Assembly (NCBI RefSeq): GCF_029227915.1
Contig: NC_079877.1
Span: forward strand, 23,275,851-23,339,850
Direction: 5' to 3'
DNA length: 64,000 nt
Source: Hydractinia symbiolongicarpus
Lineage: Eukaryota; Cnidaria; Hydrozoa; Anthoathecata; Hydractiniidae
Both the position numbers and the translations under genes were made by a program. Each line of letters begins with the position of its first letter. The stretch's first letter is position 1. The notes under the pieces are model-generated. The model searched no databases. It worked only from the letters and a program-made list of their open reading frames with translations, and was not told the origin of the DNA. This document shows, one piece after another, positions 1 through 64,000 of the stretch.

Positions 1-239
1 ACTAACTTTTTTTACTTTAAATAATACCATTGCAAAGTCAGATATAGCTTGTATTGCCGAGTGCAACTTAGATTAACAACAAAAGCAATGAATATAAAAC
101 GCATACATACCCCCCAAAAAAAAGAAAAAAAGAAAAATGTGAAACTAGAATGCACAAAATTTAGAAACAGAAGCTACTTAAATAATTACTTAAAACATTT
201 AAACCTATTTTAAAAGCGAATATTTACATAAAATGTTGA

Positions 240-560
240 TAAACTAATTTTTTGAACTGAAGCAAATCATCGCAACAACGTATATTTAATGGTAAGTCAT
301 TGTATAATGCTGCACCAAGATATTTGAAGGATCTTTTTCCGAATTTCAATTTTATACGTGGTAATTTCACCAACATATTTTAATTCCGTGTGTTAATTGA
401 ATGCTCGTTGAATGCTCGTATGATACTAATAAGATAGAACGGAAAAGCGTGAGTGTTTGACTGACCTTGACGGATGGGAGCTAAAACTATAGCATAACAG
501 GTTATAAGTAACCGCGCAGTACGGAACCTAAATTTTCTACGTGTATAAACTACGTTACAA
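240..560 (+). mobile_element. Possible LINE 3' relic
   Basis: One plus-strand frame around 295-385 reads like the C-terminal tail of a non-LTR reverse transcriptase ORF: an APRYLKDLF motif followed by a short basic/aromatic stretch. The same kind of APKAFKDQF motif occurs in the better LINE relic near 17.9 kb. There is no catalytic motif and no tail that I can define, so this is a weak call. Confidence 0.25.
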
Positions 561-3500
561 TTTTGACATTGGGATGGTCGAGGCCAAAGCTGTTTGCTTT
601 TTGCCTGACTGAGTGACTAATTAGTTAAAATAAACAAAATGTCAGTCCATACGGTATGGTATGTCGTCACTACTATGACGTCAACATCGCCATAGCCGAA
701 ATGGAGAGGGCTGCGAGCCGTGGTTTCTCGCTGTAAAAAGATTAGAATCTGAACGAATTTATTAACGTGCTGCGTCTCCAAGTTCAGTATCGTCTTTTTT
801 CCCGGAACGTCGACATCATTCGCTTGACTTCCATTTTACGTCAAATTTTACACTCAGTCACGCGACTTATCTGATTAACCCTAGATTCGTGCCTGAACGG
901 ATCCAGGGTTAGTCAGATATGTTAAGATCCCTATCCATTCTTCATGTCTGTCACATTAGCTATTTTTTACCCATTTCAGTATATTTAATGCTAGCATCAG
1001 CAATTTTTTTCACCAAGTTGTTACTTGGTCCGGGCAACACTTGGTAATGTTCGTGGTAATTTTCGAGTCTATGAGCAAAAATTCACTATTTAAGATGTTG
1101 GCTGTCTCAACCTGTTTAGGGTGACGTCAAGAACTGGGCACACAAGGAACGTAAAAACAAAAGGCACGTAGGCGCGAAGTCACGTTGAGTACTACATCAT
1201 CATCAATTGTAAAATGTAAGAAAATTTAATTAAAAAAAATTGTTAATGGAGTGCACAGAATTTTTCTGAATCTAAATAAACCTCAAGGCCAAGCTTCTCT
1301 GTTCACCCTCGTGACAGCAACACGAATGCAAGGATTTCGAAATTGAAGAAATTTGACTTGAATGCCAATTTACTCCATTAAGCGCGACATCCCCACCACT
1401 TTTTTCAAAAGGCAATAATCGAAGACTATCGCAATTGCGATTCTATTGCGTTAATTGCGTTCATTCTGTTCACAGATCAACAGATCATCGCCGACAAGTG
1501 GATTCCGTGTGTTTTTATATGCGTGATAACCTCTGGTGTAAAAACTGTACTTGAAAACTGTGAAACGCTTCTTGTGTATATTTGTTAATGGAATATCGAA
1601 AGGGGTATCACCTTTTTTTCAGCTGCATGTAAAGTTTATATATTTGTCTTGAATTAAACCTCGCCTATAACGGCAAGCATCGTTCGCAACATTCCTATCG
1701 AACGTTTATTTGATTTTCGAATTTTAACTTTGAGCTTTCTTACAGCTTTTAACTTTGAAATTGATTACACCAGGTTTTAGCCTGTGACTTACGTTTTGAA
1801 CATACATTTGTTGACAAAAAACGTTTAGTTAGTCATGTCACTCTCAAAACACCAGAATCTGACAATGTTTCGACCAATCTGATTGGCAACAAAAAAGGAG
1901 TAACCATGGGCTTTATACAGCACGCATAACTTTTAACCACATAGCAACCATAATGGTAGCTATAAATGTAAATAAAGAAAATTGCCAAAGAATCGATAAA
2001 ACATTGCTATATCAAACAGACTCAAAAATCAAGTTACAGTACATCAAAAATTTGGAACAATGGTATAATAAACTTTAAATCGAACGTGTTCGTTCTCTGT
2101 CAAATCATGATTCCTACTATCTTGTCTTCAAAAATAATCTTGTTTTCTACAAACCCTAACAAGCTAACTATCATTTAATATATATAATAATAAATGTTTA
2201 ATTTATCTCTTCAGAGAAATACTACCGTCGGTCAGAGTATAAACATGGCAAGATCGACCGATACTTTCGACCTAGGTAACGTGATTTTTCTTACAACTGG
2301 CCGATAAATGACCAATAAATTAAAATAAAATAATAAGAAATATAATCACTGAATATTAACAACCTGGTGTTCAGGGTGGTTATGTTGTGTTTTAGATAAA
2401 CATTTTCAGCTTTCTAGTGAGTTTATCAGCCAAATGATAATATTTAAAACTCTGAAGAAATAGAGATTTTTGAAATACAAAGTTACATATTCGAGTTATG
2501 TGAAATGAACCTATATTGAAGCTGTTATGAATTTATAATTTGATAATATCATGAATCTTTTACGTTATGTAAAACTCAACTGGGCGCTCTGTATCAAAAT
2601 AACATAGCCCATTATTAATAAATTTAGAGAATTTTCCTTTATGACTTTCGTAATACTGCAAAGAGCGATGCTGTAACTATAGTGAAAGATTACCAATATT
2701 CAAACATTAAGAAAATTAGGTGGAATTTCTGACTCAGTTCAGACAAAAAATTGCACTATGCGTGAAAATATAAAATAATTCTCTATTTCAGCTAACTCAG
2801 TATTTTTCACATGACACCACACTAACATATTATCATTTTCAGCATGCCTTTTTACCTTACTACGCCAAATATGTTTAAAACGAAGCAGTATTTAAATTTG
2901 AGCCATTTCTGGTCATTATGCCAATTTTATATCACCATCATGTTCAGTAAGGTTTTTTGTTAAGTGGATTCACTATAATCAAGCTATGTTTCTTGAAATT
3001 ACACTTTTCTTATGGTTTTTTAAACCCTCAAAAATCCTAAAAAATCCATAAGTTTTCCAAATCTGTGTAAAAAAAATCAATCTAATCCTTTGATTAATTT
3101 CGGTCAAAAACAGTATAGCATGCTTTAATTTTTTTCTATACCAGAATAATTCTCAGTACAAAGAAGGCTTTTTTAAAAATGATCACCGCAGGAGACTTTC
3201 TTAAAAAATCACTCTTCTCCGGGGCGTGTTCAAATATGGCTACGTACGTTCGTGCAAGTGTAAAATCCAACACAATAAATTAAAAATACGTTTGTTGCGC
3301 ACGCGAGGCCGCTGTCGGAAAAACTCATCAATATTAAAAATGTCAATAGCTGTCAATTATAGCACTTAGTATTGTGTAAATATTATTTTTGGTGATTGTA
3401 CAAGTAGTTTTTCTGCTATGTTATAAAAATTAATGCATATAAAAAGTATTTTTATAAATAATATTTGTAACCATAATAAGGATCACATATTAGAAACAAT

Positions 3501-3685
3501 ATTAATTATACAAAAAGTACGTATTTATATACAATACATTTGGATTATCGAGTGCTTTAAATGCATTATTGATACCGTGGAGAAAGAAAGAAAACACGCA
3601 CACACACATCCGATGAAATAGTCGAATAAGTCATAAATCAAGCTCATTCCATCTCTAGCCAAACTTTGGTGTAAAATCATACAGA
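561..3685. other. Intergenic region upstream of the PAN-EGF gene
   Basis: I see no supportable coding exon here. The region holds a short inverted repeat at 867-921 and A/T-rich sequence. A CA-rich tract (3594-3608) lies just before the next gene. Part of it presumably carries the promoter of the gene starting at 3686, but no clear promoter element can be named. Confidence 0.5.
867..921. repeat. Short inverted repeat with CCCTA/AGGG termini
   Basis: Two arms of about 19 bases (around 868-887 and 900-919) are near-perfect reverse complements, separated by about 13 bases. The arms contain ATTAACCCT and AGGGTTAGT, reminiscent of the TTAA-CCCT ends of the piggyBac-like MITE found elsewhere in the window. 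It may be a minimal foldback of such an element; this is inference. Confidence 0.5.
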
Positions 3686-6600
3686 ATGCAGATGAAAGGT
3701 TGGAATTTGACTTCAGTTTTGTTGCTGTTGCCTGTCCTGAATTGTACAATACTCAGATTACCAGATTGTGGTAAATTCGATGGAGCTTGGACGAAATTCT
3801 ATCCAGGAAAAGTCTTACGAAAAAGTAAACATTCGCTTGTTCATCATGTTACCTTTGAACAGTGTGTTGAAAAATGTATGTTCTATCCTAAATGTAAAAG
3901 TATCAGTTTAAAAGACGAGGAAAAGATGTGTATGATACATCACAGCCGACATAATGAAAATGGAACAAACCTGGAAGTGGAGAAAGGCTGGACTCATGTT
4001 GAAACAGATGATACTTTAAGAAATGTAAGTCGTAGTTCTAGGATTTTATTTTCTTATTGCTGTTTTCAATTAATTTTCATGCCCAACTGCGGCGCACTTT
4101 TTTACGTTTTATCAAGTAAATGATTTTAAAGATACTATTTCGGTTTGTCTGTTCATTATTGTGGAAAGTTTATCATTTCTTGACTAAACTATATGTTGAA
4201 GAAATGATAAACTTTCCAAAATTATTTTTTTACTTTAAAGCTTACGTCCCACTTTGAAATAAGTTGATTTCATACAACACAACTTAAAAAAGTTGTTTGG
4301 AATTGCCATATTTTTTAAAAAATAGTAATCGGTCCTATAGAATTTTGGACTGATTTTGGAAGTTCTATTAATTATGCATGATCGACATCATCCAGTAACT
4401 CTGAGTTTGGCACATGCTTATAGTTTAAAGGCTACAAGGGTTACCAATAATTTCAGCTATTCAATTTAGCGTTTTAAACATTTGCCATAAATATTTATAA
4501 TTAACATAAATGACCTGATACACTTGTATAACATCACTGAAATATACCTTTTAATATCAATAAAATTTCTTAAAATATGTTTAAAATATGGTTATAATTT
4601 CTTACAATAGACCTTTTTACGGATATTGATACTATTTTTAAATTTATGACTTCGGAAAATCAGGGTATCTTAAATTAAAACAAACTTTGAACAAAGTTGC
4701 TTTTAATGTGTACTGTTGTTCTGTGGTTTTTATTGAAGAATAATTACTGTTATGAGAATTAATGATCGTTGTGGTGTGAGCATGTAACAATGCTCGTGAA
4801 TATCCAGAAAAATATGCCATTAAGCCACACATCACTGCATTTAATGGGAGTTTAGAGCTACGTTTTTACACTTGTACAAACCCTAAGTTATATACTAAGT
4901 GGGGGTCCGCTTGTAACAGAAAGTATTTTGTGTTTAAAAAACATCATGTAATCTATTCAAATCATTTTGAATATGGAAAACCGACGGATGCAAGTCCTTT
5001 ACCCACATTGTATTTAAAAGATTATGGTACAGATTAAAACTCAAAAAAAAGAAAAACACCAAAAAAAAGAGTTTTTCTTCCCAACAAAAAGTGCAAAAGA
5101 GATAAATTTGTTCCATCTTCAACTGCTTTAGCTGGTGTCAAAACAGAACCAGACAATGTAAATGAAATTGACTTTGGTGTTACACTTGATCTAACTTCTC
5201 CTAAAAATGCCTCTTTGTTAATGTCACCAACCAGTTCATCAACAGATCTTTCATTATTATCACCAGCTAGTGAGACAACTCTGTTATCGCCCACTTGCTA
5301 AACCTCATCAATGTCTGCTTTAGAATTACATATTCCAATGTTATCACCAACTAGTACTACCAATATTTTATTGCCTACGTTGTCCACTGCATCCACAACT
5401 TCCAGCAGATTGTCATTAAATACAATTTATACAAGAATGTCATGGGATTGCATCCACAGTAACAAAAAATTTATAAAATTGTACACGGGATGTCCATCAT
5501 CAAAAGTTTTTCGATTGATTGTTGAGCATGTTCGGCCGAAACATTTAAGCTCCAATATTACAAAGGTTACAATTCTGTAAAAATTAACAATATCAGTATA
5601 GTCAAGTCAAAATTGTTTTGTCAAAGAAAACCTGGTTCAAGCCGTTCTCTAAGCTTAGAGAATAAAATATTAATGACGTTGATGAGGATAAGACTTGATG
5701 CGCCTGTTGCTGACTTAGCGTTCAGATTTGGAATATCGACTGAAAATGCCTCCGACATTATTACAACATTCATCATTTTTCTTAGTTTGGAACTTGAACA
5801 ACTAATATATTGGCCAACACCTGATGAAACACTGGATTTTTCTGCTACTTTCAACAAATGTGAAGGTATTGGTCACTGCACTGAACAATATGTTGAACAT
5901 TAAAAATATGTTGCAGCACAATACCAAACATACAGCACCTACAAAAGCCGAAACACGTTAAAAAAAAAATATTTTGTACAAAATCGGGGTCAATCTCTTA
6001 CGTATCTCCTTCCTATGCTGGATCTAGTACAGATCGTTTATTGCTGATGATACAAATGTTGCTTCAAAATTTCATCCTGGTTTTATGGTTCTTTTTGATA
6101 AAGGTTTCAATGTGCAAGATCTATTTTTGCCGCACCAAGTAACATGTGTTCTACCGCCTTTTGTTCGCGAAAAAAGAAAATTTACAAGATCAGAAGTTTA
6201 TCATGGTAAAAGAGTAGTACGCGCAAGAATACACATTGAAAGAGTTACTGCACGGTTGAAAGAGTTCCGATTATTGGAAAACATATTACTAATATCAATT
6301 ATCGATATGTGTGATTACATTTGGACAATTCCTGCAGCTATTGTTAATATGCAACCCCCATTAGTAAAGTTGTTATGGCCCCAATTGATTGCAGTGACAT
6401 AAGGCTTCTTGACATATTATCAACAAAAAGGCTTTTTTAAAACCACAAATTTATAAAAAATGCTAATTTCGATCATGTTTTTTACAAGCATATACATATT
6501 ATTAATTATTAAATTATTATTACTTATTGCATGAAACTTTTGCAGTCATTTCAATTTCGCAATTTTATGTTTTTTTTAGAAAATTTAGTTGAGAACCATT

Positions 6601-9600
6601 TTATAATGCTTGTGATAGCTGTCGTTGGAAAATAAATCGTGGACAATATTTTGTTGTTGTGACAATATTCCAAATTAATTTCGAATTTGATTATTCTCCT
6701 CTTATATAACGCTGGTGATAAGCATATACATGGCAAAGTTCTTGCAACATCATTTACTATTTCTTTTAAAATATCCTTGCATGTAACAATATCATGTATT
6801 CTTTTTTCAAACATTGCAAAATATGCATATTGAAAAAACCCTCCAAAAGTGGAATAACATTAATGAATTCTGAATCTTTAAAAACTGTCAATGTAGCATG
6901 ACTCTTTGGGTAGATAAACAACAAAATTTGTGTGTGGAGAACCAGTAACAAACATTGGATGCTGTACTTGAATGTAAAGTTTAACCTTATTCAGTCCGGG
7001 GTTTTTCGTACATACTTTGACTGGGGGGGCGGGGGGAGCAGAATCCCCCCTCCTCAATATATTTCCATAGGGTCGTTCAGATTAAAACTTGGAAAACTTA
7101 TAGTACGTCATAAAAGGAACAAAATGGCAGCAATAGATTTTTACTTGCGTCAGCACATTTTCTGTGACCTCATCAGAAGCCTAAAATTTGGTAAAAATGC
7201 CACTATCTGCTTAAAATTTAATTACTTTTGTTTCAGAGCGAATTTTTGCATTCTGTTTGAAGTTTCTTAAAGCTAAATAAAAGTTACTTAACATATCTTC
7301 CGGTTTTTACGTGGATCGCATAAAAAATTGCCAAAAATTGACCGAGAATCCGTCTTTTTCCGATTTTTGCGTAAAATACTACAAACTCGGGAAATCGGAT
7401 TAATCACGTGTCTAAATTATGCAAAATGATTCTTCTTAATACAATAAAGTTGCTTTGCAAGTTTCAAGTTCTAATGATAATCCTAACAGAAGTTATTAAA
7501 TTTTCCCCATTATCAGGATTTCATAGAGATTTTTAGGGGTAGTTTCGAGTAATGATTGATTGATTGATTTATTTTATTTACCGTCGGTTATTATATACAA
7601 TAGTTCTTTAAAAAATTAAAATTTTGCAAAAAACTAATCAAAACCGACCAAATATTTTTATATATTTAGAATTTAGATGAAAACTATAATAATTAAATAA
7701 TGAATAAATAATAAATAAAAAGATAAACATTTCGCCTCTAACATTTTCGTATTGATTACGCAAGTTATGGAATCAATTGCCGACACACTGTGCATGAACA
7801 GTGAGAGCCATTCCATTTTTTAATCATTTGCTTAAATTTAACTAGACCTTCACAACTTTTCGTGTGAAAAGAAAGTTTATTCCAAACTTTTGGGGCTAAA
7901 CATCGCAAACTGTTTAGACCAAAGGTGCTTGTTTCTACACTGATGGTTTTTAGGTTGTTCATGTTTTGACTTCTTCATGGTCAATATCAAGACAAATAAA
8001 TTTGGCATGCAGGCGTCTAATAGATATTTATTGAAACTCAGTAAGTTTCATAGCCATATAACATAGCAATAATGAGTTATTAAAAAAACAGTCAGGGGTA
8101 TCCCCCCCCCCCGGACCGAATAGGGTTAAACTGTATACACCAGATTTTAATTCTAAACATGCATCTTTCTGTTTTACATACTCTTCAATAGTTTTGTCCC
8201 GATGATTAAACGGACACTTAATTTCCAGACTTCCAGTTGCAGCAGGAGCATTGCACCAGTCCATCTACACTAGCACCAACTATATGTTACCTCTGATGGA
8301 TCTTAAGTCCAGATTCTGTACATTCACATTCACGCACGAATCGCTTTGTTATAACCCAAAATTTTTCCAATCAAATTTCAACAGATAATTGTGATGGGTT
8401 TTTATTTTTTGACAGGGAAATAACACTTTGTAAAACAGATGCTGTGATCATACCATGGCGGTAATTTAGTGCTTATTACTTGCTTGACTTTTCGTCACAT
8501 CTTCAATAATGTTAATATGTTTCTTTGTTCTGTTTTCTGCAAGCGTAGCAAAAAATTCATTTGGCGATGATGATTGTTTGCAGATGTCTTCCATAGTCAG
8601 TAGTTTCACATTTAATAGATTTTCTGGTACAGAGTTGTAGCTATGGTCATCTTCAAAGTGAACATTCTTTCGAAAATATAAAACAGAAGCCTGTCCATCA
8701 GTAGCCGATGCTAATTGATCTTAATTAATATTATTAGCTGTACGTTGATGCATAACACGAAGATCAAACGAAGTTCGTGGTACTTTGACATGGTCTGATG
8801 GATGCACAGGATGTGGTCTTTTAAAAGACATTGACGACATTTTTGCAGGAAGATGAACTTTTCGTCAAACTTTAGCCACTGTTTTGTTCTAGACATTGAG
8901 ATATGTTATTGAACTCAACATTTTTAACATGTCCAGCATTCCTTAAATTCTCTCCCTCTTTTAAAGCTCTGACAGCCAGACTTTTTTGTGCATACTCCAG
9001 AAGGCATTTGGTAGTGATATCAGGACAGTACACGTATTCAGTCATCCATCCAGTGGTTATCTGTTCTGGAAAGGTTATTTTGATACATGTGACAGTTAAT
9101 TTAAAGACACGTCGGTTTTGAATGTCTTTTTGTTTTCTTTCCAACGATTAAGATACAGGGGGATTAAGCAAGTACCCCCCTTAAAGGACCCCCTAGCTAA
9201 CAAATAACTCCTTACGTTCTGAACACTCCACTTGTTTAATTCTTTTTGTGAATATACCATTGTTAGACAGTTTCATACCAATGTTTACAGTACGTTACCT
9301 TTGCCGAAATTACATAAGATACCCTGATTTTCCCATACTGCATTGCGCAGTCATAAATTTCAAAATGGTAGCACTATCAGTAAAAAGGTCTATTTCTTAT
9401 ATTATAGCTATAAATGTATAATTTCAACATCTAGCATGTGCGTCATAACCTCATAATTTACTGCATGGCTATAATAGTTGAATAAAATCAAACGAGTTTG
9501 ATTTTAATAAAATTGTTGGCGATCAGGTTTCGAATGCCTTTTGTTTGTGTGACAATAGATCTATTATCTGCTACCGTTGTTGTGGCAACGATTATTTGAA

Positions 9601-11421
9601 ATGAAATGAAATTATAACGATATTATAACAAATTATAAGTACATTGTAGAAAAATTGTGACTATATTATATAATATATATTTAATCATATTATACAAGTG
9701 TATCCTGGCCCTAAGCATTTTTGCATATTTTTGTGTTGAGATCTTTGATATATAACGTCTGTGATGTGTCATGAAGTATTTTGCTAATTTATTTGTATTA
9801 GCTAGAGCGTTTTTTGTATTTCTAAAATAATCATTGAGATTTAATTATTTTTATGTGTTTGCTTGAATATATAATTTCGCTTCTGTCAATATAGAAATGT
9901 CAATATAGTATAGAATATTTTTGCAGATATTGTTTTTTAACTTTCGCAAATCAACTTCCACAACCCAAAGTTTTAGGAAAATAAAAAAGTTAGCACATAG
10001 TCACAATTTGGAATAAAAATTGGATGAAGTTATTTAGTTTACAAGGACGGCATAATTTATTTCTAAACCTGAAAAGTGGAACTTTTTAAAGGGGTTTGCA
10101 AAAAGGAATCTTTTCCTCCAATTTTCTCTCGACCATCTGTTAACCGATGTGTCATACTCACAACAGGCCTGTGCGGCGTAAAAAGTCGGTTACCAAAAGC
10201 GTTCTCTAAAATTTAGGGGGTAGTGGGGTAAAGTTCGTTAATATATTATTTAGCAATTCCAATTTTCTAGCTTGGTGCTTACTGTCAAGTAAACCAACCA
10301 TGTCAACATGGGAGATGTAAAGATACATGCGAGCCAAAACAATATAAGTGTCAGTGCGACAGTAAGAACATATTACTCCTTCTAACCATGTCTTTTTCTG
10401 TAAATTTGCGAATGTGATGTGACTATTTAACCTTGTAGTAATGTAGGCTTTAAATAGCGACACTTAGATTAATAGAATGCCTAATATTGTCAAGACATAT
10501 GGTACAAGTATTTAAATTTACTAAGTTAGACAGTACGTTAGCGTATTTGCCACTTCTGAGGGTAAATTTCAATAACGTTGTGTATCAAGCCATCCATCAG
10601 CCATTTTAACGAAATAGAAACATGAAAAGTTCATACATTGAAACAAATATTCAAGTCATATTGAAAAAGAATAGGAAAAAAACTCCCTGTGCATGTGGCA
10701 TATGAAGAGACTTACCACTTGAGATAAGAGTTTTGAGTCTTCCCTCGTGATTATGACTTATTGTTTCAAAAGATCTGTTTTACCTCGTAATACCAGATAA
10801 AGTCTGAATTTGCCAGTGGTCTTTTATGACGCTCACCCCGGATGAATAGGGTTATAGTGGATCATATAAAGCAAATCATGGGGAACGAAATCAGCCCAAC
10901 CTACTCTGTTGGAATCTGGCTCTATTATTAAAAAAACTAAATTTTGCATAAACAAGTACACAAGAACTCTCACTTTGGTGTGTTTAGATCACATTTGGAA
11001 ACCCCAAGCAACTAATGTCTGCTTTGGTGCGAAAGGTGACAGCTATGGTCGGTTTACTTTTCGTGATAGTGGAAGACTCGTCAAGTTAAAGCTTACACAT
11101 CGTGGGGAAGAATTAATAAATTGTCGGGAAGATATAAAAAGAACACGATGGGGCTGTGATGCAAATATGGAAGTCATTTATATTGCTATTACAAATGAAA
11201 ACAACAGCATTTTTTTTCCAAGACAACCTCCAACAGAAACCTATTACACGCTTCCAGGGTTTAATGGAAATTCAACATTCCTTGTATTTGAAGGCTACAA
11301 TAAATCGATAACAGTTGGGGAAGAATTCAGAATCTGGTATATTCAGGATTTAGAAAAGAAATACGATCAGGATAATGTTGGCATGTCATGCGCAGACGTC
11401 AGTGCGATAATTTGTGATTAA
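3686..11421 (+). CDS. Secreted PAN/apple-EGF protein with cnidarian C-terminal module (3 exons)
   Basis: Inferred exons are 3686-4024, 10271-10361 and 10895-11421, giving 318 aa. Exon 1 ends at AAT|GTAAGT in phase 0. Exon 2 follows TTTTCTAG in phase 0 and ends at A|GTAAGA in phase 1. Exon 3 follows ATCAG in phase 1, so all phases agree. Residues 1-20 form a signal peptide. Residues 28-113 are a PAN/apple-like domain (Cys 28, 60, 64, 70, 82). Residues 114-143 are an EGF-like module (CQVNQPC..GRC...YKCQC). Residues 165-318 resemble the extracellular module common in cnidarian secreted and skeletal-matrix-type proteins: SYGRF, RWGC, LVFEGYN, WYIQDL, then a final CADV. The product is probably an extracellular matrix or cell-surface protein; its ligand is unknown. 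Intron 1 (about 6.2 kb) carries nested transposons. An AATAAA lies near 11687. The start was chosen for its signal peptide; a second Met follows at residue 3. Confidence 0.72.
4163..4217. repeat. Perfect 19-bp hairpin in intron 1
   Basis: Arms 4163-4181 and 4199-4217 are exact reverse complements, with a 17-base loop. The stem lies about 140 bases after the exon 1 donor, on the sense strand of the gene. It could be a miniature foldback or a small-RNA precursor; nothing in the sequence decides between these. Confidence 0.7.
4939..6402 (+). pseudogene. ISL2EU transposase relic (THAP end, DDE_Tnp_4)
   Basis: This is the transposase gene of the surrounding transposon, decayed by stops and frameshifts. 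The frame at 4939-5036 retains the end of a THAP-type zinc domain (SNHFEYGKPTDASPLPTLY). A Ser/Thr/Pro-rich linker with a Lys-rich start follows to about 5300. The segment 5613-5903 carries the helical N-terminal part of a DDE_Tnp_4 domain (LMRIRLDAP, LAFRFGIS, LIYWPTPDE). The core at 5905-6050 survives in another frame with TYSTYKSRNT. The segment 6085-6402 has the FDKGF motif (DRGF in the family, holding the second catalytic Asp), then LPPFVREK, RIHIERV and the final QPPLVK. At least three frame breaks separate these pieces. Confidence 0.82.
6981..8129 (-). mobile_element. piggyBac-like MITE copy A (TTAA TSD), interrupted by a LINE
   Basis: TTAA lies at 6981-6984 and again at 8126-8129. Immediately inside are CCTTATTCAGTCCGGGG at the left and its near reverse complement, ending CCGGACCGAATAGGG, at the right. 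TTAA duplication plus CCY...RGG ends are characteristic of piggyBac-type elements. The terminal regions carry long G or C runs. There is no transposase, so it is non-autonomous. After removing the LINE insertion it is about 0.7 kb, the same as the copy at 20.34 kb, to which it is homologous in reverse orientation. Confidence 0.8.
7545..7990 (-). mobile_element. 5'-truncated LINE (reverse transcriptase C-terminus)
   Basis: On the minus strand, 7765-7962 encodes the conserved C-terminal end of a non-LTR retrotransposon ORF2: TFGLNSLRCLAPKVWNKL, then FKQMIKKWNG and a CxCxxC-like end (CSCTVC). The 3' end is a short (TGAT)n tract at 7553-7575, as in many CR1/L2-type elements. The polymerase core is absent, so this is a 5'-truncated insertion. 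It splits the MITE: the sequence on either side rejoins into a match with the MITE copy at 20.4 kb. Confidence 0.75.
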
Positions 11422-12170
11422 ATCTTATGTGTGAACAACATTCAGTTTTGACTATATGTAAAAATGTTTTGTTTTAAAAAAGATTGACTGCACGAATACA
11501 TGTTATATCAAGACTGTGCTTCTAACAAATCGAGTTTTTATATGTCAACAAAAAAGCATTGTGTATAACTACTATTTACTGCACTGTTATTGAAAATATT
11601 ATCGTAATGAAAAGGCCTTATTACGAATTTCATTCTATGTCCAAACCTTTGTTATTCTTTCTAAGTTCTACTGTAAAGTTTGAAAGAATAAACTAAGGGT
11701 AACAGGGTATTGTTTAGTATAACAGTCCTTAAAAATGAATTTAAAAAAAATATAAATGCGATATATACTTATTTGTATGTTAATAATAAAATAATAAATG
11801 TTTATAATAAATTTTGGGTTTTTAATATGCTACTAAATTAATGCTTTTATCTTCGCATAGTTATATTGAAATTTAACTCAGACTGCTAGAAAAAATTTAA
11901 GTCGAAAGCTCGAAAAATCTCTGTGACATTGGAACTGCTTGTGATTTTCGGTTTTCGTCCAGTGGTATTGCACTTTGTTATTTGGAACTTTCATGTGGTA
12001 GATTGGTGGAGATTTCATGTGGTAATCTTCATCGTGATGTGTGATTCGGCGCAGCGTGTTTTGATAATACTCATCGAGGCGTATTATTATTCTGAGTATT
12101 TATACAGGATATAGCCACTTCATTGTTGGAAACACTGTTATCAATGTTGGTCCTGTGTTCTAAATGTATA
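11422..12170. other. 3' flank of the PAN-EGF gene, no further gene seen
   Basis: The region contains the likely polyadenylation signal AATAAA near 11687. Beyond it is A/T-rich sequence with no coding exon that I can support. Confidence 0.5.
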
Positions 12171-12180
12171 CATAACTATA

Positions 12181-12330
12181 CACCTACATTGCCTCCCCAA
12201 TTTCCCTCACATGGCATGGGTTGACCTGTAGCTGTGGTAAAGACACCTGCTAAACATGCCCGTGCTGTGGACGGAACCACGGATCTGTGATTACGAAGCG
12301 AACACCATAGGCCATGCGCCAATTTATAAA
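12181..12330 (-). mobile_element. tRNA-derived SINE fragment
   Basis: Read on the minus strand, the sequence starting near 12328 has an A-box-like TGGCGCATGGCC. About 35 bases on is a B-box-like GGTTCCGTCC, and the part between resembles an anticodon arm (TTCGTAATC). It cannot fold as a true tRNA because the acceptor stem is absent and the body continues for another 80 bases. The layout is that of a tRNA-headed SINE. It is diverged and probably inactive. Confidence 0.55.
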
Positions 12331-13304
12331 AGTTGCTATATTTTAAAGAATTTAATGTGCACAAAAAAGATAAAGCTTATGGGGCGACGTTCCTGCATTT
12401 TCTCTGTGAATTTCGTTAAAAATGGGCATGGTTCAATCGCTGTAAAGTGGATTGTTTCAAGAGCAAAGGAGAGCTTTAGATTTTTTATACAGAGGATACT
12501 ATGAATATTGTTGCAAGCCGTCTATCCAGTAGGGGTGAATGTTAATTCAGCTTTTCTGCATAATATTTTCAAATTTAACGGCGGGTCACTTACGGGTTAT
12601 CTCGTGTTTTCTATATATGCGCTATGATTTGTCTAGATCTATTGCTCTTCACTTTATAATGGTTACGTAATAGGGAAGTCAATGTGGTTCATTGTGAGTC
12701 TCTATATATTAAAATTATATCCATATAAAATCCAACGTTTAAGTTTTTATTCTGTTGACAGTTATGCTTACTCTACATTTCTTAAATATTGTTAGTTGTA
12801 TAATTTGTTGTTATAATTGAAGCCATGCCCAGCTGGGTGCAGTCTTCATACAACTTTGTTCAAACATTATTAAAGTTATTATCATTTTCACTTTTGATTA
12901 AGATGTTCGACGCAAAAAGTATATGGAAAATATGTTCAAACTACATATCTGAACATTCGTACTAATAGCGGTAGTTAAATGCATTAGTATCTGCTATTTT
13001 GCAAGATGTTTTGCAGCAGATATGCCTGTATCTTTATGAAAGTCTTTCGATCTTTACTATGTTTAATTTTGACTAGTCGATTCTAGCTATGCTAAAATGG
13101 ATCTGCCGGCTTTTCCCATTTAGTTCTTAGATTATTTTGTTTGTTAATATTGTTAATATTTCATATTTTTAAATGGGAGAAAAACGATTGTATATAATGG
13201 ACAGAAATAAAAGGTTATTATTTTATGATTGTTATTACATCCTAAACCTATGCCCATACTATAGAGCCCTAAGAAAATCTAAGGTTTGCAAGTAAACGCT
13301 TGTA

Positions 13305-14515
13305 ATTAGCGTCATTTGAATTTTGATGACGTCAGCAACCCATCCACACAAACAATTGAAACCTTGTTTTCACGTTGCCCCTGTTGTGTATACCTTAAAC
13401 TGCTGATGAAGAAAATGTATATTATCATGTGCTTTTAATGAACGGTTAATGAGATATAAGGGTTTAAAAATTTTGGTGACGTCAGCAACGGCCTGTCAAA
13501 ACTCAAAAAAAATTTATACCTGTTGCCTTCATAGTGTAGATCTTGAAACGATGATATCATCAACCGGTTCATTCCGAAACGGATTCGGGGACCCGGGTAA
13601 AGTTATCCGGGGAAAGTTATCAAAAGTGGTCCTAGGTGGTTCCTAGTTACCACGCAGTGAAAATCATTAACGTCAACACCTCGTTCCAAGTTATTTGGCC
13701 TCAAAATTTTAAGTACACTGTAATGGCTTCATTAATTTAATATAGGAGACTAGTCGATAAGGCCCGTGGAAAAATCCACTTAGGCAGGATAACAGAGAAA
13801 AACAACCGTCATTTAAATTTTGATGACGTCAGCAGAGACATGTCAGAACACAAAATGTTTTTTTTCGGAAATGTGTATGCCTGTTGCCTTCATCGTATAG
13901 ATCTTGCAACGCTGAGCAAGAAAATGTATAGGATCGTGTACTTTTGACAAACGGTTGCAGAGATATTAGGGTTTAAAGGTTTTTTAATGACGTCATCAAC
14001 CCGTCCATTCCGAAACGGATTCGGGGACCCAGGTTTGGGAAAATTACCCAAATTGGTCCTAGGTGGTCCCTAGTTAACCACGCGGTGAAAAATCATTGAC
14101 GTCACCACCTCGTTTCCAAGTTATTTGGCCTCAAAGTTTTAGGTGCACTGTAATGGCTTCATTAATTTAATATAGGATAATGACGTTAAAGTAGTGTTAT
14201 TTTCGTCGCGTCGTAACGTCAGAAAATCTAACATATTAGACATGCATTTTTCGGCAACATCAAAGGAAAATGAAGATATACACTTTGCCTGTTACAGACA
14301 CACAAACAGACACACTCTCCGTATTATTATAAGAGATAAACGTAAAAGTAGTGTTATTGACGTCGCGCCGTAACGTCAGATATTTGACATTTGTGACATA
14401 ACTTTTTCGGCGAAATCAAAGGAAAATGGACACATCTAATTTGCCTGTTACAGACATACACACTCACACATACCCAGAGTCTGTATTATATCATAGAGAT
14501 AAATCTTGGAGATTT
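13305..14515. repeat. Diverged tandem block of an interspersed repeat
   Basis: Several modules recur. GATGACGTCAGCA blocks begin at about 13324, 13477 and 13821. TTCCGAAACGGATTCGGGGA occurs near 13573 and 14007. AAGTTATTTGGCCTCAAA followed by ACTGTAATGGCTTCATTAAT occurs near 13688 and 14120. A tail module (GTAGTGTTATT ... CCTGTTACAGACA ... ATTATTATAAGAGATAAA) occurs twice, at about 14185-14340 and 14341-14505. A related diverged copy lies at 19.84-20.13 kb. The blocks look like repeated insertion or amplification of one unclassified mobile element. Confidence 0.7.
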
Positions 14516-14519
14516 ATCT

Positions 14520-17500
14520 TGCGGAATCGTTCAACTTGTTAATTAGCAGAAAGTCATGTTAGTGGAATTCCCCCATAAAGTCGGTTTATGAAAATAGAAA
14601 AACCAAAAATTATGTTCTTTTACTGAGAATTTATTTATTTATTTATTTTATATATTTATTTATTTTTTATTTGAAATAATGTTTTTACAGGATGACATAT
14701 TCAGTATGTCATATAGAAATACATTCTGTGCTGCTATCAATTAGGGTTCTGTTTGGAAAAAATAAAAAATGATAATATATATGATTATATATGATTATAT
14801 ATAAATATCAACACTTTAGAAAATGTCACGCTAAAAACTAACTGACAGAAGGGAAACAGAGAAAGTATGCACGCCATAGAAGTCGAAGAATTTTTTACAG
14901 TATTTTTGCAGTTCAAGTTAAAAGCATTTTTTGGACAAAATTTTAGTCGTGTTTTTTTTCTTTTTAGGCAGTACGTCAGAATACTTTAGGTAACCATTTT
15001 GTGTGATGTTGTTTTTTTTAAAAAAAGGAAAATTGCTTTTTAATGTGAGCCTTCCAAGAAAAAAATTGTTTTCACCGAGAAAAATCACTGGAAAATATTA
15101 TTCACTCTAAAAAATACTAAGACATGATAACTCCCTTAATACAAATTTCCAGAATTAGGATATCACCCTTGTTCTCAACATCACGTCGTGTTATAATTTT
15201 TAAATATGGCTTACTTTGGAATTCTAAGTAATTTTGTCCAAAATAAGACGTAGAGCAGAAGCTAAAAATATGACAAAAATAAGTTAGAAGATCCTAAGAA
15301 TAGCTGTGAATTGCTTGGCAGACCTGTTACATTTTAGCACTTCAATGCATAGAAAAAGGAGTTTAAAATCCAACTTGCTCCAATATGAGAACAAATAGTA
15401 GATCAATTCTAAAATCACAAATGTTTGATTTATGAGCTTTAAAAATTGTAAAACTACTCAGTTATTGAATATAACTAAAATAAGGTATAATCAATGACCG
15501 GAGACACAGGATATACGCCAGCACCACTACCCATTTTGATAAATAACTTGAATTTTTACAAGAAAACTTCACTTTGGTTCGGTATGGAATTTTATGGGAC
15601 TGTTTAGGTAATAGAGACTGGGTTATGATCTTTAGAAGAAAACTGTAGCTAAATTTAAAATTCGTCATACGTAAACCTTATTTCTGAAGGAAGTGCACAA
15701 TTTGGGACTTTCATTCTTCTTCATACAACAAAAAGACGTGTTACTAGTCATATTTAAAAATCTTCAGCTTTAAATCTTTGTCAAACGTTACCTTATATGG
15801 CCAGCGAAAGGTATATTTTTAAGGCTTTCCGCCATCTTCGATGGTAACCATTGTAACCAGCATGTCCAATGTTGGTATTTTTAAAGTCGCATGATGCAAT
15901 GCTTTCAATTGATATATACTTTGTTTTGGAATGTTTTCAATATTATACACTTTATGTTTGAAATAATTAGTGTTTGTGTTTTTGTAGTGTTATGTTTTTC
16001 TAGGAAAAGTAATATAAATATTGACTTGCTAACAGCGGTTGCGTTTTTTCAAAAAAAATCATATTCAAAATGTTGTAAATAAAATATATATCTATATATT
16101 TATACATAACTATGGGGTGCCCCGTATGTGTAAAATTATGTTGTCTCGTCAATCTTAAATATGCTGTGTTAAGTATTCATGAAAAGTACAGTTAAAATGT
16201 CGTAAGCAGGGCACATATTTGGAATAATTGAATGAAATTTATCAGATTAGGACAAAAGAAAAGATCTTCGTGAAAAAGGAATCGATGAAGAAGTAAGGTT
16301 TCAGAAATGAAATACATTTATTTATTTATTTTATTTATTTTACTTCGAATATTTATTATACACAAAATTGCTATTTCAGCTAAATAATATTTTTGTTTTA
16401 CAAGACCGTCCTGTGTTCTATATTCTACATTTACAACTAAAAATCAAATATGCAACATAAAAATTTTGAAGAGTATATAGTACAAACGTACCCAAGTAGA
16501 ACAAGTTCATGATTTCCACTCGTTTCATATGTAGCTAGTTTAGAACTTTTATACCACTTTACACGACTTCGTTTTTATGGAAATTTTACATAATACATAA
16601 TTATATTATATTATTATACATAATTATACTCAAAAAACAGTAAAGTAGGTTAAGTAGATTCTCAATACTTTTCTTAAATTTAACCATTTTAAGCTTTTTG
16701 ATGAATTTAATTCTCCTATAAAAGAAAAAAATTAAAATGTTTCACATTTTAAAGAAAACATCATTTATCAAGAGCTTTCTTCCATGATAAAACACCAAGT
16801 TATTTTCTTTTTAAAAGGTTTGAAAAGCTTTAGCATACGAAAATTTTCTGAAAAATATATAAAGTGTTCTGCACAACTTTCCAAGTTCTTTTATATCAAC
16901 TAAACTTGCATTTTTTTTAAGTTGTATCAGCAACCCCAGAACATCAGCAAAGTAGTGTCATTGTAAAACAACAATTTCCAAACTTTATTGGGTGTTATTA
17001 ACACAGTCTTGTATGAAAGGTTTTACACTATGAACTTTGTTAATTGACTGCTTTTGCTTATTTATCTGACAATAAAGAAGTCCAGTAAAAAAGCATTTTG
17101 AATTTGGTGTTCAGGTTAAAACTCGGGAATTTCTAAGAAAATATTTAAAAATTAAAGATGTCTAAGAAAAATTTCCCTTTATTTCAATATCTATGAAATT
17201 CAATAGATATAATGAATATATGGCTATCAAAATAATTTTTAATAATTAATTATTTTCGCCATAGCAATAAATGTAAGGGAATTTCCACCAGAGAACTTCT
17301 ACCATTACCATTATAGCAACAAATCAGGATAATTCAAAGGCGAATCCGCACATAGATGACTTTACCGTTCACCTCAAAGAACCGTTCAAAGAAATTTGGA
17401 TGCCCTACACATTTTCTGGTATTAAATGCGTTCCGCTTTCACTTTGTCACCTTCAGATATGTTTTGGTAGGTGGTAGATTCTATTTTTAGGCAACAATTT

Positions 17501-17744
17501 AACATATTGCCATACTGGTATTATAAAGTCAAGCCTACTATATCTAAATCTTTGTATCTTTATGCATCTATTTTGTCAGAATAAAAGGTTCAAATAATGA
17601 TTGGAACAAGTAAAATACATATTTTGTCTTATCACCAAGAACCATATAGTTGAGATGGATTAAGAGAGCAGGTTACAAGAACGTAAAGAAAAAGAATATT
17701 TACAGATCCTTTAGGGTTATAAAGAATTACAAAAATGTAATATT
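14520..17744. other. Gene-free A/T-rich interval
   Basis: No supportable exon is seen. The interval holds ATTT-type simple repeats (about 14627-14672 and 16315-16346) and short ATATAT tracts (14778-14805, 16081-16103). Short open frames here have no recognisable domain, and I treat them as chance. Confidence 0.5.
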
Positions 17745-18680
17745 AAAAATGTTGCGAATAATCTAGGCCATTAAATAGCAAGAAATGTTTTGTGATTTTC
17801 TTAAAATACGTCAACAAGCAAATGGATTTTTTGTCTTCAGCTAAGATTGTGTTCTATAACAATGGCCCACGATAAGATAGTGAATATCTACTGGTCACTA
17901 GCAAGGTCACTGGAATGTTAAAATTGTTTTTTGAATATCTTCTGTGATACATGTGTTTTATTTGTAAAAACTGATCTTTAAAGGCCTTGGGTGCAATGCC
18001 ATACTTGATTTTATACATAAACAACAGGATTTGGTGCATGTTCAGTTTGTTGGTACTCAAGGCCCGCTATTTCTCCTAATAATAATTCGGCTGTGTCATT
18101 GCCAAATATTATGTGACATGCGTAAATTTTTGTAGCCTTAGAATGATTAGTACTACCTAGGCAACGTTACAATATGTTAAATAACTGTAAATAAAGAAAA
18201 AGTATAAATTATATATATATACATATAAAGGCAATGAAAATTAAGTAATGGCTTCGCTTTGTATAATATTCCAATATCTTTGGAAATTTCTTTCTCTACT
18301 GCTTGTAATGTAAGTTTTCGTCAATAGGAACACCTTATAAGATTAGAAAGCTTTTCTTTTTTATGCTAATTTCATTTCTAAATAGAATTGGAAGTTTTAA
18401 TGGTATCTGCTTTAGAATTTTCTCAGAATAGCGCATATTTTGTTATATTTACAATTAGGGATAGTTTTCTTTGCTATAATCCATTCATTAATACTACCCA
18501 GTTCTTTGTTTACCGCAGTAAAGAGTGTTTTCATAATTTTTATGACCATAGAATAAGTTAGTATCATCAGCAAAAAGAAAATAATTAGTAAGTTTTGATG
18601 CATAAGGCAAATCATTAACATATATTAAAATAAATGCGGTCCAATAGAGAGACATTTTTTAGTTCAGTCGTATTATTACC
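17745..18680 (-). mobile_element. LINE reverse transcriptase relic
   Basis: Several minus-strand frames together describe the end of a non-LTR retrotransposon ORF2. The segment 18520-18612 reads LPYASKLTNYFLFADDTNLF, with the FADD catalytic motif. The segment about 18070-18170 retains FGNDTAELLL. The segment 17854-18060 has LLFMYKIKYGIAPKAFKDQF and YSLSYRGPLL, the usual RGP-x-W end with the Trp lost. The ORF ends near 17750. Multiple frameshifts and stops show it is dead. It differs from the LINE relic at 7.8 kb. Confidence 0.75.
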
Positions 18681-18699
18681 GTGATACGTACAATGCGTC

Positions 18700-19830
18700 T
18701 TCCCAACAATGGAGAGCGTCAATGTGAGATATCGTGCTTTATAGATAGATTAAATTGGGCACGTTAATTGACTTTATTGCCTCCGAATTTTTATGTTTAT
18801 TCGATATTTTGTTGGTCATATTCACAGTCTATATGCGTCTGTATTACCGGCATCAAAACTTAACAAAAATAAAACGGGTAATGCTAAAGCGACCTTCAAG
18901 AACCCCCACAATGATAAAAAATCAGTCACCTGTGACCCCAAACCATCCCCAATAACCCAACGAATCCAAATGAACCTACAAGCATTCTTGCATTACAAAA
19001 AATTACCCGGAATGCGATTTCGCCTAAACATAAAAAAGTAAATTCTTAGAGGTATACTTCGTGATTTCATAAATTTTCGGCAAATTCGCAAAGCGCTTCA
19101 ATTCTTATAGATAAAGCTAGTAAGATTTAATCGAGTTTCACAAGAGATTAATCTCGCGAATAGCAGAAGTGGAGGAATGTTGTTTCTTTTCCAAATAATG
19201 TTTTTTCCAAAAATTTTAATGTTTCAGAATTTCTTCTCACATATCTTTTGAAAATTGCGTGTTCACTGTACAGTTGTGAAAACAAAACTTATATCTAGCA
19301 GTAAATTGTTACATAATCTTTTTATCTAAATTTTCAAAATTTGATCTGCAAATAACTGTAACTCTATACACATAACCTTGAAAACAAAAAAGTTCAATTT
19401 CTACAAAATGTTTAACAGAGTCTGTCTTAACTCACCCTATGGATTGATGTGATTATTTTAATTTTACTTAAAAAATTCCTATTAAAAATTTATTCTGTTT
19501 TTGTGTTTACAAGTAAACAATAGGAACAAATTATCAAGTAACTTAAAGTTCATAACGAAGATAAAGTAAAAAGAAAAGCATTGCTGACGAGTAAGATTCG
19601 GATTATACATGTTGTACGTGTGCGGCCAAAATTTCAAAATTTGATTAAGATTCTCACCTGGATATACATATTGCCATACATAAAACTAAACTATTCTTAA
19701 AAATAAAGTACGGAACAAAAATAAGTAACCAATACATTTAACTGCACTAGTGCGTGCAGCTGCAAACACTGATTAAAATAAATTATAGTATCATATGATT
19801 TAGGTGAGCGGTTAAGAAGATACTAAGGTA
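18700..19830. other. Interval with no recognised gene
   Basis: Overlapping plus-strand frames at 18755-19041 are open but have no domain, no initiation context and no splice support that I recognise. The remainder is A/T-rich and featureless. Confidence 0.45.
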
Positions 19831-19839
19831 TGAAAATAT

Positions 19840-20335
19840 TGTCGACATCAGCTATGACGCGTCCATATTCGAAAGAAAACCCGATCAAGAAAATGTATAA
19901 AATCGTGTGTTTTTAACGAACCTTTGCATAGATATTGTGATTTAAAGTTATTCTGCCCCTAACTTAAGGAATTGGTCCTATTTTAGGTCCACTAATCTCA
20001 GTATACGCTTTGTCGTCGTGCCGTGACATGGAAAAAATGAACACATAGGGTATAACTTTTTCGGCAGCATTAAAGGAAAACGGGCACATCTACCTTACCT
20101 GCTACGGACTGATAAAAACAAAATTGTGTATTAGTATATAGAATAATAGTTGTAATCATCTACGTGCTTAGCAGTCAAAGATTTAAAGTATTAAATGACA
20201 TCAACTCTAACTTTGCAAAATGTTTCGTTCAGAAGTGTACTCTTTCCGATTATTGTATAGAGCTTGACACGCTGATTAAAAGACATATAAAAATTTATGT
20301 AATTTCGTCGAACTATTGACAAGGACCAGGGATTG
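19840..20335. repeat. Diverged copies of the 13-14 kb interspersed repeat
   Basis: Motifs shared with the 13.3-14.5 kb block include GAAAATGTATA-AATCGTGT, ATTGGTCCTA-TTAGGTCC, TAACTTTTTCGGC and AAAGGAAAACGGGCACATCTA. A second partial copy runs about 20190-20330 (TGTATAGAGCTTGACACGCTGATTA). Orientation is the same as in the main block. Confidence 0.6.
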
Positions 20336-20339
20336 AGGA

Positions 20340-21105
20340 TTAACCCTATTCGGTCCGGGGCGGGGGAGGGGGACGGAAATAACTCTAAACGCTATGGTGC
20401 ATGGATATGACACTTACTGAGTTTTAATATCTATATATTATACACCTACATGCCAAATTATTAGATCACTTTTACCCGAAACTACCCGTAGAAATCTCTA
20501 CGTATTTATAATTGGAAAAATATAATAAATCTTGTTTGCATTATCCTTAGAAGTTGGCAACTTTTCATGCGATGTAAATAACGAACAATATGTTAAATGA
20601 CTTTTATGTAGCTTCCAGAAACTTTAAACAGATTGTAAAAATTTGCTCTAGAACTAAAGTAATTGAAATTTAAGCGGATGGGAGTATTTTGGACAAATTT
20701 CGAGGTTTTGATGACGTCACAGGAAATGTGCTGACGCAAGAAATTTTATTACTGTGATTGTGTTCCTTTTGTGACGTACTATAAGTGTGCCATGTTTGAT
20801 TCAATTTGAACAAAACTGTGAAAAGCTTACTTGTTTTTTCACTCGTTCCAGTTTTAACCTTTGCAATCAATGTATGGTTTTCACCAAGCACTTTAATTGA
20901 ACTCACTTTCACCATGAATTTTTACAATAACTTCCATGTCACAACGCTTAAGCCAAAATCATAAAATATTTGCAAATGTAGAAATGGTAAGTTATTGTGC
21001 ACATTTTAAGCAGTATTTTAAGAAGTATAATACAAAGTGACTTAGTGGGGATATACCCCCTTCCCTCTCCCCTACCTCTCCCCCCCCTCCCCTCACCCCT
21101 TGTTC
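20340..21105 (+). mobile_element. piggyBac-like MITE copy B
   Basis: TTAA at 20340-20343 is followed by CCCTATTCGGTCCGGGG, the same terminus as copy A at 6981-8129, in opposite orientation. Internal homology is extensive: CACTTACTGAGTTT, CATGCCAAATTATT, GAAATCTCTACG, GATGACGTCACAGGAAATG, and TTTTGTGACGTACTATAAG. The right end is C-rich (21055-21100), but the terminal CCGGACCGAATAGGGTTAA is missing or decayed, so the exact end is uncertain. It lies about 240 bases upstream of the 654-aa ORF. Confidence 0.72.
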
Positions 21106-21336
21106 CCACAGCAAAAGTAGAGTTGATAATCAGCATCCATACTACCAAACTTATACCAAACTTATCCCAACTGTCCATCTACTTATAAAGATTTAGACCA
21201 TTTTCAATTTCATTTGTGAAAGTTGCGTTGGATTTACGTCTAGTTTATTATTCGTATCCTTATCAATATCAATAAGAACATCAATTTCGATTTCGTTTTT
21301 AACGGTGCATTCACAGACTATTCCCTTAATTTTTTT

Positions 21337-21338
21337 AG
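21337..21338 (+). promoter_or_regulatory. Splice (or trans-splice) acceptor just before the deaminase-like ORF
   Basis: A pyrimidine-rich AATTTTTTTAG ends at 21338, only 6 bases before the ATG. It implies either an upstream exon or spliced-leader addition, which is known in hydrozoans. The AG belongs to an in-frame TAG, so any coding extension would have to come from another exon. Confidence 0.5.
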
Positions 21339-21344
21339 ATAACA

Positions 21345-23309
21345 ATGGATGCTCGTTCAATATGCTTTAATTTGACATGCCATAAAAGTAATCATGGTGG
21401 AGGTTGCAGATTTGATACTAATTTTCAAAAAATGTTAGATTCCTATCACATTGAGGAAATATTTAACAAATTTATTTGGAACAATGAGAATATTTTAATG
21501 ACATCTGCTAAATGGGCAACCTTAGAAGAATTCCAAATATTAATAAGCAAGTATGAATGCATGGATCAAGTTAAGCAGATAATAATAAGGGAAGGTGGTG
21601 GTATTGTTGTTTCTGCACTCTTAAATGAGGACGAAAATGTTATTAAATACATGGCAGAAGAAATTAAAATACTTCCCACATATTCAAATCGTAAATCAGC
21701 TTTAGGGTTAGCCGTTGAAAAGAACAACATAAAAGCGGTGGCGATTTTATATAAACATATGAAAAACTATCTTGAAAATAGGGGAAATGAGGATAAAGAA
21801 ATTGATTCTCAATTAGATTCCTCTTTCCACCAGGAGGAAAAAGAAGTTGGATTGTTTGTTAAACGCTACCTAAAAGATTACATTTATTTTGAAAGAGAGG
21901 AAAGGAGAGAACAAATCGCCGAACTTTTGATGCATTCTGTATTCTTTGACGAAGAAGATTTTAAAAATGTACTTGTTTATACTGCTCGATACTCCCCGAT
22001 AAATACAATATTTTGCGTTTTTGATCTAATACGTGATTTTTTTCCTAACTATTTCAGAGAGAAAATAAAGAGTTTAGATTCAAACGAAGAAGACGTCTTA
22101 TCAATTATTGCAAAATACAGATTGACTAATCCCAATAATGTTTTAAGAGAAAATATCAATCCAAATAGTGAAGACATTATATCAATTATAGAAGAATATA
22201 AATTACGGGAGATTGCGATAACGCCTGAAGATTTTAGGGAACTTTACAAGAAGTATTTTTACAATAAAAATGTCCCACGAACAAATTATACAAAGAAAGG
22301 ATCTGCATTATATTACTTAATACTTCACAAACAATTTGAATTAGCATTGTTTGTTCTGCAAAAAACAAACTTTAAGAAATGTAATTCTGAACAAAAAAAT
22401 AGTTTTCTAAAAGCAATCGAAGAACTCCGATGGAAGCTTCAGGATATGCACTTGGAGAACGAACAAGTGAGAACATCCTGGGGTGAAGCCTTGTCAGTAC
22501 CCTTAAATGATGGCACAAGTAAACGAAAACCAAAGTTAATACCAAGTCGGCAATTAAGAGAAAAGAAAAGTATGGCATCAAATAGAAAAGGGCAGCTACT
22601 TCGCCAAATAGCAACACAGTTATTTTACCGCTGGAATAACCAAAAGAATAAAACATTAACAGAAGTTCAAGTAATGCAAGTGACAAATGGAATTAGGTTG
22701 ATAATTTTTGTAGCGTTTAATCCCGCAGACAACTGCATAGTTAAAAAGATTAAAGAAGATACATCTAAGATGCAGTCAGTGCTTAAAGTGGTTCAAACTG
22801 ACTACAGTATCAGATATAGTACACATCGATCAAATCGTTACAGCAAAAAACTACGAAAGCGTCTAGGCAATCAGCCTAACAAAATCCTTTCTAAGGTGTT
22901 AAGTCAAACTCCTGTGATTGTGAATAGCTTGGATAATTTTGAATACGAATGGCAGAATTTCTATGTGCTATGTCTTTCCAATGTTGCTGACACCAAGAGA
23001 CACGCAGAAGAGATTTTATGCGACGCTGCTAGCAATTTAAAAGAAGATTTCGAACCTCGTGACTTGACATTCTCCATTTATGGAAAAAGACGACCATGCA
23101 TGAGCTGTCTTGGGCGAATGAGAACTGCAGGAATTCATCATTTTAATCCTAATCCTGGATACTTTTGGTATTCTTCAATCGGTCATCAGTCAGAAGATTG
23201 TGCTAAAGAAACACTAAATATTTTGATGACAGAAGTACCACACGTGACCATTGAGAATGATGAAGAGCTTTTAGATTATGATACTAGGTCGGATTCGGAT
23301 TCAGATTAA
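21345..23309 (+). CDS. Intron-free 654-aa protein with predicted zinc-dependent deaminase domain
   Basis: The ATG at 21345 has a strong context (AACAATGG). Residues 1-25 hold spaced Cys/His (C7, C12, H13, C21). Residues 40-340 are mostly helical, with two ankyrin-like hairpins: SALGLAVEKNNIKAVAIL near 118-135 and SALYYLILHKQFELALFVL near 320-338. A basic linker follows at about 375-420. From about 440 the pattern fits the cytidine-deaminase fold: a beta hairpin (VQVMQVTNG, LIIFVAFNPAD), then H553-A-E555, then P584-C585-x-x-C588 about 30 residues on. His and two Cys would bind zinc, and Glu would be the proton shuttle. The tail (637-654) is acidic. The layout of helical repeats plus terminal deaminase recalls nucleic-acid deaminases of the bacterial-toxin/AID-like assemblage; the substrate is unknown. 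An AATAAA lies at 23479. Deaminase assignment rests on motifs only. Confidence 0.75.
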   Translation: MDARSICFNLTCHKSNHGGGCRFDTNFQKMLDSYHIEEIFNKFIWNNENILMTSAKWATLEEFQILISKYECMDQVKQIIIREGGGIVVSALLNEDENVIKYMAEEIKILPTYSNRKSALGLAVEKNNIKAVAILYKHMKNYLENRGNEDKEIDSQLDSSFHQEEKEVGLFVKRYLKDYIYFEREERREQIAELLMHSVFFDEEDFKNVLVYTARYSPINTIFCVFDLIRDFFPNYFREKIKSLDSNEEDVLSIIAKYRLTNPNNVLRENINPNSEDIISIIEEYKLREIAITPEDFRELYKKYFYNKNVPRTNYTKKGSALYYLILHKQFELALFVLQKTNFKKCNSEQKNSFLKAIEELRWKLQDMHLENEQVRTSWGEALSVPLNDGTSKRKPKLIPSRQLREKKSMASNRKGQLLRQIATQLFYRWNNQKNKTLTEVQVMQVTNGIRLIIFVAFNPADNCIVKKIKEDTSKMQSVLKVVQTDYSIRYSTHRSNRYSKKLRKRLGNQPNKILSKVLSQTPVIVNSLDNFEYEWQNFYVLCLSNVADTKRHAEEILCDAASNLKEDFEPRDLTFSIYGKRRPCMSCLGRMRTAGIHHFNPNPGYFWYSSIGHQSEDCAKETLNILMTEVPHVTIENDEELLDYDTRSDSDSD

Positions 23310-23478
23310 CTGTTTAGGACGTAAGGGAAAACTGAGAGGCAATAGAAGATTGAATTTATTCACACTATATGCTGTAGAATATTTACTTAAATGTTTTTTT
23401 TTAATTGTTTATTTAATGTATTTGTAACAACTTTTGAGTGAAGTTTTCTATCACTTAAAGAATATTACCACATTAGTC

Positions 23479-23484
23479 AATAAA
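23479..23484 (+). terminator. Polyadenylation signal of the deaminase-like gene
   Basis: AATAAA lies 170 bases after the stop codon in an A/T-rich 3' flank. It is the first canonical hexamer downstream of the ORF. Confidence 0.5.
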
Positions 23485-25203
23485 AAATATCAATATTAAC
23501 ACGTCAAGATTATTCTTGGTTTTGTTTTGCTACAGCTGTCATCGGAGGGGAATGATCAAAATTATTTTAGCTCTTTAGCTTTAATTTATTTTAGGATTAA
23601 CCTTTCAGATCACAACAATTAAATTAGCTAGCATATAGTTACAAACTAACTGCTGCTCCATTCTCAAACATTAATTTATCTGTTTTTATTTATTATTGTA
23701 TTAATTTGATTTCATGAAAACCCAAACAAAAAATTTGCAAAAGGAATTATTGATAATACAACTGTAATTGTCATATATTATAGCCTTTTTCTGCATTATC
23801 TTTATTTTGCTTCAATGGTACTATTGCTTATTTTGAAGATATACCTTACATGAAATATGGCGTTTCTATATTTCTGTATATATTCTCCTGCATTTTGTGA
23901 AGGCTTTCGAGCGCAATATTTCAGAATAGGAAGTTTGTTTTAGCCAATCCAGTCGGCCGAAAGTATAAAAAGTCTCTTAGCCCGTCGCCCCCTACCATGT
24001 TCAGGCCTCCTTTAATAATTTAGCCCTTCCATTTTTATAATTGCTTCGCCGGGCCTGATTTCACAATATTAATATTGCCATGGTGGCTTTTCTGAGATGG
24101 GAAGAGATATTTCATAATCTTTCGCCCTTTCAAATATTAACAAATAGGAAGAAACACTGTTACAAACAGTTTATTTAAAACTTATCTGACAATTTCTAAA
24201 GCTGCGGAACTAAAAGTTCACTTATAAAGAGCTTGTTGATCCTTCCGCAGATCAGTAATCTATTTTAAAAAATCCAATACTAGTCGTTCTTAACAAGTTT
24301 ACTCAAAAAAGTTTGTTTAATCACCTTCATAAGCAATAGCCTACCTTATCCCCACTCGCTCAAATATTCTACAAAATCTTAGTACGAACGAAACATTCTG
24401 GGTGAAACTGGATGTCTTTGTAAAGGTCGGTTCACACTAAGCGTTAATAACTGGCGTTAATCACTGGCGCGAGGCACTATCTATATCTTAGACGCTGATC
24501 TAAAACAATATACTTGCACACTTTTACACTAAAAGCATTTTACAAATCTTGTTCTTTGTCCCTATATTGTGCAGAATATAATGCAGAAATATGAAGAAAA
24601 CATGCGGAATTTATGTCGGCTGTCATTGATCTCGGTATAAACGCCTATAAGCCGCCTAAAAAGTAATCAAAAAAACTTGATTTTATAAGTCAGCGTCTAA
24701 CAGGCGTTCAAGTGGTACGTAATGAGCCTCTAACCCGCGCTACAGGTACTTTTTAATTCACACTATGCACTAATGCGCCTAGTGGAAACCGAGCTCAACT
24801 AGTTTTTACATAGTTCATGTTTTCACTCATTGATGGTTTGTAATTTAAAAAATACAGTTAAAACGTTAATTAAATGAAAATGTTAGCATTTCACAGCCAA
24901 GTTTTAGCACATTCCATGTCAAAATTACTCATAGTGTCCGTCTCAACAATGTCTTCTTTGTCCTTGTAATTTCACGTCAGTTGAAAATACTGAGAGGACT
25001 TATACCATACGTTATATTAGCTTTTTGAGCATACTTCCTATTTATTGTTGATTTTTAGGTGAGAAATACTGAAGTATCATCGGCATTGCCAAAAAGACTT
25101 CCTCGTCTAAAAAAGTTTGGCCATATCGATCTATGTCAAGTAGTAAAAGAAGGTTAAATTTCTTTATCTGCAACATGGACTAAATCAAACCAATCTTTCT
25201 AAC
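23485..25203. other. Intergenic interval, no gene seen
   Basis: The sequence includes a G+C-richer stretch at about 23950-24060 and another at 24425-24790 with GCGTTAATAACTGG/GCGTTAATCACTGG repeats. It has no supportable ORF, RNA gene or clear TIRs. Confidence 0.45.
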
Positions 25204-26088
25204 TCATTCTCCAAAGACAAAAACACGTGCTTCACGCTTTAACTCCTTTGATCGAAAACCATAAATAAATGTATCGAACAAAGCATTGCAACCTGCAATA
25301 ATAACAACCCATGTTTCCCAGTACGAATGATTCGCTGGTGAGTGTTTCAAAGTATTGATTATGTTAAAGGCAATTGATGGAACACTGACCATTCCGTACA
25401 CAAACAGCACTTCTAAGGCAACACGCATCGCCTTTTTATTCCGCTGGCCTGATGAAATTCCTTGATTTTTGTGTAAGTAAGCACTAACTCGGTATTGGCA
25501 TATTATTAAGGATATAAGAATGGCAAATCCGTAAACAGTCATAAACGCACGGTACATCCACCAAAAATTTGGAAAAGCAAACTTGGTAACGAATGGCGAT
25601 ATTATACATACGAACCATACTGCCGTTAGTATTTTGGGAAATAGCTTTCTTTTCACGCGCGCTTTATAAGCAATTGGATTTACTACTGCTAAGTAGACTT
25701 CCATAGTAATGCACGCAATTGCAGAAATTGACATTGTTGTGTTTGCGTATCCTAGAACTGACCATATTGGGACTAGAAAACAATATGGCGAGTTCTTGTA
25801 GAAGCCAATTGATAAATAAACGTACACAGGAATATACGTGAGTCCCGATAGTAAATCCGAAATGGATAGCATGACGTATAAAATATTTACTTTGCTCCTC
25901 ACAGATTTCTTTGCTGATACAAGCATCAGCAGCAATCCATTGGAACCTATGACCAAACAGCTTAACAGGATAGCAACATAGCATGATATAATCAGATTCC
26001 ATCGAACAACTTTGGTTTTATAGATTTCAAAATTGTACTGTAAACACCATAGACTGTCTTCTAGAGACTGGTTAGTACGGTTGGTCAT
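25204..26088 (-). CDS. Class A (rhodopsin-like) GPCR, 294 aa, EVY variant
   Basis: A single-exon seven-helix receptor in the plasma membrane, predicted to signal through G proteins. The N-terminus has two N-glycosylation sites (N3, N6). TM1 (about 32-57) carries GSNG with N50; TM2 has D78 (SISDLL); C103 opens TM3. The DRY motif is replaced by E130-V-Y132. W158 marks TM4, P237 TM6, and TM7 ends NALFDTFIYGF (268-278) in place of NPxxY. The family is the cnidarian-type divergent class A set; the ligand cannot be told. Closest relative in the window is the receptor at 39.7-40.6 kb (shared VNILYVMLS-SDL and E-x-YLAV). The length is complete with a very short C-tail. It lacks the TM7 lysine of opsins. 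Confidence 0.88.
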   Translation of the reverse strand: MTNRTNQSLEDSLWCLQYNFEIYKTKVVRWNLIISCYVAILLSCLVIGSNGLLLMLVSAKKSVRSKVNILYVMLSISDLLSGLTYIPVYVYLSIGFYKNSPYCFLVPIWSVLGYANTTMSISAIACITMEVYLAVVNPIAYKARVKRKLFPKILTAVWFVCIISPFVTKFAFPNFWWMYRAFMTVYGFAILISLIICQYRVSAYLHKNQGISSGQRNKKAMRVALEVLFVYGMVSVPSIAFNIINTLKHSPANHSYWETWVVIIAGCNALFDTFIYGFRSKELKREARVFVFGE

Positions 26089-27490
26089 TTCTTTATTAGT
26101 TTTATGTACAATCTCTATTAATAATAAACATAGTTGGAAAATGAATTTGAATTTGCAGGAGACTTTTTGATACTACTTAAAGCTAAAGTTAGGGTTTTGT
26201 GTTTTTAAACTTTTTATTAGTGCGCCGATATTTTAATGTGTAGTCTATTATGTATATATTAGACATATTGTACCGATTTAATTCAAAACCAGTGTTCCTT
26301 TTTCTCGTTAATAAAACTACTTAGGAAATAACGTTACGATGATTGACATCACCACAGTGTAAACAATAAACCTCTATACACAAATGGTTGGAATTAATAT
26401 ACGCTCATAGACTTTTGGGTTAACAGGAATTTTTCATAACGAGTGAGAAAAAGATGTTTAGGGCCACTCAGGAAAGTAAAACATCACAAAAGGAGACTTA
26501 ATTTTCCAAAAAGAGTTTGACAAAGTACTTTTGATTTGTGGAGGTAGTTACTGCAAATAAATTATTTTAGGAGGTGTAACACTGAAAAACACTGAAAAAA
26601 ATTTAAAAAATAACATACAATAAACCCAAGCAAAAATATTTATTTCCATTACAAAAAAAATGTAGGAAACATAACTTGGTTACCATGTTGTATAATGTTA
26701 ATGTTATCATGATGTATAAAGGATGAAGAATAGGCAAAATATTCTTGTTTTTACCAGTACTCTTAGCAGTATTCTTCTACATTCACTTGCTCTTGCGATT
26801 TCTTTTTCATTTCGCAAGCAAAATATATTCCTTACAACTCTAAAATAATTGCTAGTGCCTAATGCTAAAAATATAGCAATTAATTATAATTTTTGCCGAT
26901 GAAAACATTGAATGGTAGGCGGATATCTTCATTAAAATTGATATTTCTACTGTATCAGGAATACAGTAAATAAGTAGTTTGATTCTTGTTGTTAAAAGAC
27001 TCAAAGAACTTATTCTTCTTCTGTTTCCTTCTTTCCCTTTCTTTCATTTTCTTTCTCCTTCTTCATTTCATGGTGTGTACATTCGCATGCAGTGGAAAGC
27101 GGGCTATTTTTCTTCCTGCGATCAACTATATTACATTCTTTATGCAGCAGAAAATCTGTTTATACTCTCCTATAATTATCCTATCTCATTGCAGGTGTTT
27201 TATTTAATTCTTGTTTTTCTCGTACAAACTATTAAGTGTTAAGTTTAAGCATTCTTTAGGTGGCCCATTTGACCCAGAGGTATCTTTGAATACACTTTGA
27301 ATAAAATACGCCTTATTCAGGTGGGGAAAAGGTTGTTAACCCAGACCTCCTTATGCTGATAAGGAAATACATTAGCAAGAGTGCGTTCTAACGGGGAACC
27401 CATGGCATAGCCGTTATGTTGTTTATAATATGTGCCATTGGGAAAATGCAAGATGATTTAGAACAAAATTCAACAAATTTCGAAAATCCG
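26089..27490. other. Intergenic interval, no gene seen
   Basis: A/T-rich sequence with a polypyrimidine tract (about 27010-27070). Overlapping frames at 26979-27242 merely read this tract and have low complexity. No gene is supported. Confidence 0.45.
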
Positions 27491-27497
27491 CCTTACC

Positions 27498-27945
27498 TTA
27501 TCGATAAAAGAAAAGTCGGCAAAAAAATCAGTCGGAAAAAATTAAAAGTCGGCTAAAATATTAGTCACTTGGGCAAAGTTTAGTTACTTTTTGCCGACCA
27601 ATTTCCAGACAAAAAAGATCACGAATATTTAGATTTTGATTGGTTTTTTAAAAATAAAACAACAACAACAAAATTGTTTATAGGTATATAGAAAAGTTTA
27701 AGTTTAGTCAATTTCAAGAATAATTGCATAAAACTGATAAAATTTAGCAACATGATAGAAAAACGGCTAAAAAGGTGGTCGGCAGAAAAATTTTTCTCGG
27801 TAAAAAATCAGCAAAAAAAAAAATAAATCAATCGGCAAATATTTTGGTCGGTAATAAAAAAGTCTGCAAAAATTTTAGTGGGTAAAAAATATTAGTCATC
27901 TAGCCAAAATTTAGTCACTTTTTGCGACTTTTTTTTCGGTATCAA
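27498..27945. mobile_element. MITE with GTCGGCAAAAA-rich body
   Basis: The left end (27498-27525, TTATCGATAAAAG then AAAGTCGGCAAAAA) and right end (27919-27945) are imperfect inverted repeats of about 27 bases. The 450-bp interior is built of many short variants of GTCGGCAAAAA, AATATTAGTCA and TTTAGTCACTTTTTGC, so it looks internally repetitive. No coding capacity is present. Confidence 0.55.
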
Positions 27946-28185
27946 TCAAAACCCTTTTAAGTATATTTAAGTAATATTTTCTTTGAAGGAGAGGCAAGAA
28001 ACAACTTTTTTGTGGCAGCCACAAAATAAATTTTAGGCGAGGTAGCAAAAATTAAGAAACGTCTAAATCCAAAATCTAATAAAATAACTACTATAATGAC
28101 ACACAAATAACTGTTTCATAAATAAATATCCATATTCCTTACCAGCAACATTTTTACAAAGTACACATCTTATAACAAGCTAAAT

Positions 28186-28240
28186 TCTAGCCTCCTCCCT
28201 CCCTCCATCCTTTCCTCCCTCTCTCTCTTTTTCCGCTTGT
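28186..28240. repeat. CCTCCCT/CTCTCT polypyrimidine tract
   Basis: This is about 50 bases of almost pure C/T with CCTCCCTCCCTCC followed by CTCTCTCTC. It stands out in an A/T-rich surrounding and has no associated gene. Confidence 0.7.
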
Positions 28241-28599
28241 TTAATTAAAGAATCCGTGATTAGAACCACCCCTATTGATCTAGAGAAAGTTACTTAGTGT
28301 ACACTATCACAACAATAAACTTTGTTTTCTTTTAAATTTATTTTCTTCTGTAGTAAGTACATTACAATCAATTCCACGACTATTTTGTAACCTGCTAGGT
28401 GAATAACCATTTAAAATATTTCAATTTGCAATATTTCCCTTTTTGCTATACTGCTTACTTGCTGACTTTTCATATTTACTTATTACATATCTGCATGCCA
28501 AATTTTAAGGTTCATCTTCGAGAGGCTTAAGCTTGAAACTCACAACACAAACTTATTTTAAAAATATTAATCCTGTAATGTTTACACATAATTAATCCG

Positions 28600-28970
28600 A
28601 GTTCTTGTTTTTTATATTTTCCCTAAAAATTTAAGGGTAATTTTTGACAGTTTTTAATGCGAATTGTAAAAACGGGAGAATTTTTCAAATGACTTTAATT
28701 TGGTTGTCAGAAATTTCAAACATAACGTTAAAATACGACAGGGCGGTTTTTTGGATGGAAAGAGCCAACCAGGACCTCTTGTGCAGTACTCTACATTAGG
28801 CGGCAAAAATTGTATTTTTGCGGACGTCTATGCCGAGCAACTGACTTCGAAGATGTCCTAGACGCATTTTCGACAAAGTCCGAATTATGGTGCAATTCGC
28901 TTCCTAGAAAAGTCAGAAAAAACGTGACATGCGAGAGTGATGACGTCAGCAAAAATACCAACCCTTAAGA
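28600..28970 (+). repeat. Fragment of the MITE family plus unclassified repeat
   Basis: The first ~120 bases match internal parts of MITE copies at 20.6 and 38.2 kb (GAATTGTAAAAACGGGA, then GACTTTAATTTGGTTGTCAGAAA). The rest to about 28960 is G+C-richer, ends in GATGACGTCAGCAAAAA and is not shared with those copies. Confidence 0.45.
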
Positions 28971-30570
28971 TTCTGTATTATTGTAAGATTATTGTATTAA
29001 AATTAACCGTTAAAAATATTTATAATAAGATGGTGGTTAAAAAAATTTAACCACAATCTTAGACAAAATAAGTATGGACTTTTTAATTTCTGTTTTTTTT
29101 TTCAAATTTTTCTGTTCGTAGGGACTAAGGAAAAATTGAACAAATTAAATTACGGTGACTTCACAATTCTGCCCACGCTTGAGACAAAAATAGCTTTTTT
29201 TAATTCGTTTAGTAGTCCAAAAACGTTTTCTGAAAAGATTCTGGAATATTGCGCATCTTTTACAGCAAAGAATAGGCTCTTATTTTGAGTTAAATACTAA
29301 ATAGTGAGTCTGTAGTCTATGTTTTGCACATCGCTAGCCAAAAGTGCAACCAGTATTTTTACAGGCATAAAAAATGCACTTGTAAATTTTGTCAAACTAC
29401 AACATTGTCCTGTACTTTCAGGTGAATTCGGCATAATAAAAACAGAGGAAATAAAATAAAGCTCGGATAATTTCATTTTATTGATTTTTGGTAAAACAAA
29501 TAATAAGCAAAAAAACAACGAAATTTGATGTTTGCAATATTTCTATAATTCGGCTGCAAACTAAGTCATCATCAGGATATTACAATTTCATAACAGTATA
29601 CGTTATATAAAAGTAATTCAAAATAATTTTCGGTCTTTGAATCAAGATTAACAGCTGATGTCAATACATAATGGTTCTTTTATTAGAAGAACGTTCCAAC
29701 TATTGCAAACATCCATATTTGTTTGTGTATGCAGATTACTGTCCTTGAAGGTAACATCATTAAACGGATTAATCAAACCATCAATAGGGGCTACATCGTC
29801 TCTTCAGGCATGTTAAAAGGTACCTTAATGTAGTGGAAGTTTAATTGTACCAAAATACTTTGAATTTCATTTAGTGTGTGTAAACTTATGGACAACAGAA
29901 ACGTTTATATAACAGTGGGTTGTGTCAAAAATAGTTTTTTCGCCACAATAAGACAGACGGGATCAGATAGTAACAATATCTTGAGCAGCCAAACATTGGT
30001 TTCTTAAAGATTTTTACATGTCTCATCAAGCTGACGAAATAATTATCTTAACATGTAAAAAACATTAAATAAGTAAAAAAAATAAAAAAAATTAATTATA
30101 GAATAAACTTATAAAGCTCCTTTCTATTTTAGCAAAAGCTGTAGCATTTGAATAAATAAATGAATAAAATATCATATTAAGAAAAAGAAGTTAGCAAAAT
30201 TTTTTTGGCTCAAATAGGCTTAAAGGGGAACAAAAAACAACCTCGTATACAGACGTTTTAGTTGTTTTAGACCTTGATAACAGAAACGAAACATAAACAC
30301 CCCAGCCCCGCATAAACATTTTTAATAGAAAAAGAACGACAACTTGAATGAATTTCGTTAGCATAAATCATTTTAGGACTGATTCACTCAATCTCAGGGC
30401 TCGTCAGCATGCCTAGGACAAACGAAAAATATATTGAAATTATAGTTTGGTAAGTCCGACATGGCGGTCATAGCGCCGCTTCGAAAACCAGGTACTGTTG
30501 GCTGGAGTCATGCTCAGCCCAGAAAAAGGAAAATTTAAATTTTATTTAAAGAAAGAGATTATTGTTAAAG
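28971..30570. other. Interval with no supported gene
   Basis: A/T-rich sequence. A minus-strand open frame at 29297-29518 has no recognised domain. A phrase CCTGATGATGACTTAGTTTGCAG (minus strand, about 29554-29578) has the flavour of retroelement flanks, but I cannot assign it. Confidence 0.4.
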
Positions 30571-30576
30571 GATCAT

Positions 30577-31359
30577 CTAGTCCTGAAACTTTAGAAAGGA
30601 AAGGGCAATGTCATATTGATGTTTACAATTTAAAACAGTAGCAAAGCAAATATCATTAAGCTTTGTCATTTTTATCAAAATCTTCAGCAGGTGTGTAATT
30701 ATTGTTACTATCTTTGTAATCATTGTTAAAGGAAGCTTTGTTAGGAAAGAAATTACATGTTCATCTTTAATCACAGGTTTTACAACAAATAATTTCCCTT
30801 TTGCCTGCGCATCTGGAAAAAAACTTGTTTGGTTTTTCACAGGAGGAGATAAAGCTTTTGTGGCGGCAGCTAAACCTGACATGCCTTTACGAAATGATTA
30901 GGCACAAAATTTTCTTTGGATGGAAGTAAGCCCTCATCATAACGAAACAAAATGTGAACAGCAAACGCAGAACTTGGTTGTGTGGGCTCTATTCATTGGT
31001 TAAACAGCATTTGAGCTTTTTTTGCATCCATAACCTGAGTAATAAGAAAATATCTTCCTGTTTGTGACACATGACAAAGCAAGCATAGCAAGAAAGGAAC
31101 AATATTTCCGATCTACTAAATTTATAATAGGGACCTCCTTTACCAAGTCCTCTTGTTTTTTGTCTGTGTTAAATGCAGAATTGCCTACAGACATATTGAG
31201 AATATCTTCCATGGATTTAAAGAGGCTTTCTGGAAGGTCAAGGACAGAAGAAAATAGAGGATGTTTACAGTAAAAGCTAGCATTTATAATTAGTTCCCCT
31301 GACACAAGAATTTGCAACTCGTCCACCATCACATCTGTCCCAAACAGACACAACAACAT
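30577..31359 (-). pseudogene. Broken ORF of a cnidarian mobile-element-type OTU/vertnin-like protein
   Basis: The minus-strand frame 31000-31359 encodes VDELQILVSGELIINASFY then KHPLFSSVL, KKQEDLV, and WC-like YCSFLAMLALSCVTNRKIF. This resembles the OTU/vertnin-like domain found in many repeated cnidarian genes. After an interruption, a second frame reads PSSAFAVHILFRYDEGLL (about 30925-30980), and a third (30577-30882) is a Lys-poor, low-information continuation. At least two frame breaks separate the parts. Family assignment is from memory of domain shape and is tentative; it could be another transposon-linked protein. Confidence 0.4.
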
Positions 31360-34300
31360 AGAACTGTACAGGCAATTTCCATTACCCTAAGACCTGTAAT
31401 AACAATAAGTATTGCTAGCTACTCGGAAACTTTAGCTACACATATACGATTTTGTCAAACAGCTGCCTGTTAAAGGTTTGTTTACAAAATTTAACTTGCC
31501 CAGTATATAAGTAAACTACAAATGCATCAACAAAAGTAACTGAACAAGCAAGAACAAGCCTTATCCAACACTGCATTTGTTTTATGCAAAGGTCTCTATG
31601 ATTAATTCAAATGTTTTGTAGAAAAAAATCTATCTAATGAAACCAAACATTTTCGGATAGCCCTGGTTGTTTGAGTTTGTTTTATTCCATCTCATACTTG
31701 TGTGCTACATGGGTTTGTTGTGACCGAAATTGACAATTGTCTTTTGTATCATAAAAAGAATGGCTCTTAGTAATCACCAGATCTTCTAGGCGTCTCTTTG
31801 AAGTTCTCAAGTATAGCCAACATTATTAATTATCAAAATGCTTGTGAGTGATAAAAAATACGTATCATGTTACAATGCTAATATTATGCTTTAGGGTAGC
31901 ATTTAGTGGAGACACAGCAATCTAGATACTTTAGGGGAGAAATTTTTGCGGGCAGAAATTTTCGCAAACTCAAAAAAATCGCGAAAAGAATCGACAAAAA
32001 GTTTCTCAAATTGTAATTTTGGGGCGACTTTTGCGTAAAAAACCCTTTGCGAAAAACAAAAATCGCTCCATATGCCAGAGAAAATCTTTTGCGAGTAGCA
32101 ACAATTCTCTTCCTTTTCATCTTTTTTTGGTAACCAAAAGTCTACATCCATTACAGGACTCAGGATGATGTTCGTAGTATACCAAAAAAGAACGAATACA
32201 CAAAATGTTATTGTAGTCGAAGATTAAAGAAGAAACAAGTCAGAGTCAGTTAATACTTCCCCGTTTAAACTTTTGCTGATTTATAATTCCTGAAGGTTTG
32301 CGAACATTATCAAACAACGCGAAAACAAGGGCATAAGTTTTGTCGCAAAAGATTAACTCTGTACCTTTTGACCCCGCAGTAGTTTCCATTTGGCCTTAAG
32401 TTTGTGAATGACAAATAATGGTAAAATTTTTATTATTTCCGAAAACATATGTAAAATTTCCTTTCATATTTTCTTAAAGGGTATATTTTTTTCATGAGAA
32501 GATCCATTGTTGCTGTATTTTTAAGTTTTATAGTTAGCGTTATTGCCAGGGCCAGAATTTGGTTTATTTCACTTTCTGTTTGTTTATAAACTCGGTTATT
32601 TTATGGAAAGCAACATAGAATAAAAAAAAAGAATTTATCTCGCACTGCGTATAACAACACATGGAACGCATACGGTAAATTTCAGTATAACTAGTTTTTT
32701 TAGTAGGCATAAAAAGCCGGTTGCTACCTAAAAATGTATGTGCTTTTTTTTAAGTTAATATTTAAAAGTAGAACCAGTATTAATTTGCGCAAGTGGGCTT
32801 TTTCTTTGTCTGCTTTTCATTCCATCCAGGGAAACATATTTAAGCCACTTAAAGTTGTCATTCCGCTTTTAGTTTAAAAAGCGCGAAAGTTGCAAGCTGT
32901 ATAGGTAAAGCTATTCTGGTCCTTGATATAAAAATGCTGATTATCTCTATTTGATTATAAACAGAAAACGCTTGCAAGACAGGCGAACTAACTCGGAGCA
33001 AACTTTCCAAGATTATATTTGTTTTTGACCACATAATAAGATTTATTATCGGTAAAACTAACCTCCTGTTGCCAGTGCTTTGTTTCCTAATAAGGTATCT
33101 GCAAAAATACTAAAACATGACAAACTCTGTACGTGGTTATGAAACATCTTTAAGCTTTGCACATTTCATTTGCGCATGACCAAAGATAGATAGAGCATAT
33201 TTAAAATGGAAGCATTTCAAGTAGGGAAGACTAGAATGCGAGTCTGCTTAAAAATATAGACAAAATCTTAACACAGCAATACCATCAATTGTAAATAAAT
33301 GAGCATTGCTTGCACAAGCGGTATGTCATTTTAACAACAACAACGATCGTCTCAAAATAACAATTAATTTCCCGGAAATACATAATTGTTATTATGAAAT
33401 ATATTTGGCATCTCTACATCAAACGTTTCTGTCTGTTTCATTAACAACAGAGTAAACGACTGTTAGTTGTAGTAGCAAGTTCAGAAACCAAACTTGTCTT
33501 ATTACGTCACATATGATGTTTTAACGATAGTTACCGCTTCTAATTTTGTATAACATCACGCTCCTAATACAGTAGAAACTGTTTACCTATTTATACCATG
33601 ACCTGATGTAACAATTATAGACCGAGCCTTCGAGTTCAATCGCTGACCGAGGCTAATATTTCTCGGTAGAGATAGATAAAAGAGTTTATACTGTACTTAT
33701 TAACTGATAGATATTTTGTTTGGTTTTGTTTAATTTATGTATAAATTTATGTCTAAAGATTTGCTTGTGACAACGGTTTAAAAACCGAATTTTGATAAAA
33801 ACAGAAAGCGTTCGATTTAAATTTTATTGTATCAATTTTAAAAATACATGTACAAAAAGAAAACTTTTTTAAACTAGTATTTAAACAAATATTTATGTAA
33901 CCATTACGACTACATATAACAGTCTTACATTGATGTCAGAACTGTTTAAAATTAAAAAAATATTACCCTCGTCCAAAAAAAGGAAATTAATTTTCTGGCA
34001 CAACCCCCTGAAAAGATGGGAGAGTCACAAAATTTTCTGACTGAATTACATGTCTAGCAAACGTTATGCTTTTCGAAAGAAGAGACAGCGGGTACTTTAT
34101 GCCACCCCTGGTGGTAATAAAGGTTGAATATTTCACGTATAGTATTAACTTACTTCATAATTATTAACCTGTCCAAAAAGAAAGAAGCCTGTATTTTACA
34201 TTGTCCTCAAAAGTCATTATTTTAATGTTATTATTTAATTATATAACTACACATTGCGCATCCGAACAGTGCTAATTGAAGCAATTTTCTCAAATAATTG

Positions 34301-34468
34301 TTTATTGTAAACGGATATCCATTTTCTTTTCGGACAACGGATGAGTTGACGAATTGAGTATAAGTATGAATCAATGTGTCAATAGGGAGCAACATACATC
34401 TTCCTTTCTGAAAGTTAAATTGAAATCAAAACAAAGAAAAGCATTTAGAATGAAAAAACGTCTTGAAA
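31360..34468. other. Intergenic interval upstream of the five-exon membrane-protein gene
   Basis: No exon is supported. A stretch at 31920-32150 is dense in TTCGCGAAAA/TTTTGCGA-like motifs and resembles other interspersed repeats; its two open minus-strand frames look like chance. The last few hundred bases presumably contain the promoter of the following gene. Confidence 0.45.
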
Positions 34469-37408
34469 ATGGACGGCACGCTAAGTAAGTTTTTTAATTC
34501 TTTATTTGTTTTTCTTTCTTGTGCTGTTTTTTAATTATTCCGTGTTACAACTTTTAGTTTAATAAACAACATCTGAATATTATTCTTTTCCGTTGTTTTG
34601 GGGTTTTTAAAGCTTTATTATTCGCTTCCATTATGTTTCCCGCCAATTTTCAGCAATACTTAGCCAACAATAAGTCTACCATTATATATAACTACTTGTT
34701 TTAAAAGCTTTTAATCGTTTTAATTATACTGTATTTACAACGAAGAATTTATACAAAAGAAACAAATTCTATTTAATTTTCTACAGATTGCGTATACCAT
34801 ATCGCTAATGGTATTCTCCTCCTGCGAAGAAAACCACGATTTAGGACACTCGCCCGCCAGTACTTTTATAAGTTTTTCATCAAAGTTAATTCAGTTTACA
34901 TAAAAGTCTCAAAAACACTGCAATGAGATTGTTATTTAAAGTCACTACATCTTCAATAATAAAGGTGAACTCCGACATACAAATATTTTTGCCACTTTAA
35001 GTTTTTGGCTTACGTGTTTTTAATAGCAGTATTTTTTTGTATTTTTTCTACCTCAGCATGCAAACATGTAACTTCAGTACAATTTAAAGGCGTATAGCTA
35101 GAAACCATTTCAATTAGAAATATGCAGGAGAATGCACTAAATATTTATTTCATTATAATGCATAAATAACATACAGTAGGTATCTCACAAAGGTAAATAG
35201 ACAGATTAGGCAAATGTGTTAAAAAGGAAATTCAACTATAGATTTAAAAATGAGAAACGCAACTCGCAACGAAGCTTCCACCTTATTTTAGTTCTTGTGT
35301 ATTTTCCTATTTCTCAACATTAACTTTTCCTTTCAGTTCTGGCAATAATAATGGGCGTTTATCTTCTTGTAATCGTGGCTGTGTTAGTGATCCTGATTCA
35401 ACGTGCTAAGGAGCGAAATACATCCCAACCGTATGCTCACATCAAACAAAGTAAACCGATCCCTTGCGATTATCAATTAATAAAAGCGCAAGTACCTTTG
35501 CTAGAGCAACCTCAGTTTCAAAACCACACTCGTTTTTTCGCGGAAGATTTTAGTGTCGCGGAAAAGAAACCTCGCCGAGAAAAAAGAGAAGTGCCAAAAA
35601 TTGTGGTAAGTAAAGCAAAGGATAAGCATTCTCTCAATTGTAAGTGATTTTTGTTTGCTGTTGTTGCTTACTGCTGCTGTTGTCGTGGACTTGGTCGTTA
35701 TCGTTATTGTTTTCGTTTTCGTTTTCGTTGTTATGTTCGTTGTCGTTGTTGTGTTCGTTGTCGTCGATGCGTTCGTCATCGTTGTTTTTGTTGTCGTGTT
35801 CGTTTTCGTTGTTGGTCGTTGTCGTTTGTCATTGCCATGGTCGTTGTCACGGTTGTTGTGGTTGTCGTTTTTTTATTGCTTGCTGTTGTTGGGATCGTTA
35901 TCGTACTCGTTGTTGTCATAGAGGAGGAGGTTGTCGTTCTTGCTGCTTTCATTGGCTGTTGCTGTTTGCTTTTTCTGTTGTCGTGATTGTTATATTTATC
36001 GTCGTTTTTTTCTTTGTTGTATTTTTTGCTTTACAATCTTATTTACAAATTAAGGTTCCTCTTCTATGCGTACGAGTAAAAAAAGCATTGAGGAAAAAGT
36101 ACATCTTCCTCGTATTCATTTTCTTTGACGTACCCCCGTTTTTCTCTCATTTTTACATAATATAAGCAACAGTTACAATCATCATATAAATTTTAATAAG
36201 TTCTGCGCAATTATTTCCTTCTTTGCAGTGTCCAGTCTTCCCTTCGAAAACGAGGCTTAGAATATTAAGCAAAAGCTATAAGGCGTCTCACTATGATAAG
36301 GATGACCTTGTAACTGGTCTTCCTAAGATCAAATTAAGTTAAAACATTTTATGCACACAGCAATCGCATTTAAACACGAGTACAACATTATATTACTCAT
36401 TTTTAATACTTTTAATACTTTAATACTAAAGGAAAATACCAGAAAGGTCCATTGTCAAGTTGTAATAGATAAATAACATTAACCGCAACAACTTTATCGT
36501 TTCCTTTCAATTTTTTATAGTTAGATGATTTGCGAAGTAACAATGCAAAGAAAAAGGTATCGTGTGAACTCGAAGCAAACGCGTGCAAATTGCGTGTTGA
36601 GGAAGATCGATATCAGCAATTCTGCGTTGAAGATGTGGAACGAAAAGCTTTTGATGGATCAAGCGGTAGGGATATATTATTTTTGTTTACCTGGTTGAAA
36701 AGGTTCGCTTTAAAGGTTGTCTTCTCTAACCTTATATTGTGTATACATATGGCATTTTTCTTAAAAAAAAGCTCTTTTCTGGCAGAACAAAACCTTCATG
36801 GTAGTTTCTAACCAAATCAGCGTTTAGGTTTTGCTCTACGCACTTCTTTTTATACGAATCAAACTATTTTGTTAAGTGATTTTTGTGCGTTGAATAATTC
36901 TTAAAGCCATTTTTGCATAAATATTTAAAAAATGGTCTAATACCACAACATACCCTCATAAACTGCGAAGAAATTTACAATATAGTCGAACATATGAGGA
37001 AAAGGATATTATATAATAAACGAAGAAGCATATACTTCGAGTTTGTCATCAGCGATTTAATGTATGGTTTTTGTTTACAATGAATAAGGGTTATGGCCAT
37101 AATAAAGTTCTAATAACAATAAAGATGGTAAGTATACTGTTAGGTTTATGCTCAGAGCCATCACATTTGAAATCTTATATGCTAATTGCAAAACCACCAT
37201 ATACTTTCTAAGAAAGCAGTAAGTTCTAGAAGTAATCCTCTTTTTAGATTCGTATGCGTCTATGTTTGAAGAACATGATGAAATCACGCCACCTCGAAGT
37301 CCGAAAAGTCCAAAAAGTCCTATGAATTTTTTGAAGAAGCAACGTTCATCGTTGAAGAAATTAAGAAAGAAATTATCAGGAAACTTTAGCAGCGACGAAA
37401 GTCAATAA
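34469..37408 (+). CDS. Small single-pass membrane protein of unknown family (5 exons, 223 aa)
   Basis: Inferred exons are 34469-34484, 35337-35605, 36229-36309, 36521-36665 and 37248-37408. Donors are GTAAGT, GTAAGT, GTAACT and GTAGGG. Acceptors are CCTTTCAG, CTTTGCAG, TTTTATAG and TTTTTTAG. All phases agree (1, 0, 0, 1), and exon 5 ends in TAA. The product begins MDGTLILAIIMGVYLLVIV, a membrane helix at about 5-26 with no signal peptide. The basic flank QRAKER after it predicts N-out/C-in. The cytoplasmic tail (about 190 aa) is charged, with a Cys-containing acidic segment in exon 4 and PPRSPKSPKSP near 185-195, candidate proline-directed phosphosites. A Lys-rich end (LKKLRKKL) follows. I recognise no domain. 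Exon 1 could instead be untranslated, with the start at 35351. Confidence 0.6.
35650..36010. repeat. Imperfect GTT/TCG low-complexity tract in intron 2
   Basis: About 350 bases consist of degenerate repeats of TTGTCG, TTTTCG and TTGTTG. All three forward frames are open here only because the composition avoids stops; the resulting Leu/Val/Cys-rich peptides are not genes. The tract starts 45 bases after the exon 2 donor. Confidence 0.8.
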
Positions 37409-37409
37409 A
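37404..37409 (+). terminator. Polyadenylation signal overlapping the stop of the membrane-protein gene
   Basis: CAATAAAAAA overlaps the TAA stop codon. A second AATAAA lies at about 37702, about 290 bases on, and may be the one used. Confidence 0.35.
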
Positions 37410-37889
37410 AAATATGATGTCTAAATCGATTGGTTTTGGCAATAATGATGCACAAAAATTGCAGGGAGAAGCGGAATTCAGTAAACAAATTGTGGCTGAA
37501 AGTTTAGTAGTGCAAGGGAAGGACAAGAAACAATAATGCTGTATCCTGCCATCATTGAAAAAGTGCACATTAACTGAAACATTTTCAACAGCGCTCTAAC
37601 TGAAGCTGATGTGTGTTTTTTTAAATTTATGATGACGTCATCAAAATATAACTTTTTTAGCACAAAACAAAATATAAAGAAGAAAAATGTATTCTGCTTC
37701 GAATAAAATACGTTATATTAAATACGTTATATATGTAATGCTACTGCAGTCTGTTGCTTACTGTTAAAAAGTGATTATATTTTCACAATGTTCTTCCAAC
37801 AGTGTCAATTAAGCATTCTGAATAAGTCTGTCTTTTTGCAGAGATTCTGCTAACATTTTTTTGCGGGTTTTTTTTAAATTATTTTTTGC

Positions 37890-38410
37890 TATGCAGTACG
37901 TTTAAGACACTTACTGAGTTTGCATACTTATCTATGAGACACCTGCATACAAATTGTTTACGTATACTTTTTATATTGGCCATTAATCGAAACTACACCT
38001 TAAATTTCTATAGAATCTTTATAATCGGGAAAATAAAACAACTTTAATTTGGATTATTCTTACAAGGTAGAATTAACAACAAATCTTTATTTTATCAGGA
38101 AGGAATCATCTGAAAATTTTTATTAATCCGAATCCCCGATTTCTTTAGATTTCACTCTAAAATCGGAAAAATCAGAATTTTAGGCAATTTTTGGAATTTT
38201 TTGTTTGAATTATAAAAAACGGGATAGTATGTTAAATATAAATGATGTAAATGTAATTGAATTTTAAGCAGACAGTGGTATTTTGGACAAATTTTAAGCT
38301 TTCATTTCGCTCCTTTAACGACGAACTATAAATGTGCCAAGTTGCATTTAATTTAGATAAACTTATCAAAAGTTATGGAAGGGGGCAGAATAAACAATTC
38401 ATTTTTAGAC
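37890..38410 (+). mobile_element. piggyBac-like MITE family copy C (ends decayed)
   Basis: Colinear with copy B: ACACTTACTGAGTTTGCATA, ACCTGCATACAAATTGTTT, TCTATAGAATC, AATTGAATTTTAAGCAGACAGTGG, TATTTTGGACAAATTTTAAG and ACGAACTATAAATGTGCCAAG. The TTAA termini are not recognisable. It is about 0.5 kb in plus orientation. Confidence 0.6.
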
Positions 38411-39690
38411 AATGCGTTTTTTATAAAGAAAATGTAAATAAGCACCTTTCGGGTAAAAATTATTATTTTTAAAAGAAGTATTAGACAGGCACAAAATTTT
38501 GTTGTAAAATTTGTACTTAATCAATATTTATTTTATATACTTAATTACTTATTGTATATTTAAATAAAGTACAAACTTAACTGCAACGCAAGAGCTACGA
38601 AGTTATGGTTTATTTTGTTTTTTTTTAGCTCTTTTGTCGACATCTACAATCCCAGTCAAATTTTTTTGACATAAGATTGATAATTGCATAGGCTAACTTT
38701 ATATTAGATTCACACTTTTTATATTTGACAAAGTGTACTGTTCAGAGCGGACTTAGGACTTAGGACATACGATCTTAGGTTGTTTTGTTATTTCAAACTC
38801 TTAAAATATGCTTATCGCTGCTGGCAACAGCATGGCAATTTTAAACGAATTTCGAGGTCTTCGTGGGTCTCTGTGTGGATTATTTTGGTATGCAGCCGTG
38901 CTAGAAAATATGATTACCAATCTTTTAACGCTTTCTACCTAACTTATGTGTGTTCAAAAGAAACGACTTTGCAGACTGCGCAAAAAGGAAAAACATAAAA
39001 TAACATACAATTTTTTCTCACTTCTTTTCAATAGAATTTAATTGTTTACAAAGTGAAATGAAAAGCTATATGTATACGCTACAGGGAATATAACACCGGG
39101 TGGACGGAAACAAAGTTTCTTTTCCAATTCTGCACTTCGATCTAACTTCGGGTTTTCAGGTTTAATGCGCATGCGCAGTGACAAGGTATAAAAGGCGGGT
39201 AATAAAAAAGTTCATCCTGAATCATCACTTGGCCTTAGCATCGCAAACTTTACCCTTATGTGTCAAATATATTTTATTTCCTTCAATATATGATTTAATA
39301 TCGATCATTGATTATGCGGTATAGACCTCTACACAAAACGGACGATACGTGCAAAATGTTGGGCATAAAGAAGTGGTTAGTAATAACAACCGCATTTGAC
39401 TCGCGGGCTGGAAAAGTTTTTTAATTCATTTGCTGTATGGTTCTTGTTGTATTATTATTCTATTATATAGTTCTATTGCCAAGCCAATCCAGCGATAAAA
39501 CCAAATATCATCAATTTTTTTATTTTCCAATGGTAATTGTTAGGAATATGTAAAAAGAATTATTTATCTAAGTTTCTGAGTCGTTATGTACAGTAATAAC
39601 AGATCTTACTGTTTTTTTATTTTATTCTGAGCAAGATTCCATAACACCAAATTATGGTGTTTTTTTGTATCTCTTTCCTGTCATCTGAAT
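38411..39690. other. Intergenic interval, no gene seen
   Basis: A/T-rich sequence. The short plus-strand frame at 38780-38998 has no domain or splice context. A slightly G+C-richer stretch with TATAAAAGG at 39186-39194 resembles a TATA box, but no ORF follows on the plus strand. Confidence 0.4.
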
Positions 39691-40566
39691 TTATGCCTGC
39701 GAACTACTGGTACCCAATGCCCTTTGAAAATAAACTTTCACTGTTTTTAGTCGTAAAGAGTAAATTAGTCCGTTAAACAGTGGATTAAATGTGCCGATAA
39801 AACACGTCCATGGTGTTAAATAGCTGTTAACAAACAAGTCATTGACTGAGAAAATGAGAAGAAAATTCGATACAATGAGAGGGAGAAAAGACACAGCGTA
39901 ACAAGTTAGCAACAGGATAGCTGTTTTCAACGAATGCTTTTGACCACCTCTTAATTTTACGCTGCTACGAATAGCACAATGAGCTTTTCGTTGACTAATA
40001 ACGATCATTGTAAATACAACCACACTGTAAAAGGGAAAAACTAATAAATATTTTCTCCACCAGTTTTTCATATATGTTGCCAATACTGGTACAGTAACAC
40101 ATAGTACCCAAACAGCCAGCAACAAAAATGGCAACACATTTTTTTCTTTTCTTGCTCTATGCTTGAATGGGCATCTAACAGCTAGGTAGATTTCAATTGT
40201 AATGATAAGAACAGCCGATAGCGACATCGAGCAAAGTATATATTTCAAGACAGCCAAAAATGAACGCCTCCTACAAAAGTCATTTAAGTCGCCAGTGACA
40301 GACACAGAAGTTGTCGCTAAAACGATTAGACCGTATATCAGGTCCGACGTTGAGAGCATTACGTATAAAATATTCACTGATTTTCTCACTTCAGCTTTTA
40401 CGATAAGCAGTCCTATAAAACAGCCGTTTACTGCGATGATAAATATCGTCAAAATCAATGTTAGAATAGCAGTTGAAAATATGGTAATTTCGACATGTTT
40501 GTATGGTAATATCTGATGCGAAAAAGCTCCACAAATTATTGCATCCGAAGAGTTAGTCAACGTCAT
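39691..40566 (-). CDS. Class A GPCR, 291 aa, EIY variant
   Basis: A single-exon seven-helix receptor. N5 is a possible glycosylation site. TM1 carries A-V-N47-G, TM2 D75 (STSDLIYG) and C98 precedes TM3. The DRY motif is replaced by E125-I-Y127 followed by LAVRCPF. W153 lies in TM4, P229 in TM6 (SFLPLIVSN), and TM7 is NPLFNGLIYSLR (261-272), a good NPxxY variant. The VNILYVMLS-SDL block and the E-x-YLAV motif show it belongs with the receptor at 25.2-26.1 kb, about 13.6 kb away and on the same strand. The two have diverged strongly, so the duplication is old. Ligand unknown; the TM7 lysine of opsins is absent. Confidence 0.88.
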   Translation of the reverse strand: MTLTNSSDAIICGAFSHQILPYKHVEITIFSTAILTLILTIFIIAVNGCFIGLLIVKAEVRKSVNILYVMLSTSDLIYGLIVLATTSVSVTGDLNDFCRRRSFLAVLKYILCSMSLSAVLIITIEIYLAVRCPFKHRARKEKNVLPFLLLAVWVLCVTVPVLATYMKNWWRKYLLVFPFYSVVVFTMIVISQRKAHCAIRSSVKLRGGQKHSLKTAILLLTCYAVSFLPLIVSNFLLIFSVNDLFVNSYLTPWTCFIGTFNPLFNGLIYSLRLKTVKVYFQRALGTSSSQA

Positions 40567-41905
40567 ACTTGAAATTTGGCTTTATTTTTTTCAGTACAGC
40601 TCCTTTAATCTTATCAGCCAATAAACAAGAGCACAATACAGTACATCTAACCCTACAAAATTCTTATTACTTTATAAGTTCTAGTGTGCACCTGCCACAT
40701 CGACCATGTTTAGACAGTTTGATCTGAAGTGCACGACAAAGGAAAATATTTCCAGGAATAAATAAAACCAACATATTGAATTTTTTTTTAAGCCACGCAC
40801 TGCTAAATTAAAATCAATTAATAATTTTATATCACATATATTATTTAAGAAATATATTATAAGATAGGAAACACAATAAGTGATTCAATAACGTTTTTAT
40901 TCTTTCCCTATAATTAATCTTTTTTACACTTAGAGCGATTTCAATAAAATATCTCATAGCGTAAAAGATTTTAATAAGTTTTGTTGGTTCAGCTTTTATT
41001 TTGTTTGTTTTTTGTTGCTCTCGGTTAAAATCTAAAGAAATGTCGATGGAGTTGGATAATAAAAAATCCTAAACTTATCAAAATAACTAAAGCCCATTTT
41101 TAAATATTTCCTGCAAATTTAATTCTATACTAATAATACTCCTATTGTGTCTGGTTTTGCGCAAAATGGTAATGGGAAGCCAACTTCATCCCCAGTGTTC
41201 TTTTTCACTTTTTGATATTTGGATAGATACTGGGCATACTCAGTTAGGAAGGACTTTTAAATATGCTGTTACAGTATAAATTATGGATGGTCATGAATAG
41301 TGTTTCTTCAGAGGAAATTGACGTGACATATTTCCGCTATGCAATACCATGCATGGCGTTCCAACCATGCACTATAGATGGCGTCATTCTTCATTTACTA
41401 TTTCGATAAAAATTTAATCCTTGTTTAGATACGGTGAACGATAAAGTAGAAAAGTTCTATCTTATAACGCTGCATTGCAACAAGTTTTTCTAAAAACATG
41501 GAAATCGCGTATTAGTGTATTAAACTAGCTTTAAGTCGTGGACAAAGATATTTCTACCATTGTTAAAAGTTACAAAAATCAAAAACTTGACAACAATAAC
41601 AATTTGGGTTCCACATGTTTCCTTAAACAAGTGATATATTATTAACTAAGAGAGAAGCATACGATGTATTACCATTTATTCTTTTTGTTGTATTCTTGTT
41701 TCTTTTAAGGAAGTATTTTTAATGAAGCATTTTCAAGGAAGTATTCTTTGAAATATCTTTGATATAAACATTAGGTTCGATGACATCATAAGTGTTTGTA
41801 ACATCAAAATTGACGATTGTGGTATTTACCACATCATTACACAGGTATGGGAGTAAAATGACAAACTTTCAATCTGAAATTATTAACCCTGGAAGATATT
41901 AAGTA
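40567..41905. other. Intergenic interval, no gene seen
   Basis: A/T-rich upstream flank of the GPCR at 39.7-40.6 kb. No ORF, RNA gene or repeat structure that I can support. Confidence 0.45.
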
Positions 41906-41907
41906 GA

Positions 41908-42040
41908 TATACAATAGGTAAACATAGGTTATTGAGATTTATTAACCCGAGGTGATTTATATTCAACGACGCGCAGCGGAGTTGAATATAATATCACCGA
42001 GGGTTAATAAATCCAATAACCTATGTTTACCTATTGTATA
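41908..42040. repeat. Long foldback, 60-base arms
   Basis: Arms 41908-41967 and 41981-42040 are reverse complements with only a few mismatches, around a 13-base G+C-rich loop. The outer part of the arm is TATACAATAGGTAAACATAG. It would extrude as a cruciform or, if transcribed, form a long hairpin. Confidence 0.85.
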
Positions 42041-42043
42041 TAT

Positions 42044-42427
42044 GTTTTATTATATACCCAAAAGAGATTGTTATAATTAATATTACTTATTTTGTTTTGT
42101 GTTTGTTTTGTTTTCGTTTCATTTTATAGTGTAGATCGAAACATTTTTTTGTGAAATCGACATGTTTTTGTAAAAAGAATTTTCTCGACAAAAAAGTTCC
42201 CGCCATTTCACGTGTTTGGAAATCGACCAATCAGAAAACGGACCACTAAGAAACAACCAATCACAGTTAATTACGATAAAAATTAATGAGGCGGAAAGGA
42301 TAAAATCAAAACATGCGTGTACGAATGTTTTGTCAAAACTATTGTTACGTCACAAGCATTGAATAATACGGGTGGAATACGATTATTTATTCAATGGCTG
42401 TTTTTGCTTACGGGTATATAATAAAAC
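42044..42427. mobile_element. 384-bp MITE with perfect 16-bp TIRs
   Basis: GTTTTATTATATACCC at 42044-42059 is the exact reverse complement of 42412-42427. The flanking bases TAT on each side could be a 3-bp target duplication. The interior is non-coding and carries AACCAATCA/GACCAATCAGA motifs. It directly abuts the foldback at 41908-42040, and the two may form one composite element. Confidence 0.7.
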
Positions 42428-42876
42428 TATTTATTTGATGCATGTTTGATATGTTCAGCAACCTTTATTACTATCCAGTACGCAATATTATTCAAACACA
42501 ACATTGTGTAGTGGATTTTTGGAACTCGTTCCAAACTTAGAACACAAGTGATATGTGTTCCCGAGACACACATTTTGAACTTGACAGGGTTTACTTGCCA
42601 GTGTCCTAACAAGTATTCTGTCATCTGTTTAGACCCGTATACTTAAACTATATAAATTTAAGCTGATGTGTGCAACACCCAATTCCTGATATTACAAAGG
42701 CAGATTGTGACATTGAATGTTACGTAATGGGAGTATCACGGAGACTATCGCAACTATTGTATTTACAACGTTATATACCCAGCCCACATATATACCAAGT
42801 CACGTTTTTGCAAATGCCAGTATCTAAAGCGATTTTTTCTCTTATAAACTGTTCTGGGGTACTGTTAACCGTCTAG

Positions 42877-42975
42877 ATTTTTCAAGCGGGCAATACGGGT
42901 TTTTAAGCATTCTGATTGGCTTAGCACTCTTGCGACAGGCCGATATTTTGCGACATTGCCCGTTGTCAAGAAAAA
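42877..42975. repeat. Short foldback element
   Basis: Imperfect inverted arms at about 42877-42895 (TTTTTCAAGCGGGCAAT) and 42955-42975 flank about 60 bases with TCTGATTGGCTTAGC. The inner sequence CGATATTTTGCG is shared with the foldback at 43643-43774, so the two are related. Confidence 0.5.
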
Positions 42976-43642
42976 TGGTAGCTTAAAATGTAAACAAGCA
43001 CGAAAAACAAGTCTTAAGAAGCATTGGAAATGATTAATTATCTAACTCTTACAATACATTTATCGATAAAAACATTTTCATGGGATAGAAACAACAACAA
43101 TGTCAAGTTTAACGGTTAAAATAACCAGATTCAACAGCATTCTGTCTGGATGCTTCTTTAACATGGCTAGTTAACTACCTACATAGTCAATAAAAAAACG
43201 AAGATCTTATATCCAATTTTATTAATAATAATAAATGCAAGACGATGTAATTGTAACAAATACATTTCCTCCCATTTTCAGATTCGTTTCTTCAGCTTTT
43301 TGGTTACTCAGTCAATATAAAACTCGTTAAAGCCCATGTTATTCTTGGCTACCTAGCGTAGCTAGTTAAAAAATTTACTTCAATATTCGCTGTAACTAAA
43401 TTTTACTTGCACATTCAACTTTTCACATTCTTCTGTAAGTGCCGAACATCGTAACGTTTTGTTTACAGAGATTTATTCTATAGGGACTTTCGAATTGTGC
43501 ATAGAATGTTTGTTTTTAGACAGGACTGTTTCGAATTTTGAGCTTAAGTGTTAACGAAAGTAGTGCTAGTGGATTATATTATTATAAGAACAGTAAACCG
43601 AAATTCTTATTTTTTATTTTTATCTAACTTAGACGGTTAACA

Positions 43643-43774
43643 AATACAATAATAACCGATTACCCCGTGCTGTACCGAAAATATCGCCCTCAGTCATTGC
43701 ACCGACCTCGAAGCTCAGTAGACCTCGGGCGATATTTTGCGGTACAGCCCGGGGTAATCGGTTATTATTGTATT
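43643..43774. repeat. Foldback, 47-base arms
   Basis: Arms 43643-43689 and 43727-43774 are reverse complements with two or three differences (AATACAATAATAACCGATTA outermost). The loop (43690-43726) holds CCTCGAAGCTCAGTAGACCTCG. It is similar in design to the 41.9 kb foldback but different in sequence. Confidence 0.8.
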
Positions 43775-44094
43775 ATTATTATATGAGAAGAAGAAAAGAA
43801 AAATACATTCTAATGCAATTGAATTTAACATCACGAGAATAAAAAAAGTGTATGCATTATCAAATACTTAAAATGATATCATATTATTATTAAATAAAAT
43901 TATCGACATGGTGCATGTAGTTAAACCAAAGTTTTCCCCATCCATCACAGAAAAGTACGATGATTGGCTCATTATTACTGAAGCAACATGACAGAGAATC
44001 TTTCTATAATGTTGTGAAATAACAATGCTCCATGGCTTGTGCACCAATTATTACATTATCAAGCACCCAAACTTCTTCGTGAGTGTATATGATA

Positions 44095-45006
44095 CTATAA
44101 TACGGAGTCTTGTTTGTGATATACTTTATGTTGTGAAGCACTTTCCCTATTTTCAGCTGGAAACGATGAAGTGGAATTTACTGGAAGTGTCTGTTTTCTT
44201 TTTAAAAGATTTAGTAGAGCGTGAGTTTTCCTAATTGTCTTTGTCCTTATAGCTGGTAGCATAAAGACATATATTAATGCATCTGAAAACAAATTCAAAC
44301 GTGTCCCAAAGTCATAATAAATGCTAATAATTTTCCCCTGATTTATATTGATAAGCAATGCGATATCAGGCAAGCCCTTGAATATGATAAAGGTAACTAT
44401 AATAATTATTGGTAGGACAAGTTTCTTGCTATTTTGTTTTCTGTATCTTCGATTTTGTAATCGAATCTTAACGATAATAAAAATATAGACAACCAGGAAC
44501 TGTAGTATTAACAGCACACTTAAGACTGGAAAAAGTTTCACAATGAAAACGTTAATAATTCTTAACAATTCCGGTTTCATTTCCAAAACAAACGTAAGCG
44601 AGATGATGTATGCGCAACAAAGACACCAACCACTGGAGATAAGTTTATTTTTGTAACGACGAAACATGGAACTGCGATATTTCATATGTAGGTATATCAA
44701 GAAAAATCGATCTTGCGTTATTAGGAACATGACTGTGTAAAACGGAAAAAGAAGAGCGTGATTCGCAAAGAGAAGATGCATATAACAAGTTGTTGATTTA
44801 CCGTTTGTCCATTCTCCATACTCAGTTATTGGCACTATGATGAAACTGACACAGCACTTTGCCATTTCATTTAAAGATAAACTGATCAAAAAATATTTTT
44901 GCTTTCCAACATTGATATTCTTTTCGATGATGCATTTCAAACCATATAAGTGTAATAAAAATGCTGGCCCTGCAATAAGAATATGTACAATGTTTATCCA
45001 ATTCAT
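44095..45006 (-). CDS. Class A-like GPCR, array member 1, 303 aa
   Basis: A single-exon seven-helix receptor with almost no N-terminal extracellular segment: TM1 starts at about residue 5. Landmarks are TM2 LISLSLNEMAKC (40-51) and C74 before TM3. D99-R100-F101 stands at the DRY position, W127 in TM4, P160 in TM5 and P213 in TM6 (FKGLPD, no CWxP). TM7 is FSDALIYVFMLP (240-251) in place of NPxxY. The TM1 Asn and TM2 Asp of typical class A receptors are not conserved, and no ECL2 Cys pairs with C74. The C-tail (about 50 aa) is Ser-rich. It is about two-thirds identical by eye to the paralogue at 47.9-48.8 kb; a pseudogene lies between. Ligand and coupling unknown. Confidence 0.85.
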   Translation of the reverse strand: MNWINIVHILIAGPAFLLHLYGLKCIIEKNINVGKQKYFLISLSLNEMAKCCVSFIIVPITEYGEWTNGKSTTCYMHLLFANHALLFPFYTVMFLITQDRFFLIYLHMKYRSSMFRRYKNKLISSGWCLCCAYIISLTFVLEMKPELLRIINVFIVKLFPVLSVLLILQFLVVYIFIIVKIRLQNRRYRKQNSKKLVLPIIIIVTFIIFKGLPDIALLININQGKIISIYYDFGTRLNLFSDALIYVFMLPAIRTKTIRKTHALLNLLKRKQTLPVNSTSSFPAENRESASQHKVYHKQDSVL

Positions 45007-45606
45007 GCTGATATTTTATTCAACTTTTCTCACTATCTCTTCCTGAGTACTGTTCAGTAATTTATTTAAATGAAATTCTGACTTGCTTGATAGCTCGATA
45101 ATAAACAGCCGTCTACATTTTTTGATAGCAGCTTTTACTTTCAACTTTTTTAACAAATAATGTACTTTTAATTTCAAGTTTTATTGTGATTCTTGTGCAG
45201 CTGTGTATCAAAATAACACTGAAGGGCAGATATTAGCCAGTAACAATATTATGTCTAAAAATGTTTGAAACATCAGAAGAATGATCATAAATTACTCAGA
45301 GCAGGACAAAAGGTCAAATACAGAACTAATTTAATCAAATCAATTTTATTTTATTCAAAACATGTTAAAATGAAATTTCCGATGATTTAGATGTCACGCA
45401 CATTAAAACAATTTTTGAAAAACAATATACCTTTCCGGGGAAACATTAACAAAATTTTCGTCATACTCCCTCGAAAAGTTTACAGCAAAAAGAAATTCAA
45501 ATTATGTATAAAAGCAGACAATATTGTGTTCAGGATAAGCTCCACGTTGCGTAATACTTTCTATATTCTAGGCTGACAATGGGGATTTCGACGTTGAGAA
45601 TAGTGT
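45007..45606. other. Upstream flank of array member 1
   Basis: Bases about 45050-45210 show recognisable similarity to the upstream flank of the 48.8 kb paralogue (for example TTTTTAACAAA followed by TTTTAATTT-AA-TTTATTGTG). The duplication unit therefore included 5' flanking or untranslated sequence. No separate gene is supported. Confidence 0.5.
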
Positions 45607-46425
45607 TTATTTACTTCTTGCAATGTTTACTAGAAAACTGATCCATTTATTGGTGTGAGCTCGGACAGCTGGCAGCATGCAAAGGTATATCAATGCATCT
45701 GAAAGCATGTTCAATCGTGATGAAATGTCGTAATATAATATAAATCTTTTACCCTGATATTTCTTAACGAGTAATGTAATATCAGGCAAGGCATTAAATA
45801 TGATAAAAGTAAAAATAATGATTATTGGCAGAACATTTTTTGCTGTGTCTTTGGTTTCTGTGTTTTTCATTTTGTAAGCGTACCCTGACGACGATAAAAT
45901 TATAAACGCAAAAGAACTGTGCTATTAACATTGGAACACTTAAAATTGAAAAGGCTTTCAGAATGGTATCGTCGGCGTGTTTTAAGAATTCAGGCTTTAA
46001 TTCGATAATGAAATTAAGGAAGATAACGATGCACTTCAAAGACACCGACCAATAGAAATGAGTTTATTTTTGTAACGATAAAACACAGAACTGCGATATT
46101 TCATATGTAGGTATATCAAGAAATATCGATCCAGCGTTATTAAAAACATGACTGTGTAAAACGGAAAAAGTAGCGCTTAGTTTGCTACAACAAGATACAG
46201 ATGGCAAGTGCTCCATTTAACATTTCTTATTAATGCATGTTCCACTAACGGAATTCTGATGAGCGTTATAAGACACTTCGCCATCTCACTCAAAGATAAA
46301 CTGATTAAGAAATACTTTTGCTGTCCAACTTTGATATTTCTTTGGCTAATGCATTTTAAACCATATAGATGTAATAAAAATGCTGCTGCTGCAATAAGAA
46401 CCATCACCAATTGCCACCAAGACAT
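45607..46425 (-). pseudogene. GPCR pseudogene, array member 2
   Basis: Homologous along its whole length to the two intact array receptors, but broken. Frame 1 (46177-46425) encodes TM1 to the start of TM3 and ends at a TAA (46177-46179), where both paralogues read through ANQALLFPF or ANHALLFPF; CAA to TAA is a single C-to-T change. After this stop the same frame continues to about 46035. A one-base deletion relative to the paralogue shifts it into the frame 45794-46045 (TM4-TM5). A second shift near 45.84 kb leads into 45607-45870 (TM6-TM7, LSDALIYLCMLP). The DRF motif has become DRY. The C-tail is short (stop at 45607). It is closer to the 47.9 kb member in TM1-TM3 (GLKCISQRNIKVGQQKYFL). 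Confidence 0.85.
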
Positions 46426-46849
46426 ACTGCACGTATATTTATCGAACTAACTCTCAACTAATCTCTTCACTACTAAAATAACTTATTACAAGTCATTAGA
46501 TTCCTAAAGTCAAAATTTGCATGTCTAGGTAAGAAATAGCGAGTTTTTATTTATTTTTAAAATTTTTCACAATGTGTTTTTTTAATCTCATTTTTTTCAA
46601 CTTGCAGATGTTCACAACGTTATGAGAAACGTAAAACCTTTTTGGTTTTTAATTTCATAAATACTACATTCCGAATTTTTTTGTTTGTTACAGAAAACAA
46701 AAAAATAGAAGCAAATAAAATATTTGGTCTAAATTCGTTGCAGCTGTAATGTTGTTGATAAAATTGTTCCGAATCTGTTGCCACGTCCATTTTTTTATGG
46801 CTTTTAAAAAAGTTACATAAGTATTACAAAATACTCACTTCTTACATTT

Positions 46850-47165
46850 TCCTGTTTCTACATAATTTGCGATTTCCTTGTATAATTCGAAAAAATTGGG
46901 TAATCGGATTATTCACGTGTCTACACTTACAGAGATTTCCCTTGATGAAATAAAATTGTGTTATAACTTAACGTTCTAAGAATAATCCTAACAAAATTAT
47001 TATTTTAGCAAGAATATAAGGATTTTATAGAAATTTAAGGAGTATTTTCCGGTAACGCCTATATCTTACGCTCTGAGAGGTTTGAAGCCTAAAAACTTGG
47101 TATAAACCTGTCTAATAAATAAATGTCAAAACCCAGGAAGTGTCACAACCATGCAACTTAATGAT
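46850..47165 (-). repeat. MITE family copy E (partial)
   Basis: Colinear with copy A (7.38-7.55 kb): GGTAATCGGATTATTCACGT, AATAATCCTAACA, GGATTTTATAGAAATTTAAGG, and CCTGTCTAATAAATAAATG near the end. Orientation is as in copy A. Ends are not defined. Confidence 0.5.
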
Positions 47166-47892
47166 TCGTTAAAAAAACATGCAAATTTAATCTAAGAAGC
47201 TTTGTGACCACTTTTAGCGAAGTGGTTAATTGTTGACGTCGTTAGAAAATTTCAAAAATCGCGATATCACTTCTAGGAATGTTTGCTTTTTAAAATCCAA
47301 AATTGTGTCAAATTAGTTTCATAGAAAGTTATTAAGAGGGTTTTAAACTTGCCACTAGCTATCAAGCCTTGTATAGATGTATCAGAGTACTAAAACAAAA
47401 TATATCTTTTTTTAGATTAGCTGGGATTAAATGTAACGGCAATGGCAATTATGCCCTTCACATCCAAACAGAAAGATATACACCTTGAAGCTGTTATAAC
47501 ATAGGATGATCGAAAGAGGGTGTAAAAAGGCAAGTTATAGTTATAGGCGTATCTTATGCAAACTTTTGTGAGCATGAGTACCAAGTGCGTAAGAAAGGCA
47601 TCATTTGAAAAATATAGGTGTTCCGCCTGGTGTACATCCTGAGTATCATTTTTCGTTATTCAACGTCATATGTGCGCAGCTACTGCAAGGAGAGTTTAAC
47701 CAATAAAAAACACACCTAAAACCCAGGAGTTAAATTTACATGGATAACTTTAATGCTATGGCGCAGCTAAATGTATTAAAAATACAGGAAGAAATTATTA
47801 CGCGATGCAAAATTATTTAGCATGAATCAATTTTGCGTTACAAACAGACAAAAAACGAGTTATTACAGACCATTAAAGTGATTGTGCTTAAA
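47166..47892. other. Intergenic interval downstream of array member 3
   Basis: No ORF or repeat that I can support. The region lies 3' of the minus-strand receptor ending at 47893. Confidence 0.45.
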
Positions 47893-48777
47893 TTAACACG
47901 ATAAAACATTACTTTTTGGTAAAAAGCTGGGCTTCTGGGGTGCAGCAGTTGCGGAGAATGTTACTTTATTTCTGATATTGTTTAATAAAACATTGATATT
48001 TTTATCAATGTTTTTCCTCACGGTTGGTTGCAAGCAGATGTAAATCATCGCATCTGAAAGCATGTTCAAACGGGATCCAACGTCGAAATAATTTCTGAAA
48101 CTTTCTCCTTGATGAGTGTTAATGATAAAGGCAATGTTAGGTAAACCTATAAATATGATAAAGGTAACGATGATAATGATTGGCAAGACAAGTTTCTTGC
48201 TGTTGTGTTGTCTGTGCTTTTGATTTTGTAAACGAACCTTAACGATGATAAAAACGTATATGCAAAGGAACTGCAATATTAACAGCACACTTAAAATTTG
48301 AAAGGACTTAAAAATAAAAACACTAATATCCTTTAAAATTTCCGGTTTCATTTCCAACACAAACGTGAGTAAGACTATGTATGCACAACAGAGACACCAA
48401 CCACTGGAGATAAGTTTATTTTTGTAACGACGAAACATGGAACTGTAGTATTTCATATGTACGTATACCAAGAAAAACCGATCTTGCGTTATTAAAAACA
48501 TGACTGTGTAAAACGGAAAAAGTAACGCTTGGTTTGCTACAACAAGATACTGATAGCAAGCAGTCCATTTAATATTTGACATCACTGCGAGTTCTGCTAA
48601 CGGTATTCTAATCAACGTTAAAACACATTTCGCCATCTCATTCAAAGATAAACTAATTAAGAAATACTTTTGCTGTCCAACTTTAATGTTTCTTTGACTG
48701 ATGCATTTCAAACCATATAAATGCAACAAAAAAGCTGGGACTGCAATGAGAATCAATACTATATTTGTCCAAAACAT
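47893..48777 (-). CDS. Class A-like GPCR, array member 3, 294 aa
   Basis: A single-exon seven-helix receptor. The frame is open upstream to an ATG at 49086, but I place the start at 48777 because it aligns with the starts of both paralogues (MFWTNIVLILIA versus MNWINIVHILIA and MSWWQLVMVLIA); the extra 103 residues look like translated 5' flank. Landmarks are TM2 LISLSLNEMAKC, a TM3 ending ITQDRFFLVYVHMKY with DRF at the DRY position, TM4 with GWCLCCAYI, TM6 with FIGLPNIAF, and TM7 LSDAMIYICLQP. Like its sisters it lacks the class A TM1 Asn and an ECL2 Cys. The block QDRFFLxYxHMKYxSSMFR is nearly identical to array member 1. Gene order and strand indicate tandem duplication. Confidence 0.85.
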   Translation of the reverse strand: MFWTNIVLILIAVPAFLLHLYGLKCISQRNIKVGQQKYFLISLSLNEMAKCVLTLIRIPLAELAVMSNIKWTACYQYLVVANQALLFPFYTVMFLITQDRFFLVYVHMKYYSSMFRRYKNKLISSGWCLCCAYIVLLTFVLEMKPEILKDISVFIFKSFQILSVLLILQFLCIYVFIIVKVRLQNQKHRQHNSKKLVLPIIIIVTFIIFIGLPNIAFIINTHQGESFRNYFDVGSRLNMLSDAMIYICLQPTVRKNIDKNINVLLNNIRNKVTFSATAAPQKPSFLPKSNVLSC

Positions 48778-49540
48778 TTCGTATGCGGTTGGTATTAAAC
48801 TATAGCATGGCAGTCGTCTTTTATTAGAATGCTCGCATATATGCGATTGGAACTGAAATATGTCTCTGAGTGTATCATAGAAAACCCTTTGTGTAAATGT
48901 TAATTCAATACATAAACAAATTTTTTCTAACAGACTCTTTTTAACAAACACATCGTATTTTAATTTTAACTTTATTGTGTTTCTCGCGCATCTGCGCTTA
49001 ACTTTATAGAAAAATTCATTGGATTTTTGTTTTGTTTTAATGTGATTGTTGTTGCATGTCTGTTTATTATTTGAAGGTAAATTCAAAAAAACAAAATGGA
49101 AATGCTACATCAAGCATAATATTTAAACAATTAGGATAAAAAATGCCAGCGCGATTGGATAAGAGAAGAGTCGTAAATACAATATCTCATGTTTCACATG
49201 TAAAATGTGACCGTACAAAAAGTTTAAAAAGTCTGGGTGGTGAGATAGAAAGATTTTAATGTCTAACCCTTCAATGTGAGGTTTTTGTGTACAAGAGCTG
49301 GCACTTGAAAACACTTAATTGAAAAAATAAGCATTTAAGGGCTCGTTCGTGTTTGGACCATGTTTTGGAGATTTCTCTAGCTAATAATAAACTAATTATC
49401 ACATTGAAGCCTCATACAATATGGCAAATATTGACCAGACAAAGTATCCGAGATTAAAACATATATTGCATATGTGATTTTTGTACCGCGCGATAACTAG
49501 TACATCAAATATTCATTCCAGTAAATATTTTGTGAACAAC
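48778..49540. other. Upstream flank of array member 3
   Basis: The first ~250 bases are related to the flank of array member 1. The minus-strand reading frame happens to stay open to 49086. Beyond that no gene is supported; the small minus-strand frame at 49123-49314 has no features. Confidence 0.4.
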
Positions 49541-51854
49541 TTAGGTAAAATAAATTAGTGAATTACTTAAAAACCGGAAAATGTGTTTAAATAACTTTTA
49601 TTTGGTTATCAGAAACTTTAGCAGTATGGTTAAACAATACAGAACATGCGTTGTGGAGAAAAAATCAAGGAACTTTAACGTTTGTTATGAATATTTTTTT
49701 CATAAAGTATGCTAAAAGACAAAACGCAAAGGATTTCTGGGGAGCATATTTTTTTTTTTTAAATCGGCTTTTTCTATGCGTTTTTTATAGCAGAATTCAT
49801 GTTTCTTATATAATAAGAACATCTGTCAAATTTGCTTGGGGCTACAATTAATTACAAATATTATTAAGAATGCAATTAAAGAGATGTGTTTTAGTTTGCG
49901 TGGCGACTTCCAAATCGTTATTGTTCATCAGACTTGTCAACTTGTATACCAGTCACATCAAGATTGAAATCAGAAAACAAGGGAGGCAACTCTTTGAAAT
50001 TTTCTGAGAGTACTAAAAAGTATTTGGATAGGCCCAATATATACCTTTAAATTTTTTTGTTTTTTTGTAATATTTTAAATATTTTAAGAATATCTAAATT
50101 GCCTTTCTTTTTTATTGAGAATTTCAAAATTCTAGAGGAAGGTGTTATGGTATACTGCTTATAATACTGTATGATCATGGTTGTTATCTGTTGGTCTCAC
50201 GCAAGGCTTATCAATATTAAAAATTTAAAAATGATTCTAAATAAGGCCGTCTATAAAATTTGTATTCGATCGAATGTAGCTAAGTGAAAACAGTTTTGGC
50301 GGTAACGCTAATCGGCGGCTGACAGTGGTCGAAGGCGATCGATTCAGCTACATTCCTTTAAGTATGTTGGAATTTCCAAAAAAAATTAATAAATCTTGAA
50401 CTTCTCCCTAAATTTTTAAAGTCAAAGTTGCTGTATTTTTGCAAGCTTGCCAAGTGTTTGCTAATTTTGACTAAACTTAAATTCGAATGTTAATGCTTTT
50501 GTAAGTGGAACATAAAATTATGCCTCTTTTGTGTATTGGGGATGACACACTTCTGCAAAACAGCTGAATAATTATGTGCTGTGCGCTTTGCCCTTATATA
50601 AGCGCATGATATCTCTAATATTGTTCTTATGGTGCCATTGGACATGGCCTAATGATATAAAAAATTCTAAAAAAAGAATGTAATTTATCTTCTCTTCAGA
50701 GTTCTCTTGAGTTTGGAAGTTCTTTTATTGCATCCAAGGCATAATCACTTTTTTTGGTTTTCCTGTTTGCTATGTGTTGTTTGTTTTCCTCGAGCGGTTA
50801 ACCTACATATTGTGTGGTGCAACATAACATCAATACAATATCCAATACTAAGTTTCTTAATGCTGGAGATTTTCTTAGATTTTCTCAAGTCTTTTAAAAG
50901 TTTCTTATAATAAAAAGTTTCTCATAGACAGGTTTCTGATCAAAAGACTTTTATTCATTTTGCATTTTCTTCGGCACATAGAGATAAATTTCTCTTTAAA
51001 ACATGTTTTAACACCGAAATTTTAAGTGTGTATCATCTACCTGGAGGACTGTACTTTCCTCGATCCACAAATAAAAAAAATATGAAGGAAAATTATGGCC
51101 GAGACAATTTATTTAGTCGAACTAACTTTACCCAAACGTTATTTATTTCTTCTGTAATTACTAGAGAAGTCAATTCAAAATAAATTATATTATCTTAATA
51201 ACCCTAGACCACAAAGATGAACGTCCACTTTAAAATCCACTTAAAAATATTAGTAATGTTTTTGTTACTCGTTTAGAAAGTTAATGTTATTAGAAGTGGC
51301 AGAGACAAAACAAAAACAAGAGAGAGAACAGTGAACACAAGCAAGATAAAATTTATGTTTCTATTTGGTTTTATTTATACTATCTACATTCAACCAAGAC
51401 AGATTAAAATCTCACTGAATAGAAAATCTGAATGAATATGTGGAGATACAGCTACATGTTAGTTCTGATACTGTGTGACTGTCAAATTTAAGTTAGATCT
51501 ATGTGATTGTCTTTGACGTTTTAAAGTTCTTTTTTCGTTTATGTGTTGTTGTCTCTAATGGGATCCCTGCATAAAAAATGTTATTTTTGTATGTTATAGA
51601 GAATGAAAAGTTGTTTAATTTTTGGAAATTTTTAAGAAATATTTAAGATATTCAGCTTCAAATACTTCCATCTGACCTTATGACATCATTATCAACACAC
51701 CATATTTCCTGAACGTTTGCAAAATATTTTAAGTATTCAATTTATGCTTACTACCTTATTACATGTTGATAAACAACTTTTGATTCTTCACAACATATAA
51801 AAACATTATTTTCAATGCAGAAATCTCTTGTAATTTCTTTGTTTATGCGTGTTT

Positions 51855-51892
51855 ATTCATAATACCCAAATGTCTGTTTGGGTATTATGAAT
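51855..51892. repeat. Perfect 16-bp hairpin
   Basis: ATTCATAATACCCAAA at 51855-51870 is the exact reverse complement of 51877-51892, with a 6-base loop. A T-run follows. It could be a miniature foldback or an RNA hairpin. Confidence 0.75.
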
Positions 51893-53609
51893 AGCTTTTT
51901 TATTTATTTCTGGTTTTATTTGTGAGTGAAATGATAAGATGGCTGGAATCACAACAAGTGTTTAGACAATTTTTATTGCTTTGAAATGGTTTGTTATAGA
52001 TTAAATCCTTACATGTCATTTTTTATAAGCAACAAAGTTTTACTTAAACTGTTTCTTACGTGTGGCTTTGTGATTCACCAGATAGCCAACCTATCAAGTT
52101 GGGAGGATTTAATTCACTTATTAGATTTCTCACTTACCCTCGTAATTCGACAGATGGAGCACATAACGAGAGCTGTTAAATTCGTCAAGTCGACCCTTAT
52201 ATTATCCCTCGAAAATTTCCAGTTCAAAAGGGAAATGTTAAAAAAAATTTACAAAAAAAATCTTTCTGATCAAAAGGAAAACATCTAAACCAAATTAAAA
52301 AAAAATGCATATCGTTAATTTAAAATTAAAAAGGCCTGGTGAAAAAGAAAGCTTTGTATGGAAATGTTTTTTTACGTTTTTTTAACTTAACTGCTTTTAA
52401 AAGTAGTTAAACCATTAATCAATGACGCTAAGGGATTACTTTCACTTAATAAATCTTCAACTAATGGCAACATTAACATAACGTTAAAGACGGCCATTTT
52501 AGACAAACAGAATTGCGGTCAAAATTAACTGCTACAGATACCAAAACCACATGGCATGAATTTGTCTGTTATGAAGTCGTCTCAACGGATTATAAAGTAT
52601 TACAAAAACTCATTTAAAGTCAAAGTCTTTTTTAATATTTATAAACGATAACTTTCTTGAAAGTTAGCTAATCGTTTTAAAGAGATACATGGTTGATTCT
52701 AGGGCGTAACTCTATGTATCAACAAGCATTGTCGTATGCAGAACAAGCTTGAATGCTACCGAACGTTTTAACCATTGATTAAGCTACACCATATGGCTCC
52801 TGATATCAATATCCAATGGACATTCTAACAATAAAAAGTTATTATTAGATTTTTTAGGCGCGATACGTTGAAGAGTAATGTATAACGTCATGCACAAATA
52901 AAACTAGTAGACCTTTTTCGTCTGCTTCATATTAATAAATGTGGAAAGTACGTAACGAAATAACTATGTTGGTGTTTAAAAAAATATGTGTCTATCAACT
53001 TTTTACTTACTTGACTGTAGAAAAGCTGGTTACAATTACTATCAGATCCAAAGCCTTTTTACGAAGTAGAGAATAAATGAATTTTATTTTTTTGATGTGA
53101 GAGTGGCCAGGTTACTTACTCAGCACAAATGTTTTTGCAAATGTCTTAGCTACAAAAACACCATATTTACATCCTAATCTATTCTTCTAATGCAATGGTT
53201 TATTCATTTAAACAGATACTTGCCTAGAAAAATGCCCATATTTCAGGTTTCTCTTGTTTTTAAGGTGTACAGTAAACTAAATAATAAGAGGACTCATCAC
53301 ACCTTCTTTAAATTCTTACCTCATTTTTCATCTTATAGCTTTATGTTTCATATTTTCTTAGACATTTTCAAAAGAAAGAATGCTTTATTTTCAATACATT
53401 TGTGAAAATGCGAATTAAACTAAGTACAAACAAAGTTGTTCAGATAAAAAGAGAATTTCTGGTTAAAGCCAACTTTAGAGAACATTTTTATTGCGTGGAA
53501 AACGACCTTTTTTAATCGGCTACACCCTTTTTTCTTGTATCTAAGTAAACAAAGACTGACTCATGTGGCAATATGATGGGTCCACTCCTTAATTAATATT
53601 AGCAACAAG

Positions 53610-53646
53610 TAATTGTTTCTTGCTTAATAGAAGCAAGAAACAATTA
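53610..53646. repeat. Perfect 16-bp hairpin
   Basis: TAATTGTTTCTTGCTT at 53610-53625 is the exact reverse complement of 53631-53646, with a 5-base loop. Sequence is unrelated to the other hairpins in the window. Confidence 0.75.
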
Positions 53647-53755
53647 ATTCGTTATGTCTATTGGTGCATCATTAATTACAAATTGGTAATGACTAAGATG
53701 AAGAATGAGGATACAAAGATGATATAGATAACAAAAAGACATTGTGGTGTGTCTT

Positions 53756-54013
53756 CTAATACTGTGTATTTGTAAGCATTATCTTGAAAGGGACAACTTG
53801 AACAGAAAGCTTTGGTCTCCTGCATAGCTCTTGATTGATTAAGGTAATAAAATTTATATTTTCATTGGAAAATTTTTAACTCTTACCGTAAAGTTACTAC
53901 TTCCAGCGCTCGCATAGCTTCATCAAATTTGATTTCTGTCCAACTAACACACATGATTTCCTTGCCTCTTATTTGGACTGGAGTAAGGCCTTGACATCTT
54001 TTGTAGTCGAAAA
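53756..54013 (-). other. Candidate 3'-terminal exon pair of an unseen gene
   Basis: On the minus strand, a possible exon 53887-54013 follows TTTTGTAG and encodes FDYKRCQGLTPVQIRG... to ALEVVTLR. It ends at ACG|GTAAGAG. A 67-bp intron ending in ATGCAG joins it in frame to 53756-53819 (RPKLSVQVVPFKI..., then TAG). Both splice sites and phases fit, but the family is not recognised and no upstream exon could be found. A competing reading starts after a stronger acceptor (TTTCTCCGCAG, about 54060) in another frame and ends at a nearer stop. It may be a real gene end or chance. Confidence 0.25.
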
Positions 54014-55060
54014 CTACAAAACTGATAAACATTCACAATCATTTCCATTCTCCATTCGCTGCGGAGAAATGCAAAACAATTTTAACTAATCCTGTAAACA
54101 AGAAAAATTAATTGATTAAAACAAAATAATAATTAGCAAAATAACCAATCAATTTGCAGCATTTATGTGTTCCGCTCTGTAAATAAGTTTTCACTCCAAC
54201 TCTAACTTTTGCGTTCCTAAATGACCTTTGTTAACTTTTAAAACTAAACTTCATCCATAAGTGGAAACAATGTCCAACTTGCCACAAGTAATACAATTTT
54301 TTGTAATATGCTAATTGATAACTGGGCAACAATTAAGTCAAACTTCTTCTGGTTTCAACTGCGTTAAGTTTACTTAAATTCGACGCAAAAGTTCTTCGTT
54401 GTCAATCCATGTTTATGGATTTTTAATCCACCTTTAGGACTTTGACAAGGCAGTAAAAAGGCACTATTCACATCCATCTGGCACTAGCTTAGCTGCATAA
54501 CATTTTTTAATTCAGGTATTCATATTTTACTATAAACAAATTGTATTAAAAACACATTTTGCTTTGCCATTTCGGATAAGGAAGCTACACTTTTCTCTCC
54601 AAAAAAGACAAACTGCATTGTGCTTTTAGGAAAAGTGAGTTATATAAAGGGAGTACCAACCTGTGTTATATGCATTACAACGTAGGCTTTTACAACTTCT
54701 TCCCTGTGGGAACCTCTTTTCTTCTTTCTATTAATTTTTTAATTTTTGAGATCCTTCTTCTTCTATGCTTAGTCTTAAAATAAAGAGCAAGAAGGATTTG
54801 TTTACAGATTGCTGTATGTGTTGATAAAAGTTTATGAACATTTAATTTTTGTCTCCTCCACGAAGCAGATGCATCACTGATTTTGTATGTTCGAAAAAAA
54901 TCAGTTTGCACATTAGCTGATTGCACATGTATTTTTCCACGTAAATATAATTATTATTACAGTTATAATATTTTTTATTCTTTAATTTTAACTGCAGTAA
55001 TATGTTTAGCATAAAGACAAACATCTAAAACAACTAAGAAATATTAAAAGTAATAATTGC
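54014..55060. other. Upstream flank of the 55-kb GPCR
   Basis: A good acceptor (TTCTTTAATTTTAACTGCAG, ending 54997) lies 63 bases before the ATG at 55061, suggesting a spliced 5' UTR or spliced-leader site. The resulting leader would contain a 9-codon upstream ORF (ATG at 55002). Minus-strand frames at 54690-55024 have no recognised domain. Confidence 0.45.
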
Positions 55061-56194
55061 ATGATGAATGATGGTTTGATATATTTAATCGCTGTATTTA
55101 GTGGAATCATATTCTCTGTATTCAATATCATTACAATCACTGTCATACTCATTGATAGAAAATTAAGAAGTTCTATCACTAACCGTCCTATTCTCAGTTT
55201 TCTTGTTGCATCCACAATTCAGGGACTTCTTCCAGCACCTTTATATGTTTATAAAAGATTGGTACAATCGCAGCATACATCTGAATGGGTTTGTGATGTA
55301 TATCGCCTTCTATATTTCTACTGTGGACATATGATGAAAATCAGCTTAGTTTTGGTTAGCATCGATCGATTATTAGCTGTCAAATATCCTTTCAAATATG
55401 ACAATTACATCACGAAAGCAAGAACAACAATATTGATAATATTCCTATGCATAGTTACTCTTTTTGTAGATACTTTACCATTTTACATCAATGTTGAGAG
55501 AACAGATGAATGTCAATACGTCCCAGTACGTATTTGGGGGCTTTTTGTTATCTCTTTGTATACTATATTACCATTTTTTCTTATTTTGATTAACTACATA
55601 CAAATATGGCTTGTCGCCGCAAGAATGGCCTTTAAAGATAAGAGATTGCGAGAACGTTTCCATAACGATGAAAATGAAAATGGTAGTGTGATTAGAAACT
55701 ACCGAGTTGACGATGAGGAAGAAAATGAAATGGATAAAGATGAAGATGAAGAAGTAAAAATGCTGAAAGATAGAAAGAAAATAAATTATGGTTCGATAAA
55801 CAGTATTATTCACATAAAGGCCAATGTAAAGTTTGCCTTTGAAATGAAAGCAACAAGGACATCTTTAGCATTGATTGCTGTTTATGTTTTCTGTTGGGGA
55901 CCGCTTGGTGTATTTTACATGATTGATCATTTTTGTTATAACTGTTTATCAGATGACGATGATTTGAAATTAACACGTGCTTTTGTTAAACTTTTATCCT
56001 TTTCATCAAGTATTTTAGCACCTATTGTGTATTGTTGGTGGAATAGAGATTTTAAAAAAGCAGCACAAAGGTTATGCGTACAGTATTGTTGTTTAAAAGT
56101 AAATAGGGAAAAGCAAAGAAGACAATCGCCATTGACGCAACAGACACAGCACTTAATTGAGACGAAGGACACATCAGTAACATCCTTTAATTGA
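55061..56194 (+). CDS. Class A GPCR, 377 aa, with acidic third intracellular loop
   Basis: A single-exon seven-helix receptor with canonical features. N22 lies in TM1, C78 before TM3 pairs with C151 in ECL2 (DECQY), and the DRY motif is D102-R103-L104. P171 is in TM5 (LPFFLILINY). ICL3 is long (about 190-262) with a strongly acidic run around 217-232. TM6 has C278-W-G-P281, and TM7 A320-P-I-V-Y324 followed by CWWNRDFKKA. Cysteines 339, 343 and 344 are likely palmitoylation sites; the tail is Gln/Thr-rich. These motifs resemble amine/peptide-type class A receptors of cnidarians. It is not an opsin, having no TM7 lysine at the retinal position. It is not closely related to the other receptors in the window and lies on the opposite strand. 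Two adjacent Mets start the ORF. Confidence 0.9.
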   Translation: MMNDGLIYLIAVFSGIIFSVFNIITITVILIDRKLRSSITNRPILSFLVASTIQGLLPAPLYVYKRLVQSQHTSEWVCDVYRLLYFYCGHMMKISLVLVSIDRLLAVKYPFKYDNYITKARTTILIIFLCIVTLFVDTLPFYINVERTDECQYVPVRIWGLFVISLYTILPFFLILINYIQIWLVAARMAFKDKRLRERFHNDENENGSVIRNYRVDDEEENEMDKDEDEEVKMLKDRKKINYGSINSIIHIKANVKFAFEMKATRTSLALIAVYVFCWGPLGVFYMIDHFCYNCLSDDDDLKLTRAFVKLLSFSSSILAPIVYCWWNRDFKKAAQRLCVQYCCLKVNREKQRRQSPLTQQTQHLIETKDTSVTSFN

Positions 56195-58770
56195 GAGTAA
56201 AAGTGCACAGCGTGAAAAGAATATGAACAAAAATTTAGAGTTAGTGTTGAATTGATATTTTTATCCGATTATTTTATTTTACTGTTCAAAATTAGCTAGT
56301 TCATCACCATATTTATTGCATTATATATTTTTGTATGGAATTCTATTGTAAAATGCAGAACGAAAGGCCAGGCAGTATGTTCATAAGTTACTGTCAATTG
56401 CTGTCCTATACAATTAGGTATCTTCTGGTATCGCTAGTTCTTATAGTGACACTCATACAGAATTTACCTCTACCTGCGCTATGTTTATAACTGTGGGGCA
56501 CATTTCTGGCTCACTTTTTATTAGCGATATTTATAAAAATTTGATTCCTAACGTCCCTGGGAGTGAAAACAAGCACACATTTTATGTTTACGCGACACAT
56601 TATCCGCAGAATATAAGGCTTAAATATTTATTTTTCGATTTTACATCAGGACTAGTGTAGAATAAGTATTTTGGTTTAAAACTTTTTATCGGCATTAATA
56701 CAGAATTAAGTGCAGCGGGCTTTTTATATCTTGCACCTGAGCTGCATTGCATCTTATCACAACAAACTGGTTAAGGGTCCTGATTCAAGAAACAGTGTTT
56801 AAGCATGATTTTCGTGACAACAGATCTAATTGCGACATAATCATCGTGATATTGAACGAATAAAAATTGAAATATTTGGAGTAAACGAAGTTACGCATCC
56901 ATGAATCCATGAATTGCTAAAGGCGTTCATATCTATAATTACAATGCAACTTAAATCATGTTCACAAAGAAGACGTTACTTTTCGAATGACCAACTTAAT
57001 TTTAAACCAATTTAAAAAGATTTTTTGTTGGAAAATCTGAACGTCTTTTTCCTGCCCAAATAGAAAGTGCAGTCAAATGACATTGACATCATTTCCTAAC
57101 ATTTCGAAGACACTTGTTAATGAAGATATATTGGACTTTAATGTAAACCACCATATTAAACTGTCTAAAATAGTAAATGGTGTTACTTCTCGTATACTGT
57201 CGTGCCAAGTTTTATGTCTTAAGCATGATTTTGTAATATAGTTTACAAAAGGAAGGTAAGACGCATGCAATGGAGTCATAAACGTTGACAAATATATAAC
57301 AAAATAATAATACGAAAATAGAAATAGTATAATTATTTGAGGAGGGTTGGTGAAAGAGTGATAGTGTCAATCTGTGGCGCCGTTATAGTTTGATGGAAAA
57401 AATCACCAACGCGAACGTTTCCATTATTTTTTTCTTGAGGTATTTAAAGATTGGAATTTCTTTGTATATATATTTTTTGTGCTTATTCTTCAAATGTGCG
57501 GAATTATAAGCAGTTACAACAAATTAACAACAATGTTTCTTCGAGAGTATAACTTGAATCTTCTTGTTCTTACTTTCATTCACCCAAACTTTCACTTTAT
57601 TCTCTTTCACTCTGTTTTGCTTATTCAGAACTTGATTGCAACGGGCGTGATCACTATCTTAAGAACGTTAAGTAGCTATTGTATGCATAAATGTCCGTAA
57701 ATGATATAAGAACAACGCTGCAAATAAATCATTTAGATAAAAATCGCTTTTTAAATTAATTACCGCTCAAAATTTCACTGTGGGGGTGCGTGACAATGCC
57801 AGCGGAAGAAAAAACAGCAAACACGGGGTACAGTTAGACATAAACGCATTCTAATTCAATCAGCTAGTTAACTATTTTTACATCGAACACCCAATATGTT
57901 GTTAATGAAGAAATACCTCTATAGGTAAGGTTTAAATCTTTTAAAATAAAATTCAAGTACGTTAACAATGACAATGTCACTGATTGGACAAAGCTTTGTG
58001 ATTAATCACATGATGCTAGTGTAAGCATCATCCGTTACACCGGACTAATTGTGACTCTGAGTTGATAGGCTCTTAACGCAGTGTTGAAAAAAATAATATG
58101 CACAACAGACCTGGATTAGTCGTGTGGAAAACATTCAACTTTTTTCTCTTATTCGAATGAACCATTAGGTGATGTCACTGACTTTCTCATTAAAAATTCT
58201 TAAGATTTTTTAATGATAATGAGACCGTGGAGTGGTCATTAGACCAGGTTTCACTTGCGAACGATTGATATCTTTAATATACCTTATTGCATTGCATACG
58301 TAATGGCGAATCTTATCTGCAACCTTCTTTTTTTCAATAAATTCAGTTTTTCACGAGATCAGTAGATAACGTTTTATTGCATAGCCATTATTTCACTAAT
58401 TAAGATTTTTGCTACTAGCTTAATAATTAATGCCACTTAAATAACATGTTGTGTTGTACAACCAAACACTTTCAAGGTTTCAAATGTTCCACAGGATGTA
58501 CCATATAACACAAAATAGACACTAACAATGTCCTGTACATAATACGGCACATTGTGTTGAGAGTGAGAAATGCACCAAAATGTATAGGAAATGTCATCAT
58601 AATACGATTAATATATTATTATGAAGTGACATCATAACTTAACTAGTCCAGTGCAGTTAGTTTATCGGCTGTGTTTTAACCGGTGTGTTAATTCATATTT
58701 GTGAGAGCGCACATATATATCAAATTTAGAGAAAGTAATTATTGCGTTTTATGACAACTCTTGATCAAAA
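56195..58770. other. Intergenic interval, no gene seen
   Basis: 3' flank of the GPCR and A/T-rich sequence. Short frames at 57073-57291 and 57479-57700 show no domain. Confidence 0.45.
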
Positions 58771-58774
58771 ATCT

Positions 58775-58976
58775 ATGTTGTTAAAAATTTTTTTAGAAAG
58801 ATTGATAAAAGGAAAAATGATGTCTGTTAATGTCCTTTTCATGTAGCTTTAAGGCGATTTCTGCAATAAAAATAAATGTTGTTAAAAATTTTTTTAGAAA
58901 GATTGATAAAAGGAAAAATGATGTCTGTTAATGTCCTTTTCATGTAGCTTTAAGGCGATTTCTGCAATAAAAATAA
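58775..58976. repeat. Perfect 101-bp tandem duplication
   Basis: The unit 58775-58875 (starting ATGTTGTTAAAAATTTTT) is repeated immediately at 58876-58976 with no difference that I can find. It contains GTCCTTTTCATGTAGC and ends in AATAAAAATAA. The identity implies a very recent event, or an assembly artefact. Confidence 0.9.
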
Positions 58977-60890
58977 TATTTTTATAAATTTTGGCGAATA
59001 AAAGGTTGTTTATCAAGTCCTTTCAAAATTTTTAAAATTCGTTGTTTGATTAACACAAATTAAGATTGAAATGTTTAATATCTGGAAGCGGATGAGCATA
59101 ATTATAGTAACTAAATATTAAAATGTATGTAAAAATGTTTAAATTTTAATGACCAAAAAACATTTTTAGCCCTATATGCCCCGGCAAAACTGTCAAATAC
59201 AACGCCTCCACCCAGATTTAGTTTATAATGCCATACGCAATTAGTGGCAGCTTTCAAAAAGAAGATACAAATTGTAAGAAAACTTTTTAAGCACTTTTAT
59301 ATGAAATTAACTTGTTTTTTTTGCTATAGATAAAGTTTAAAAACAATTTCCTGAAAACGGAACTGAAAGAAATAGAACTGCATTTTGCACGAAAACAACA
59401 ACTTTTTGTATTAGTGCGTGTGCAATAAAATAAAAAAATCGTTTTGAAAAAAAAATTGGGGGGAGGGAGAACTAAACCATGCCGCCCCTTTACAGTATTT
59501 CTCCTCCGTTCTGCCTTCTGCGGCACTGTCTTTCTTTATTATTGGAATTATTATGTCATTTTGACGTCATTAACCCCTTATTCTCCACATCTTTAAAGTT
59601 TCCTGGAAGTAGAGAAAATCGGATTTTCTGGAATTTTATTATTTCTTATTATATACCAGAAACTAAACACAAGACGCACAATTTCACTTTATTTTGTACC
59701 AGAAGTTATATGAACGAAAAGTGAAGACAGTTCTATGTTGACGTTTAGCAGCTCTTAAGGTTTAATTAGTTTTTTTTATTTTAAACAGCGTTGAATCCCT
59801 GACTGTATTATGTTTTGGTTAATTCATCTTTTTAAGATGTAAACAATTCTAATGATAAAGACATATGAAGACAATATAGAGTATCGTGCTTGAAATCTTT
59901 TTAGTTGAAATAAAATGTCTATAAACGCATATCTGTAGATAATTAATTCGAGCACAAAAAAGCCGTGGAGATTATCACATTTTTATTGTACTGACGAGAT
60001 ATTTTACCTCCGTGTTTGATTAGGACTAATTTATAAGTTGAACAAATCCTAACCGAGCCGAAATGTATGCAATAAAAGTGCGACGGATATACGAAGTGGC
60101 GATTTATTTTTGCTGCACGAATGCTGGATTTCATGTAGTTAAAAAAAGGAAAGGTTAAAGAAATTTTATGTTTTACCAAAAACAGTACGACTATTCCTGT
60201 GATCCTTTGCTAATGCATTTAGTATTTATAAGTCTGTTTAACTTTGGCTTCATAACAAATCACGAATGAATAGACTCGACGTTTGCACAAATATCCAAAA
60301 TAATTATTTTATTGTTTATATTATTATCTCTAAGGACGTACAGCTGATTAATGCCTTTATTGCACAAAAGTGCTTAGACGACGCAAAAGGAAGTTATAAG
60401 TAGAGATTCAACGTGTGAATAAAACATAATAAAGTTTACTTCACATTGTGAATGTCGAGGAAACATCGATGTGGTAGGTTTCTCAGGACATTTAAAAATA
60501 TCTTGTAACCATAAATTAATCTGGTTTATTAAAAAAAATATTTGAGATGGAAGTTATTAGAAAGATTTAAGCAAATATCAACAGTATAAGCAGATATTGG
60601 ATGGTTATTAGTTGAATATCAAGATCTAACCATATTCGAGGTAATTCAGTTTTTTGTCAGGGCTAGCAAAGTCTGATATTTAACAGAAATAGGAATCCAA
60701 TATCTTTTTCTAACCAACTGATCCTTGTTTTTTGCTCTTTAAATAAATCTGTGTTATCAGAATTGTAAATGTAGATGTAGGAAATGATGCTTGTATTTGT
60801 TAAGAACTCTTCAACGTCAATTAATTTCTAATAATTTAAGAGCATGTTCGCACGTTGCAGATATAGATCTATTTTCATACCGGAATAGGT
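58977..60890. other. Interval without a supported gene
   Basis: Contains open frames on both strands around 59287-59724 over a G-rich/A-rich junction; no domain, no splice support. The rest is A/T-rich. Confidence 0.4.
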
Positions 60891-60895
60891 GTCTG

Positions 60896-61053
60896 TTTGT
60901 TCATGTGATACCGGAGCGAGGTTATGTCGTTAAGTCGAGAATGATGATGATGATGATTCATACGAAAATGAACCAATAAGATATGCGAAACGGAATGATT
61001 TCGATCCGATGAAAAGAGTGACATGACCTCGCTCCGGTATCACATGAACAAAA
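60896..61053. repeat. Foldback with 35-base arms
   Basis: Arms 60896-60931 and 61017-61053 are near-perfect reverse complements sharing GATACCGGAGCGAGGT. The ~85-base centre has a (GAT)n microsatellite (about 60941-60957). It is unrelated in sequence to the foldbacks at 41.9 and 43.6 kb. Confidence 0.8.
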
Positions 61054-64000
61054 GCATCGAAACAAAATGGCGACATTAACAAGTTTTACTTGATGCAGGT
61101 ATCTGAATTTTTAAGTCAGTTCTTTTAATTTGCATGTGCACATATTCCAGTATAATATCTCTTCGGAACATATCTATCCGAAAACGTTTACGCATGGTCT
61201 TAACCAACCTGGTATTGTAATTAATGTAAGCAGGAAACTCTCCTAAGGCTAATATGTTAGGTTTGAAGCTAGAAATAAAGAAAGATTTTATAAAAAGGTT
61301 AGCTCGTATTTATGAAAAGCCTGACCGGCGTATTTGTCCATAATGACAATCCTGAAACAATCGGACCAGGAGACATTTGCCGACCGAGAGAATGAACACA
61401 ATTGATTTCTTCCCTTTCTTTAACACAAACACAATGAACCCATATTCTGTTAACGAAAAGCTTCTTCGTTGTGATTTTTTTCGGAAAATGGACTGCTCCG
61501 TTGTAAGGGTAGCTAACCGAAACACGAAGGAGTGCTTTCGCGCCACAAGTAATCGATCAATGGAATATCTAAAATTATTGGCCAAAGCGTTTTTGACTTT
61601 CGGGTTTTTGTTTCTAAGAGAAATGTAGCTTGGAACAGCTTCTCAAAAGAGCACTTCATCACAATACGCTTTTAATTATCAGCCGCAGGATGTCAAGAAT
61701 TCTCGTCAAGTTTTCTTAAAACTCATGCTGTGACACATAAAAGACTATTCTTATCGTACTGTTGTGTTGTTAATCATAGAACTATTTACTAACGATATAG
61801 TTTTATAATTTCTTTAAGTACTTGGTTTCTAATAATATTGGTTTGCATTGGCTATTAGTTCTGATGGTTCACAGACTTTTTGTTTGGTGTCTGGTATATT
61901 AAAAAGGAACGAAACAGTGCACAAAACAGAAAGGGTTGGTTGTTAGATTTTTCCTATGATCAAGTTAAACACGATTGAAATAAACAAAGTGCTAAACTAA
62001 AAGCAGCATATGGCACTACAAGAACGTATGATTCTGCATCAGAGAGAAGCATATATTGGTGATTGTAAAAATAACAATTTTGGGAGTAGTTATGCTACGA
62101 ATTGACACATAACTGTCAAGTTGACTGACACATGACATATATCTGACATGCATATATTAGAAGCATATTGCTATTAGTGTCCACAATACGATATATTCTA
62201 CTTCGCACTTAAGTCAATTTGCGCGCACAGGGAAAGTCTCTAGTGTCCGCTCGATTATGATCCACTGCACAGTGGAATTGTCTTCTAGTGCCCACTGGAC
62301 AAACTTAGCTACTTGTGTCTTCTTGATAGCGCCACAGTGCACATAAATATCGTTAGTCGTTAGCCCATGTAGAAGGACACCCATTATAACATATCCGGAG
62401 CATCTCTATTTCGTCATTATTTTGCTTCTGACAAAGGCCTGTATATGGTGTATAATTCTTGCAATTTCACCCTGATATGTGTATACCGAGACATCTAAAA
62501 CATAAATAGATTATTGCTGAAAATTAAGCAAGGATCAGAATTATTAATAATAAAAAATTGCCTAAATTCACAATGCCAGAGAATGAGGAAGGCGAGCGTT
62601 TTCTTTTTTAGAAAAAAAGGTTAACTTTTATTTTATTTTTTTGGTTTGTTTGTTTGTTTGTTTTTTGCTTCAACGAATTCCATCAGTTTCGCTTCCAGAT
62701 GTTCTTCTTTCTTTGCGTATTTCATAACGCTTAATTTCTGTGTTTTCTTCGCAAGTTTTAAGTGACGCAACCAATTTTATCAGATTAATTTTCTTCCGCT
62801 TTTCCTATAGTGTTGGAAAATTATCTAATTTATATATTTCTATGTGATAGTTGTTTTTGTTTTCAATGCTTGTTCCACCTTTAATTTTTTTTGACGCAAT
62901 CAAGCATTGAATTTTTCACAAATCCTTTGGATAATTTTTGAAATCGCTATCTTTTTAAAACTCTTTCTGGAAGGAATATGAATTCTAATTAGTTTTTATA
63001 ATTAATGGCTTCTACGTCAATTTTTAAATTTCCTTCAGGTTTTGGTTTTCAAAGCTCAGTTTATTCTAGACTTTGGGATTTTTTTTATGCATTCTGATTC
63101 CTCCCTTCAAGAATTGCCAGGTTAGTATTTTAGTGCGCCAAATAATACTTAATTTCATCAGTTATTAATTTAGTAAAACGAGGGAAATATTAAACTCATT
63201 TGGATCATCTTGTGAATTAAGGAAATATTTCTTATCTTTTTTCCATTTACACCCTGACCCCACAAAAATATTCAATACATTTCCCAACAACCCGTCCTTC
63301 TTCTTCAAAAGACTGCGAATAACCTTTGATTCCTAGTTGTTTTTTTACTGTTGACGACTTCTAAGATATGGTTTGATGTAAAATTGTTCACTGATCAGAA
63401 ATAGCAGGCTTTCCTCAATCTTGTTTTCAACTTATTTTTATCACTCTTTATATAAATCAAAACAAGTTATAAAAACAACTGATTCAATGATGTTAAATCG
63501 CTGTTGATTATATCAGGTTAAAGTATTTACAATGCTTATCGATATACACGATGAGCAGAACTACGATACGTTTGAGTGTACTTTGTGACAATGAGAAGGA
63601 GAACCATGTATAAGTTCGTTTATACGTATTTGGTTGATGTGTTGTACTTATTTTCTTTCCACTATGATTGATTGGTTTTGGTATAGCTTGTTCTGCGATT
63701 TATTTTAAACCTAAGACAACTTCCCCCGGTAATCGTCGCTAGGCACTCAAGACCACCTCTTCTAATTGTTGAAACATGGCACGACAACCCAAACAAAAAC
63801 AAATTGGACTATTAACAGTACTTTGCTTATAAGTTACCACTGTAAAATTATTTTAACCAACCTATAAACAAATATTTGCATATTTGTTACCCAAAACAAC
63901 TTAAAAAGGTGCCTTTTTAAATCAATTGCATGAAATTGACACATCCCAGTTTTACTTTCTTTTAGTTTTTAATTAAAAACATAGCACTTTATTAGCTACT
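61054..64000. other. 3' end of window, no supported gene
   Basis: Opposed open frames at 61310-61628 are of similar length on both strands and lack domains, so neither is supported. A short (GTTT)n tract lies at about 62645-62663. I see nothing else of note. Confidence 0.4.

What the first reader, a model, noticed from the sequence alone, without database searches (positions are those of the whole stretch)
21345..23309. Undescribed-looking animal deaminase-type protein with ankyrin-like N-terminus
The 654-aa uninterrupted ORF ends in a domain with H553-A-E, then P584-C-x-x-C588, preceded by a beta-hairpin pattern, as in zinc-dependent cytidine deaminase folds. The rest is helical with degenerate ankyrin-like hairpins and an N-terminal Cys/His cluster. 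The spacing (about 30 residues from HAE to PCxxC) fits catalytic deaminases, including nucleic-acid editors and the polymorphic-toxin-derived groups from which animal AID/APOBEC-like enzymes are thought to descend. A repeat-helical sensor module fused to a mutator or effector deaminase in a cnidarian would be an attractive innate-immunity or RNA/DNA-editing candidate.
Basis: partly seen in the sequence, partly recalled or inferred. Interest (0 to 1): 0.9.

Follow-up and report, generated by a model that had tools for sequence, protein, structure and literature searches.

The report
Ankyrin-fused deaminase family in Hydractinia
A hydroid gene family joins ankyrin-type repeats to a probable base-altering enzyme domain of the deaminase fold, and the only relative found outside it is in an uncultured Legionella-group bacterium, which points to gene transfer and makes it a testable candidate for defence or nucleic-acid editing.

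Summary

The unexpected result is a homologous 399-aa gene in a Tatlockia (Legionellaceae) MAG (E 7.6e-39 on a 5.8-billion-protein scale). It shares the whole domain, a basic RxxRxxxK segment and an acidic C-terminal tail at the same 51-residue distance. It was the only bacterial relative in the searches made (1 of 143 genomes of its family group). So a deaminase family is shared by an animal and a bacterium. Substrate, activity, transfer direction and immune role are inferred, not shown. The family differs from Hydractinia's SNAD4/APOBEC-like genes.

The parts
17356..17466 (+). coding part of the 5' exon of LOC130636312 (37 of the 39 extra residues; the other two, I-T, come from exon 2)
   Evidence: joined with exon 2 it translates letter for letter to P0002
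17467..21338 (+). 3872-base intron, GT...AG
21339..23309 (+). main coding exon; ORF of 654 aa from ATG 21345
21498..21761 (+). ankyrin-like region, residues 52-139
   Evidence: Ank_2 E 7.8e-4, below cut-off; Ank_2 above cut-off in paralogue L011
22557..23264 (+). deaminase-type domain, about residues 405-640
   Evidence: model m080e98363fe3, structural neighbours, conservation
22662..22721 (+). beta1-beta2 hairpin, residues 440-459 (EVQVMQV...IIFVAF)
22731..22934 (+). basic, mostly helical insert, residues 463-530, net charge +11, between hairpin and motif 1
22824..22850 (+). HRSNRYSKK, residues 494-502; R495, R498 and K502 invariant in the ten rows of A4, bacterial relative included
23001..23009 (+). 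HAE, predicted zinc ligand His553 and catalytic Glu555
23094..23108 (+). PCMSC, predicted zinc ligands Cys585 and Cys588
23274..23300 (+). acidic C-terminal tail DYDTRSDSD, residues 644-652, 51 residues after the PCxxC-GRM motif
23479..23484 (+). AATAAA poly(A)-like signal
   Evidence: motif only

Best explanation
The gene belongs to a divergent zinc-dependent deaminase family with at least ten loci in the Hydractinia genome. The intact proteins consist of an ankyrin-like helical module, a deaminase domain with an inserted basic segment, and a conserved acidic tail. Inferred mechanism: the ankyrin module binds a protein or places the enzyme, the RxxRxxxK insert grips the phosphate backbone of a nucleic acid, and the HAE/PCxxC site holds zinc and deaminates a base, most likely cytosine. 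The acidic tail sits at a fixed distance and may be a regulatory or autoinhibitory element. The homologue in a Tatlockia MAG implies that this enzyme passed between a bacterial and an animal lineage, directly or through a third party; I think it entered the hydroid line from a bacterial effector-like gene and was then expanded, but the direction is not shown. Shown here: family, motif conservation, homology to the bacterial protein, predicted fold order. Inferred: activity, substrate, role, direction.
Confidence: 0.55

Rival explanations
1. Deaminase-fold protein that acts on free nucleosides, nucleotides or bases (metabolic or signalling enzyme), not on nucleic acid.
For: The best structural neighbours include guanine deaminase, cytidine deaminase, dCMP deaminase and yeast cytosine deaminase as well as TadA.
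Against: A multigene, fast-changing, ankyrin-fused family with a basic insert is unlike housekeeping nucleotide deaminases; this is inference.
Confidence: 0.15
2. A non-catalytic deaminase fold, kept as a zinc-stabilised binding module.
For: P0005 (QAE) and L017 (HPE, RPYMSC) show that catalytic residues are lost in some copies.
Against: H, E and both Cys are kept in 8 of 10 loci and in the bacterium, within 25 invariant columns of A4.
Confidence: 0.15
3. The gene moved from a eukaryote to Tatlockia, which uses it as an effector; the animal family is the older one.
For: The alignment of the Tatlockia protein starts upstream of the deaminase domain (its residue 49), in the linker region before it, as if a longer protein had been cut; only 1 of 143 related genomes has it. 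Legionellaceae are known to take up eukaryotic genes (recalled).
Against: Not decided: the tree cannot be rooted, the Tatlockia branch is long and its place has support 46/15. Deaminase toxins are widespread in bacteria (PMC3482391, passages read).
Confidence: 0.3
4. The deaminase is cargo or part of a transposable element spread over the hydroid genome.
For: Ten dispersed loci on three contigs, six of them with one long open frame.
Against: At E <= 1e-5, no DNA outside the coding part is shared between 12 kb around the window copy and the nine other loci; L015 and L016 lie in a block longer than 19 kb at 93-99% identity that runs past the gene on both sides. The annotated gene has an intron.
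Confidence: 0.05
5. Bacterial contamination of the animal assembly.
For: A bacterial homologue exists.
Against: The gene lies in a 37-Mb contig near rhodopsin-type receptor genes, has a 3.9-kb GT-AG intron in the annotated model, and has divergent paralogues on three contigs of 32-43 Mb.
Confidence: 0.01

Closest known systems
Tatlockia sp. MGR_bin135, JACCVV010000042.1, 399-aa ORF (L018:4653-5852)
   Same: Whole deaminase domain, EVQxM strand, RSxRY..K insert, RHAEExLCD, RPCxxCxGRM, YNxxPGxFW, acidic D[YF]D[TS]xSDSE tail at the same 51-residue distance
   Different: No ankyrin match; acidic N-terminal 110 residues (net -18); single match in its genome
AID/APOBEC-like deaminases of animals (NAD1, SNAD4, APOBEC; Pfam PF18778, PF18750, PF08210)
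   Same: HxE and PCxxC, aligned at the same place in sub-threshold Pfam matches of some members
   Different: No match over cut-off; RPC or RAC where that family has SPC (motif recalled); 80-residue insert; ankyrin fusion; hhalign not significant
Bacterial polymorphic-toxin deaminases (MafB19, BURPS668_1122, Pput_2613; Pfam PF14437, PF14424, PF14427)
   Same: Sub-threshold matches, best 19.9 bits for L009 to BURPS668_1122; HAE/PCxxC
   Different: No match over cut-off; no delivery or immunity module recognised in the animal genes
TadA and guanine deaminase (PDB 2b3j, 1wkq)
   Different: 14-18% identity over 94-98 residues; this family adds the insert and the ankyrin module

Membership tests
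Cytidine deaminase-like superfamily | HxE and PCxxC zinc/catalytic motifs with about 25-30 residues between | tested here: met
   gap 25-29 in the 12 distinct sequences (P0005 with QAE); motifs intact in 8 of 10 Hydractinia loci and in Tatlockia; P is A in L015, L016 and P0006
Cytidine deaminase-like superfamily | alpha/beta/alpha fold with HxE at the start of one helix and CxxC at the start of the next | tested here: met
Cytidine deaminase-like superfamily | match to a deaminase family profile over its curated cut-off | tested here: not met
   only sub-threshold matches, best 19.9 bits against 29.6
Cytidine deaminase-like superfamily | zinc binding and deaminase activity | not testable with these tools
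   needs protein
AID/APOBEC-like (NAD/SNAD) | NAD1, SNAD4 or APOBEC profile over cut-off | tested here: not met
   best NAD1 17.0 bits in L010 against 27; SNAD4 16.0 against 27; positive control L027 reaches SNAD4 33.4 and APOBEC_N 25.4 against 25
AID/APOBEC-like (NAD/SNAD) | S-P-C at the start of the Cys pair (motif recalled) | tested here: not met
   RPC or RAC in the rows; LSPC in L027 and L029
AID/APOBEC-like (NAD/SNAD) | profile-profile similarity to a member pair | tested here: inconclusive
   hhalign 1.5% against a two-row alignment
Helix-4 division of deaminases | helix between strands 4 and 5 | tested here: inconclusive
   helix at about 617-628 after strand 4, but pLDDT mostly below 50 there
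Polymorphic-toxin deaminases | toxin deaminase profile over cut-off | tested here: not met
   Toxin-deaminase 19.9 bits against 29.6 in L009; MafB19 13.0 against 27 in the window copy
Ankyrin-repeat proteins | ankyrin profile over cut-off | tested here: met
   met in paralogue L011: Ank_2 33.5 against 27.3, Ank_3 28.4 against 22.3; window copy itself 20.4, below

The most novel reading that the evidence does not exclude
A previously unnamed nucleic-acid deaminase family, taken by a hydroid lineage from a host-associated bacterium of the Legionella group or its kin, was fused to ankyrin repeats and expanded into an intracellular defence or editing arsenal that is separate from the AID/APOBEC-like enzymes the same animal has. 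The acidic tail, kept in both kingdoms at a fixed distance, is part of its control.
Probability: 0.3. Interest if true: 0.85.

Novelty: new variant of a known kind. Interest (0 to 1): 0.62.

Why it matters
It has been proposed from sequence analysis that eukaryotic editing and mutagenic deaminases arose from bacterial toxin systems (title of Iyer et al. 2011, seen in reference lists; related passages of PMC3482391 read). Here is a candidate case in an animal used in the laboratory, in which a bacterial relative is still recognisable over the whole domain, so that the step between effector-like gene and animal gene family can be studied. It also adds a deaminase class outside AID/APOBEC, ADAR and TadA to consider when base editing is looked for in cnidarians.

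Tried and rejected
Full-length model (654 aa, 5-row alignment): mean pLDDT 52; its listed PDB neighbours are mostly unspecific helical repeats such as exportins and CAND1; not used. The domain model against viral structures gave nothing at E <= 0.001. Viral contigs: no relative in three scans; plasmids with the Tatlockia protein: none. The genome-contig scan gave 1 relative from 68 pattern matches and used two degenerate patterns, so distant relatives can be missed. Searches around the Tatlockia genome found only that genome: 1 of 143 (family), 1 of 143 (order, the listed handles being the same), 1 of 369 (class, drawn evenly from a larger group). Protein database: only the NCBI gene itself and four Logan proteins of unnamed source; candidates must share 5-letter words, so absence from other cnidarians is not shown. 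PDB sequence searches found no deaminase. NCBIfam: one unrelated weak row. PADLOC: nothing for P0001 or Tatlockia, two weak rows for L010, E 0.005 and 0.019. NAD1 over the own genome: three places, none over cut-off, none of them in this family. Direction of transfer from a tree: unrootable, weak. Transposon and contamination readings: see rivals. N-terminal zinc cluster as a family feature: not supported. Rows dropped: many dS values were saturated or undefined; L014 and L017 were left out of the protein alignments (L014 was in the tree) because their frames are broken or lack motifs; L016 was left out of A2, A4 and A6 as a near-copy of L015, and L015 is stood for by P0006 in A4. Literature: no paper on this family seen in the listings; the Hydractinia genome paper PMC11067881 (passages only) has no occurrence of 'deaminase' in its main text. 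Krishnan et al. 2018 and Iyer et al. 2011, the papers most likely to mention relatives, are not held, so novelty against them is untested. PMC11342252 (passages) gave nothing on this family.

Full report
What is there. The ORF at 21345-23309 is open for 654 codons. The protein database holds it as LOC130636312 of Hydractinia symbiolongicarpus, 693 aa, on a contig of 37,015,953 bases, the same length as contig C3 of the window's own genome, in which the window is C3:23275851-23339850. The extra 39 residues come from an exon at 17356-17466 joined over a 3872-base GT-AG intron; the joined frame equals P0002 letter for letter. An AATAAA lies 170 bases after the stop. Of the seven other ORFs of 150 aa or more, three match rhodopsin-type receptors over cut-off, one below it, and three match nothing at E <= 0.01.

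Motifs and family. HAE is at 553-555 and PCMSC at 584-588. A search of the own genome gave 20 matches, which I group into 10 loci on C1, C3 and C10; this is a lower bound. Six loci have one long open frame: the window gene, L010 (619 aa), L011 (628), L012 (605), L015 and L016 (491 each, near-copies in a duplicated block of over 19 kb). L009, L013 and L014 are in pieces and L017 is a remnant with HPE and RPYMSC. HAE and [PA]CxxC stand in 8 of 10 loci; the L014 frames carry neither motif. Of four Logan proteins, P0003, P0004 and P0006 have HAE and P0005 has QAE.

Constraint. Between the window gene and L009 the deaminase part has dN 0.297 and dS 1.478; between L010 and L012, 0.249 and 0.616. The N-terminal part changes faster (L010 v L012: 48% against 61% identity; window v L010: 27% against 41%). 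Many other pairs are saturated.

Ankyrin part. Ank_2 matches residues 52-139 of the window copy below cut-off, and L011 above it. A sensor or targeting role is inference.

Bacterial relative. A pattern scan of the 84,980-species bacterial and archaeal collection with the Hydractinia-side alignment A2 gave one relative: a 399-aa ORF in a Tatlockia sp. MAG contig. That profile scores it 150 bits, E 7.6e-39 at the size of the protein database; the best of 2000 shuffles of it scored 11.4 bits. BLASTP with P0001: 27% over residues 408-652; against locus L010: 44% over 113 residues at its end. Its upstream neighbour on the other strand is a resolvase; small ORFs that I take from memory to be a HigBA-type pair and an RCC1-like protein were not scanned. 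GC of the gene (35%) fits the 10.8-kb stretch (34%). Only 1 of 143 genomes of its family group has it.

Two features kept in animal and bacterium. R495, R498 and K502 in the insert are invariant in the ten rows of A4. The acidic tail, D/Q-Y/F/C-D/G-T/S-x-S-D/N-S/T-D/E, starts 51 residues after the GRM (VRM in L013) of the second motif in the 12 distinct sequences tested; in Tatlockia a one-residue deletion and a one-residue insertion cancel out. A floppy signal would hardly keep such a distance; I take it to be part of the folded domain or to dock on it. In the bacterium it could also serve as a secretion signal (recalled idea, untested).

How it probably works. Zinc held by H553, C585 and C588, with E555 as proton shuttle (established chemistry of the superfamily, recalled), a basic insert that binds a backbone, and ankyrin repeats that bind a partner. 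PMC3482391 (passages read) describes deaminase toxins of endosymbiotic and parasitic bacteria thought to act on host nucleic acids; the present family could be a further such case, now resident in an animal. None of the activity steps is shown. That the Tatlockia organism lives inside cells is recalled for its relatives and was not tested.

Direction and age. The tree cannot be rooted and its deep forks are weak. Both directions, and a third party such as a protist, remain open. Presence in other cnidarians is untested beyond the word-based protein searches.

Verdict. Observation confirmed, interpretation partly supported. It is a new, divergent family of a known superfamily with an unusual architecture and an unusual bacterial relative.

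Noticed in passing
window 25204-26088, 39691-40566, 55061-56194 (and weakly 44095-45006): Single-ORF rhodopsin-type receptor genes (7tm_1) near the deaminase gene; 44095-45006 is below cut-off.
   Followed up: no
L029 (C3:23258911-23259087, about 16.8 kb before the window start) and L027 (C4:23725920-23726084): Separate AID/APOBEC-like ORFs of Hydractinia; L027 passes the SNAD4 cut-off, L029 is just below. L029 lies about 38 kb from the window gene.
   Followed up: partly
L015/L016 (C1:12.84 Mb and 16.46 Mb): Block longer than 19 kb duplicated at 93-99% identity, 3.6 Mb apart; true duplication or a retained haplotype.
   Followed up: partly
L017 (C3:10275312-10275569): Remnant copy with HPE and RPYMSC, both motifs lost.
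   Followed up: no
P0005 (Logan protein): QAE in place of HAE in an otherwise well kept copy, possibly inactive.
   Followed up: no
window 23274-23300: C-terminal D-Y-D-T-x-S-D-S-E type tail 51 residues from the second motif, in animal and bacterium; function unexplained.
   Followed up: partly
L009 (C3:22.99 Mb): Nearest genomic paralogue, 59% identical in the deaminase part, but its coding stretch is split over three open frames; introns or insertions not resolved.
   Followed up: no
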